NCBI GenBank assembly: GCA_025716855.1
Contig: JAIXMQ010000093.1
Coordinates: 20,344-84,343 of the forward strand
Direction of reading: 5' to 3'
From: Pilaira anomala
Lineage: Eukaryota > Mucoromycota > Mucoromycetes > Mucorales > Mucoraceae
Length of the DNA: 64,000 nucleotides
Shown: in pieces, positions 1-64,000 of the stretch
How positions within the stretch are numbered: the stretch's first letter is position 1
Layout of the letters: each line of letters begins with the position of its first letter
Made by a program: the position numbers and the translations under genes
Notes under the pieces: generated by a model
The model's database searches: none
What the model saw: only the letters and a program-made list of their open reading frames with translations
What the model was told of the DNA's origin: nothing

Positions 1-1720
1 AAATAAAATAAAGTATCTTTTTATAATATAAAATTAAACAATTATTAAAACTAATACATAAGTGGCTTCTCTTACTTTTCAAAACACTTTGATTAGCAGA
101 TCGACTTCACAAGAGGGTGTAGAACCCATTCTGATCCCAAAAATGGATGATTCAAATGACCAACTAGGAATACACTGTGCCAATAGAAAACCTTCCTCCG
201 GACAGCGTAGCTGGGAAGTGTACTACCATAAAGACAGCTAACCTGGAATCATATTAGCTACCACAAAGAAGAGTAAAAAAGAAAAAGAGGAAGAAAGAAA
301 AAAAATTCAATTGCTTTTAAAACCACACGGATGGATAAGGATATACTAGTCATAATGACAATAAAATTGATCAGATGTCATCATAATATTTGAAATAGGT
401 TTAATCTTCTGATACATGTTTGCCTCTGGGTGACTTATATTTTATTTCATAGTTAAAGCTGATGAACAGCTGAATCAGTATTCATTAACAAGTCGACCCC
501 TTTATAATCAAAATAACCTGAGAGTCAAAAAGTCATCATTATGTATGTTATGATTTATCTTATAAAAAAAATATATATAATATTTATACATACAATTTTT
601 ATTTGTGAAAAAAAAAAAAAGATAAATACTGCTATTAACAATAAACCAATATAAGAATCATTTTTTTTTAAAAAGATATGATTATGTGATGAAAAAGAGT
701 AATGTAATTAACAGGTAGTTAAGATAATAAAACCAATACGTATGCAAGCGTTTTTGAATATTAGAGACCACGGTTTCATTTGCTTTGGATATGTCGGATG
801 ATAATACTTGTTGCCGTATTCTTTATCAGAGAGCACGACTGTTCAATTGCATGTTTCTAATGGTGGGTATTTCAGTACAGTCACCAAACTGGTCAGCTTT
901 TTTTTTTTGCTATCATTGTCCTTTGGATGCATAACCATAGAAGACTCAGATACGTTGATGTAATCATTAAAAAAAAAAGACAGTTATTAGGGCTACACAC
1001 ATATTTTATGGACATGTTTGATTACTTTAAAGATGAATGTTTATTTATTATTAAATTGATATGATATATGATTTAGTTCCTTTAGTTAGAGAGCAACAGG
1101 AGGCACCACCTGAAGGTAGAAAACTAAACGGCCTCCCGTTATCATAACCCAACTCCAGATATGGAGAATTTCAACCCTAAAGGATACCTCGTACTCGCTC
1201 TATTTTTAAGGCCGTCTCCGATCTAAGGCCACAGAAGTCTCTCCCCCCCTTTTTTTTTTTGCGGTCTCAAATAAAGCGGGCACGGTAACAACACTCGCTG
1301 GAGAACTAAAACAACTCCTGTCTCCCGTCGCGATGTATCACAGGCGGATGAGTACATGTATACATAAAACCAGCCATCAAAGAAGAAAGAGAACAAAAGA
1401 ACCATGTCAGTAGAGAGAATTTTGCCAGTAAAACCATCTCCACTTTCAAAATCATCTTAAAAGATAAAAAAAGAAAGAAAAAAAAACCACAGAAAATAGT
1501 TGACTTATTTATATGTTTCCAAGAATAAAAGTATATCTATCAGTTCCAGATGTGTTTATGTTGTAATGGATACTCCAACGTGAAAAAAAAAGGTAAATAA
1601 TTGGTTTTTGCAATGAATTAAAAGGCATATAATAAAAAAAAAAAAAGTCCAATGCGTGGTTAAAATAAATAAAGTCTAAATGTTGAATTATTGGTTGGTA
1701 AAGACAAGACACACTTTAAC

Positions 1721-1751
<31 letters not shown>

Positions 1752-1754
1752 AGG
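1..1754. other. Intergenic, no gene seen
   Basis: AT-rich sequence with short A/T tracts. Around 1080-1400 lies a less AT-rich block with a 60-codon open frame on the minus strand that resembles nothing I know. A stretch of about 33 bp near 1680-1715 recurs with changes at 1928-1962, inside the adjoining element. A pure A tract (about 1721-1750) sits directly outside the element end. I see no supportable gene or RNA here. Confidence 0.5.
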
Positions 1755-2043
1755 CTTTTGGCCTTTGTAGTTCCAGATTGTGGTGTAGATGAGTTTATGT
1801 GGTGCCATTTGAGCTTATACATTAACCAAAGGCTTCATAATACATGCTAAGATAAATAATAATGATAAAAAAAAAGTCTAGCTGTAAAAAAATAGTGTAA
1901 TCTTGTTGGGGGCAATCTTGAGGGAAACTTATTGGATGGTACATAAAGACAAGACACTTTAAAAAAGAATGGGTTTATTTATGTATATGTATATTACAAC
2001 ATATCAAAGGAAAATAAGCTTAATCTGGACTTTTTGTTTATTA

Positions 2044-2097
<54 letters not shown>

Positions 2098-2105
2098 TAC
2101 AATAA

Positions 2106-2306
2106 TTATTTAAGAAAAGTTACTAGTGCTTTAGCCTTTACAATCCAGAAAGGAAAAGTTTCTGAATTCAAAGTTTCCCAAGACAAACCACGAGGAGGTC
2201 CACTAGCTGAAGTCTCAAAAATAAGAATGCAACGGATAAGTACAACAACACAGCAATCAATGATAATATTTTTCTTAGAGATGACTACCAAGATAAGAAC
2301 CATCAA
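2106..2306 (-). CDS. Conserved 66-codon element frame
   Basis: A short frame with a hydrophobic first half and a Ser-Gly-Pro-Pro-Arg-Gly motif in the middle. It recurs nearly unchanged at 46617-46817 and 60579-60779; the fourth copy (about 60180-60375) has indels near its end. I do not recognise the product. The copies are recent enough that DNA identity alone would keep the frame open, so expression is unproven. Confidence 0.25.
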   Translation of the reverse strand: MMVLILVVISKKNIIIDCCVVVLIRCILIFETSASGPPRGLSWETLNSETFPFWIVKAKALVTFLK

Positions 2307-2851
2307 TCCAACTCTCCCTTCGATATTCGTATGGTTTTACGTGCCATTACACCCAGGATTAAACTGCACGAACCGCTCGTAAACGAGGACGGAAGAGAAG
2401 GAGACAGGACTTACCAAGATAGAACATACTCGCCAAAAAATAGAATCACTAACTGCTGCGGTGTTGTGGCAACAATCAACCTTTGATCATAATACTTTCC
2501 TTTGAGATGACATCTACCGAGATGAGAACCATCAATCCAACTCTCCCTACGATATCCGTATGGTTTTACGTGCCATTACACCCAGGATTGAACTGCACGA
2601 ACCGCTCGTAAACGAGGACGGAAGAGAAGGAGACAGGACCCATGAAGATAGAGCATACTCGCCAGAAAATAGAACTCACAAAACTTGATCATTGCTTTTA
2701 CAAACCCGTTGCATTGCTGAAACTGTTAGAAACTGCTTGGAAACATAATATATAAAAAAAAAAAATGACTTACCATCATAACAACAACCGTTTTGTCCTT
2801 TTGCTTTTAAGTACCAGCAGACTACAAATAGCAATATTTCTAAAATGACTA

Positions 2852-3151
2852 TTAGAAATTGTTAGAAACTATTTGGAAGCATAATAAATATATAAAAAAA
2901 AAATAACTTACCATCATAACAACAACAACTAAAGCAGCACTAGTATTAGTCAGAGCAATACCTATCATAGCAACACCTGTCATAGCAGCACCTGTCATAG
3001 CAACACCACCAGCCATAACAATAACCGGTAACACTAATAAAGAAAAACCCGGTGATGACAGCAAAATATCGATACTATGGTACCATATTAACTGTATCAC
3101 AAATAGAACAAGATACCCGACAAAAGAAACCCAGAAGTAACTGGTATTCAA
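2852..3151 (-). CDS. Small hydrophobic element frame with Gly/Ala repeat
   Basis: A 99-codon frame without an ATG start: it opens at TTG, so an upstream exon or a non-coding role is likely. It would encode two hydrophobic stretches, the second built of short repeats such as GVAMTGA, with small residues spaced like a glycine zipper. The frame runs into a consensus GTAAGT after a Val-Val-Val-Met-Met run, so it looks like an exon end rather than a complete gene. In the other copies (45.8, 59.4 and 61.4 kb) one extra T creates a TTATTTAG that could act as an acceptor. Function unknown. Confidence 0.3.
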   Translation of the reverse strand: MNTSYFWVSFVGYLVLFVIQLIWYHSIDILLSSPGFSLLVLPVIVMAGGVAMTGAAMTGVAMIGIALTNTSAALVVVVMMVSYFFFIYLLCFQIVSNNF

Positions 3152-4233
3152 ATCTTTAAATCTTTATGCAGCAATACACTTAACCTCCCAGAAGTAAACT
3201 TCTAGGACCAGGAACTATCCCATGGTAAGTTAATTACAGATGAAGAATAAAGAAATGTCGAGATCTATACTAATCTGCAAGTAGAGAACTAATGCATTAC
3301 ACTTCGAGAAGTGCTGATTGCGGCATGTCAAAACATTGTAAATGTTCCACGGTAAGAAAACCGCTACATTCGCATCACAATCAAACAATAGAACACCATA
3401 CTTTGCAAAGAAAAGATAATGATGGGTATAAAAAGAGGAACAACAGGGTTATTTTGTATATTTTTTTTTTATTCCTAATCTTGATGATGACGTTTCCAAA
3501 AAAAAATTATGATAAAAAAAAAAAGTGTGTCACAAAAAAAAACCACAGAGACTGAAGCGCCGTAGAAACAGAATTTATTATTATCTCAGCTTAACATAAA
3601 CGTAAAGGCTTTTTTATTTTCAAACTAATGTTGTGATTACAGTCTTTGGTTAGATTGAAAGTTTAATCGAGCTCCATGGGTGAATTTAAAAGTAGGTAAA
3701 GAGCAACAGCGGAAATATTATTACTCTATATTATGTATAAAAAGAGGATATCTTTCAATTAACGAGTGTGTAGACACAACTACAACATTACTTTTGATTT
3801 GTGGTCTTATGTAAGCGTATTATCAACAAGTTATCTTTGTAGGATTACCCTCTTTATATATATATATATAATATAGACAAAGACAGAAAATAAAGGACAT
3901 CGCGTATATATTATTTGCCACCTTTTCTTTTCTTTTTCATATACCTTAGTATAAAATGAAATGAGTTGAATGATCTTCTACAGTTAGTGTTAGTTACTAT
4001 TCGATAAGCTGGGTTCTTTGTTGACTGAGTGTTGGATAATTGGTTCAGGTCAAATAAATAACTTCCATCAAAACTTTCATTATCCTGTGTTTTAAAGGAA
4101 GCTATTTTCGTGTTACCAATCTTGTCCTTATTGGTTTAATTATTCAAAGAAAAAAAAAATGAAAGGATATCTTTAATAATTATAAGGTCTGATCATCTTT
4201 TCTTTTGCTTTTGGTACTTCACTTTCTAAAATA

Positions 4234-4750
4234 TTGCCGTTTATTTCAACAATAGGTGAAATACAAAATCAATATCATCGCTTCCCTCAACTTTCTCAAA
4301 CGCAACATATTAATTATTATCGAAGCAGAAGTAACGGAAGGATTCATACAGATTATCAACACTATCATTCAGGTTTTCGTTCGACATTGCTTACTGTAGT
4401 ATTTACAAGATCCATTACAATGAAATTGAACAAAAACTATCAGGTCTAGGCTTCTTGGTCAACCAAAAGAAATCCCAAGTGACTCCTTCAACTACAATTC
4501 AACGTCTTGGTTTTCTCATCAACAAAGAAAGTATGACCCATCACAGTATCTACCAACAAAATATGAGACATACGTTGTATAACTCAAAATTATTACATCA
4601 AACTACTCTAAAACTAATGGTGTTGCATCTTTTATTGGAAAGGCATTAATACCTTTTTTGGTAGCATTGCTAGCAAGGCTACATATTAGACAGTTAATTG
4701 AACAGAGAATTGCTACGGATCATTGACACTCATCCGTTAACTAAATTTAC
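4234..4750 (+). pseudogene. DIRS-type reverse transcriptase remnant
   Basis: Read across two frames, this region gives LGFLVNQKKSQ, then RLGFLINKESMT, then ASFIGKAL and ARLHIRQLIEQ. That order is typical of the C-terminal part of DIRS-like reverse transcriptases (thumb and RNase H boundary). Frameshifts and stops break it, and no catalytic YxDD block is visible. The equivalent sequence in copy B lies at about 44200-44650 on the other strand. The family is inferred from motif order only. Confidence 0.5.
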
Positions 4751-5038
4751 AATGATGGATTTAACATTTACAACAATGGAGTGATCATTCTTTTATCCCC
4801 AAAAAGCATCATCACAACGGTATACAGGATCATTTATGCAGGTGGGTATAGTGATGGAACTAAAAACTATTTTTGATACTTGAAATCAAGAAAAACCAAT
4901 TATAAGATAATATAGACTATCTCGAGTATTTATTTATTTATATATTATACAAAATCAATGACATTAAGGTAAAGCATTACAAATTTATCGCAACAACTCA
5001 CTACTGTTGTCTCCTGTCATATTTAATTTAGCAGATGC

Positions 5039-5174
5039 AACAGTTAACTAGAGCTCTAAACAACGCTGTTTATATTGTCAAGTATTTTAATGGATAGCAG
5101 ATACCAGGGCTTGAAAATATTAAAAAAAAAAAGAGTAAAGAATTTAATGTGCTTATAAATAATAAATAATTTCG

Positions 5175-5212
<38 letters not shown>

Positions 5213-6731
5213 TGGTACCGTTATAATGCTTATATAATTTAAAGCATAAAAAAAACGCCCTCCAACGTATTCAACTCGCATAAATTGCCACTTACAATTA
5301 ATGTAGGCAGAATAAAAAAACAGTTAAAGGTAGAATTTATAGTTTTATGTATAAACAGAAGTAATGATATATTAAAAATATTTGTTTTTTTTTATTTATT
5401 AATGGCTAGATAAAAAAAAAGTGTTTCTATTGGTTCTCAAAGTAATTATAAAAACTACAACGATACTAACAGGACAACAGCCACGTGAAGGCGGAAACAC
5501 ATCTAGTCACAAAAATATTACCGCTTGTAAAGTGTTAGTGGATGCAATAAAACCCAAGATACGATCAACTGGATCTGCTCATGCAAGCATATTGTGTTAG
5601 ACATACAATCACGTCCCGCGGTCTATTTACCCGTCATCAACTAACGGTACCCTATTCTGTATCGTCAAACAAGTAGAAGATTCATAAAAACCGCTCGACT
5701 AACGAGACATACAATCAAGACATCCCGCTCTTACTACTTATTATCCGTACCGAATACCAACAAGCAAAGAATTTTGATTATAGAACAAGGCTCACCGGTC
5801 AAGAGTCCCTGCTTCCTTCTCGCCTGAGCCGAAGCCCAACTTGTATGATACCAGCTTATTAACTTCACTATACGACCCTTGCTTTACACTCAATGAGGTT
5901 GTTACAATTATCACAAAACGGAGGACACATGCCCAGACTACCCAGAACTTTTGACCAGCGAAATTGTCACATTCAATACCAAGAACAAGAGCTACCAAAT
6001 AAGACATCCAAATAACAAACTGCACTTGCTCTTCCATACACTACCACTTCACCATCACGCATTGGCTGCATTACTCCGAAAGTATATCAAATCCCCCAGT
6101 CTTCCCCCTATTGATAAGTACCCCTCATCCTATGCAGCCACCCAACACTAGTTCATGCCTACAATATCTTGAGCTATGTACAGTGGCAACCAAGAGGTGA
6201 ATGCCACTTCAGCGAGTAGTCTTGTAGTAACACTACTCCTAGGAAAATCAAACGTCTATAAAAATTATGCATCCTTAGTATACTAACAGCTTTTCATGTA
6301 AAATACAGTGGCCTTCCCAACGGCTTCTACGCGAAATGATGGCGTGCAATCTTTGAAAAGACCTGAGATCACCATACAAAGAGGTTCTACATCCCTTGCT
6401 CCTTGACTTATGGGTTTTTGATAAAGTATACCTTGTCTAAACTCGGTAAGGGAGTTACAGGATTGAAGGGTTATTCTTTTCTCAGCCACCCTCTGTCTTG
6501 AAAGTGTCTTGCACCGATGGAATATCTAAAGTGCAGCCATTTTTTTTTTTATTTATTTGTATGTACAGTTGTTACAATGTCCAGCATTCAAACGAAGAGA
6601 AGTATTTACAAGATTGATGTGATAGTTATGTACAGAGACAATTGACAACGAGATTTGATATTTACAGAAGATATATACATTGTTGTCTTGAAAAGGAGAG
6701 ATATATACAAGTGTTTTCGAAAGTGTCCAGC

Positions 6732-6775
<44 letters not shown>

Positions 6776-7430
6776 GGCTGACTACACTTTAGAACCACCG
6801 ACACAAGGCACCAACACTTCAGAGCATGACCGAGAAAAAAATAAACCTAGAATCCTGTAAGCCCCTTACCAAGACTAAACAAGATAGACAATAACAATAA
6901 CACCATTGGGCAAAGATCAAGCAATACAGAACCAATCCATACGATGAAGAACTCAAGCCCTAAACAAAGATCACACACGGCTGCCACCACCAACCACCAT
7001 TCCGCTCCACCACAGACAAAAGGACGCACCATATCTATACAAAAATGGCTATCGGTACCTCCGCAACACCATTTATAGAACAGATAATCACCTAGGTATC
7101 AACATGCTACTACACTACTACAAGCTTCCATGATAAACACGTTGAGAAGTATGCGGTTCACCCAAGACGTAAATAAGCAATTCCTAGTGCTGTACACCAC
7201 ATCAGAGAAATATAAATCAAAGAGAATCAACCGGTTTTACTAGCATACCCCGTCGTAACCATCACCACGTACGCAACTGGGTGGCCTCTTTGTGTATCAA
7301 GAGATGAGCCGTCATCTTTCCGTCTACATCTAGTAAGAACCAGACCAGTACCAAAATTCAAATTGCGGTCTACTCGTCAGATACATCTGCAACTTCGTTC
7401 CGTTGCCATAAAAGCAGGTTTCGATTGAGT
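5039..7430. other. Unassigned block with open fragments
   Basis: After a 40-base T tract (about 5168-5208) comes a stretch of more mixed base composition than its surroundings. Short frames are present (minus strand 5792-6037, 6283-6489 and 6847-7032; plus strand 5951-6151). The 6847-7032 frame would be strongly hydrophobic. I could not join them into a gene or recognise a family. A second T tract of about 40 bases sits at 6734-6774. This could be an old mobile element or a decayed gene. Confidence 0.35.
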
Positions 7431-8552
7431 ACGGTTTAGAGAAGAAGGAAAAAAGGAAAAAAAAAAGAAAACAAGTAAAAAAAAAATTTATGTCAAAGTA
7501 GACAATGAAGGGTTTTTCGTATTATTTCAAGTTCTAGTTGGATAGCCACTGTATTATTAATACCATAACGCCAATGCACTGTGTGAAAAAGAAGCTTAGC
7601 ATAAATTTTCCCATTATGGATATACTCGATTCTTATGGGTATCATATATTTTTTCACACGCCACGTAAGAAAAAGTTTAGTTTCTTTTTCTTCTCTGTTG
7701 AAGCCGCAACAGCAACTCCAAATATTATGTTCGATGCATCAACAACAGTCTATACCATGTCAGTTTAATAAAACTGTATTTGAAAATAAAAAGGACTTTC
7801 TTGTTTTTAAGCCAATTGATGAATTTCTACTTTGGGAAAAACCATCCACCTGATATAAATAGCGTACCCTGCCGCTAATACAAAAGTATAAGGGATTGCT
7901 TGCTACGTCTCGGGTGATAGTAATACTTCTCAATATGTCTAACATGGAAGCTTGCACTATAATAGTATTATGGTGATATATGATGATGATACAGATATTT
8001 TGAAAAACTGATAACTTTATATAATATGGAACTGGTGAATTTTCTATCTATGATGAAGCGAAAGTAAGTAGATGTGTCAATATTTGCTGCAGCTTTCTTC
8101 TATCACAACAGCACTTTCAGAACTAGATTTATTCTTCTTCTCTCTTCTTGCCCTTCCAGTTAAGAAGGATACAGCAACTTTCATACGCCAATATTACAAG
8201 TCTAAATTATGCTAAAAGAACCATGTCGTCATTATCAGCTAGCCACAAGGTTTTTAATAACTTTATGCAAGCGTTTATGTAAGCGTGTCACAAAAAAAAA
8301 GTTGGCGCATATTTATATTAAGATCTATACCAACCGTTAATAATACTATTATTTCTTTCGATGGAATTACTAAATAAAGATTCTACTTATAGTCATATTC
8401 TTTATTGGGGTCGTTTTAGAAGTTTTAAAGATAAACGTTTATTTCCAATAAAATATATGAAGAAGAATGAGGTAAAATATTATATAATAATGATTATAGC
8501 TTGGAACAAAAGGATTATTTTTAGTTTGTAGGGGACTAAACAAAAGGATTAT
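7431..8552. other. Intergenic, no gene seen
   Basis: AT-rich. Overlapping frames at 7538-7853 on the plus strand do not join into anything recognisable. No RNA gene or promoter element could be assigned with confidence. Confidence 0.4.
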
Positions 8553-8639
8553 TTAACATTTGTTGATAATACTCCTGGCGGCTTTTTTAAATTTTCTGAA
8601 AATATTGGGAGGCTAATGGGTGGGAAAAAAAAAGACGTT

Positions 8640-8702
<63 letters not shown>

Positions 8703-10017
8703 GTGTATGTGTGAATCAGCTTACCTTATTTGAAAAGCTCAAATCTTTATCTACAAAAGTCCAATCTTCATCAAAGGTTGGAACTTTTGGTTTTTGGATA
8801 AGAACCATATCATCGATATCTTCAGTATGTAAAGAAATACCATCATCTTTCATATGGATAGTATCTTTCATAGCATCGGCAAATGCATCTGGATACCAGG
8901 TTGATTCATGGTAAAGTACACCAGCAGAAAGGTCAGTACCAACATCACTAACATCATCATCATCACTAACATCACCAACACCACCAACATCATCAACACC
9001 ACCAACATCATCAACACCACCAACATCATCAACACCACCAGCATTAGTTTCATACAAAGATTTGCTATCTTTCAATTGGACAGTTTCTGTGACAGCATTG
9101 GCAAAAGAAGCTGGATACCAGGTTGATTCGTGGTAAAGTACACCAGCAGAAAGGTCAATACCAATATCACCAACGTCATCATCATCATCACCAATATCAC
9201 CAATATCACCAATATCACCGACATCACCAACATCACCAGCATTAGTTTCATACAATGATTTACTATCATTCAATTTGACAGTTTCTGCGACAGCATCGGC
9301 AAAGGAAGCTGGATACCAGGTTGATTCGTGGTAAAGTACACCAGCAGAAAGGTCAGTACCAACATCATTAACATCATCATCATCACCAGCATCACCAACA
9401 TCACCAGCATCACCGACATAACCAACATCACCAGCATCACCAACATCACCAGCATCACCAACATCACCAGCATCACCAACATCACCAGCATCACCAACAT
9501 CACCAGCATTAGGCTTATACAAAGATTTACTATCTTTCAATTTGACAGCATCGGCAAAAGAAGCTGGATACCAAGTGGATTTACCAAGAAGTACTGCAGC
9601 GGAAAGATCAGTACCAACACCATTAACATTTGCTTTTGCTTGAGATTCATTGCGGCCCATTTGGAATGAATAATCTCCCATTGATTTCTTCATAACAAAA
9701 AAGTTGTACACAGCGGAAGCACCATAGACAAGTGATTGAGCAATACCAGTTGATAAACCTTTAGCCATAATATCAAGACATTTAAGGCGGGGCACATGGG
9801 AATTCATAAGCTCTTCCATTTCTTGAGTGACACGAGGAGGTACATGATAAGGATCATATTGGGCATCTGTAGTTGAACGTTTATCATCACCCGTAGCATA
9901 AGCTTGATAATCCTTGATAGAGGAATTGAGGCTGTCAAAACAGCTGGAGACGTAGAAAAGATATTGTCTTGCAAAAGCAGAAACAGAAGAAAACTCGAAT
10001 GAGAACATAATTATCAA
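8553..10017 (-). CDS. Modular repeat protein, function unknown
   Basis: Two exons. Exon 1 runs 10017-8722. It is followed by an intron GTAAGC...ACTAAC...TTAG (8721-8613), whose middle is a T tract of about 57 nt in transcript sense. Exon 2 runs 8612-8553 and adds 19 residues ending in a basic, amphipathic-looking tail and a final Cys. The unspliced frame would stop 2 codons into the intron. The N-terminal ~150 residues are unique and contain helical stretches. Then come four modules with the core DLSAGVLYHESTWYP (the first reads DLSAAVLLGKSTWYP), each separated by acidic linkers of the type GDVGDAGDV with Asp runs. Near the C-terminus DEDWTFV fits an Atg8-interacting motif (W-x-x-V after acidic residues). 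I do not recognise a family. The start could be the first or second Met of MIIM. Confidence 0.75.
8643..8699. repeat. A homopolymer inside an intron
   Basis: About 57 uninterrupted A on the plus strand, lying in the single intron of the minus-strand repeat protein. In the transcript it is a long U tract just before the acceptor. The length is likely to vary between strains or to be misread in assembly. Confidence 0.9.
8940..9510 (-). repeat. Acidic-linker minisatellites
   Basis: Three blocks (about 8940-9040, 9160-9245 and 9360-9510) of short tandem units with a plus-strand ACATCACCAGCATC-like core. They encode Gly-Asp-Val/Ala/Ile linkers between the modules of the repeat protein. Unit number differs between blocks, which points to slippage expansion. 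Long antisense frames over this stretch are by-products. Confidence 0.85.
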
Positions 10018-11318
10018 GACTTTAGAATAAAATAAAGTAGTTGTTTGAATAAAGAAAAAAAAAAAAAAGAGGGTGAAAGGACAACCAGCTTTATATAAGA
10101 TAAAGTTTACTAGAAAGACTGTTTTTTTTAAAAAAGGACAAGGCTATGGTATTTGTTTATCAACACAACCATCAACCGAGTTTTTTTTTTTTTTTTTTTT
10201 TTTTTTATAGCCCAGTTATTAAAAAGGTTATGTAATCATAGGAAGTACACAATGCAAATTAATTTTCGGTTCTTTAGTCTGGAACACGTCCGAAATAATA
10301 TGATAATTCCCTTCAGATCTTATACAAAAGCATTTTTCTAACGCCCACCAAATAAAACCTAATTTCACTTTTCTTTATTTTATATAATAATGGAAGTGCC
10401 TATATAATTCAAGAAATGCATTACTTTAATTTCTCATTTGATGAAATAGTTTTCTTTTGATGAAATTGTTTTCTCTTTTGCTTTTAATTTTACCGTATGA
10501 CAGCATGTCATTAGTCTGACAGCTTTGCTGATTTGAAGTAAAAGAAAAAAAAAAAGCTTAAATAAACCAAAATACTCGAGTTTCAACAACAAATTCAATA
10601 CCTTTTCAGTTAAAGTTACAGTATTGTGTTTTGAAATAGAAAATCCTCATAATGTCAGCTCATAAATAAGCATTGGTACGAAGCTTTAATTTTTGAGATA
10701 TTATTCTAATTTATGAAGTAAGAGGCTTTTTTATTTGTCCACACCAAAAAAGATGATATTGATGAAACGCAAACATGTTTATTTAATTTTTTTTATTACA
10801 AAACAAAACATGATGAATCTTTCATGCCACTGCTTGTTTGATTACATACACTATCCAGGCAAGATATTTCATCAAGAAAGAACAACTTTGAAACCTGTAG
10901 TATAATACATCTGTTAGTAATGTGGTAAGATATTATTAAATAACTCCATTAACTTTATCACTAATAAATTTCAATAAAAAAAGCTCTTTATGAAAAGACA
11001 CTCACAGGTCTCAATCGGCTGTAATATTCTAGCGAAGAGAGTAGATCAGCTTAAAATGATAAATATTTTTCCTTCTCCGCAATATACAAAAAGGTTATCA
11101 ACAGAAGAAGTTAGTATGGCAAAAACCAATTATTCGCTGTTTTTTTTTCTCAGGTGAAAGTATCTAAATAAATAAATAAAAAAAAAAAACTTGGGGTATA
11201 TAATATACTTAGACCTACATCAAAAAACCGAAACGAAGGTGGTGATTTGCTCTTTTGAAAAATAGCTTTTCGGCTAGTCTCGTCCAACTATCTTTCTCCT
11301 CCATTGCTGCATATATCT
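10018..11318. other. Intergenic, no gene seen
   Basis: AT-rich with a 27-base T tract near 10180-10206. No frame longer than about 60 codons and no recognised RNA. The part next to 10017 presumably holds the promoter of the minus-strand repeat protein, but no clear element stands out. Confidence 0.5.
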
Positions 11319-12242
11319 TTAAGTTTTGACTTTCCATATAAAAAATTGAATACTTAGCAGATTTTTTTTTTTGAAAGATTCGCCACTTGTAGTAGATGGA
11401 ATCTTTAAAGCTTTGGCTTTATATGAAAAAGTTAAAAGTAATTTTAACCATTTTTTGTAAATAATTTCGGTTGGTAGACAAATTGATCCCGAGGTGGCCA
11501 AACGTAATGTATTGTCACTTCTAATGTTTATTTTATGTATTTTTGCGATTGACTTCAACTGGCCTGATTGCCAGATTCTTTTATCAAGTTTCTTTTCTGA
11601 ACTAATCTTTGATACATATTTCAATCTCGTTCGAAAGTTTTAAGATAATAAAGCGCATCATAGATTGTGATTTGTTTTACCACCGTCTTCTTTAAGGCCA
11701 TTCCAGTTAAAGCTTACACCCTCGTCTGTTAAGAAGCCGTTTCAAGCATTCACGATGAGCTGTGTTGCGTATCCGACATAATAGGCATATGTATATAGCC
11801 ACATTGTCTTGATTCGATACTTCTTCATTTTCCGCAACTTGTTCGTTACCCTAAAATACTTGCTCACTGCGTTGAAACCATCACTTAGCTTGTTAGTCCT
11901 AGGGTTGGTCCTCTTCCTGCAAAGACCCTCCTTTACCATCACGGCAAATTCTTGATACGCCATAATCCTTGATTCCAATTGTATACCCTACATAAAAAGA
12001 GCGTTATGGAGTTTATTAGACAACGAACTTCTTTTTGATAAAATTTTGTACTGACATACCTTACCATTGACAACATGTATTATATGCGTTTCAAGAGTTG
12101 ACCATATCTTGATACTGCCTCTTGCATATAAATCAAACAAGAGATTAAAGTGGTAGTAGTACAGTAAAGGATATATCCACATATTATTTAAAAGAAAAAG
12201 AAAAAGTAAGAAGGGAAAAAGAAAGAAAAAGAGGATGAACAA
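11319..12242 (-). pseudogene. Decayed gene, unknown family
   Basis: On the minus strand an upstream open block ends in ...VVNGK at a GTATGT donor. It rejoins in frame, after a TTTATGTAG acceptor (intron about 12062-11990), to a block starting GIQLESRIMAYQEF. That block stops at about 11742, but the same frame continues past the TGA with sensible-looking sequence (SFNWNGL) and two more stops into the 11624-11319 block. This pattern suggests one gene of at least 250 codons with several nonsense mutations. The protein is Lys/Arg-rich in the middle and I do not recognise it. It may derive from a mobile element. Confidence 0.45.
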
Positions 12243-12630
12243 AAAAAAAAAAAAAAAAAAAAATTAAAGATTTGGTAATTCTCTCTTTTATTTTCGAAAC
12301 CATGTTTGATAAGACTTCAATGCCGTTCGAAAGCAACCATCAAAAATAACTTGGCTTTTACCGAGAGAAAACAAAGACTCGTATTCTTTTTTTCAACAAA
12401 TTGTTTAATGTCAGCAGCATGATTTTCTTTGGGAAAATAACACACACGTTTCCTTTAAAATTGCTTACATAAAAACTGAGTTCCTGTGATACTTTTCCCA
12501 CTTTCTAATCCTATTGAAAAACCGTATCACAATTATACACATAATTTACAGGAACAATGCAAAAAGTTAAACAGTAAAGAGTTAAGTTTTTTTATTTTTT
12601 TTTAAATATTTAAAAAAAAATCATAGCAAT
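12243..12630. other. Intergenic, no gene seen
   Basis: AT-rich spacer between a decayed gene and the 3' end of RPL24. It contains a 24-base A tract and nothing else I can support. Confidence 0.5.
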
Positions 12631-13417
12631 TTAGCGAGAAGTGGCAGCAGCCTTAGGGGCGAAACCCTTGGCACCTTGCTTGCTAACCTTAGCTTGAGAA
12701 CCCTACATAATAATAATAAAAAAAGAATGGATTAAAAAAAAATAATTTCTTATAAAATCATCAAAAAAAAAAAACTTACAGCAGGGTTGGCAGCCTTCTT
12801 GGCAGCAGCAGCGGCCTTCTTGGCGTCCTTGGACTTGGAGATGGCAGCTTGACGAGCGGCAGCACGGGCATCGGGCTTTTGGTTACGCTTGGCGCGAATA
12901 GCATCCCAAGAGGCACCAACAACAGCACGTTCGTGCTTGACGGTACGGCGAGAACGCTTCTTTTGGAATTCTTCTTGCATACCCTTCTTATTCAAACGAC
13001 GGTAGATAACAGTCCACTTGATCTTACGGGGGTTCAAACGTTGAATGAAGTAAGAGGCGGCCTTACCGCTGATGAAACGGAAATGCTATAACAAAAAAAT
13101 ATTAAGTATTTCATTCTTTTTTGACATGTCCTTTTTTTTTTTATTCTTTTTTGCTTACTCTAAAAAAAAAATGATGTCAATTAAGAAACTCTTTAAAAAA
13201 AATGTATTCTATATTATTAAAAAAATTACCTAGAATCAATACGGACGTAAGTCTTACCCTTGGAAGGGTAGATCTTGTGACCAGAGAAAGCGCAAATCTC
13301 AAGCCTATAAAAAGTAAAATAAAAAAAATCGAAATAATAGCATGAGTTTATTTGTTCTTGATTCAACTAAATTGATGGATTATCATCTGGATGGTTTAGA
13401 TCGATACATTACTTCAT
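12631..13417 (-). CDS. RPL24: 60S ribosomal protein L24 (eL24)
   Basis: Structural protein of the large ribosomal subunit. Five exons: 13417-13413 (ATGAA), 13304-13230, a single base at 13159, 13085-12780 and 12702-12631, together 459 nt and 152 residues. Introns are 108, 70, 73 and 77 nt, all GT-AG. The product begins MKLEICAFSGHKIYPSKGK, continues with RIDSRHFRF and LNPRKIKWTV, and ends KAAATSR, matching eL24 over its full length (yeast has 155 residues and ends in AATSR). The one-base exon supplies the third base of the Arg codon between Ser and His. Without it exon 2 (phase 2) joins exon 4 out of frame and the conserved HFRF block is lost. The N-terminal zinc-binding Cys pair of some eL24 proteins is not evident. 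The gene is divergent from the 13777 gene. Confidence 0.93.
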
Positions 13418-13776
13418 TGTTTAAAAATGGGTGCTTATGGGAGCTGAAAGAGGAGGTACAATCATCTTTGTTGTAATGGATTGCTTGTACACTTGCTGGG
13501 CTCAATAGTCTGCGAAAAAAAACATCCTGGCTTTACTTTGTCCGGTCCGGAACAAAGAAGAAGGTCAATGGTTTCCTAATTTGGAATGTTTACTCAATCA
13601 TAACAAGGTATTCCTTTACTCTTAACTGTGTTTCTTGTATTACAACTTGAATCTAACCCGGATGATCCGATTGTTTGCCTTATTCTATATTTAAACATTG
13701 TGTTCTTTTCTTATTTCAGTTTCTCACACCTTTCTTTTCCGTTTTTTCTTCCTTTTTTTTTTGTCTTTAAAAGAAA
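13418..13776. promoter_or_regulatory. Divergent promoter region, RPL24 and 13777 gene
   Basis: 359 bp between two divergent starts. Pyrimidine-rich stretches precede the plus-strand gene (about 13700-13770), as is common just upstream of fungal start codons. No specific factor site can be assigned with confidence. Confidence 0.4.
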
Positions 13777-14043
13777 ATGTCAAAAGATATAAATGATGAG
13801 GAAAATAATAAACGATATCATGAAGAACAAAATGCGAATGAACCAACGTTATCTAAATCAACCCCTTCTAGCTCTTGGATGAACGAAGAGAATATAAGTA
13901 ATAATGGTCAGCAACAAATGAACAGGCATAAACGTGGTTTATCTCAATCTGACATACAATATCAAAAGGCACCGCCCACTGATAATAGAAAAGAAAGTAG
14001 CCGTCAAGAGCAGCCGCAAGGAGGATATTATCCACAACAACAT

Positions 14044-14075
<32 letters not shown>

Positions 14076-15405
14076 GCAACAACAACAGCAACGTCGTCGT
14101 CAACCACCACCACCTCAGCCTCAATACCATGACAACTCATTTTATCCTGACGATCCTAATAAAAGACCATTAAGAGTAGATCAATTATCAGTAGGAGAAG
14201 TACACGCGATTATTGATGAAAATATAGGACTTCGTAACGATATGGAAGCTATGATTCATCAATTCCAAATGGAGAAAATGGATTTACAAAGAAGATTAAG
14301 GCATATTACTGCCCGAGTACAATATTTGGAAGATTTAAAATGTAATCATGCTTCGCCCGATCAATTAAATAATGATTTAGTAAAGACATATCCAATGCGT
14401 AGACCTTATCATAATCACCATCAGAAACCACCAATGCATAGGTCAAGATCAAAACCTTCTTTAACTGATAATAATGATAATACTGGTTTTATTCACGAAG
14501 ACGGTGGTGTAACCAGAAACGAACAAAATTACACAACTGAATCACCTGATGCAATCATTCATCATTCCGAAAATAACAACAACAATAACAACAACAACAA
14601 CAAAACCATTGGTAGAAGGAGATCTAGTGTATTTAGCGATTATTCTCCAATGAGATCTCATCCCAACGCTAACAGATATAATATGCCACCACCGCCACAT
14701 ATGTATCCTATCTTCCCTCCACCTCCGCCTCCACCCAATTACTTTTTTGGTAACAATAATAACAATGGTAGGTTTGAAGATGAAATGATGGCATATAATA
14801 TGCATCGATTCTATCAAGAAAATCAAGCAAGATCTGACGAAGAAGATGATTTAGATGACGACTTTTATTCCACTCGTAAATATTGCGCACCACCTGGTGT
14901 ACCACCCTTAATGAACGGACCTCCACCACCTCCTCCACCTCCTCCTCCACCACCACCAGGATTTATGGGTCCAAATCCGATGATGCAAGCACCCCCCCCA
15001 CCTCCTCCTCCGCCACCACCTCCACCACCTTTAGGTTACGGACCAAGACAAGATTGGATGATGGATCCTTATAATGAGCCGCCGCCAGGTCGTCCAATGT
15101 ATCGTAATAAAAAAAGATATAATATGAGTCAACCCAATTCAGATGATGAAGACGAAAGAGAAATGATGTATAGGCAAATAGCTGCTGTTGCTCAACAACA
15201 GGAAGAAGAAGAAGATATACAAATGATGATGCATCAAATGTCAATGGCTAATTTAGGTCCTCCACATATGATGCCTCCTCCTCCTCCTCCCCATCCTTCT
15301 CTAGGGTTTGTACCAAAATACAATGGTTCAATACGTCGTGTCTCGAGTCGTAGAAGTGCTCCTGGTAGTAGTCGTTCTTCTATGATAAATGGTGGCACTC
15401 GATAA
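13777..15405 (+). CDS. PolyQ/polyP-rich protein with short coiled coil
   Basis: Single-exon gene of 542 codons with an ATG in good context and a T-rich 3' flank. The N-terminal ~130 residues are disordered and hydrophilic and carry a run of about 20 Gln followed by Arg and Pro. Residues ~130-190 form a helical, coiled-coil-like segment (VGEVHAIIDENIGLRNDM, then LQRRLRHITARVQYLEDL). Beyond that come an Asn run, four polyproline blocks (up to 14 Pro), acidic patches and a Ser/Arg-rich C-terminus. Polyproline of this type often binds profilin, SH3 or WW domains, but no FH2 or WH2 domain is visible, so a cytoskeletal role is only a guess. I do not recognise the protein. Antisense frames over the repeats are shadows. 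Confidence 0.85.
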
Positions 15406-15956
15406 TTTTTTTTTTTTTTTATTATTCTTTATTATTTAAAAATCTAATAAAAGTTGTGGTAATATTCTTTCTAAATGTTCTGTATCTAATTTTTTTGTAT
15501 TCATGTTGATGGTATCCTGTTCTTCTGACGAGCGATGAACTGCTTCTACTCAGTTAAAAAAAAAATAGTGTAAATAACTATTTGACCTCTTTTTTATAAT
15601 GTACTTTACCAACAACAAATAAGCGAAGAAATTCCGCTGAAAGTTGTAAAGCATTCTTGGTTACTAATGGAAGTTACATGAGTTTCAACATTTACTTTTT
15701 ATACATGTTCAAAGAAACAAACTTTTAGTGTTGTCATTCTTCCAGTTTTTTTTAAATACTTTTTGAACTGTTGCCTGTATTAACAAAAAAAAAAAAAAGT
15801 CTCTTTTAGATATGTATATAAAAAAATTACGCATAAATAAAAAAAAAAAAAAATTACTGTATCAAATGAACTTTGTTGGTCATCCATGATATAAAAAAAG
15901 TAAAAAGTAAAAGAAATGGATTTTTTATTTTGAGTTTTAAAATAAAAAAAATCAAA
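15406..15956. other. 3' intergenic spacer
   Basis: Lies between two convergent genes. It holds several short A/T tracts and candidate polyadenylation signals such as AATAAA-like runs on both strands. No gene seen. Confidence 0.5.
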
Positions 15957-17791
15957 TTACAATGGTGGAGGATGTTGAGGAGGAGGTGTGGCGTTTAAGC
16001 CGAATAAACTTCCAGAGACCCTTCTAGAACTCAAATCAGTTTTTCTTTGAAAGCTACTACTGGCGGAAGAACTAACGGAAGGAGAAGATCGGCCTGTAAA
16101 ATAACCTGTGCTACTACTTGCTGTGCTTGGTATAGCTTGAGGCAATACAGAACTATGAGAAGATAATAAATATTCTAAAGTAGTTGTAGAAGAGGATTGA
16201 CTCAAGTTGAGAGGTGGAATAGCACTTGATCTAATAGACGAATTAGATGTAGAACGACGAGTCTATAAATATATATTAAATATTAGAATATGTGTGTATA
16301 TAATATTATAATAGGAATCACACACACATACTTGTTGTCTTTCATTAGGTGAAGGAGGTGGAATGGACCGAAATACGCGAGGTAATCGTCTAAAAATAAA
16401 AAAATGTAGTGTTATATATAATATATATACAATATTATACTTTTATATATATATATATATAATTCTTTACCCATCATCTGCTGCTGTTATATCATCCAGG
16501 GGTAAATTGTTTTCTTTTCTGTATTGAATTAATTCATTTTTGTACTTGTTACACTGCTGTTGTTTTTGAATATCTGCATTATTTTTTAAGATTTAGATAT
16601 AAAGAACACAAACAGCATGTAGTAAATTAAAAAAAAAATACTTGCATTCTTTCTCCATTTCTAAAGCTCTTTGTCGAAGATAATTAACTTCTGCTTTTAA
16701 TACATCTACTAAACCAGTAGGTTGAGGCGTAGTATCATTTGCTACCCATTTCTTTGCACTATTATAAATACAAATAAGGTTTTAAATATATACATAACAA
16801 GAAAATAGTTATAAAAAAAAAAGATTTTTTACCCTAAAGACGGAGATGACCCGATCCCAGTAATAGCGGGACTTGCAGGGAGAGATAATGAAGGGTCGGA
16901 AATACGAGAAGAAAAGGATGGAGAAGTTTGTTGTTGACGAAGTATGTCTAGTTGCTTTTGCAAACGATTTACCATGTATTCTTGTTCTTGTTCTAAAGCA
17001 TTCTCTAAATCAATTTTTTCTTTTTGTACCTGTTTATATTTTTAGTATATGTATGTGTATCGAAGTATATGAATTGAGACTATATTGCTAGTTACTTACT
17101 TTAATCAATTTCTTTTGTAACATGTTTGTAAGGTATTCTTCTTCTTGTTCAACTTGAATTAATAATTCACCCTTTTCTTTCTTTAATCCGGTAATATGTT
17201 TTAATAATTTATTACTGATATATTCTTCTTCTTGTTCTGAGAGTGCAGACTAATAAATAATAAGTTTTTATTAGTTTATGTATTATCTATCTATTCTATA
17301 TAATTCTTACTGCTTGAACGGCTTTTTTCTTTAATGATTGATTATCATGACGTAAAATATTTATTTGTCCTTGTTCCATTTCTAAATCAAACTTCAATTT
17401 CTTTAATTTTGTAGCACCAACAGAATATTTTGCATATAATTCTTGAGTTGCCTGTCGTAATGAGTCTATATTTTCAATTCCACTGTGATCCTCAACAAGA
17501 ATTGGGCAATTACTACTACTAGTTAATATATGTATATATATATATTTTTTTTTTAAGAATTTTATAAAATAAACATGCACAGACAATTATTTTGTTTACC
17601 TTTCCTCCTCTAAATGTTTCTGAATCTGTCTATTATCCTGTGATTTATTTATATGTAATGTAAATAAACAATATTCTTCTCTTTTTCTTTATATATATAT
17701 ATATATATATACATACAATACAAGTTATCTTTTGTGATGAATCAGAAGTGATATCACTCTCTTGTTGATTTGGATAAGATGTGTCCATCAT
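15957..17791 (-). CDS. CCDC6: CCDC6-like coiled-coil protein (DUF2046)
   Basis: Multi-exon gene, start ATGATGG at 17791, stop at 15957. About nine exons can be followed, separated by short introns. After a Ser/Thr/Gln-rich N-terminus the protein has long heptad segments: QEEEYISNKLLKHITGLKKE, then QEEEYLTNMLQKKLIK, then QKEKIDLENALEQEQEYMVN. These repeated (E/Q)EEEY-x-x-N and LEQEQE blocks are the signature of the CCDC6/DUF2046 family. A further helix contains LKAEVNYLRQRA. The C-terminus is Ser/Pro-rich (RSIPPPSPNER) and ends in PPPQHPPPL, as in animal CCDC6, whose tail is Pro-rich. In animals CCDC6 is a proapoptotic, checkpoint-linked scaffold; the fungal role is unknown. The gene is divergent from the LIM gene. 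Confidence 0.85.
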
Positions 17792-18416
17792 GATTCTATT
17801 AATATGTTGTCTTAATATTCAGGGGATTCTGAATAGAACGAGATTATAAATTGATGATGATGAAAAAAGAAAAAAAAGACAAAGTATATAAAAGCAGGGA
17901 CAAGACGCAATACGGGATAAAAAAAAATTGGGTTGACAACAAAGAATGAAAAATGAAGGGATCAAGCCTTTATAAATCTACAGAAAGAGAGAAAGAAAGA
18001 AAGAAAGATAGAAGAGAAAGAGTAAAAAGAAGGAAGAAAGAAGCTTTATCTTATAAATAGCAGTGAATTGAGTGAAATCATCATCACCAACAAACCGTCA
18101 CTAAACATAAACAAAACATTTTAATGTCGGCATAAAAATCACGCTTCAAACTCTTTTTTCTCTCTTTATCTCACTCTCACACTCACTCACTCTTTCTCTA
18201 TATAACATACAACTCTTCTCTTTGTTGTTGTACTACCATTAAATAATAAGGAGCTTTCTTGTTCGAGCCAAAAAAGATAAATTTAGAAGTACATCATCAT
18301 TCTCTCTCTTTTATATTTTAAGCCCTTTTCTTTCATTTTCTTACTTTTTTTTTCTCTCTTTTTGCTTCTCTCTTCTTTCTTTCTTTTATATATAAATATA
18401 TAACTTAAATTATATC
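17792..18416. promoter_or_regulatory. Divergent promoter, CCDC6-like and LIM genes
   Basis: 625 bp between divergent starts. A GAAA-rich tract (about 17980-18040) and then long CT-rich tracts (18150-18400) lead up to the LIM start. Pyrimidine tracts of this kind are common fungal core-promoter features. No individual factor site is claimed. Confidence 0.45.
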
Positions 18417-18809
18417 ATGGATTACTGCCCAAACTGTTCAAGAAGAGTTTATGTTATCGAAAAGGTTGAAGCCAATGGTCGAGTATATCATAAACATTGT
18501 TTCAAGGTAAGATAAAAAAACATTCCCGCCGTCATATTTTATCAAAAACTTATATTTTATTTCATATAGTGTAAAGAAGAAGGTTGTAGTTTAACACTTG
18601 CTAATTTTCATTTTCACGATAATGAACTCTTTTGTCCTAAACATGTTCCAAAGCTCCAAGCTATTGTTGCTCCAAGTAAATAATAAAAAAAAATTATATA
18701 TTTGTAGAATAATTTTCAATTTCTGTCTTTTTGTTTTCTTATATTCAATCTTTATTTTATTTTATTTTTTTTAGCAAAAGGTCAACCTGAACATATGGGA
18801 CGTCTTTAA
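18417..18809 (+). CDS. Small single-LIM-domain protein
   Basis: Three exons, 18417-18506, 18570-18675 and 18775-18809, 231 nt, 76 residues. All introns are GT-AG. The product is essentially one LIM zinc-binding domain: CPNC near the N-terminus, H-x-x-C in YHKHCFKC, a second C-x4-C (CKEEGC), and C-x-x-H in FCPKH near the end. These are the usual eight zinc ligands. A short basic tail (KGQPEHMGRL) resembles the tails of CRIP-type cysteine-rich proteins. LIM domains bind proteins, often cytoskeletal or nuclear; the partner here is unknown. The size is close to CRIP1 (77 residues). Confidence 0.88.
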
Positions 18810-18813
18810 ATTC

Positions 18814-18818
18814 TCTCT

Positions 18819-18863
<45 letters not shown>
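18814..18863. repeat. CT microsatellite
   Basis: About 45-50 bp of TC dinucleotides just after the LIM stop codon, so probably within its 3' untranslated region. Confidence 0.85.
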
Positions 18864-18866
<3 letters not shown>

Positions 18867-19425
18867 TTTTCCTCTTAATAATATGCAAAATAATCTCTAC
18901 TCATTTACACGCTTACACATACATTAATATACATTTTAAACAAGTACAGTGAAAAAATTAAATAAAAAACTTTACCCTTTTTTTTTTTACAATACTTGAA
19001 AAAACTATTGAATCAACAAAGATCTAAATTTGGTGTTTTGATAAAGCATTTGATTTCTGCTGTAGGGGAGAGAAAAAAAAAAAAAACTTTATATAGGAGA
19101 AATTTTAGACTGTAAAAAAAACGAGTTTCTATCAAAAAACACCTCTCCTTTTTATCATCACAAAGGTTGATCTTGGATGCACAGAAAGGGAACCAAACTA
19201 GTAAAAAAAAAATAAAAAAAACCTTTCAATACTAAATACTACTGCATTCCCTTCTTTTTTACATGTGTCTATATTTAAACATGATGACAAAGTATTTGAC
19301 AGGTTTTTGTCCCTTTTAAGAAATAATTGATTTTTTTTTTTGTACACCATCATGTTTCAAAAGAAAAATAAGCGTGGGTTTTGTATTATCAGCTCCCCTT
19401 CTTTTTTTAGTTATTTCAGATACAT
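18864..19425. other. Intergenic, no gene seen
   Basis: AT-rich spacer between the LIM gene and MOCS1. It includes candidate polyadenylation signals near 18960 (AATAAAA) and the presumed MOCS1 promoter. Nothing else is supportable. Confidence 0.45.
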
Positions 19426-21526
19426 ATGTTACCAAGAAGAACTTTGTCCCTTTTGAATACACGCTATCTGTATAGTACACAGGCAAGCTTCTTCTTTTTT
19501 TTTTTTTATTCTGTTATCTTATAATAACAACAACTTTTTATTTTTATTTTTATTTTAGGCTGGTATCGCTCCTAAAGTAAGGCCCTACTTTTATTCTTAT
19601 TACTTCGCATACTCATTATACTTTATTCTTAGCCCATTCAGTATTCCAACACAAATCCCGACCGTAATGTTCAACCAGTACCTCATGACACTCTTACTGA
19701 TACTTATCAACGCCACCATAACTACCTTCGCATCTCCATTACCGAGCGTTGCAATCTTCGATGTAACGTCCAAAAAAAAAAGCATACAATTTTTTTTTTA
19801 AAAAAAAATAAAGCTTCTAAACACATTATCACACAGGTACATATTGTATGCCAGAAGAAGGTATTCAACTCTCACCCAACGCCAACTTATTACAAAAGGA
19901 AGAAATTATTCGCCTTGCCAGATTATTTGTTGATCAAGGGGTAACAAAGATTCGGTTAACAGGTGGCGAACCTACTGTTCGACCTGATATCATTGAATTA
20001 GTACAAGAACTTGGTGATTTAAAACAGTTTGGCCTGAAGAGCTTAGCCATGACTTCAAATGGAATCGCTTTGAAGCGAAAGTTACCTCAACTTGTTCAAG
20101 GTGGTTTAGATACTTTAAATGTCAGTCTTGATACTTTAGATCCTCATTTGTTTGAGATCATGACTAGAAGAAGAGGGTTTGATAAAGTCGTAGGTGCAAT
20201 TGATGAAGCTGTACGATTAAATATGCCTCATGTCAAGATCAATACTGTCGTCATGCGTGGTATCAATGATCAAGAAGTATTAAATTTTGCTGCCTATACA
20301 AAAAATCGACCTGTCAATGTTCGATTTATTGAGTATATGCCATTTGATGGTAATAAATGGAACCAAAATAAATTAGTTCCCTTTAAAGAACTTGTGAATC
20401 GAATTGAATCCATGTATGGTAGCTTAAACAAGTTGAGAGATAGTGCAAATGATACAACCAAGGTAAATTGTATATATTTTGTTCATAAGTATAAATATCA
20501 ATCTTAATTCAATGGTGTTAGCATTTTCAAATACCTGGTTATCAAGGTAAATTAGGTTTTATCACATCAATGACCGATCATTTTTGTAGTACATGTAATA
20601 GATTACGTATCACAGCAGATGGGAATATTAAAGTATGCTTATTTGGTAATACGGAAGTTTCATTAAGAGACTTAATACGTGAAGGAAAGACAGATGAAGA
20701 ATTAGTACAAGTAATTAGTGCTGCTGTAAAAAGAAAAAAGAAGCAACATGCGGGTATGTTTGAATTGGCTTCAAGAAAGAACAGACCAATGATTCTCATT
20801 GGCGGTTAAAACATATATCATTACAACAATTTCCAATACCCTAATTTTATTGTAATGATAAAAAAAAAAAAAAATCTTTTTTATTGACTCTATTTTTATT
20901 TTATTTTATTTTTTTATTTGCGTGTGTATGTTATTTTAGTTCCTAAGCAAAGAATTTCAAACATACCAACTTACTTATTACCTACAACGCAATTCGATTA
21001 TCAAAGAGCTTACTATTCCACCAAAAATCATGATGATGAACCAAGATTGACTCATACTGATCCAAATACTGGTGAAGCGCGTATGGTTTCAGTAACAGAT
21101 AAAGCACCTACAAAAAGAGAAGCAAAAGCAATCGGTAGGATCATATTACCTAATCATGCCTATCAACTTTTAAAAAAGAACGAAGTACATACAATGAAGG
21201 GAAATGTTTTGACAGTTGCACAAATTGCAGGTATTCAAGCAGCTAAAGCCACATCTAATTTAATCCCGTTATGTCATCCATTGTTACTGGGTCTGATTGA
21301 CGTTCGACTTTGGTTGGACGATGCAAATCGGAGCGTAGAATGTGAATCTATTGTTCAGACATCAGGCAAGACAGGTGTAGAAATGGAAGCCTTGACAGCT
21401 ACAAGTGTTGCTTTATTAACTGTGTACGATATGTGTAAAGCAGCTACAAAAGAAATGACAATTGAAGGTATACGAGTAGTATCTAAAACGGGCGGTAAAA
21501 GTGGACCATGGAAATCAAAAAAATAA
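19426..21526 (+). CDS. MOCS1: MOCS1-type cyclic pyranopterin phosphate synthase, MoaA-MoaC
   Basis: First step of molybdenum cofactor synthesis (GTP to cyclic pyranopterin monophosphate). Exons: 19426-19482 ([19 protein letters not shown], a likely mitochondrial presequence), 19559-19576, 19642-19762, 19837-20462, 20522-20809 (or -20804) and 20940-21526. The MoaA part has the radical-SAM motif CNLRCTYC assembled across an exon junction, LTGGEP, and a C-terminal cluster motif (FCSTCNRLR...VCLF). It ends in ILIGG followed by TAA at 20809, the double-glycine tail needed by MOCS1A. If instead GT at 20805 is used as a donor and AG at 20939 as acceptor, the reading continues in frame (ILIGVPKQR) into the MoaC half ([26 protein letters not shown]). 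The first intron (19483) has a GC donor (GCAAGC). Confidence 0.92.
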
Positions 21527-22111
21527 AAAAAGGACTACTTCTTTATTTTTAAATATCCGATACAAAAAAACAAATATAAAAAGACAAGTAAATTTATAAA
21601 AAAAAGTTTTTTTTTTTTTCTTTTTCTTACTAAATTGACGGGTGTGAGCAGAGTCGTGGTATAAGCGAATCTTTATCAATGGGCCATATCGCGCTACTCA
21701 TTCCCACGATTAAACAAATGTGCTTGACATCTTGTATGTTAGCCAGTGCATTGGCCCTAGTTATCTTTTGGTCCTTTTAAACTAATTGACGCTAAACCAA
21801 CTGTACGCACAACTTTATAATTTTTTTTGAAAAAAATGAAAAAAATGAAAAAAAAAAATGAAAAAACCACGGTTACAAACGCGTCCAAAAGAATCTTTAA
21901 ACTTTTAAGATACCCCTTAACTTATACAATTAATTTTTGTTTCTATGGATACCACTTTTTTTTTTTTTTAAATAAAAAAATAAACAAATCTATTTTAAAA
22001 CCAATACAAAACGCAAATATATACATACAATTTTAAAAATAACTACTATACATTTGACTATTTATATTTGAATAAATTTGATTTTAATAATTAAAAAAAA
22101 AAAGTTGAAAT
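21527..22111. other. Intergenic with a GC-richer island
   Basis: At 21640-21780 is an island of clearly mixed composition inside AT-rich flanks, with no open frame. It could be a small RNA gene or a decayed repeat. I tried tRNA and 5S-like patterns and none fits. The rest is A/T tracts. Confidence 0.35.
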
Positions 22112-22779
22112 TTACTCTTGAGCGGGCTTCTTTTCATCACCGGTGGCTCTGGTGTAGATAACTTGAGAGTGGTGACGAGAGATGGCCTTAATCAAACCTT
22201 GAGCTTCGAGTTCACGAATGGCAACACGAGCTAAAGAACCGTTCAACTTGAGACGATCAACCAAAACAGATTGAGAGATGAGCTTGTAGGTAGGAACTTC
22301 CTTGAACAAACGGTCGTAGGTGGGCTTATCGAGGATAACAATGTTGTTAGCCTTATCCTTGAGCTTCTTAGCAGACCACTTCTTCTTGGACTTCTTACCT
22401 CCAGAGGAGGAACTGGGCTTACCGGCAACGTCCTTCTTAGCCTAAATGTATATTGTCAATAAAATAGACTCTTTCCTCTTTTTTTTTTTTATCTTCTTTT
22501 TTCTTTTTTATTCTTTTTTTTTTAATAGAGGCATGATGAAAATAAGAATTGAATTTGTGTTTCCAAATGGTCAAAAAAAAAAAAGTAAAAGCGCCGGCCT
22601 AATATATATTATATATATATATACGTGTTGATTTATCTCAATCGTTATATTGAAAAGATGAATGTTTGTTAATCGATTCCAAACATCTATTGAGCAATCC
22701 ATTCTTCTTATTAAACCATTTTGATGAATCCAATCTTATTTTCTCATGTACTCTATACTGTATGATGAATACTAACCAT
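22112..22779 (-). CDS. RPS25: 40S ribosomal protein S25 (eS25)
   Basis: Small-subunit ribosomal protein, also known to be needed for some IRES-driven initiation. Exon 2 (22441-22112) encodes a Lys-rich N-terminus (GGKKSKKKW), then [31 protein letters not shown] and [10 protein letters not shown], the full eS25 core. It begins at a clean TTTAG acceptor in phase 0. The best start is an exon consisting only of ATG at 22779-22777, followed by GTTAGT, giving a 334-nt intron and 333 coding nt (110 residues). The core is certain; the ATG-only exon is an inference. Ribosomal genes with an intron right after the start codon are common in fungi, and RPL24 in this window has a 5-nt first exon. Confidence 0.9.
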
Positions 22780-23137
22780 TGTAAATTTAGAGAAAGAGCA
22801 AAAATAGGGGCTTGCCTCGCTATGCGCTTTGTATGTACACTACATGCCCGTACCGCACAGTTGAAAAAAAAAAAAAAACTAAATAAATTTGAAACAAGTC
22901 ACATTTCTTTTGTTTTAAAAAAACTCAGGTCAAATAATTCTCTCTTGACTAACAACCACTCCCTTGAACCCTTTTTCTTTCTTTCTTTCCTGTACCTTAC
23001 TGCGTATTAATTAACTTTATCATTATTCTCTTATCTATTTGACCTAAATACACAAAATAATTCTATAGAGATAATTACTTGGTTTTTTATTTCATTCCTG
23101 TTACAACCTACCTTCTTGTTTTTTCTTTCTTTCAACA

Positions 23138-24674
23138 ATGGGTGAAATAAACTTTTATAGAATTCTAGGTATCAGTCAAACTGCTTCACAAGAAGAAATT
23201 CGTAAGGTATTTCATTTTCTATTTTCTATAATTATTTATTGGCATTAATATAACTTTATTCAAAATGACTTAGGTGTACCTTAAAATGGTAAAAAATGAA
23301 AAAAATAGTATTAACTAAATGACAGACACGAGTAAATAACACTCATTCTTATTCACTTGTAGGCGAAATTATATCACCCAGATAAAAATACAGAGGGAGC
23401 AGAAATGGTAACCACAGGACCTTTTTTTTTTTTTTTAAAAAAATAGTAATTATGCAGCTCATGCTTTTACTTTGACATAGTTTAAAGAAATTGGAAACGC
23501 GTACAAGACATTATCCTGTCCCAACTTAAGAAGAACACATGATTTAACATTATCTACATCATCACGCCGTAAAAAAGCAACAACTTCTAAAGCTAAACCC
23601 GGCGCACCTTATGATGCTGGCTCCTTTTTTCGTGGATATACACAACCCAGTACACCTACACCACCTCCACCACCTCCACCACCTCCACCAAAAAGTAAGT
23701 CTTTTTTTTTGAAATTATATGATCCAAATTTTTTTTATTACGTAACAAATATTTACTTGCATTATGTAGAATCCGACTTTGACATTAAAGCGACAACACA
23801 TATTACTTTACAGCAATCTTTTACAGGTTTGAGTCAACAATATGTTAGTTATTTAGAAAATGTAGATTGTCAAACCTGTCACGGGTAAAAAAAAAAAAAG
23901 ATAAATCATCTCAAAGCTTTATTTTTATAAAATATATTAAACATCCTCTTCCCTTTTTTTTTTTTCTTAATTTAATATAGACAAAGAAACGAAACCAAAA
24001 GGACACATACATGTGAATCATGTCTTGGTTCAGGCCAAGCTCAAAAAGTGGATCAACAAAAAATACGTACCAGTGTATGTATGACATGTAACGGTGTTGG
24101 AACAATCACCACATTTCTCAAATGTAAAACGTGTAAAGGAAAGAGTTTACATGATCGTGGATTTCATATTCCAGTCAATAAAGGTATTCACAATCACCAT
24201 TCACTCAAAGTAAAAAACCGTGGTAACCTCATGCCCGATGGAGTAACTCGGGGCGATGTGATTATTCGAGTCATTGTGGAAGATAAATCAAGTGATGGTT
24301 TATTTGAGAGACGTGGTGATAATCTGCATTTAACTTTGAACGTAAATTTAAGAGATGCTCTCTTTGGCTATGGTAATAGACCTGCATTTAAACATTTAGA
24401 TCAACGTCCAGTCTTTATCTCTCAAACACCGGGTCATGTCTTGAAACCAGGTTCTCAACGTACCATTGTAGGTGAAGGCATGCCGATTTTTATGGATCCA
24501 AATAATGCTAGAGGCGATTTGTTGGTGATGTTTAATATTGTTTACCCAGATCACGTGAATATACCGGAATCTTTAGATGAGCGAAGAGTAATTTATGAAT
24601 TCTTTGAGACAGAAGAAGAACGACAGGCAAAAGAAAATGCAATCATCATTGACGACGATGAAGCTATGGACTAA
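23138..24674 (+). CDS. Class I (type A) DnaJ/Hsp40 co-chaperone
   Basis: Stimulates Hsp70 ATPase activity and delivers substrates. Six exons: 23138-23204, 23274-23288 (15 nt), 23363-23407, 23481-23694, 23770-23884 and 23981-24674. The J domain is split by three introns and has the HPD motif in LYHPDKN. In place of a Gly/Phe linker there is a basic Ser/Thr region and a polyproline run of nine. Then come four CxxCxG-type zinc motifs (CQTCHG, CESCLGSG, CMTCNGVG, CKTCKGKS) and the C-terminal substrate domain (GMPIF, GDLLVMF). The tail is acidic (IIDDDEAMD), with no CaaX box. Some J-domain positions after HPD are unusual (TLSCPNLRRTHD instead of a typical LSDxxxRxxYD), which hints at a specialised or mitochondrial paralogue. 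Confidence 0.88.
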
Positions 24675-26719
24675 AAAGAGGAAGTATGTTGTGAATAAGT
24701 TGTTAGGCAGGAGCTATATACGTATATAAGAAAAATAATGCAGTTCATGTAAATATATTTAAAATAAGAATAATAATAAAAATATTCTTTATACAAATAA
24801 ATAAATAAAAAGAAACTTTATTTATGCTGTTGTTTTTGAGCATGAGGTGATAGATAAGCATGCCAGTCATCAATTTCCATACTACTTGGCATATTCCAAA
24901 ATGGATTATTAGGGCCATTACGAAACATAGAAGAAAGATCATCTTCTGTCACTGCTGCTGCGTTCATATTAACCGGTATACTTTGTTGATAATTCAATCC
25001 AGTTGGTAATATTGTATTCATATTATTTAAAACGGGTGCACCATAGAAATAAGGGAACGAAAAGTCAGAAACATCAAATAATGTAGAGGGAGATGGACGT
25101 GCAGTTGGTTTTTGATGCATTTGTTGTTGCTGTTGCTGATGATGTAGTTGTTCAGCTGAAAGTGACTGACTATGCATTGGTAAGGATGTATTACCGAGGT
25201 TCTGATGATGGCTATGATCTAATACGGATGGTTGTCTTATACCTGTCTGTTGTAAAGAGTTGGTGTTGATACCAAATTGCCGAATAGAATAGGCGTCTGG
25301 GTTATTGAAATTCGTATTATTAAAATGCTGTTGATCAAAACCAGTTGTTGTTGTTGGTATAAAAGACGCATTGGAAGATGCTAAATGATTATTTGCTTGT
25401 TCATTATTATCTTTTTTAAAAATCCCTTTTTTTTTTACCTTTATAATTCAAATTAGGCTGTGAAGGCATATACAATTGATCAATCCAGTTACCATCTTCA
25501 GAGGATGAAGTAGTAGGATTATCGGATCCTCTTTTACAAGACTTTCTTTTATCGTTACATGGATGATTTTCAAAAAGTCCCGGTAATGCATGCTCTCAGA
25601 GACTTCAACAATACGAATTGCGGCATTTGTACAGATAGTAAGTGCACTTTGAAAAGAGAGTTTCGGTTTTTCACCATGCGCTGTGTTGGTTGTATCATCT
25701 GGATCTTGATTTTCAATAAAAGGTCGATATAACAATATTAACAGTGTGCAATAAGATAAACAAAGAATTCCTAAATGTATAGACAGCTCATTTAGTTGGT
25801 TACATTATTTTTGCCAATACAATCCAATATTTACCAGACATGGAAAGTATAGGTACATGACCTTCAGATGATAGACTTCGTTTTCCCGCAGAAGAAATTT
25901 CAAGTAACGGAGACAATGAAGCTCGCCATTTAGATAACGCATCATCTAGATACGCAACAATAGCATAACTTCCATGCTTCGCACTATGTTTTTTCGCTTG
26001 TGGTGTATATAATCCCTGTAAGATTTGGCCAAGAATTTCAGATAACTTTAAAAGATGAAGAAAAGGCTAATTCAATGGAATAAAACTTTCTGTTACTTTG
26101 GATGCAACTTTTTCTGTTAGCGAAGGGAATCGAGGTAAATGTTGAAATTTCTCTGTCATAACATCCATAATTTCATCTAGACTAACGTTTTCAGAAGGGT
26201 AAAGTTCATCAATATCCTAATGTTGATATATATGTTAATAACAGTATTTAAACTATGAATTTCTTATCATACCTCATCAAATGCAGTCAAAGGTCGTCCT
26301 GTACCAGACGAAAACCAAGATCAAGTATATAAACTGCCCACCAAACTGTCCTTCGAGTTTCTTTCTCCTGTTGTAATATTATATTCCAACCTTCACTCAA
26401 TCGATGTAATCCAATATCTTGGCTCTATTTATGAAATAGCATTTAATTACATAATATATATTTTTTGTTTGTTTGTTTGTATTTACCAATCGAACAGCCT
26501 ATTATACAAATATTTTGTTAGTGATAGATTCTATATACTTTTTTTTTTTTTAGGAATTTCCTTACAATGCAATTAAGAAGCCAACTTGAACTTGAACTTT
26601 CCACATTAACAGAATGGTTATGTGCAATTATAATGGCTTGAATTGTAGATAAATAGGGGTCATATTTTCCTTTGATGAAAATGATCAAGTTTTGAATTAC
26701 AGTGCTTCCACTCTAAAAT

Positions 26720-28430
26720 GAAAAACTTTTTGAACTCAGAGGCACAATTTTTGAAAATAGTTTGGGTAAAGTCACAGGAAAATTCCTAAAAATAGTGGGA
26801 AATCCTGTAGCTTTTTGTGACGGTGTTTTTACTGGACACGTAGGCCTGGTGAAGGTAAGAAAAAAATTTCGACTTCATGTTTAGTTTAATCTAGAAAATT
26901 TCGATCTAGCTGGCATCAGCTAAAGAACTGAACTTGCTCGAAAGACGACCAATACACTTCCTAAGTGAGGGACTTGAAAGCTTAGGAACTGTTAGTTCAG
27001 CTTGACTGTATGAGACTTGCACACTATCCCTGTGTCGACAAAAGCTTTTGATTTGTGGTGGCATTTTGCTGTTGCTCTTCTCTGGCTGTCCTACAGTTAA
27101 TATTGTCTTTAGCCCTATTGGAAAGGATGCCGTTGGTGAACTGAACTTGCTCGAAAGACGACCAATACACTTCCTAAGTGAGGGACTTGAAAGCTTAGGA
27201 ACTGTTAGTTCAGCTTGACTGTATGAGACTTGCACACTATCCCTGTGTCGACAAAAGCTTTTGATTTGTGGTGGCATTTTGCTGTTGCTCTTCTCTGGCT
27301 GTCCTACAGTTAATATTGTCACCAGCACTCAAATGCTGTATCAGTTTTTTAACATTGGTAATAAAAACATCAATAAAACTGTGCTAACTTTTTTTTTTTT
27401 TCGTAGTAGCTATATATGTGAAATTATCAATTTGAAATTATTCTCACCAACTCTACGCCAAGGTCTATTTTGTCCTCTAAAACTTGTGATATTTAGGTTA
27501 GTATAACACCTAGTTTCATTAAATTGTAAAGCTGTTAATTCATTAGAATTGGTTAGATATTCAAGATATGATTCCGATTTGGAACAAATGCCTTTAAATT
27601 CATTTCGTTTTAGAGCTCAAAAACTTATGATAATGAACAAGACTTGCCTATTTTTTACAGAGCCCTTGGTCTATCTACCGTTGCTTATTTGTTAATTTTC
27701 AGACATTACACGATTACCACTCGTTTATAGCTACCTCATTAACATTAACTACCGTTATTATTAATAACAATAAATATATTGCACCAGTAGCTTTAATGTT
27801 TACTTTATTTCAATTTGTTCTTTTTATTGAAGATCTGCTGTGTACTTGCTATTCAAAGAAGGTTAATTTAGTATTTGGTCAATATCGTTAGATGATATTG
27901 CAAGTTTAACTTTCGTTGTTGGGTCTATTATTTCGGTTTCGATTGTCATCAATAGAACAATGCTTATTTTTACGTTCAATTTGAAGCTGGAATATGCGTT
28001 CCTTTTTTTTTTTTTTTTGAACATTTTGTTAATAAACTTGTTAAAGGCTATTTCAATTTCTACAGCTTCATAAGTCGCAATTTACTGAGCATCGGGAAAC
28101 TTGATTGGTACATACGATGAGCATTTTTTTGCAAGATTCCAAATGCTTTTCGATAGTAATTCTTCTGGACTACTTATTGTTTAAGACAATGTTGATTTAC
28201 CGCCTGCACTACCATGGGTGTTTATAGTGTAGAAGTGACAAAAAAACTTCTAATAGAAGCCCCGTATAACAAATTCTTTAAGTTTTAAGTTTTCGTTTGT
28301 GTTCAGCTCATGAATAAAGATATACTTTATCAAGAGAAAGGTATGAGTATCAATGATATTTACGTCATATACTAGCTTCTTGAGTGCATCAATATAATCA
28401 GCTTTACATCCTACGCTTTGAACAGAAGAT
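26720..28430. mobile_element. Foreign sequence inside the broken regulator
   Basis: This stretch replaces the exons expected between the regulator's N-terminal tip and its middle domain. It contains the two-unit tandem repeat at 26923-27321 and, from 27500, AT-rich sequence with many stops. One passage near 28030-28110 reads KAISIST followed by degenerate residues, faintly like the RNase H region of Ty1/copia elements; this is weak. No terminal repeats or target duplication could be found by eye. Confidence 0.4.
26923..27321. repeat. Two-unit tandem repeat, 213 bp period
   Basis: Positions 26923-27109 and 27137-27321 are identical or nearly so, joined by about 27 bp. The period is a multiple of three, and the minus strand stays open through both units (27328-26906), repeating TILTVGQPEKSNSKMP and LSSPSLRKCIGRLSSKFSS. 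There is no ATG at the frame start. Origin unknown. Confidence 0.85.
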
Positions 28431-28809
28431 TTTACGATGGTAACTTACTCTTTCTTCTAAAGCAGCTGTCAAATACAAAATTAAAGTCGTATTTGTGTAA
28501 CACTTACATTCCGCGTTTCTATCCTACCACTTCCTTCCTTAGAGGAGGACATTTTAATTTATAGTAAAGTTTGCTTTAACCGCTTATAAAAAAAAGGAAT
28601 TACGTATAAGAAAAAAAAAGCAGAATAAAGAAAAAGAGGCAAATAAAATAAAGGAGTTTTTATTTTTTTGATAGCATAATAAAAATTTGCTAATTAATTG
28701 CAGAATAATAAAGAACAAATGCTGTGTATATCCATTTATTTTAGATATAAAATAGACTTATATCGTTCAAACAACTTCTTAATTCAATCCTATTTACAAA
28801 TCTTTAAAA

Positions 28810-30787
28810 TCAGTCTTTTTTTTGATGACAGTCTTCGAAATGTTCAGGTAACAAGAGGCCATATTTACTTCCTCTTACTGGTTTCTGAATCTCTTGCTGT
28901 ACAAACGTCGCTAAGTTAATTCTTTTTTCTACATCAGGATTGAGCTGTCGTTGAAGAAGATACTCTTCATGCTCTTTCTTCATTTGATCCACAACTTCGC
29001 ATGTCTTCTTAATGCCATCCTTTAAATCAGATATGTTAGGTACTGAATTATAATATATAATTTTGTACTCAACTTACTTTCAATTTCCAAATAAGATTTC
29101 CAAAATCAAGCATTTTGCCAGCTTCTGCGGCATTTATTGGGATCTCAGAGCTGATTATATTTTCTAAAACTTGTACATCTTGCATTGACGTTTCAAGAGA
29201 CCAAAGGTGGATTTTTTTTTCTTATAATTTGAAAACTTTTTAGTATGGGGTGATATTCGAATCAAAACTAATAGGAAATCTTACCTCGGACATGAATAAA
29301 GAATACCTTTAAAGATAACACAGTATCTACATTGGCAAAATACCAAGTCTTTAATAATTTACGTATAAACGTAAGTGCTCCAAATGAACCCTTAATATGG
29401 TCGTATCCAAAGCGTGGTAAGTCTTTAAGACCATAATGACCGGACGTTTCCAATAGGCATACTTCCATACTATCTAATTTAATAAGGCCGTCAGCTTTAT
29501 ACTCCTCATCAAAGCTATCCAAAGACATTTCACCAGGGTAAAATACTAGCGTTGGTATTACTGCAGCTAATGTTTTAACAACTAAAGACATAAGAGGATA
29601 GATTATTTGGTGGTTGAACTTGGCTTCACTCTCATGAATTGCAGGCATATTGGTGACATAGTGATGTCTATACAAAAAGTGCGAAAGCTTAGTTTCAAAT
29701 TAACTAATATGGTTATAAATGTTAAACTTACATTAATTGAAAAAAGTCATAAACATACTTTGCTGTCAAATCAGGTTTCTCAATCAACTCCCAAAGTTGA
29801 TCACTTGATAAGGCTTTCAAGATAGATCTTTCGTTACCCTGGATAAGGTTAGCTTTTAGAGTGAGAACAGAAACAGTTATTCTATATACAATACTTACCC
29901 CTTGTAAGCTTTGAATAATCTGGGTAGTACATGTATTGTGCGTGACAAATGGTGATTTGATTATTCGCTTAGTATCATGGCCAAGTTGTTGGTATAAATC
30001 TTCATCGTAACTTGGTTTACATTTAATTGTGTAACCACATTCAATGATGTGAAGCTTTTCTAAGCTACGTTTGAATATGTGAATTAAAAAAAAATGAAAT
30101 ACATAGTTTTATAATTTACCAGAAATCGTGACAGTCACAGTCTTCAAGATATTCTTTCCAACTTTTCCAGAAATCATCATCACAATTGATATTCCAGCAC
30201 CCATCTTCATCTATGGTTGAAATCTTTATAATAATAATACGAAATGAGATTTGGAATTTATGAAAAATTAATATAAAATAGATGTACTTTTCTCTTTTTA
30301 TTTAATCCAGACTGTTGTTCTTGAGCTATAAAATTTATATTAGTGGGTTAGAAACAACACAATTGGAATAAATTACACTTAATACCATTCACGGTAGAGT
30401 CACCAAAAGAGCAGTTATTATTATTTGATAGGTAAATGCCATGGTTATTGATTATAGTGTTTGTTGACGTTCTGTCTTTATAGTTAGCTTCTGATTTCTA
30501 TAGAAGTTGAATATAACAACGCTGTCAAAGAGAAACACATCTAAATTGATATCTTTTTTTACCAAGCGTCCTAGTATTGATTTAAGTTGGTCAGGCAAAT
30601 CGCCAAAATTCAATAATCGATCTATATCATTTATATATATACGCTTTGCGCTATTGATTTTGACCTTGCGATCTTTCTTAAGGATGTGTTCATAATAATT
30701 CTGAAACCCCCATTGAGGAACTTCAGTTACTTCAAAGAAATCTGAAATATTGAAATCTTTAGCAGAGTTAATTTTAAAAGAAGACAT
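28810..30787 (-). CDS. Hypothetical protein, possible PD-(D/E)XK fold
   Basis: About eight exons can be joined in frame from ATG at 30787 (MSSFKINSAKDFNISDFF) to the stop at 28810, through STIDEDGCWNINCDDDFW, LEKLHIIECGYTIKC, FVTHNTCTTQIIQ, ALSSDQLWELIEKP, then a long exon with ADGLIKLDSMEVCLLETSG, and a C-terminal helix ending FEDCHQKKD. The ADG-(x)7-EVCLLETSG arrangement resembles the D...E-x-K/S core of PD-(D/E)XK-like proteins, which form large families of unknown role in these fungi. The catalytic Lys position is not clear (ETS). Its neighbours are transposase remnants and broken regulators, so it may belong to a mobile or fast-duplicating family. Exon joins were made by eye. Confidence 0.6.
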
Positions 30788-31082
30788 AAAAAAATTTTGG
30801 AGAATAAAAATGAGTCGCTTTCTCTTTGACTTGAAAGTTATAACTTGGTGACACTACCTTGGTTACATAAACGCGGACACTGTAGTTTCATGTCACGTTT
30901 TTAAGGGGAAATCTTTATTTCACAATTGTCGGTTGCCTCCGCTTCGGAATCCGAAGTGGTGGTAGCCCGCCCATGGTATACAAGATTTTTACCTTAACCC
31001 TCCCCTTAGATTAGAAAAAAAAAAAAAAAAAAAAAACGAATTTAAACATAAGCACAACTTGAAAGATATAAAGAGATAGATA
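30788..31082. other. Intergenic with small inverted repeat
   Basis: Contains CTTCGGAATCCGAAG at about 30951-30965, a perfect 15-bp palindrome, and a 24-base A tract (31015-31036). It lies upstream of the minus-strand nuclease-like gene. Confidence 0.4.
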
Positions 31083-31415
31083 TTAGAAAATTTTTTTATT
31101 AAATACTGAAAATAAAGCGTGGCTAGAAAGCCTATTACCACCACTTCTTCTTCCTTCGTTTCGGCAACATACGTATTTACGGTCCAAGTTTAAAATTGTC
31201 ATGTAAATTGCTCCGACTGAGTAAACAGCATTTGAGTAGGGCTGATACCAGTCCACGTTCAAACTGGACATTAAGTTCGACGTTGAAAGTTCGACAAATG
31301 GCAACTCATCATTAGGGTTAATCTTGAACTTGGTCCATACTTCACCGTCCATGATGTCAAAAAGATAATTTGTATTTTGTAACTTGCGTTTTCTCCAGGA
31401 GTTGATACTTTCCAT
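31083..31415 (-). pseudogene. CACTA/tnp2-type transposase fragment
   Basis: The frame contains DIMDGEVWTKF, then LNVDWYQPYSNAVYSVGAIY and LNLDRKYVC. This is the conserved block of Tnp2/DUF4218-like (CACTA, Plavaka) transposases, normally DxYDGxxWxxF...LNVDWFQPF...YSVGxIYLxxLNLPR. Only about 100 codons remain. The expected following Pro-Gly-Pro-x-Glu-Pro motif is absent, replaced by unrelated codons. Confidence 0.6.
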
Positions 31416-31500
31416 AAATTCATCACGTAAAAAAAAAAGGTTTTAAAAAAAAGGCAAAATGTGAATATTCTTATAATTAAAAAAATGGTATAAGGCGTTT

Positions 31501-31739
31501 TTGAGTGATCCCGACAACTATGAAATGGGAAAAAAATCAAGTCGTCCTAGTAGGGCTGTATCCAAGCTTCAAGACGTGCACAAACAGCACTTAATTGAGT
31601 TTTTTGATGAAAATCCGTCAGCAGTAATCAATGATGCTGTTGAAAGTTTGACTAGTTTGTTTGAAGGTTTAGAGATAAAAAAAGTCTAGAGTGCATGAGT
31701 TTATGAAGAAGGATGAATATAATCTTTCTTTAAAAGTGG

Positions 31740-31755
<16 letters not shown>
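31501..31755 (+). pseudogene. Helix-turn-helix N-terminus of a Tc1/mariner-like transposase
   Basis: The plus-strand frame reads LQDVHKQHLIEFFDENPSA, AVESLTSLFEGLEIKK, then after a one-base slip in an A run SRVHEFMKKDEYNLSLK. This resembles the DNA-binding head of Tc1-like transposases found repeatedly in Mucorales. The DDE catalytic part is absent; sequence switches at about 31750 to the truncated regulator on the other strand. Confidence 0.5.
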
Positions 31756-32623
<868 letters not shown>

Positions 32624-32761
32624 GATTTATTATAGCGTAAAAAAAACAGACGTTTAAAAAAAAAAAATGGCTAAAAAAGAAAAAAAGCAGGCTTTTAGTT
32701 ATTTAACAACAAATAAAACATCCGGAAATTGCGGTCAAACTATTGCCGAGGGTAAACGATT

Positions 32762-32796
<35 letters not shown>

Positions 32797-33647
32797 AAGT
32801 AATCAAACATTTAGCGGTATTCCTTATTCAGGCAGCAATAAAAGTTACCCTCACCTCTTAAAAGAGGTTTTTCAAGTGAAATAAGGGCAGACTGTAGCAC
32901 CGAGCAAACAAATAGTCATATTAGTACATTTTATCAAACAATGAAAATAAAAGTGTGATGGGACCATAGCTAAAGATATTATTAATTTTTTTTTAACTAG
33001 CAAAAAGGTATTTAATATAATTAAGTTGTCATAATATGTATGTACATCTGTTAAAACAAGCACTTTCTTTACCTATAAAAAGTATATTAAAAGACTCTAT
33101 CAACATATAATTTAGCATCAAATTAAAGAAAATAAGTGTTTAAAAATATCATGCGCTTGTTAAGACAATTGGCTTGGGTCACATATTTGAGGCATTCAGT
33201 TTGGGGAAAAGTCTTTATTTAGAATTTGTACCATTCGTTGGTTTTTACTTTGGTATCTAAAACTGATCGTGTGAATCGAGATTGTGCCAAGATGGCAGAG
33301 ATTCAGAAATCCTCTTGGTACACAATCATTTGAGATAACCCTTTTTCTGTCTTGCGTGTACCAAAAAAAAAAAAAAAGATTTACCCTATAAGGATTTACT
33401 TTATACCACAAAACTAGTTTTATGTTGATAAGTAAATACGCCATATATTAAATAAATTATTAAAAAAAAAGAGAGTATGAATCCCTGAAGAGAACAATTA
33501 AATGTAGCTCTATTACTAACACGTGGTAGCAGTAATGTTATTTACGCAATGTTTATAAGACCGAAAAAGTGCGAATAATATGATAAAAAAAAATATATAT
33601 ATATGTATTTATTGAATGATATTATGAGGGATGTTTAAATTTTATAT
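32624..33647. other. Intergenic, no gene seen
   Basis: AT-rich spacer with a 24-base A tract near 32768-32791. A plus-strand frame at 32667 (MAKKEKKQAFSYL...) is soon lost in the A tract and is not convincing. A minus-strand frame at 33196-33444 is likewise unsupported. Confidence 0.4.
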
Positions 33648-34758
33648 TTACAAATCAGCAACGCGAACAACTTGCTTACCGAAGTTCTTACCACGCAAGA
33701 CACCGATCAAAGCTTCAGGAGTGTTCTCAATACCGTCAACAATGTCTTCACGGTACTTGATATCACCAGCCTTTAACCATGCAGTGACTTCCTTTCTGAA
33801 AGGTTCGGTCATTTCAGGGCTATCACCGACAATGAAACCACGGATCTCAAGAGACTTGGCAACGACTTGCATAAGGTTATGAATAGGTTCTTGATCCTTG
33901 GTGTTGTATTGAGAGATCATACCGCAACAAACGATTCTTGCGAAACGGTTGGCAACGTTAATGACAGCTTCAAGCATCTTACCACCAACGTTTTCAAAGT
34001 AGATATCAATACCGTTAGGACAATGTTCCTTAAGGTTTTCTTGAATATCACCATTCTTGTAGTTGAAGGCAGCATCGAAACCAATTTCCTTCAAGTAAGC
34101 AACCTTTTCATCGGAACCAGCAGAACCAACAACTCTCAAACCGAGCTTGGCACCAATTTGACCGACTAATTGACCAACAGCACCAGAGGCAGCAGAAACA
34201 TACAAAGTTTCTCCCTTAACAGGCTTACCAAACTTGATTAAACTATGGAGTTTCAAAAAAAAAAAAATTAGTAAAATAAAAAAAAATTTCGATTTCGATT
34301 TCGCATGAACTTTACCCAACATAAGCGGTCATACCAGGCATACCAAGAACACCAACATAGTTACTGATAGGAAGACCAGAATCCTTAATTTCGTTACGGA
34401 CTTCCATGTAAGCGGTGTAAGCTTCAGGAATAAGAACGTATTCAGCGAAAGAACCTAAACCATAAACTAAATCACCAACAACGAACTTATCATTGTTAGA
34501 TTTGATGACTTGAGCAACGACGTGACCAGACATGGGTTGGTTAAGAGGGAAAGCAGGAGAATAAGATTTGATGGAAGCATCTCTCATACGTCCACGCATA
34601 TAAGGATCGACAGATAAAACTAAAGTCTTGGTGAGAACAGCACCTTGAGGAATTTCAGCTTCGATATCAATCTCTGACTTTTCAACCAACATATGTTCGC
34701 CAGCAACGGGGAAAGCAGTAGGGATTTTAGCAAAGATAATTTTAGTGTTAGAGACCAT
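33648..34758 (-). CDS. NADP-dependent medium-chain oxidoreductase, PTGR/alkenal reductase-like
   Basis: Two exons, 34758-34316 and 34242-33648, 1038 nt, 345 residues; the splice restores TAYVG-LIKFG. Family hallmarks: VLSVDPYMRGRM near residue 50, VYGLGSFAEYV, the nucleotide-binding SAASGAVGQLVGQ, VVGSAGSDEKVAYLK for the NADP 2' phosphate region, and DIYFENVGGKML. These fit the leukotriene B4 12-hydroxydehydrogenase/prostaglandin reductase branch (zinc-free MDR; yeast YML131W is a relative), which reduces alpha,beta-unsaturated aldehydes and ketones. Full length with no lesions. Probably cytosolic detoxification; the actual substrate is unknown. Confidence 0.92.
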
Positions 34759-35361
34759 TGTTGTTTTGTTTAAGAATATTTAAGAAAATATAACAATTAA
34801 AAAAGAAAAAAACCAAGAATTGTAGTGTTTATATATCAACGGATTGTGAGCGCAACTCCGAAAAAGAGAAGGGAACGTATTAATAATCAAAAGACAAGAA
34901 AACTTTCTTAGAACTTACTATTGTTGAACTGTTAGTCGTATTTCTTAAAAAATGTTATTCATCATAGATACAATAAATGTTACACACGCTCAAAAATCGA
35001 TCTGCGGTGAATTTACTGAGTTTCGATGCTATATCAAATAACGTAAGTAAGAAATTAAACGAATTGGAAAAACATAAGCTAAAATAAAATCGAATTATAA
35101 TAGTCTACACGTCGGTATTGTATCATCTTGAAAAAAAAAAAAAAAAAAAAAAAAAAAGGAAAAGAGTAATTCGTTTTACTACTACAATCTTGTACAATTT
35201 TTCTTTAAATTCTCTCTGCTGGGTCAAAAAAACAAAAACAACCCCAGAGAATTTATCTAATTAAGTTTTTTTTTACAGGCTAACTACTTGATACTGAGTT
35301 CAAAAGGAAGGCAACCTTCTTTTATAATCAATGTAATTATATCCCTCTTGGCAATATCAAT

Positions 35362-35437
<76 letters not shown>

Positions 35438-36371
35438 TTAGGCAAGCAATGGTATTAGTTTTTCCTGATAACTCTGGTCCTGAAAATAAGTTGCTAGGAC
35501 TGTAAAAATTAAATAGAAATGAACGTGTTTTTTTTCATTCTTTTTGAATGCGATATATCTCGACGAGCAAGAATTTCCCAAGATCCATGGAAACTGGATA
35601 TCGTCATTTTCCAGTGCTGATACTTCTGATACCACAAATGTAAAAAAAAAAAAGAAAGCCTCTGTCACTCTGAAAAAAAAAAGGTATTATTGTAGTATAA
35701 CTTCTATATAAAGGTATCCACATGTTTCTTTCAGAGAGTAAAGAAGCAATCTAAAATTTTGAATATCACTAAAAAATCCCTATATAGAGAACTTGAGAAT
35801 AAATGCATGTCAGGGTTTTACTCATATGGACTATTAGATAAGCGCATTAGATGCAAGAGCGTGTCATAATATTTTAACATAAGCATGAAAAAAAAAAAAA
35901 AAAAAAAATTATCAGGGGTTTTCACATCACTTTAAATGAATCTGTTCCAGAATTCAGTGTATTTTCATCCAAAAGTATTATCACAAAAATAGATGAACTT
36001 TCTGGCGTAAATTGGTGTAGTTAATAACTTATAATTGGAAATAGCAAAACCGGCCAAATATGTACACATGTTACCTTGAAAAAGTAGATTGTTTCATTGG
36101 CTAATCTGTACCTCTTAAATCACCCAATAAAATACAGAGTTTTCATTCTTTGCAGGTGGAAAATCCGTTTAGGCTCTCAAAATGAAGAAAAAACCCCATG
36201 TCTCTGTCGCAAAAACTAATTAGCCGGCATACTTGCCATTTTGTTTTTTTTATCTGACCCTTTTCTCTCTCTCTTAACTCTCTACTTGTTTTTTTTCTAC
36301 CCCTTTGCTTATATATTTTTTTTAAAAAAAAAAAACTGTTTTAAAGCTCGCGATAAATAACAAAATAAATA
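34759..36371. other. Intergenic with long A tracts
   Basis: Contains A tracts at 35131-35157 and about 35364-35435 (roughly 70 bases, among the longest in the window). A minus-strand frame of 76 codons (35438-35668) is unsupported. The last 200 bp are CT- and A-rich and lead to the Zn2Cys6 gene start at 36372. Confidence 0.5.
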
Positions 36372-39114
36372 ATGAAGTCAGGTGTACAACAAGTTGACAT
36401 GAATTGGAAAAATTATTCTAGTAAGGATGCCAGTAATTCAAATAAACGATCTAGAATAACAAGAGCTTGTAAATATATATAATATATCTGTCACTTGGAT
36501 TTTTATTGACATTTTGTATTTGTGTCTTTTTTATTTTAGGTGATATATGTCGAAGAAAGAAAATTAAGCAAGTGCTGTTTCTTTTTTTATATCAAGATTT
36601 TTTATTTTATTTATTAACATAATTTTCATATAGATGTGATATTTCTGATTCACAAAAGTGTGCGACTTGTAATCAATATGGTTGGGAATGTACCTTTAAT
36701 GATGTAAGTCCTTTCTTTTGGTTTTTTTTTTTGGAGTATTTTGTTTTTTTAATTGTTTGATTTAGACCACAAAAAAGAGAGGACCACCAAAAGGGTAAGT
36801 TGCACAATCACACACGAGAAAATTAAAAAGAGAGACCAACATTTACATAATCTAGTTATATTGAAAGTCTCGAAACTCGACTTCAAAAGATGGAAGCACT
36901 ATTAGAAACAATGCAACCTGAAAAAGAAACTAATACCACGCCAAGCCCTGATGATACCACCAAAGAAAAAACGCCACCTTCTTCTTCAGTAGAGATGCCT
37001 AAATCTGTGGAACATAGTAAAGTTGTAAAATATCTTGGAAGCTCCTCTGGATATTATTTAGTCCGTGATATCTTATCCACAAATGAAGAAGATATAGATG
37101 AAGTGAAAAATATACCTAATAAACGAAAGCAATCAAATTCAACTGAAAATGACGATGAAGTACGTTCTATACGGTTTAAAAAAATCAATGTGTTAGATGA
37201 TGATGTTATGTTTGTTCGTGATAAAACTTTGGCTGAACATGTAGATCAACTGGAAACCGATAAGCTGGATCTTAAGAACGATTTCACCCCAAAGGCTTTA
37301 TTAACTCAACTTATTTACAAGTAAAAAAAAAAAAAAAAAATACCTATAATATTAATTAATATGATGAAACTGACATATATACATATATATATTTACAGGT
37401 TTTTTGAAAGAGAACATAATTCATTACCCGTAGTCAACAAAGTAGATTTTCTTGATGCCTATGAAGGTCGTACTAAACCACCACCTGCAACTATTTTGAT
37501 ATACGCCATTTGTACAAACGCTGTCGCCATTTTGCCTTTTGATGATCCAGTTTTTACGAGTACTGGTATTCAACGCGATGAATTATTTAATACCCTTTTA
37601 GATCATACCACATCCCTTGTCCGTAAAGAATATTTAACGCCACGTTTAGCTACGATCCAAGCCCTTGTATTACTATGTGCTTACCCCGCTTGTGATAAAT
37701 CATTTTACAGAAACTGGTTAAGGGCTGGTATGGCGGTTAGAATGGCGCAAGAAATTGGTCTTCATAGAACATTAGAAAAATTAGAATTAACAGATGAAAT
37801 GTTTGAAATGCGTAAAAGAATCTGGTACTGTACTTATATTACGGATAGATGGTGCTGTGCAGCCATGGGTAGACCTTTAGCTATTGCGGATGCAGATTGT
37901 GATATTGATTTACCTGATATCAAGGGAGGAAAAAATGGTACAAAAGACTATACACTTTTTGTGAACTTTATTAAACTTTCCGGTATACTTGGAGAAGTAC
38001 TTCGTCGTATTTATTCACCTAAAGCTAAATCACAAGGTTACAATAACACAACAATCTATCACACTGTACAAAGTATTTATTTGATGTTAAATAATTGGCT
38101 TCAACAAGTACCTGAACATCATCGTATTAGTTCGGAAGAAGCTAAAATGATCCACAAGAATAATATTGTAACAAACAAAATAAGAGAAGCTGGTCCTTTG
38201 ATGATTTGTTATTACGTTGTCATTGTGCTTTTGTATCGAACTTTTCTTGTGTCGAATAAATCGGACGTGTTACCTGCCTTGTTTGAAGAAGCTAATCAAC
38301 GTTGTACAGAAGCGGCCAATAGTGTCATTGACATTGCAAGGTTACTTCCACCTGCCGAAATCGTAAATTTCGGCTGGAATTTTGCCGGTAAGGTTTTTTT
38401 CTTTTTATATATTTTTCCTTCTTCTAATTTAAAGTTTTATATTTTTTAAGGGTATCCTGTATTTCAAGCAAGTCTTATTCATGTATATAATTGTACTAGC
38501 AATCAACCAGAAGTAGCAAATAAAGCACACGAATATGTCAAAATATGTATTGAAGAGTGTATTGAGCCAATGAACAAAGAGATGAAAATGGCTCCACAAG
38601 CGGTGCCACTTATTAAAACCTTAATGACATTAATTGGGGCTGAAAAGAAAGAAAATGAAAAATTGAACTCACCAGTTACAACCAATTTACATCCACCAAC
38701 TCAACCACAACAACAACAACCAGAACATCAGTATCATCATGCTGCTGGTCCTTCTGCATTTGCATTTTCTCCGCCTGCTTTACATCCATCACCTATGAGT
38801 GTGCATGCTATTGTATCGGACTGGAATGAACCTTCTTCTTCTTCTGCTTCTACTACACAACAAGAACCTTTTGTACCACAGAATGTATCTTCAGCAGCTT
38901 GGCAAAGTTTATTCTCTTCTGCAGGTACTCCATTTTTTGAAAACGATTCTGATTGGCAAAGTAAGTTTTTCTATATTAGTACTGGCGGTATTTTTTATCC
39001 TACTTTTTCAATTTTTTTAACTAAATTTTTTTCTGTTTTTTTATTTATGTAGCAACTCTTTCATCATTGTTTGATGATGCTCAAATAAAACAGACTAATA
39101 ATTTTACACAGTAA
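36372..39114 (+). CDS. Zn2Cys6 fungal transcription factor
   Basis: Eight exons: 36372-36468, 36540-36567, 36634-36703, 36766-36794, 36856-37320, 37399-38387, 38451-38960 and 39053-39114; 2250 nt, 749 residues. The zinc cluster is spread over three exons: ACDICRRKKIKCDI, CATCNQYGWEC. It is followed by KKRGPPKGYIESLETRLQKM, the usual linker and coiled coil. The fungal transcription factor domain contains RAGMAVRMAQEIGLHR, RKRIWYCTYITDRWCCAAMG and GRPLAIADADCDIDLP. The C-terminus is Gln/His/Ser-rich, activation-like. Intron 2 begins GCAAGT, a GC-AG intron inside the zinc-finger codons. Target genes unknown; by motif it is a relative of XlnR/Tea1-type regulators. This is the intact counterpart of the two damaged regulators nearby. 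Confidence 0.92.
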
Positions 39115-39273
39115 AAACAAAAAAATTGAACACAAGTTTTTTGTTTATATATTTTTTTTTTGTGAACCCGAAAAATAAAACGTTGTATAAGTACCGAAAA
39201 AACTATTTTTTTTTTCTTTTTCTTCTTTCTTTTCTTTACTTTTATATATATATATATATATACTTTAACAGTT

Positions 39274-40998
39274 ATGGATAATTACGGATACCCAAGAGAA
39301 GATAGAGACGAAGAAGAATCTTATTCCAAGGTAATAAATAGATGATACTTTTTTTTTTTAAAAAAAAAAACGCGTATATTTATCAAAATCGGGTTTCCTT
39401 TTACCTTAGAATAACTATGGTTACGGTACACCCGGTAGCGATAGTAACGATCCTAGTTTTACTGAGGATGAATACAATCATCCTAACCCAAGCTACTCTC
39501 AACCTCCTTATTCAAAGCATAATCAAGGCCCCGATCCAGGTAAAAAAAAAGAAAAACGAATAACCGTGTGACCGATCACTCATATAACGTGTACAGTTCA
39601 ATACGGTGGAATGGCAACACATAGCGAAAATCAACCTGGCAACGAGTTCTTTTTACATGTTGATCCTACTGTAGATAATGATGACACACCTGAATTTGAG
39701 CTTTCAAACTGTAAGTATATATAGTTATTTGTATTTAGTTATTGTGTGTATTTATACGTTTTATTAGGTCATGGTAAAAAGAGGGCTTTGTTGATCGGTA
39801 TTAATTACACTGGTACATCTAACGAACTGGGCGGTATGACAAACAAAACTTAAAAATATATATATATATATATATTTTCTTATTAAATGATAACTTTTTC
39901 TTTAGGTTGTCTTAATGATGTAGTTAACATCAAGGAGTTTATTATGGATAACTATGAGTTTAAAGAGGTAAAAGAATATATATATATATATATATAAATT
40001 GACAGTAATTGATCGTGTGTATGTTGTACATATTTAGGAAGACATCGTTGTTTTAACTGATGACCAAGATGAAGATAAATTTAAACCCACTCGTGCCAAT
40101 ATTATTGCTGCCATGAAGTGGCTCGTAAACGATGCTGAGTCTAATGATTCGTAAGCTTGCCTAAAGATTTATCAAACTTCTTTTCACTTTAACTAACCGT
40201 ATATCTATTTTTTAGATTCTTTTTCCATTACAGTGGTCATGGTGGCAGAGTACATGATTTACATAGTGACGAAGATGATTCTTATGATGAAACTATATAC
40301 CCATTAGATTTCGATCAATTTGAAGGTGAATCTGGACAAATTAAAGATGATGTAAAGTATTTTTTACATATAGATGTGATATATATGTATTATACTAACA
40401 TTTTTTTTATAGCTTATGCATGATCTTATGGTCAGACCTTTACCTCCAAAGTGTAGATTGACAGCTATTTTTGACAGCTGTCATTCTGGTACTGTATTGG
40501 ATTTACCCTATGTTTATTCTACCAAGGGAGAAATTAAGGAAAAGAGTTTATTTAAACATGCTGGACAAGGTATTTTCTCTGCTGGTATTGCTTATGCTAG
40601 AGGTGATAAAGATGGTGCTTTATCTTCCATCATGTCACTTGGTAAATCATTATTTGAATCTCGTAACATTGCAGATGAAGTACGTAGAAAGAATACTTCA
40701 TTAGCTGATGTAATTATGTTTTCTGGCTGTAAAGACGATCAAACATCTGCTGATGCTCAAGAGGCTGGTAAAGCTACTGGTGCCATGAGTCATGCATTAA
40801 TCTGTAAGTTTGTTTTAGAATAACTATATTATTTAAATACTAACTATATATAAAATAGCATCTCTTCGCAAAAACCCTCACCCATCTTACCAAGAGTTAT
40901 TAAATAGCGTTCGAGATATTTTACGTGATAAATATTTACAAAGACCTCAATTAAGTTCATCACATCCTATTGATGTCGACCTTGAATTCACTTGTTAA
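39274..40998 (+). CDS. MCA1: Type I metacaspase
   Basis: Cysteine protease of the caspase-like clan, cleaving after Arg/Lys, with roles in stress, ageing and protein quality control in fungi. About nine exons. A short hydrophilic Asn/Tyr/Pro-rich prodomain ([14 protein letters not shown]...) precedes the catalytic domain, which starts [14 protein letters not shown]. The catalytic His lies in HYSGHGG and the Cys in [15 protein letters not shown]. Also present are [22 protein letters not shown] and the C-terminal [12 protein letters not shown]. No zinc-finger prodomain is visible. Several introns are extremely AT-rich with TA repeats (near 39860 and 39980). The stop lies 28 bp from the end of the convergent phytochelatin synthase gene, so the 3' ends must overlap. 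Confidence 0.93.
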
Positions 40999-41026
40999 AA
41001 TAATAAAATAAAAAATCTTTATATAT

Positions 41027-42767
41027 TTATTTATTAGATGATTTACAACAACTTTTTTTCTCATCCAAGTTATTTGAATCAGATATAGACCAACCAGGTC
41101 CGCAAGTACAAAATGTGGTTGTTAAATCAGTTACTTCTTCTGAAATACGATGTACTTCTTGTTTCATAATTTGGGTCATATCATCATCTTTTCTAAATTT
41201 ATCGAGTCTATCTTGAATCTCTCTTGGTAAAGAAGTATATAACATACGTGGTGATCCAAGTACAAAAAGTGTTGCAAATGCAGCATTATAGTCTAACGGG
41301 GTATAAGATTGGTTTTCTCTGCCTGGATAAAGTGCGTCCAGAACTACAGGATAGAGAGGTGATTTGGTTGTATCGTATAATAATTCACTAATGTATTCTT
41401 CTGCTTTATCAGGCGTAGTTGCATTAAATGAAGCAAGTGATTGAGTGGCAAGGATAGATGTATATTCTTTAGGTACATTACGAAGTACTAATTGAACTAC
41501 ATGTTCTAATGTTCTTGGCTTCTCTAACCACATATTTTCCGGAATACGTTGACAAAATGATTTAGCTACTGTAGACCAATTTAATTTGGCTTCAGCTGAA
41601 GATTCAGTAGGGATGATTGATTCTATTGGTGCTGCAGCAGTTGCTGCTGTTGCTTCTTCTTTTTTTTGTGTTGGTTTCTTGACAGAGCAACTCTCTGGAT
41701 TTACTTTACATAAGCTAATAGGTGGATGCTCAACATCATAACTTAATAAGAAATAACCTCTAGGACGCCCAGTTTCGACATCAATTGGATTCATAGATTC
41801 AAATACTGTTTCAATAGGACACCAATAACTTGGATACTTGTAACGAGCTGTATCCAAAATAAGTACTTTACCATGTTGTGCATTATAAGCTCCAATTGGA
41901 GAAAAATGTCCATCACCCGTTTGACCTAATACTTTTCGAGAAAATGAAAGAACCATAAACGTATCCGATGTAGATGTAACCATTTCAACATCCTTTTTAA
42001 ACTCTTCAAATGTAAATTCATGTCCTCTTTTCACTTGTACATCACAATGGCATTTTGCTAAACATGCAAAATTATCAAATGTAATACCATTCTTCTTCAT
42101 ATCTTCTTTAGATGAACAACAATTCAAAAATTCATCTAAAAATTACCTTCTTTAGTATTCCTCTTTACTGTTAAACCTTCATTTTATTTTATTTTACCTG
42201 AAAACCATCGCCAATTGCCTTTCCATCTTCTCTTGGGATCTACTTCCAAAGCATTCAATACCATGGCCACTATGAAATTTTTTATAATTAGATCATTACT
42301 AATACAATAATAAACATGTTTTACTTACATGAACTAGGGCCACAATAAGCAGGTTCTGATTGAGTAGTGAAATTACCAGTCAAAGGGAAAAAGCCTTCTG
42401 CATGACCATCGTCCATAGCTTCTCTAAATAACTTTTTTCCTTCAGGGGAAGCAAAACGAACAAGAGTCGTAGGTAATTCTCTTTGATAAAACGTATTTTT
42501 TAAATCATCGGCTTTTGTATCAGAAGTAGATACACCTAATAAATCTTGAAAGGCGGCTGTAACTGAAGCTGCAGGTGCTGCCTCAAACTTAGGTATAACT
42601 GAATCGGTTTGAGTACCAATACTACGAACGATAGTCTTACTGACTGAATTTGTAGTAGGAGTAGGTTGAAATACTTTAACTGTTGGTGTTGTTGCTGTTT
42701 CTATTGAGCGTGGTAACTTGAAGTGTGTACGGTAACGTAACCACTGTGAGGCATTTACTTTTAACAT
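41027..42767 (-). CDS. PCS1: Phytochelatin synthase
   Basis: Gamma-glutamylcysteine dipeptidyltranspeptidase making phytochelatins from glutathione; metal detoxification. Exons 42767-42329, 42269-42198 and 42135-41027, 1620 nt, 539 residues. Catalytic triad visible: Cys143 in EPAYCGPSS, His247 in GQTGDGHFSPIG, Asp265 in VLILDTARYKYPSYW; the His-Asp spacing of 18 equals that of plant PCS1. Conserved LAMVLNALEVDP and RWKGNWRWFS follow the Cys. The C-terminal domain is variable, as in all PCS, and ends Cys-rich (CTCGPGW, SCCKSS). The ~140-residue N-terminal extension, with MLKVNASQWLRYRTHFKLPR at its start, looks like a mitochondrial presequence plus a disordered spacer, unusual against plant enzymes. 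Confidence 0.95.
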
Positions 42768-43339
42768 TCCTTTTTTTTTATTTATAAATAAAGAAAAGTA
42801 TTAAAATGATTAAACATGTTTTTAATTGTTTTTTTTTTTTTTGAGACCGCTTTTTTTTTAAAAAAAAAATTGAGTTTCTTTCTGAGACAACACTTTCCAA
42901 ATAAAGATTTTAAGAATAAACTGATTATCCTTTAAAAAGGGGAAGATGAATAATAACATAAACTGTCTTTATCATTTCCTCTCAGGTAAAATAATTATAT
43001 CAACCTTGACAAAAAAGTACAACCCCATCACGAAAACAAGAATTATCGAGTGATAATGTTTCTTCATTTTTCATAAGGTTCTGTATAAACATTTTGCCGG
43101 TTAGTTTATGCGAAGTAAAAGTAATTTGAGTCTTAAAAATTCCTTCTCATTTACGCTGCTACCACGTAGTTACTAATTTTTTAACAATTTTGTGATGGGA
43201 TTTACCCAGATAAATGCTTAATATTTAGATTGATCGGTAAAACCGTATCATAATAAAAAAAAGGATTATATAAGTTTCCGCTACTATTTTAATTTATTTA
43301 ACTGCATATTATTTTAAAAGACGTTAATAAAAAATCCAC
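42768..43339. other. Intergenic, no gene seen
   Basis: AT-rich region upstream of the phytochelatin synthase gene; its promoter should lie at the 42768 side. No metal-response element can be claimed by eye. No frames of note. Confidence 0.4.
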
Positions 43340-43915
43340 CTAAACTTGGGGGATGGAGAGGATTTTGTAATATATAAAGTCCTTCAAGGCTTGGCAAGTA
43401 ATATCAAAGCATAATAATTCCTCTTGTTGTACTGCATGTTTGTATTGTGTTGTGTTAATCCATAACAGACCAGCTTTATTACCAACATAATACTTGGGTC
43501 CATAACTTGTTTTAAGTCTGATATGAGTTACCAAACCATCATTGATTACATACTTACGGTTTTTATTTGTCAATATTAGTAGGTGTAATCGTGTTTTTTT
43601 CATAACAATGAACATAGGTCTGTAAATGTCATGCTCATCACCATTAAATTTCAAATGAAGCTGTTTGATATTAGGACACTTCAGGGACACGAATTGAAGA
43701 AATGTATCTAGAGGAGCCTTGTCTTCAAAGTCAACATCGCGAACAATTAATTTTGTTACATTTTTCACTTCGAGAACATGATCGTTTGCAGAAGGTTTAT
43801 GATAATAAGCATCTAAAGGCATTGAAAATTTCTCTAATAAACAACTTTTATGTACATCTGCTGAATTAAATATGACAGGAGACAACAGTAGTGAGTTGTT
43901 GCGATAAATTTGCAA
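43340..43915 (-). pseudogene. Headless F-box/LRR-like gene
   Basis: A 191-codon frame without ATG (opens at TTG) containing VKNVTKLIVRDVDF and FVSLKCPNIKQLHLKFNG, the spacing of degenerate leucine-rich repeats seen in fungal F-box proteins. The first ~20 codons (NNSLLLSPVIFN) lie inside the element: the same codons occur at about 4975-5038 in copy A, after which the two copies diverge. So either the element end lies inside this gene, or the gene belongs to a larger element of which copy A lost this part. The N-terminal F-box is not present. Confidence 0.5.
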
Positions 43916-44199
43916 TGATTTACCTTAATGTCATTGATTTTGAGTATAATATAATAAATAAATAAATAACTCGAGATAGTCTACATTATGTTATAATTGG
44001 TTTTCTTGATTTCAAGTATCAAAAATAGTTTTTAGCTCCTCAATTATACCCCAACCTGTCATATATAATCTTGTATACCGTTGTGATGATGTTTTTTGGG
44101 GATAAAAGAATGATCATTCCATCATTGTTGTAAATGTTAAATCCACTATTGTAAATGTAGCTAACGGATCAGTGTTAATGGCTCCATAGCAATTCTCTG

Positions 44200-44650
44200 T
44201 TCAATTAACTGTCTAATATGTAGCCTTGCTAGCAATACTACCAAAAAAGGTATTAATGCCTTTCCAATAAAAGATGCCAACGCCGTTAGTTTTAGAGTAG
44301 TTTGATGTACTAATTTTGAGTTATACAACGTATGTCTCATATTTTGTTGGTAGATACTGTGAGGGTCATACTTTCTTTGTTGATGAGAAAACCAAGACGT
44401 TGAATTGTGGTTGAAGAAGGAGCTACTTGGGATTTCTTTTGGTTGACCAAGAAGCCTAGACCTGATAGTTTTTGCTCAATTTCATTTTCATGGTTTTTGT
44501 AAATATCACAGTAAACAATGTCGAACGAAAACCTGAATGATAGTGTATGAATCCTTTCCGTTACTTCTGCTTCGATAATAATTAATATGTTGCGTTTGAG
44601 AAAGTTGAGGGAAGCGATGATGTTGATTTTGTATTTCGCCTATTGTTGAA
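44200..44650 (-). pseudogene. DIRS-type reverse transcriptase remnant, copy B
   Basis: The same broken frame as at 4234-4750, reading RLGFLINKESMT and ASFIGKALIPF in shifted frames with stops. It supports that both copies descend from one already damaged ancestor, because the major breaks are shared. Confidence 0.5.
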
Positions 44651-45764
44651 ATAAAAGGCAATATTTTAGAAAATGAAGTACCAAAAGCAAAAGAAAAGAT
44701 GATCAGGCCTTATAATTATTAAAGATATCCTTTTAGTTATTATCATTTTTTTTTCTTTGAATAATTAAACCAATAAAGACAAGATTGGTAACACGAAAAT
44801 AGCTTCCTTTAAAACACAGGATAATGAAAGTTTTGATGGAAGTTATTTATTTGATTTGAACCAATTATCAAACATTCAGTCAACAAAGAGCCCAACTTAT
44901 CGAATAGTAACTAACACTAACTGTAGAAGCACACTCAAATCATTTCAAATTGTACTAAGGTATATATATGAAAAAGAAAAAGAAAAAGAAAAGGTGGCAA
45001 ATAATATGTACATGATGCTCTTTATTTTTCTGTCTTTGTCTATATGTATGTATATATAAATAAGAGGAATAATCCTACAAAGATATCTTGTTGGTAATAC
45101 GCTTACATAAGACCACAAATCAAAAGTAATGTTGTAGTTGTGTCTACACACTCGTTAATTGAAAGATATCCTCTTTTTATACATAATATAGAGTAATAAT
45201 ATTTCCGCTGTTGTTCTTTACCTACTTTTAAATTCACCCATGGAGCTCGATTAAACTTTCAATCTAACCAAAGACTGTAATCACAACATTAGTTTGAAAA
45301 TAAAAAAGCCTTTACGTTTATGTTAAGCTGAGATAATAATAAATTCTGTTTCTACGGCGCTTCAGTCTCTGTGGTTTTTTTTTGTGACACACTTTTTTTT
45401 TATCATAATTTTTTTTTGGAAACGTCATCATCAAGATTAGGAATAAAAAAAAAATATACAAAATAACCCTGTTGTTCCTCTTTTTATACCCATCATTATC
45501 TTTTCTGTTGCAAAGTATGGTGTTCTATTGTTTGATTGTGATGCGAATGTAGCGGTTTTCTTACCGTGGAACATTTACAATGTTTTGACATGCCGCAATC
45601 AGCACTTCTCGAAGTGTAATGCATTAGTTTTCTACTTGCAGATTAGTATAGATCTCGACATTTCTTTATTTTACATCTGTAATTAACTTACCATGGGATA
45701 GTTCCTGGTCCTAGAAGTTTACTTCTGGGAGGTTAAGTGAATTGCTGCATAAAGATTTAAAGAT

Positions 45765-46059
45765 TTGAATACCAGTTGCTTCTGGGTTTCTTTTGTCGGG
45801 TATCTTGTTCTATTTGTGATACAGTTAATATGGTGCCATAGTATCGATTTTCTGCTGTCATCACCGGGTGTTTGCTTATTTAGTGTTACCGGTTATTGTT
45901 ATGGCTGGTGGTGTTGCTATGACAGGTGCTGCTATGACAGGTGTTGCTATGATAGGTATTGCTCTGACTAATACTGGTGCTGCTTTAGTTGTTGTTGTTA
46001 TGATGGTAAGTTACTCTTTATTTTATTTTATATATATTATGTTTCCAAACAGTTTCTAA
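45765..46059 (+). CDS. Hydrophobic element frames, copy B
   Basis: Two overlapping frames (45765-45971 and 45868-46059) that form one 99-codon frame in copy A; here one extra T shifts the frame at GTTTGCTTATTTAG. That creates a possible splice acceptor, after which LPVIVMAGGVAMTGAAMTGV continues to MM and a GTAAGT donor at about 46006. Hydrophobic, glycine-zipper-like. Whether this is an exon of an element gene is untested. Confidence 0.25.
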
Positions 46060-46189
46060 CAGTTTCTAACACTCATTTTAAAAATATCGCTATTTGTAAT
46101 CTGCTGGAACTTGAAATCAAAAGGACAAAACGGTTGTTGTTATGATGGTAAGTTATTTTTTTTTTTATATTATGTTTCCAAGCAGTTTC

Positions 46190-46347
46190 TAACAGTTTCA
46201 GCAATGCAATGCAACGGGTTTGTAAAAGCAATGATCAAGTTTTGTGAGTTCTATTTTCTGGCGAGTATGCTCTATCTTGATGGGTCCTGTCTCCTTCTCT
46301 TCCGTCCTCGTTTACGAGCGGTTCGTGCAGTTCAATCCTGGGTGTAA
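46190..46347 (+). CDS. Conserved C-terminal element exon
   Basis: After a TTTCAG acceptor (about 46200) the frame reads AMQCNGFVKAMIKF, then FYFLASMLYLDGSCLLLF and RPRLRAVRAVQSWV before a stop. The same frame is open in the other three copies (about 2690-2560, 59770-59905 and 61255-61046). Product unknown; hydrophobic middle, basic end. Confidence 0.25.
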
Positions 46348-46616
46348 TGGCACGTAAAACCATACGGATATCGTAGGGAGAGTTGGATTGATGGTTCTCA
46401 TCTTGGTAGATGTCATCTCAAAGGAAAGTATTATGATCAAAGGTTGATTGTTGCCACAACACCGCAGCAGTTAGTGATTCTATTTTTTGGCGAGTATGTT
46501 CTATCTTGGTAAGTCCTGTCTCCTTCTCTTCCGTCCTCGTTTACGAGCGGTTCGTGCAGTTCAATCCTGGGTGTAATGGCACGTAAAACCATACGAATAT
46601 CGAAGGGAGAGTTGGA

Positions 46617-46817
46617 TTGATGGTTCTTATCTTGGTAGTCATCTCTAAGAAAAATATTATCATTGATTGCTGTGTTGTTGTACTTATCCGTTGCATTCTT
46701 ATTTTTGAGACTTCAGCTAGTGGACCTCCTCGTGGTTTGTCTTGGGAAACTTTGAATTCAGAAACTTTTCCTTTCTGGATTGTAAAGGCTAAAGCACTAG
46801 TAACTTTTCTAAAATAA
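46617..46817 (+). CDS. Conserved 66-codon element frame, copy B
   Basis: Identical in protein sequence to the frame at 2106-2306 in copy A as far as I can read. It begins at an ATG and opens with MMVLILVVISKKNIII. Function unknown. Confidence 0.25.
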   Translation: MMVLILVVISKKNIIIDCCVVVLIRCILIFETSASGPPRGLSWETLNSETFPFWIVKAKALVTFLK

Positions 46818-46825
46818 TTATTGTA

Positions 46826-46869
<44 letters not shown>

Positions 46870-47165
46870 GGTAATAAACAAAAAGTCCAAATTAAACTTA
46901 TTTTCCTTTGACATGTTGTGATATACATATACATAAATAAACCCATTCTTTTTTAAAGTGTCTTGTCTTTATGTACCATCCAATAAGTTTCCCTCAAGAT
47001 TGCCCCCAACAAGATTACACTATTTTTTTACAGCTAGACTTTTTTATTGTTATTATTATGTATCTTAACATTTATTATGAAGCCTTTGGTTAATGCATAA
47101 GCTCAAAAGATACCACATAAACTCATCTACACCACAGTCAGGAGCTCCAAAGGCCAAAAGCCTGT

Positions 47166-49250
47166 TTTTTTTCTAGTTTCATTATATAAAAATAAATCTT
47201 TTTTTCTTCGATCTTTTATATCTTTCTTTCTCTCTTTCTTTTTTTTTTTTCCTTCAAATATAAAACATGGACCTTTCCTACCAATACCATCTTTTTTCTC
47301 TTCTGTTATCACAAACGTTATCCAGACAATAGAGATTTTATCAAGATATGGGCAAATTTGAAACGTGTATAATACATATTATGAATGGTAAGACAACATT
47401 TTATAAACACCAGTAATATTATCACATAGTAGTTCATTATCTAATCTCAATAAAAAATACTTTTTTTCCGTACATGTATTTATAGTATTAAATCTTTAGG
47501 CCACTTGTTGTTGTTGCAAATGGTGCATGTATACATCTTCATTTACAAGAAAATGTAACGGATGTATCAGTCTCATAAAAGTTACTTTCTCTACAGCTTT
47601 ACGATATTTGTAAGCCTCGACTCCAGTAGTGAAACTTGCGCGCACAGAATTGGTACAAGAGAAATACAAACTACCATCCTTTACTCATGAAAAGTTTTTC
47701 TCTTAGTACTACTGGGAGGTACAAAAGCACACAGACAATATAAAAGGCAGTATCCTGCTAAAGTCGTTTGTAACCCGAAATGAGGTTCTAAAAGTGAATT
47801 TATAATAAGGCACACAGTTTTTCAGCTCGGTTGCCTTGTTGTCAATATCTGCTGCCTTCTGGTATTCTTTTCAGGAATTTTCATGGATGTGAAAACCACA
47901 AATATAAAAGTTTTTATCTCTTGAACCATGCTCGAAACATTCCCATACTTTACCATACTCTTTATTATACTCAATTAGTCGAACAGGTTGTCTACAGAAA
48001 CAATGGGGATGATCCAAACGGATGAAGCAAAGCTGATCCAGAGTGAGAGATATTTTTATTTTTGGATAACATTAAAATAAACAAGAGAGAAAAGAAGAGG
48101 TTTCTTTTTTTATTTTTAAAAGATTTACGAGCTGATCTACTTGTTTCACTCGCTGACGGCCACCTCGCCACTAACGGGTTTAGACGGGATACCCTCTTTA
48201 TTAAATACATGGAATCTGTACAACAACAAAAAGATCGTTTGTTGTTGAGATTTATTAGACAAAAATGAATTATTTCTTTTGATAAAGTTATAAAAGCTTT
48301 TTTGATACATATGACTTATACGACTGAGAACATATATTACATAAGTTTTAAACTTATTTATTTCTTGATATAATCTCTTGTCGGGATAACGTACGTTATA
48401 AAAGAAGATATTGGGATGATATTTGTAAGGAGGACTCATATCAAATATATATATATATTTATATATAAAAGAAAGAGAGAGAATGAAGGAGAAAGAATAA
48501 AAAAAAAAAATGTGAAATTAAAAAACCTGTACTGTGACGTGTGAAAAAAATAAACAAAATCAAATGAGTGGAAACAATCAGCCTCAATCAGTTATTAACT
48601 CATTACTGCGAACTAAAAAAACATCAAAAAACTATCTGTGCACCCGAAGGTAACCAGTGATCTGGAGAAACTGTGGCCGAAGCCAGCTATACCGTTTACA
48701 TAGAATCTTAACGCCGATCCTTACTTTTCATATAAATCTCAAACCTTATATACCGCTCCAAATCTTATGTATAGATAACTCGTGGCATTCAGGACTAAAA
48801 TTTTTCTTTTTTCTAAAACTTGCGTCAGAATGGCTTTATTTATTCATGGTGAATCGGACACAGAAGTATAAACTGTACTCACAAATTTCATTTTAGACAT
48901 AAAAAAAGTAGTTAAATCAAAAGAAATGATACTATGCAGAAGAGCTTAGTGTTTGTGTGTATGTTTTGAATACAGTTTAATAAATATATATGGTGTATGT
49001 AAATAATGTATTTGATGTTACATCAAGATAAAATATACAAAATACATGTAAATTATGTATATGCATACATAAATATTTTTATAATGTATGTTGAAAATAC
49101 AGGCTCTAATGTAGATATTATTAATTAACTTCTCGCATGACATATTTAAAAAAAATGCTTTTTTTTTTATTGTTATTGCTATTATTTTCTTTTTTTTTCT
49201 ACAGACTTGGGGTATTTTTTATGTACATATTGTATATATGTATAATGATA
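47166..49250. other. Unassigned, with one coding remnant
   Basis: On the minus strand about 47640-47510 reads VEAYKYRKAVEKVTFMRLIH and ends HHLQQQQVA before a stop; this looks like the end of a real protein, but upstream sequence is broken and I do not recognise it. At 48564 on the plus strand MSGNNQPQSVINSLLRTKKT starts well but soon stops. Short TA and A tracts elsewhere. Confidence 0.35.
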
Positions 49251-50194
49251 TTACATGTAAGTAACTTTTGTACCCATTTTAACTGTTTGCCAAAGTTTAG
49301 CCATTAAACTTTGTAAGGCAATTGAAAGACGACCACGTTGACCACGTAATAAAGCTAACAAAGCAAACACGATAATTAAGATAGTTGCATAAGAAGCTGC
49401 GCTTTTGGTCGTTACTTGTGCCATACATTTCTTGATTAACTTCAAGTTGTGATCCATAACAGAAGGTCGGTTCATAGAACGTGGCGTGCTCACTGTGCTA
49501 TGACTCTTTATCTCTAAATTTTTCTCTTTTTTTGATAATTCAGCTTGATCCTCTCGGTCTTTTTCTTCCTTTTCAGCCAATTCTGTTGCTACTTTTATTT
49601 TTTCTGCCGCTTCTGTCCCTGCTGCTGCTGTCTCTGCCTCTGCTTCAGCCTTTGCCTTTGCAATTGCAATTGCTTCAGCTTTAGCAATTTCTGATTTAGC
49701 CGCTTCCTCTTCTAATTTCTTCTTCTCCTTTTCAATTATATCTTGTTGTTCCTGAATTATGGATTTTAATTGCTAAATAAATAAAATAAAATAAATAAAT
49801 ATAGAGAATGATGGGAGTATATACATATATATATATAAAAAAATCCAAGTTCCGACAAAAAAGGGTAATTATTTGAAATTATGTAATAATAAATACCTTC
49901 TTCTTGGAATCAGACAGGATTGAATTATATTCAAGAAAAGTATTTGCAGATTCAAAATCGTTCATTCCAGGTAAAATACGACACGTATACAATTGTACAA
50001 TTTCCAAATAGTTTTCATCACTTTCTCTGCCATTTGCTATATCATCTAATACTAAATCTGTTAAAGACGCAAACCAACTCTCGGCTACTTCTCTAGCTTC
50101 CATCATTTGATTCAACTTTAAATCCAAGTTTAAGCTAGAATAGATAAATTAACTTTTATCATCAGTTGTAAGTTCCTTAATAATATACATATTT

Positions 50195-50241
<47 letters not shown>

Positions 50242-50560
50242 AAGCAGTGACAAGTCTAGCGTCTACAAGTTCTGTACTATAGAATTGAACCAACTTGTTC
50301 CAAACACAATGACATACATCTTGAACAGAATCAATGTTTGTTTCTTCCAAACCAAATAATTTGGCAGGAGGGAGTGTAGAACTACCGACTAATAAAGTTG
50401 AGGCAATATTTAAATAAAGAGTCCAAATATTCAATTTCAAACTTTCTTCGTCTTCTGGCTTTAAAGCTTGAATAGCCTTATTACATGTATTAGCTGCTGA
50501 TGTATATTTTGTTAATAGATAAGACCGAACTGCTTTATCGTAAAGTGACTGAGAATTCAT
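49251..50560 (-). CDS. Tail-anchored PEX26-like peroxisomal protein
   Basis: Three exons, 50560 to about 50240, about 50134-49913, and about 49773-49251. Intron 1 starts GT followed by about 38 A. The N-terminal half is helical and TPR-like (YDKAVRSYLLTKYTSAANTC), and the middle has YLEIVQLYTCRILPGMNDFE. Next is a Lys/Glu/Ala-rich coiled coil, then a single hydrophobic segment (YATILIIVFALLALL) followed by a short basic tail (RGQRGRLSIALQSLMAKLW). This order, length and tail match PEX26/Pex15, the membrane anchor for the PEX1-PEX6 ATPase at peroxisomes. Primary sequence similarity is low, so the call rests on architecture. It is divergent from the LAM gene (220 bp). Confidence 0.5.
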
Positions 50561-50780
50561 AATTGTAATAATATAAAAGTGTGGGGAAAAAAAGGAAAGA
50601 AATAAATATGAGACGTTTATCGCCGTTTAGTTGAGCTTGTGACTGTGGATAATAAATATCCACTAAGTGATGATTATATGTCGTGTGTGTGTGTGTGTGT
50701 GCTTTATTCCAACTCGTTTTGAGCTTTTCTTTTCCCGTTTTATTTTTTTATTTTTTTATTTTTCATATTCACGTTACGTT
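50561..50780. promoter_or_regulatory. Divergent promoter, PEX26-like and LAM genes
   Basis: 220 bp shared upstream region with a GT repeat (about 50684-50701, GTGTGTGTGTGTGTGTGT) and T-rich tracts before the plus-strand start. No specific site assigned. Confidence 0.4.
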
Positions 50781-53700
50781 ATGGAAGAACCAGCGTTTCA
50801 ACCAATTATTACACTCTATGACGCAGTAACAGACTCTCCGGTTTATAGGTCAAGTGTAGTCCGTTATGACGAGCAGTTGGAGTTGTTGGAGCAATGGCTA
50901 GATTCCCTTTCACGTCAATTAAAACTTTATACCGAAAAACTAAACAGTAAGTCTACATAAAAGCAAGGAATTCTTCTATCATATACTGATAGTTCAATAC
51001 ATATAGAATTAAATTCAGAAACAGTATCATTATGTCAAAAAGCAATTCCTCAGGGAATTGATGAAACATTAATCGGTAAAGTAAAGAAAATAATAATATT
51101 AATACTCGGATTAACTAATTCACCCGTATATAGACCCGAATTTCACTGGTGCTGTAATGAAAAGCTTTACGGATACACTCCAAACAAGTTTATCCTTTAA
51201 GTCCAAATTGGTAATGTATCATATTCCATTTTGTGTAACATATTACTAAATACATCTTATTTATACCATTTATAGCTTTCTAACCTCGAGGAATGTTTAA
51301 TATCCCCAATTCAGCAGTTTGTTAAAACTCATTTAAAAGAATTCAAGGTAAATATATATATATATATATCTATATAGGTTGCTTAGCGTTACCATAGGAA
51401 CAGGAAATTAACGTAGAAAAATGTAGGTCTTTAGAAGACAACATGAAAAATCTTTAGAACAGTATGAAGCTCAATTGGCAAAATATAGTGCTATACATAA
51501 AACAAAGGAACCATCTTCTATACGTGAGGAAGCATTTAGATTACACGACGCTAGAAAGGAATACGTTAAGTTATCTGGTCAGCACGTATTGAGAGTCTTG
51601 AATTTTCGTTCATTATTAGAGCACTGTCTTGTTGAACGATTTTCAGCAGCCACATTAGCTCAAAGAGATTTTTACAAAGATATCCAATTATGGGCAAATT
51701 TAGACGCAGCTTTAGATTATTGGAAGCAATGGCTTAAAGATGTAAGTAGAATTGAATGAAATTAACTAATAAAAACTCATATTTAATTTTAAATAGGACA
51801 AGTTTACATGCTCCTATCAATTACATCAACAACAAATTGCTCGTAAGCGATTAGAAGAAGAATATATAAAATTAACTGCACCTGATCACCAGCTTGGAAA
51901 ATACGTTCCTATCAACACACCACAACAGTCAGATATCACGTTAACAAAGTCGAAATGGGGTTACTTATTTTTAAAGATCTCCAGCCACACTTGGGCTCGT
52001 AAATGGTTTTTTATTCATGGTGGTTATTTCGGGTCTTGTCAGTTAGATAATTCTCATAGGCAGCGCTATAATAGTTCAATTATCATTGATGCTCGAGTTA
52101 ATTTAATAGACTGTGAATTAAACACCTCAGTTGATACCGAAAGAAGATTTTGTTTTGAAATAGCATCAACAAAACCACAACCCTCTTCGTTTGTATTACA
52201 AGCGGAAACAGAGGAAGAAATGCAAGAATGGATTACGGCTTTTATTAGACATAAATCCGAATTAAGTACCAGCCGTCCACCTAGTTTAAGAATCAAATCA
52301 AAAGCAAATCCTACTATCGCTCTTTCTTCACCTGCCTCACCTTCTCCTAGACTAATCCAAGAAGACACACTTTCAAATAATTCAAGTAGTAGTTCAATTC
52401 ACTCACAACAAACAGCTCTAGCAGAAGGTTCTTCATTAGCAAAAAATTTCAATGATCAATACACCTCTATTGTCATGGTATCCACTACACCTGATGCCGA
52501 AGCTTCATTAGAAAATACATCATCATTAACACCTTTATTAGTTTGGGAAGCAGCCCGTATTATTTGCTCTTCTACAAAGAAAGTACCTTTTTCCTCATGG
52601 GGAATTCCTTGGTCATTAGTACCTACCATGGTCAACATTTCACAAGATACAAGGAGCTTAAGTGAATCCACACCGGTTGATCTTCCACAAATAGTCTGGC
52701 CAGCAAAACCAGTTCCTGTAGATATTCCCAAAATCACCATACCGGGTTACACGGATAAGTTAAATGTTCATAATAGAGAATTGCGTCGATTATTTAGCGG
52801 TGTACAATCACAAGAAGTTGTTTTGGATGTCTTTGGAGGCTGTCTTCGTAAAAAGCCTAAAAAACATGTCACAAGTGAAAATATTGCATCTATTAAATCA
52901 AGTTCGGCTTGGACTAGTGCAGATGTGTTTGAGAACCAGTTGATCGATCAATTGGTAAAGGCTAGAGTGGACCCACCTTCTGTTTATGGATATGCATATA
53001 CTGGACGTGGTTTTGTCACACAAGATACATTTTGGTTTTATAGTTGTATTTTAATGACTTGTATTAACACTGTAGGTTGATGTGTGTGTATATATAGTAA
53101 ATTTGAATACAGGGAAAATTAATCTCGTTTTTTTTTCTTTATAGGTTGCGATTCGATTAAAGGATATTGAAGAAATTAAAGTAGTAAAAGATACATCACT
53201 TTTTTCAACAGAAGCAGCAAGGTCCATGAATTCAGATATGGTGATTGCTATTTATTTCTCCAGTAATGAAAAGAACGATGTTAAAGAACCTATTATTATT
53301 GGTACAATGATGGATGATATTGATATGGTAGCAGAAAAATTAAGATTTGTTGTTAAGAACGCTAAAAATAACGAAGTAAGTTGTTTATTTAAAATACTGG
53401 TTTTATTTTGTTTAACATGATATTTTCAAGTCTATGCAAATTCCTGATATCTATAACAAAATATCAAGCCTTTCCTCTTTATCTTCACATAAAAGTGTGA
53501 TTTTGGATGTCCCTTTAACTTTTAATGAAGCAATTAAACCTGTTTCGGATAAAACTGTAAACTTGTTTGCTAAACGCACTCATTCAGCTACTGTAGGCCA
53601 AGAAGCTAAAGTCAATGCTTCAAGTATCTTGAAAACAAATCGTCGACGTGGTGATTCTGAGCCTATTCGTTTAGTATCAGAAAAGAAGAAGGCGACCATT

Positions 53701-54288
53701 GAACCACCTAAACCTATAGAAGATCGTACGTAGTTTTTTTTAAAAAAAAAAACGTATATCTCTGTCTATTACTAATTATATAGCATATATGTAGCCGATA
53801 TACCTCCTTCTCATATTCAAGTACCTAAAAGTCCTGTGGATTGTAACTGTGATGACCATTTGGAAAGAAAAGATCAGCAAATCACATTACCTATCTCTGC
53901 TAAACGCTGTTATGAATTACTATTTTCCGATGAACAAACAGCTCCCCCTTCTAATGGTGGTGTTTGGGAAGAAAAGACAGCTGCTATTGAAGGACATGGT
54001 AAGAGTGTATAGATATACTAAACATAAAGATATAAATAACTGATTTTGTTTTTGAATAGATTTATCTGTAACAAAATGGGGTATGGTAGACGGAAAGATG
54101 CAGCGTACATTAAAGTACTGGATGCCGGTTTCTAATCCAATTGGTGAGTATATCTCTCTACATATCTTTTTTAAATGCAACCTATTCTAAAAAAAACTAT
54201 ATAGTACGTATGAAGGAAGCTGAAGTGGTAGAAACACAGGTCTTAATCAACAAGGAAGAATATGTGTAAGTTTCTTTTTTTCTTTCTT

Positions 54289-54349
<61 letters not shown>

Positions 54350-55726
54350 ATATCATGATATTAACATGATTCATCTAGTCGTTACACCGTCCAAATTTCA
54401 ACAAAGACAGCTGCACTTCCGTACGCAGATGCATTTATTCCTTGTGTACGTTACTGTATTACTTGGGTAAGTAAGTCCGAATGTCAACTGACATGCTATC
54501 TCGGTGTCAAATGGATAAAGAGTGTTCTCGTACGAGGTAATTACAGATACCACTGCTTAAGTATTTTACAAAAATCTAACTTTTTTTTTCCTTGTAGCCA
54601 TTGTTACCAGAGCAGCATTGAAGGGTATGGCAGATAGTGTTGGTGTATTCATTCCAATCTTGAAAACAGCATCTGATCGAATCAGAAATCTACCTAACGG
54701 CAAAAATATGCTGACAAGAAGTGATAATAGTAACATAACAGATAGCTCACAACAATTACATGGTGGTATGAATTCCGTTGTAGAAGAAGATGAAGGAGAA
54801 GAAGAAGGAGATGCAGAAGTAGAAAGTGTTCATTTTGCGGATCTTGATGATGTGATTGAAACAGATCAAGTTTCATCTCCTCCTTCCAATATAACACCTG
54901 CTGCTTCACACATTCATAAAGTTGAAAATAATATTAACCATCCACTAAATCCAGAGCCTTCTGCTGTCAATGTAGCTCCAGTCGATACACAAAAGCGTCC
55001 AAAGCAACAAAAACGTTCGATTTCTACTGCTGCTTCTGCTATCAAGGAAAAAAAGATATCGGCGGTAGATTTTGTTTCGTCACATTTAATGTCTATTGCT
55101 ACAATCATTTTATTCATATTTACTGTATATATGATGATGGCCTGGTATAAATCGGCTTCTAGATTGATGCAGGAATCGAATATACAGTTACAACATAATA
55201 CCACACATAGTGATAATGTAAAATATGTTTTGACTACGCGATCTTCTCATAAATCAAGATCAGTATATATTCGTGATCTTGATGAAGGATTTTTAAAGAA
55301 CTCTATCTTACCTCCTTATGCTAAATCAGAAAGGTAAATTACATGCATACACAACAAATAAAAGAATTAAAAAGCTAACATTTAATTAGTTATAAGCTGT
55401 TTTTAGATAGAAAGAACCAATCGAATAGCAAAGAAATTGATGAAGTATCTAGTCAATACTGGTTTAGTGTTGATCATTATCGATTAGCTGTTGACTTAGA
55501 TATCAGCCGAGAGAGAATTGCCATGTTACGACATGATATGTTGACGATTTTCCAAGTATTGAATAAGGTTGACTCACAATTGATTGAGAACGAGTATATG
55601 AATTGGTTATTGGATACGCGATTAAAATGCAAGTACTATCCCTCTTTACCTGAAGAAGATCCTCGCTCGGAAAAAGCCATTGTTCTCTGCAATGATATCA
55701 AGAGGCAACTTGATCGATTATTTTAG
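50781..55726 (+). CDS. LAM/Sip3-type sterol transfer protein (BAR-PH-VASt-TM)
   Basis: Large multi-exon gene, ATG at 50781, stop at 55726. Domains in order: an N-terminal BAR-like helical region (YDEQLELLEQWLDSLSRQLK through RRQHEKSLEQYEAQLAKYS and FRSLLEHCLVERF); a PH domain (KWGYLFLKISSHTWARKWFF, then AETEEEMQEWITAF); a second PH/GRAM-like fold (GYAYTGRGFVTQDTFWFYSC...VAIRLKDIEEIKVVK); a VASt/StART-like domain (KRCYELLFSDEQ, TLKYWMPVSNP, YTVQISTKTAALPYAD); and one transmembrane segment (ATIILFIFTVYMMMAWY). This is the layout of yeast Lam1/Ysp1 and Lam3/Sip3, ER-anchored sterol transporters at contact sites with the plasma membrane. One intron (about 54267-54347) holds a TTTC/T tract of about 75 bases. 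Confidence 0.88.
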
Positions 55727-56389
55727 TTTTTCTTTTAAAAAAAAATCTCTCTTCCATATAATATTAACACATTTACTCTATTTTAATTTTACTTAATAAA
55801 TATCTAATTTACTTTAGTCTCACTTTTCAATAAACAAAACCCATTAGGTATATTGGTAAATATTAAAAAGGGAAGATACTGAATTCTTTGTTATTCTATA
55901 TCTATAATAGTTAGCTTAAAGAAATTACAAAATATAAAATAATCTAAATCAAAATCGTTTTACAGTAATTTTCTGTAACAAAGCAGTAACAATATTAAAA
56001 GAAAAATTTACATGATGTAAAACCATTGACAGAAATTCAATCCGTAAAGTCTTCCAAATTGTTATTTTTATTCTTTTAAAAAGCATTGTTTATACTATAT
56101 AAGTTAATATTCCAAACAAAACACACATAGTTGCACGCACACTCAAGCTGAAAAATTAAAAATGGTTTTCTTTTTACATATACATAACAGCTTTTTTTGT
56201 AAATATAATAAACTTCTTTTTACAAAAGATCGAATTCAAACAGATGTTATCTTATTAATTATATATACTGAAGTAAGGCCTTTGGATATCTCTCTCTCTC
56301 TCCCTTTTCTTTTTTTTTAAAAAATAAACAAATAATTAACTAATTAAGCATATTACTTGGTAGTAGAATAATAATTTTTCATTTTAGAT
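55727..56389. other. Intergenic, no gene seen
   Basis: AT-rich 3' flank of the LAM gene with candidate polyadenylation signals (AATAAATA near 55795). No frames or RNA recognised. Confidence 0.45.
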
Positions 56390-57117
56390 TATATATATCT
56401 ATTGGACATTTTGTACCTGGGTCCAAACACCCTTAATACAATTAGTAGCAGTTATTGTCACTTGTTCCTGAAATACTTCTTTCGCCAATTCAAGAAATAG
56501 GTAATACAAAGTTAAAGAGAAGTCTACACGATTACAGAAGACCACGAATGGTTTATTTAAACGACCATCCTCCACATTAAAATTAGTAAAATAATCATAT
56601 TAATCTTGTAGGATATAAGATCTTTAGGAGTGCTTCATTTTTTTTAATAGTTGAAACACTGTGGACTTGTCAAATTTCCCCTTTGCTACCAAGCTGTTAT
56701 CAAAAGTATCATAGGTACCCTACTAGATTACAAGAGAAGTCAACTGTTGACTCTGGTAGTCTATGCTGCAAGATAATTATTTTTCCAGCATTTTCTAATA
56801 ACTATTTATAAAAGTCAGTATGTGTTGGATTATAATATACAGGCCAACGACTTACACGTTTAAATCGTTGTAGAATATATGTATGTTATGTTACTTCCGA
56901 TGGTTCCTAAAACGAAGTCGTATTGGACAAAAGTACATTCATCTAGTAATAATATATCGAAATCATTTTCTTCAACTTGTATACTATCCAAACAGACAAC
57001 AATCCTCTCTCTTTTTTCTTCTGCATTTCCAGTACTGTCCCAAATATCATCATCCAAATAGCAAGCTAGATTTAATTGAGTAGCAATTTTCAAAATACTA
57101 TAAATATCAATACACAA
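56390..57117 (-). pseudogene. Origin-binding-protein-like helicase remnant
   Basis: Minus-strand open pieces read IATQLNLACYLDDDIWD, then RIVVCLDSIQ, FDILLLDECTFVQYDFVLG (a Walker B-like DE), and, after frame breaks, AGKIIILQHRLPESTV and KPFVVFCNRVDFS. The order of a Walker B box followed by a CNRV-type motif resembles the helicase core of replication-origin-binding-like proteins carried by fungal mobile elements. Stops and shifts show it is dead. The Walker A part would lie further upstream and was not found. The family assignment is tentative. Confidence 0.4.
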
Positions 57118-57544
57118 TTCAGTTTTTATACATATTAGTCGTACTAAAAACGCTTGGTTTGTTGGTACAGTCCAGTGCTACTTGATAAATTTAACTACTC
57201 AATAAAAAATTGTTTCTCATAGTTCTCAATAAAGCAATTTGATACTTTTGATCGCGTAAAACATGCATGAAATATACCTTTATCATCATTATCCTCTTTA
57301 CTTTAAGCCCTTGCTCTATTTATAACGTACTTATTCAAAAGAAGCAAAAGAGTTGGGCATAGATTAATTTAGACCCATCAAAAAGATGGTCCAGATTCAA
57401 ACACAATTCATCAGGATATTCAAGATATAAAAATGTAGTTATTATTTTAATTTAGAGGGGTTTTTTCAGTTTTATTTTTGCTTAATAAATCAACTCCAAG
57501 TCTTTTTTTTTCATTAATTCCTGACTGTCCACAAAAAAATAGTG

Positions 57545-57775
57545 ATGCGAAGTTAGAGAAAAAATTGTGGAGTTAGAAAAAAAAAAGTGTGAAGTTAGAA
57601 AAAATAAATGAGTTCTTAGAGAAAAAATGAGTTCTTAGAGAAATGAATGTGCTCTTAGAGAAAATGAATGTGAAGTTAGAGAAAATAAATGTGCTCTTAA
57701 AGAATAATGATGTGAAGTTAGACAATTAATTGTGATGTTAGAGAATGATGGTGTGAAGTTAGTGAGAATAACTAT
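57545..57775. repeat. Degenerate 18-21 bp tandem array
   Basis: Around 11 imperfect units of the type GTGAAGTTAGAGAAAATGAA, alternating with a variant GAGTTCTTAGAGAAA. The mirror array is at 63165-63385. It lies between the helicase-like and gag-like remnants of the element. Not CRISPR: no constant repeat and no unique spacers. Confidence 0.8.
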
Positions 57776-57784
57776 TAGAAGTTG

Positions 57785-58330
57785 GATATGGATTGTTCCA
57801 AAAGTTTGATCGATTATTAGACTGTAAAACATTTGATGAAGTTTGCCCAATATTAGGAGAATCAAGTCTTTTAACCTTTTGGCTTAGTTGCTGATTATTA
57901 TTAAGATAACGATTGTTTTGTTGGAGATGTGATATACGACCAGCTGCTTGAATGGCTTTATGTATGTTCTCTTTTATGACTTACAGAAAAAGTTGAGGCG
58001 AAGGTTTACGTTTGTGTAGATCAAGTCCGTCCAGTGATGATCGAAAAAGTCCTCACCTTTACCAGATAAAGCTTGTTGCAGTCGCCCAACAGGGATGATA
58101 TCAGAAGCAATTGGTCTTGGGAGTCATAATCCAAATCTATGTTTGTACCAGCTGAAACATGTGAGGGAGTGAATTGCTGCTGTACTTGTAACTTTTAACG
58201 TAGTTCTTCCAATATTCAGTCAAAGCTTGGATTTGGAAAGTAGTAGATTGGAGGTCTTCATTAATCATTTCAAAGTTGTTAAGGAAATCTAAATAAAGAT
58301 AGACAGAAGTACCAAAAGCAAAAAAAAAAA
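57785..58330 (-). pseudogene. Gag-like remnant, left arm
   Basis: Minus-strand pieces read QSTTFQIQALTEYLEEL, KLQVQQQFTPSHVSAGTNID, and further on HKAIQALVVDHISQQNNRYL, with stops between. The charged, coiled-coil-like start and Gln/Asn-rich end suggest the gag-like first frame of a DIRS-type element. Weak; based on character and position. Confidence 0.35.
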
Positions 58331-58436
58331 AAAAAAAAAGATGATCAGGCCTTTTAGTTATTAAAAATATCCGTCTATATGTTAAAAATCAAATCGTTTA
58401 TATATATATATATGATGGTAATCTTACAAATTGACT

Positions 58437-58565
58437 TGGCACCAGGGGCGGTGATAAAATAGTGGTACCTGGTACCAAGCAGTACTGCTCATTATCAATT
58501 TTTAAAGAAATGTTTGGCTTGGTACCAGGAGCGGTGATAAAATAGCGGTACCTGGTACGAAGTCA
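58437..58565. repeat. Two GC-richer subrepeats with GGTACC cores
   Basis: Two direct units with the core GGTACCAGGAGCGGTGATAA (first unit has GGCACCAGGGGCGGTGATAA), each followed by TAGCGGTACCTGGTAC-like sequence, so each unit can also fold on itself (GGTACC...GGTACC). They recur in the right arm at 62385-62505 and are missing from copies A and B. Confidence 0.75.
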
Positions 58566-59310
58566 GTTTGTTTCAGACTATCATCATATATATATATATA
58601 TAAAAAAGAGGGGTAATCCTACAAAGATAACTTGTTGATAATACGCTTACATAAGACCACAAATCAAAAGTAATGTTGTAGTTGTGTCTTCACACTCGTT
58701 AATCGAAAGATATCCTCTTTTTATACATAATATAGAGTAATAATATTTCCGCTGTTGCTCTTTACCTACTTTTAAATTCACCCATGGAGCTCGATTAAAC
58801 TTTCAATCTAACCAAAGACTGTAATCACAACATTAGTTTGAAAATAAAAAAGCCTTTACGTTTATGTTAAGCTGAGATAATAATAAATTCTGTTTCTACG
58901 GCGCTTCAGTCTCTGTGGTTTTTTTTTTGTGACACACTTTTTTTTTTATCATAATTTTTTTTTGGAAACGTCATCATCAAGATTAGGAATAAAAAAAAAA
59001 TATACAAAATAACCCTGTTGTTCCTCTTTTTATACCCATCATTATCTTTTCTGTTGCAAAGTATGGTGTTCTATTGTTTGATTGTGATGCGAATGTAGCG
59101 GTTTTCTTACCGTGGAACATTTACAATGTTTTGACATGCCGCAATCAGCACTTCTTGAAGTGTAATGCATTAGTTCTCTACTTGCAGATTAGTATAGATC
59201 TCGACATTTCTTTATTTTACATCTGTAATTAACTTACCATGGGATAGTTCCTGGTCCTAGAAGTTTACTTCTGGGAGGTTAAGTGAATTGCTGCATAAAG
59301 ATTTAAAGAT

Positions 59311-59620
59311 TTGAATACCAGTTGCTTCTGGGTTTCTTTTGTCGGGTATCTTGTTCTATTTGTGATACAGTTAATATGGTGCCATAGTATCGATTTTCTG
59401 CTGTCATCACCGGGTGTTTGCTTATTTAGTGTTACCGGTTATTGTTATGGCTGGTGGTGTTGCTATGACAGGTGCTGCTATGACAGGTGTTGCTATGATA
59501 GGTGTTGCTATGATAGGTATTGCTCTGACTAATACTGGTGCTGCTTTAGTTGTTGTTGTTATGATGGTAAGTTACTCTTTATTTTATTTTATATATATTA
59601 TGTTTCCAAACAGTTTCTAA
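59311..59620 (+). CDS. Hydrophobic element frames, left arm
   Basis: Same as 45765-46059 but with one additional five-codon unit (VAMIG) in the Gly/Ala repeat. The extra unit is missing from the right arm (61338-61632), so the arms are not exact mirror copies here. Confidence 0.25.
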
Positions 59621-60408
59621 CAGTTTCTAACACTCATTTTAAAAATATCGCTATTTGTAATCTGCTGGAACTTGGAATCAAAAGGACAAAACGGTTGTTG
59701 TTATGATGGTAAGTTATTTTTTTTTTTTTATATTATGTTTCCAAGCAGTTTCTAACAGTTTCAGCAATGCAATGCAACGGGTTTGTAAAAGCAATGATCA
59801 AGTTTTGTGAGTTCTATTTTCTGGCGAGTATGCTCTATCTTGATGGGTCCTGTCTCCTTCTCTTCCGTCCTCGTTTACGAGCGGTTCGTGCAGTTCAATC
59901 CTGGGTGTAATGGCACGTAAAACCATACGGATATCGTAGGGAGAGTTGGATTGATGGTTCTCATCTCGGTAGATGTCATCTCAAAGGAAGGTATTATGAT
60001 CAAAGGTTGATTGTTGCCACAACACCGCAGCGGTTAGTGATTCTATTTTTTGGCGAGTATGTTCTATCTTGGTAAGTCCTGTCTCCTTCTCTTCCGTCCT
60101 CGTTTACGAGCGGTTCGTGCAGTTCAATCCTGGGTGTAATGGCACGTAAAACCATACGGATATCGTAGGGAGAGTTGGATTGATGGTTCTTATCTTGGTA
60201 GTCATCTCTAAGAAAAATATTATCATTAACTGTTGTGTTGTTGTACTTATCCGTTGCATTCTTATTTTTGAGACTTCAGCTAGTGGACCTCCTCGTGGTT
60301 TGTCTTGGGAAACTTTTGAATTTGGAAACTTTTTCTTTCCGGATTGTAAAGGCTAAAGCACTAGTAACTTTTTTTAAATAATTATTGTAATAAAAAAAAA
60401 AAAAAGGG

Positions 60409-60555
60409 TAATAAACAAAAAGTCCAGATTAAACTTATTTTCCTTTGACATGTTGTGATATACATATACATAAATAAAACCATTCTTTTTGTTAAAGCGT
60501 CTTGTCTTTATGTACCATCCAATAAGTTTCCTCAAGATTGCCCCCAAATTACCTA
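60409..60555. other. Palindrome centre (spacer)
   Basis: About 147 bp of unique sequence between the arms. It equals the 46867-47010 segment of copy B (from GGGTAATAAAC to GATTGCCCCCAA), then switches abruptly to the right arm at ATTACCTATTTTTT. So the left arm reads past its A tract into element-specific sequence, and the joint was made inside the element rather than at its end. Confidence 0.8.
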
Positions 60556-63500
60556 TTTTTTTTTTTTTATTACAATAATTATTTAAAAAAAGTTACTAGT
60601 GCTTTAGCCTTTACAATCCGGAAAGAAAAAGTTTCTGAATTCAAAGTTTCCCAAGACAAACCACGAGGAGGTCCACTAGCTGAAGTCTCAAAAATAAGAA
60701 TGCAACGGATAAGTACAACAACACAACAATCAATGATAATATTTTTCTTAGAGATGACTACCAAGATAAGAACCATCAATCCAACTCTCCCTTCGATATT
60801 CGTATGGTTTTACTGCCATTACACCCAGGATTAAACTGCACGAACCGCTCGTAAACGAGGACGGAAGAGAAGGAGACAGGACTTACCAGATAGAACATAC
60901 TCGCCAAAAAATAGAATCACTAACTGCTGCGGTGTTGTGGCAACAATCAACCTTTGATCATAATACTTCCTTTGAGATGACATCTACCGAGATGAGAACC
61001 ATCAATCCAACTCTCCCTACGATATCCGTATGGTTTTACGTGCCATTACACCCAGGATTGAACTGCACGAACCGCTCGTAAACGAGGACGGAAGAGAAGG
61101 AGACAGGACCCATCAAGATAGAGCATACTCGCCAGAAAATAGAACTCACAAAACTTGATCATTGCTTTTACAAACCCGTTGCATTGCATTGCTGAAACTG
61201 TTAGAAACTGCTTGGAAACATAATATAAAAAAAAAAAAAAATAACTTACCATCATAACAACAACCGTTTTGTCCTTTTGATTCCAAGTTCCAGCAGATTA
61301 CAAATAGCGATATTTTTAAAATGAGTGTTAGAAACTGTTAGAAACTGTTTGGAAACATAATATATATAAAATAAAATAAAGAGTAACTTACCATCATAAC
61401 AACAACAACTAAAGCAGCACCAGTATTAGTCAGAGCAATACCTATCATAGCAACACCTGTCATAGCAGCACCTGTCATAGCAACACCACCAGCCATAACA
61501 ATAACCGGTAACACTAAATAAGCAAACACCCGGTGATGACAGCAGAAAATCGATACTATGGCACCATATTAACTGTATCACAAATAGAACAAGATACCCG
61601 ACAAAAGAAACCCAGAAGCAACTGGTATTCAAATCTTTAAATCTTTATGCAGCAATACACTTAACCTCCCAGAAGTAAACTTCTAGGACCAGGAACTATC
61701 CCATGGTAAGTTAATTACAGATGTAAAATAAAGAAATGTCGAGATCTATACTAATCTGCAAGTAGAGAACTAATGCATTACACTTCAAGAAGTGCTGATT
61801 GCGGCATGTCAAAACATTGTAAATGTTCCACGGTAAGAAAACCGCTACATTCGCATCACAATCAAACAATAGAACACCATACTTTGCAACAGAAAAGATA
61901 ATGATGGGTATAAAAGAGGAACAACAGGGTTATTTTGTATATTTTTTTTTATTCGTAATCTTGATGATGACGTTTCCAAAAAAAAATTATGATAAAAAAA
62001 AAGTGTGTCACAAAAAAAAAACCACAGAGACTGAAGCGCCGTAGAAACAGAATTTATTATTATCTCAGCTTAACATAAACGTAAAGGCTTTATTATTTTC
62101 AAACTAATGTTGTGATTACAGTCTTTGGTTAGATTGAAAGTTTAATGAGCTCCATGGGTGAATTTAAAAGTAGGTAAAGAACAACAGCGGAAATATTATT
62201 ACTCTATATTATGTATAAAAAGAGGATATCTTTCAATTAACGAGTGTGTAGACACAACTACAACATAACTTTTGATTTGTGGTCTTATGTAAGCGTATTA
62301 TCAACAAGTATCTTTGTAGGATTACCCTCTTTTTTATATATATATATATTGATGATAGTCTGAAACAAACTGACTTCGTACCAGGTACCGCTATTTTATC
62401 ACCGCTCCTGGTACCAAGCCAAAACATTTCTTTAAAAATTGATAATGAGCAGTACTGCTTGGTACCAGGTACCACTATTTTATCACCGCCCCTGGTGCCA
62501 AGTCAATTTGTAAGATTACCATCATATTATATATATAAACGATTTGATTTTTAACATATAGACGGATATTTTTAATAACTAAAAGGCCTGATCATCTTTT
62601 TTTTTTTTTTTATTTATTTTGGTACTTCTGTCTATCTTTATTTAAATTTCCTTAACAACTTTGAAATGCTTAATGAAAACCTCCAATCTACTACTTTCCA
62701 AATCCAAGCTTTGACTGAATATTTGGAAGAACTACGTTAAAAGTTACAAGTCAGCAGCAATTCACTCCCTCACATGTTTCAGCTGGTACAAACATAGATT
62801 TGGATTATGACTCCCAGACCAATTGCTTCTGATATCATCCCTGTTGGGCGACTGCAACAAGCTTTATCTGGTAAAGGTGAGGACTTTTTCGATCATCACT
62901 GGACGGAACTTGATCTACACAAACGTAACCTTCGCCTCAACTTTTTCTGTAAGTCATAAAAGAGAACATACATAAAGCCATTCAAGCACTGGTCGTAGAT
63001 CACATCTCCCAACAAAACAATCGTTATCTTAATAATAATCAGCAACTAAGCCAAAAGGTTAAAAGACTTGATTCTCCTAATATTGGGCAAACTTCATCAA
63101 ATGTTTTACAGTCTAATAATCGATCAAACTTTTGAACAATCCATATCCAACTTCTAATAGTTATTCTCACTAACTTCACACCATTATTCTCTAACATCAC
63201 AATTAATTGTCTAACTTCACATCATTAGTTCTTTAAGACATTTATTTTCTAACTTCACATTCATTTTCTCTAAGAGCACATTCATTTCTCTAAGAACTCA
63301 TTTTTTTCTCTAAGAACTCATTTATTTTTCTAATTCACACTTTTTTTTTCTAACTCCACAATTTTTTCTCTAACTTCGCATCACTATTTTTTGTGGACAG
63401 TCAGTAATTAATGAAAAAGACTTGGAGTTGATTTATTAAGCAAAAATAAAACTGAAAAAACCCTCTAAATTAAAATAATAACTACATTTTTATATCTTGA

Positions 63501-64000
63501 ATATCCTGATGAATTGTGTTTGAATCTGGACCATCTTTTTGATGGGTCTAAATTAATCTATGCCAACTCTTTTGCTTCTTTTGAATAAGTACGTTATAAA
63601 TAGAGCAAGGGCTTAAAGTAAAGAGGATAATGATGATAAAGGTATATTTCATGCATGTTTTACGCGATCAAAAAGTATCAAATTGCTTTATTGAGAACTA
63701 TGAGAAACAATTTTTTATTGAGTAGTTAAATTTATCAAGTAGCACTGGACTGTACCAACAAACAAGCGTTTTTAGTACGACTAATATGTATAAAAACTGA
63801 ATTGTGTATTGATATTTTAGTATTTTGAAAATTGCTACTCAATTAAATCTAGCTTGCTATTTGGATGATGATATTTGGGACAGTACTGGAAATGCAGAAG
63901 AAAAAAGAGAGAGGATTGTTGTCTGTTTGGATAGTATACAAGTTGAGAAAATGATTTCGATATATTATTACTAGATGAATGTACTTTTGTCCATACGACT
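60556..64000. repeat. Right arm of the giant palindrome
   Basis: Inverted copy of the left arm. It contains, outward from the centre, the 66-codon frame (60579-60779), the exon-like frame (61255-61046), the hydrophobic frames (61632-61338), the GGTACC subrepeats (62385-62505), the gag-like remnant (about 62640-63140, plus strand), the tandem array (63165-63385) and the helicase-like remnant. It runs off the window. Confidence 0.9.
63780..64000 (+). pseudogene. Helicase-like remnant, right arm
   Basis: Plus-strand counterpart of 57117-56917, again reading LNLACYLDDDIWDSTGN and RIVVCLDSIQ. One base is missing relative to the left arm just after QVE, so the LLLDEC box is out of frame here but in frame on the left. 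Truncated by the window end. Confidence 0.45.

Follow-up and report, generated by a model that had tools for sequence, protein, structure and literature searches.

The RPL24 gene of Pilaira anomala encodes the cytosolic ribosomal protein eL24 and, with high confidence, contains a predicted third exon that consists of a single nucleotide, an A at position 13159. The gene is located on the minus strand (13417..12631) of the window, a stretch of 64,000 nucleotides that forms part of contig C219, and is predicted to have five exons of 5, 75, 1, 306, and 72 nt that form a coding sequence of 459 nt for 152 amino acids. The coding part of exon 1 (ATGAA, 5 nt, 13413..13417) is followed by an intron of 108 nt between positions 13413 and 13304. 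Exon 2 (75 nt, 13230..13304) ends with GATTCTAG in phase 2, after the AG of codon 27, and is separated from the single A by an intron of 70 nt (13160..13229) that starts with GTAATT and ends with TTTTTTTTTTAG (TTTTAG end). The A would provide the third base of codon 27 (AGA, Arg) and is followed by an intron of 73 nt (GTAAGC..TTATAG, 13086..13158) in phase 0 at the boundary of codons 27 and 28. Exon 4 (306 nt, 12780..13085) starts with CATTTCCGT and the codons CAT TTC CGT TTC (HFRF), and a last intron of 77 nt (GTAAGT..ATGTAG, 12703..12779) separates it from exon 5 (72 nt including the stop codon TAA, 12631..12702).

The 34.25 Mb genome assembly (225 contigs) was searched with the Pfam profile PF01246, which identified 10 matches belonging to five genes. 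Based on a reading of the sequences the five genes are classified as three copies of eL24 (the copy in the window and one copy each on contigs C112 and C198) and two copies of RLP24 (on contigs C143 and C26, loci L011 and L012). The spliced protein of the window copy scores 98.9 bits against the Pfam L24e profile (cut-off 27), and profile positions 1–66 of 66 correspond to residues 1–66 of the protein with no net gap at the junction. Solved eL24 chains align with the spliced protein (best E value 1.7e-43) and place DSR-HFRF opposite DSK-IFRF. The NCBIfam L24e model, which is prokaryotic, remained below its cut-off (41 vs. 73 bits). Among the best 120 of 210 protein matches the closest eL24 was that of Thamnidium elegans (97%), which differs from the C198 copy by two residues.

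The G+C content of the window is ~29–35% per 4 kb and an Rfam scan of the window returned no match. A 542-amino-acid open reading frame on the plus strand (13777–15405), which is oriented divergently to RPL24 and starts 360 bases from the RPL24 start codon, has no Pfam match. Elsewhere in the window, an open reading frame on the minus strand (41027–42127) matches phytochelatin synthase (PF05023, 160 bits) and is probably one exon of a phytochelatin synthase gene because the match spans profile positions 84–210. A fungal-specific transcription factor domain (PF04082) was found on the plus strand (37361–38449) and a zinc-binding dehydrogenase fragment (PF00107) on the minus strand (33648–34322).

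The reading frame of the window copy requires exactly one base between exons 2 and 4, and exactly one base separates the acceptor AG from the following donor GT (TTTTAG|A|GTAAGC). The initial annotation had proposed the A at 13159 as an exon between GT-AG introns of 70 and 73 nt within a coding sequence of 459 nt, and all coordinates were confirmed on the minus strand. It had further held that a direct join of exons 2 and 4 is out of frame by one base; without the A, translation indeed reaches a stop after 43 residues. Its reading of AG|A|CAT as Arg27 was borne out as the sole tested GT-AG arrangement that keeps all eL24 residues, and two further paralogs show the same. Two related interpretations of the junction were rejected: a stwintron, in which an internal intron would interrupt a donor, branch or acceptor element, does not fit a complete AG and a complete GT that are one base apart, and a recursive splice site (AG|GT with no base kept) would not provide the one base needed by the frame. 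An alternative single A at 13190 in the window copy (AG-A-GT, 13192–13188) would yield the same mRNA as the A at 13159; it was rejected as the weaker candidate, with a first intron of 39 nt and a GTTTCT donor, and a counterpart at the corresponding place is absent from both other copies. A further candidate in the C198 copy (TAG|T|GTCGAA), which would give Ser, is weaker and not shared and was likewise rejected. At the level of the sequence, the one-nucleotide exon is thus very probably real.

The same arrangement of splice sites around a single A is found in all three eL24 copies (3/3), each with an open coding sequence of 459 nt. The junction reads GATAGCAG|GTAATA..ATTATAG|A|GTAAGT..TTATAG|CAT in the C112 copy (introns of 83 and 88 nt) and GATAGCAG|GTAAAT..TTTATAG|A|GTATGT..TGATAG|CAT in the C198 copy (introns of 60 and 152 nt), and exon 1 (ATGAA) is the same in both. 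The exon pattern used to measure the three copies was composed after the sequences had been read and measures the model rather than a blind discovery. All flanking introns are of the GT-AG type and of ordinary size (70/73, 83/88, and 60/152 nt vs. 59–108 nt for introns 1 and 4), and the interval from exon 2 to exon 4 is 144–213 nt in the three copies. A match to the branch-point motif yTnAy is located 17–29 nt from the 3′ end in all six flanking introns (in the window copy TTAAT at 25 nt in the upstream and 20 nt in the downstream intron); these matches are given little weight because the downstream intron of the C112 copy has only TTTAT and the motif had no shuffle control.

Pairwise comparisons of the three coding sequences revealed 22, 29, and 27 differences among 459 bases (93.7–95.2% identity) that result in 0, 2, and 2 amino acid changes. 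Because 16 out of 76, 14 out of 74, and 17 out of 74 four-fold sites are changed while amino acid changes are limited to 0–2, all three eL24 proteins are under selection. The introns were compared with 6 and 12 nt trimmed at their ends and alignment scores were related to 500 shuffle pairs. In all six comparisons of the upstream and downstream introns, the copies aligned no better than shuffles (the score was equaled or exceeded by 54 to 497 of the 500 shuffle pairs), so that the shared one-nucleotide site points to selection. Introns 1 and 4 retain slight similarity in three of six comparisons (intron 1, 3 and 10 of 500; intron 4, 22 of 500), indicating that the copies are not fully saturated everywhere. 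Within both flanking introns, the predicted splice sites and the A are what has survived. Codon 27 is AGA in all three copies while 45 out of the 48 Arg codons, the entire remainder, are CGT or CGC, and the lone AGA fits the expectation that a splice border would fix AG|A.

The chance expectation for such an arrangement was estimated with 20,000 dinucleotide shuffles of each stretch (C219, C112, and C198) in which both introns had to be at least 45 nt long. The motifs were chosen after all three copies had been read and four motifs of varying strictness were tried. The motif YAG-N-GTRWG was found in 27, 149, and 336 of the 20,000 shuffles, respectively, and a strict form (A or G as the single base, followed by GTAWG) in 11, 77, and 217. 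YAG-N-GTRWG is absent from introns 1 and 4 of the three copies, which served as controls (0 out of 6 introns). The looser YAG-N-GT is common in shuffles (696, 2,760, and 3,604 of 20,000), and a single copy would therefore represent modest evidence. Three copies with introns that cannot be aligned provide strong evidence for the predicted one-nucleotide exon.

Public eL24 protein models were inspected at the same junction. A total of 7,996 candidates were scored in the protein search, resulting in 210 matches of which the best 120 were listed, and 69 out of these 120 were assigned to the Mucoromycotina by name. Other models that reach the junction (237) were taken from three protein searches, and the partial models P0109 and P0119 were dropped. 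Among the matches listed, 19 out of 69 Mucoromycotina models are intact and 50 are broken, compared with 231 intact and six broken among the 237 other models (48 out of 49 intact in the first search alone), a comparison that is biased because score-ranked listings of the best 120 matches favor intact models among distant taxa. The Fisher value for this contrast should accordingly be read with caution. Many public Mucoromycotina eL24 models thus appear to be wrong at the junction. Eleven of the 69 listed models do not contain the six residues VRxDSR (KTY is joined to xFRF), which corresponds to an in-frame compromise with a single intron whose donor lies 17 nt upstream. The same compromise, the loss of 17 nt of exon 2 together with the one base, would also be possible in all three P. 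anomala copies, and a corresponding compromise with the acceptor shifted by +17 is seen in P0014 (Mucor mucedo). Ten of the 69 read R-V-[RSC], which fits an A or G followed by GTAAG or a GTATG-like donor but is weaker evidence because plain retention of a phase-0 intron, as in Naganishia, also gives R-V-[RSC]. Other inserts at the junction are found in six of the 69, and the remaining 23 broken models are damaged in other ways, frequently with exon 2 read in a wrong frame or with a differing N-terminus. Three models, P0044 (Rhizopus arrhizus), P0054 (Mucor hiemalis), and P0104 (Rhizopus microsporus), show DSRLS at the junction, which we infer to be the putative product of a direct join of AG to ACTTTC with the phase one base short. 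In seven species an intact model exists alongside a broken one (P0001/P0020, P0005/P0009 and P0026, P0010/P0017, P0042/P0073, P0060/P0084, P0072/P0082, and P0012/P0104).

Since several public models show errors that a missing one-nucleotide exon would force, the exon is probably older than the species. Judged by these protein models, it is probably shared by the Mucorales and perhaps by the Umbelopsidales; all six listed Umbelopsis models are broken, and all 16 listed Mortierellomycotina models are intact. The Endogonales are represented by a single model (P0100, Jimgerdemannia, DNRVC..), which is too little for any conclusion. Among the basidiomycetes, P0118 (Saitozyma podzolica) and P0149 (Vararia minispora) have lost the same six residues while their relatives are intact, possibly because of annotation slips or independent phase trouble. 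A sharing of the trait with basidiomycetes was rejected after a search with P0118 as query, which is read as an isolated odd model because nearly all of its relatives are intact. The eL24 models P0163 (Adiantum nelumboides, a fern) and P0243 (Anthurium amnicola, a flowering plant) rank among fungal sequences and look like fungal contamination. Spliced-protein searches of a genome contig collection (140 pattern matches, none confirmed) and a viral contig collection (27 pattern matches, none confirmed) say nothing about fungi because both collections are mostly not eukaryotic.

The protein sequence by itself does not prove a one-nucleotide exon because a single intron with a non-canonical border (TA-AG or GT-TA; 143 nt in the window copy, AGG|TAATTT..TATAG|CAT) would give the identical protein with AGG in place of AGA, both encoding Arg. 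In each of the three copies AGG is formed by the end of exon 2 and the first intron base, and this alternative therefore accounts for the protein of all three. It is nevertheless improbable: ordinary fungal introns are of the GT-AG type, and a single intron gives no reason for the YAG-A-GTAWG inside all three unalignable introns or for the GTAA with which the upstream intron starts in every copy. The conserved internal splice sites argue for the predicted one-nucleotide exon over a non-canonical intron. Canonical single introns of at least 40 nt were enumerated, with the donor range starting 6 nt into exon 2 and the acceptor range reaching 90 nt into exon 4. Only 5 out of 112, 4 out of 190, and 5 out of 392 donor–acceptor pairs in the three copies keep the frame, and none of the enumerated pairs keeps the whole protein, as all frame-keeping pairs lose residues of the conserved block. 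The one among them that corresponds to the 11 shortened public models, with a donor 17 nt inside exon 2 (TAC|GTCCGT or GTTCGT) and the normal acceptor, leaves an open frame in all three copies and would produce an eL24 without VRIDSR. It would pass over the better GTAA donor and drop a block that is found in the 231 intact models as well as in the solved yeast, Neurospora, and human chains, and the intact models alongside broken ones in seven species likewise speak against it, making it an even more remote explanation.

Least probable of all are an error of sequencing or assembly (or a pseudogene) in the window copy and a direct join of exons 2 and 4 that is corrected by ribosomal frameshifting, both of which we regard as extremely unlikely. 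The former has no observation in its favor and is at odds with the agreement of three separate loci, all open over 459 nt, in which synonymous changes are far above amino acid changes. The latter might be seen in the three DSRLS models, which read the direct join before they regain the frame, but these models regain it by removal of further exon sequence. As an essential ribosomal protein gene, eL24 is expected to be highly expressed, and frameshifting would have to be of near-complete efficiency.

A potential origin of the predicted one-nucleotide exon is suggested by the RLP24 genes. After codon 27, in phase 0, both RLP24 copies are interrupted by one ordinary intron (AGCAAG|GTA..TAG|ACTTT), and the downstream intron of eL24 occupies this boundary (27|28) in phase 0 as well. 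In addition, the Naganishia eL24 models P0140 and P0141 are longer by 22 and 23 residues that follow K27, start with V[SR], and end with Q, as would be the case for a retained phase-0 intron of the form GTNAG..CAG. RLP24 and eL24 may share the 27|28 intron position from before the fungi. Given this ordinary RLP24 intron directly behind codon 27, the newer intron in eL24 would be the one located one base upstream of the old one. We infer as the simplest history that an old phase-0 intron at 27|28, common to RLP24, was joined by a younger intron that would have entered at AG^A, one base upstream, and left one base as an exon. The damaged state of the public gene models suggests an insertion that predates the diversification of the Mucorales and perhaps goes back to the Mucoromycotina ancestor.

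All six flanking introns are only 60–152 nt long, which makes intron definition likely. The two short introns would each be recognized by intron definition and be taken out one after the other, as simultaneous binding of two splice sites separated by one base seems hardly feasible. In each of the three copies, AG closes exon 2 as well as the upstream intron. The bases in front of the second donor (AGA|GTAAGC) are therefore the same whether or not the first intron has been removed, and either order of splicing should work. Transcripts that skip the A would be expected to perform poorly and may be targets of NMD because the stop after 43 residues lies upstream of the last intron. A speculative extension, which we consider rather unlikely, is that the one-nucleotide exon is a trait of the whole Mucoromycotina that has been kept since their ancestor as useful: correct inclusion of the base would sensitively report the state of splicing or ribosome supply, skipping would lead to an early stop before the last intron, and eL24 output would be tuned by splicing and NMD.

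If the interpretation is correct, RPL24 would represent constitutive splicing of a one-nucleotide exon in an essential gene, probably across a large fungal group, and would offer a convenient natural system for studying how, and in what order, splice sites separated by one base are processed. The proposed origin, a new intron inserted one base from an old intron, is testable, and further one-nucleotide exons could be sought at junctions of conserved genes that are out of phase. A search of the open-licence PMC literature by title and start of abstract for one-nucleotide exons or microexons in RPL24, Mucor, Mucorales, and fungal genomes did not retrieve the RPL24 case, which is, as far as the literature searched shows, the first reported one-nucleotide exon in a ribosomal protein gene and in the Mucoromycotina. 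The initial annotation had counted such exons among the rarest splicing events known; single-nucleotide exons are indeed rare but have already been documented, in one case in a fungus (PMC12940212).

For plant APC11, Guo and Liu (2015, PMC4674806) tested a single-nucleotide exon by means of GFP constructs as well as cDNA. As in RPL24, a single A that is required for the frame is located between AG and GT, the gene had been wrongly annotated before, and sequential removal by intron definition was argued by the authors. The RPL24 case differs in gene and kingdom and is known from the sequence of three paralogs in one genome, and the interval that holds the base is 144–213 nt compared with 422 nt in APC11. 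One-nucleotide microexons of plant APC11 and VPS55 have RNA-seq and RT-PCR support (PMC8831610) and share with RPL24 a long conservation and their absence from reference annotations. VPS55 transcripts with and without the base occur in some plants (PMC8831610), whereas skipping in RPL24 would truncate eL24. Single-base exons have also been described in mitochondria of placozoans and fungi, where a different splicing system operates. Fungal stwintrons (PMC5639578) resemble RPL24 in that two introns are packed together and removed in consecutive reactions, but a stwintron interrupts a splice element of the other intron and leaves no exon base between the two, unlike the one base between a complete AG and a complete GT in RPL24. 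Another known case is the one-nucleotide exon of Fusarium CYP621A, which its authors regard as the first found in a fungal gene (Nelson and Syed 2026, PMC12940212). Both are fungal nuclear genes in which a conserved motif is brought back into frame by one base, and in both the comparison of many genes lends support. The CYP621A base is a G (AGGGT) in a rarely expressed P450 gene and is supported by 18 SRA reads. For CYP621A the loss of a base followed by rescue was proposed as the origin (PMC12940212), whereas the neighboring intron position in RPL24 points to the insertion of an intron.
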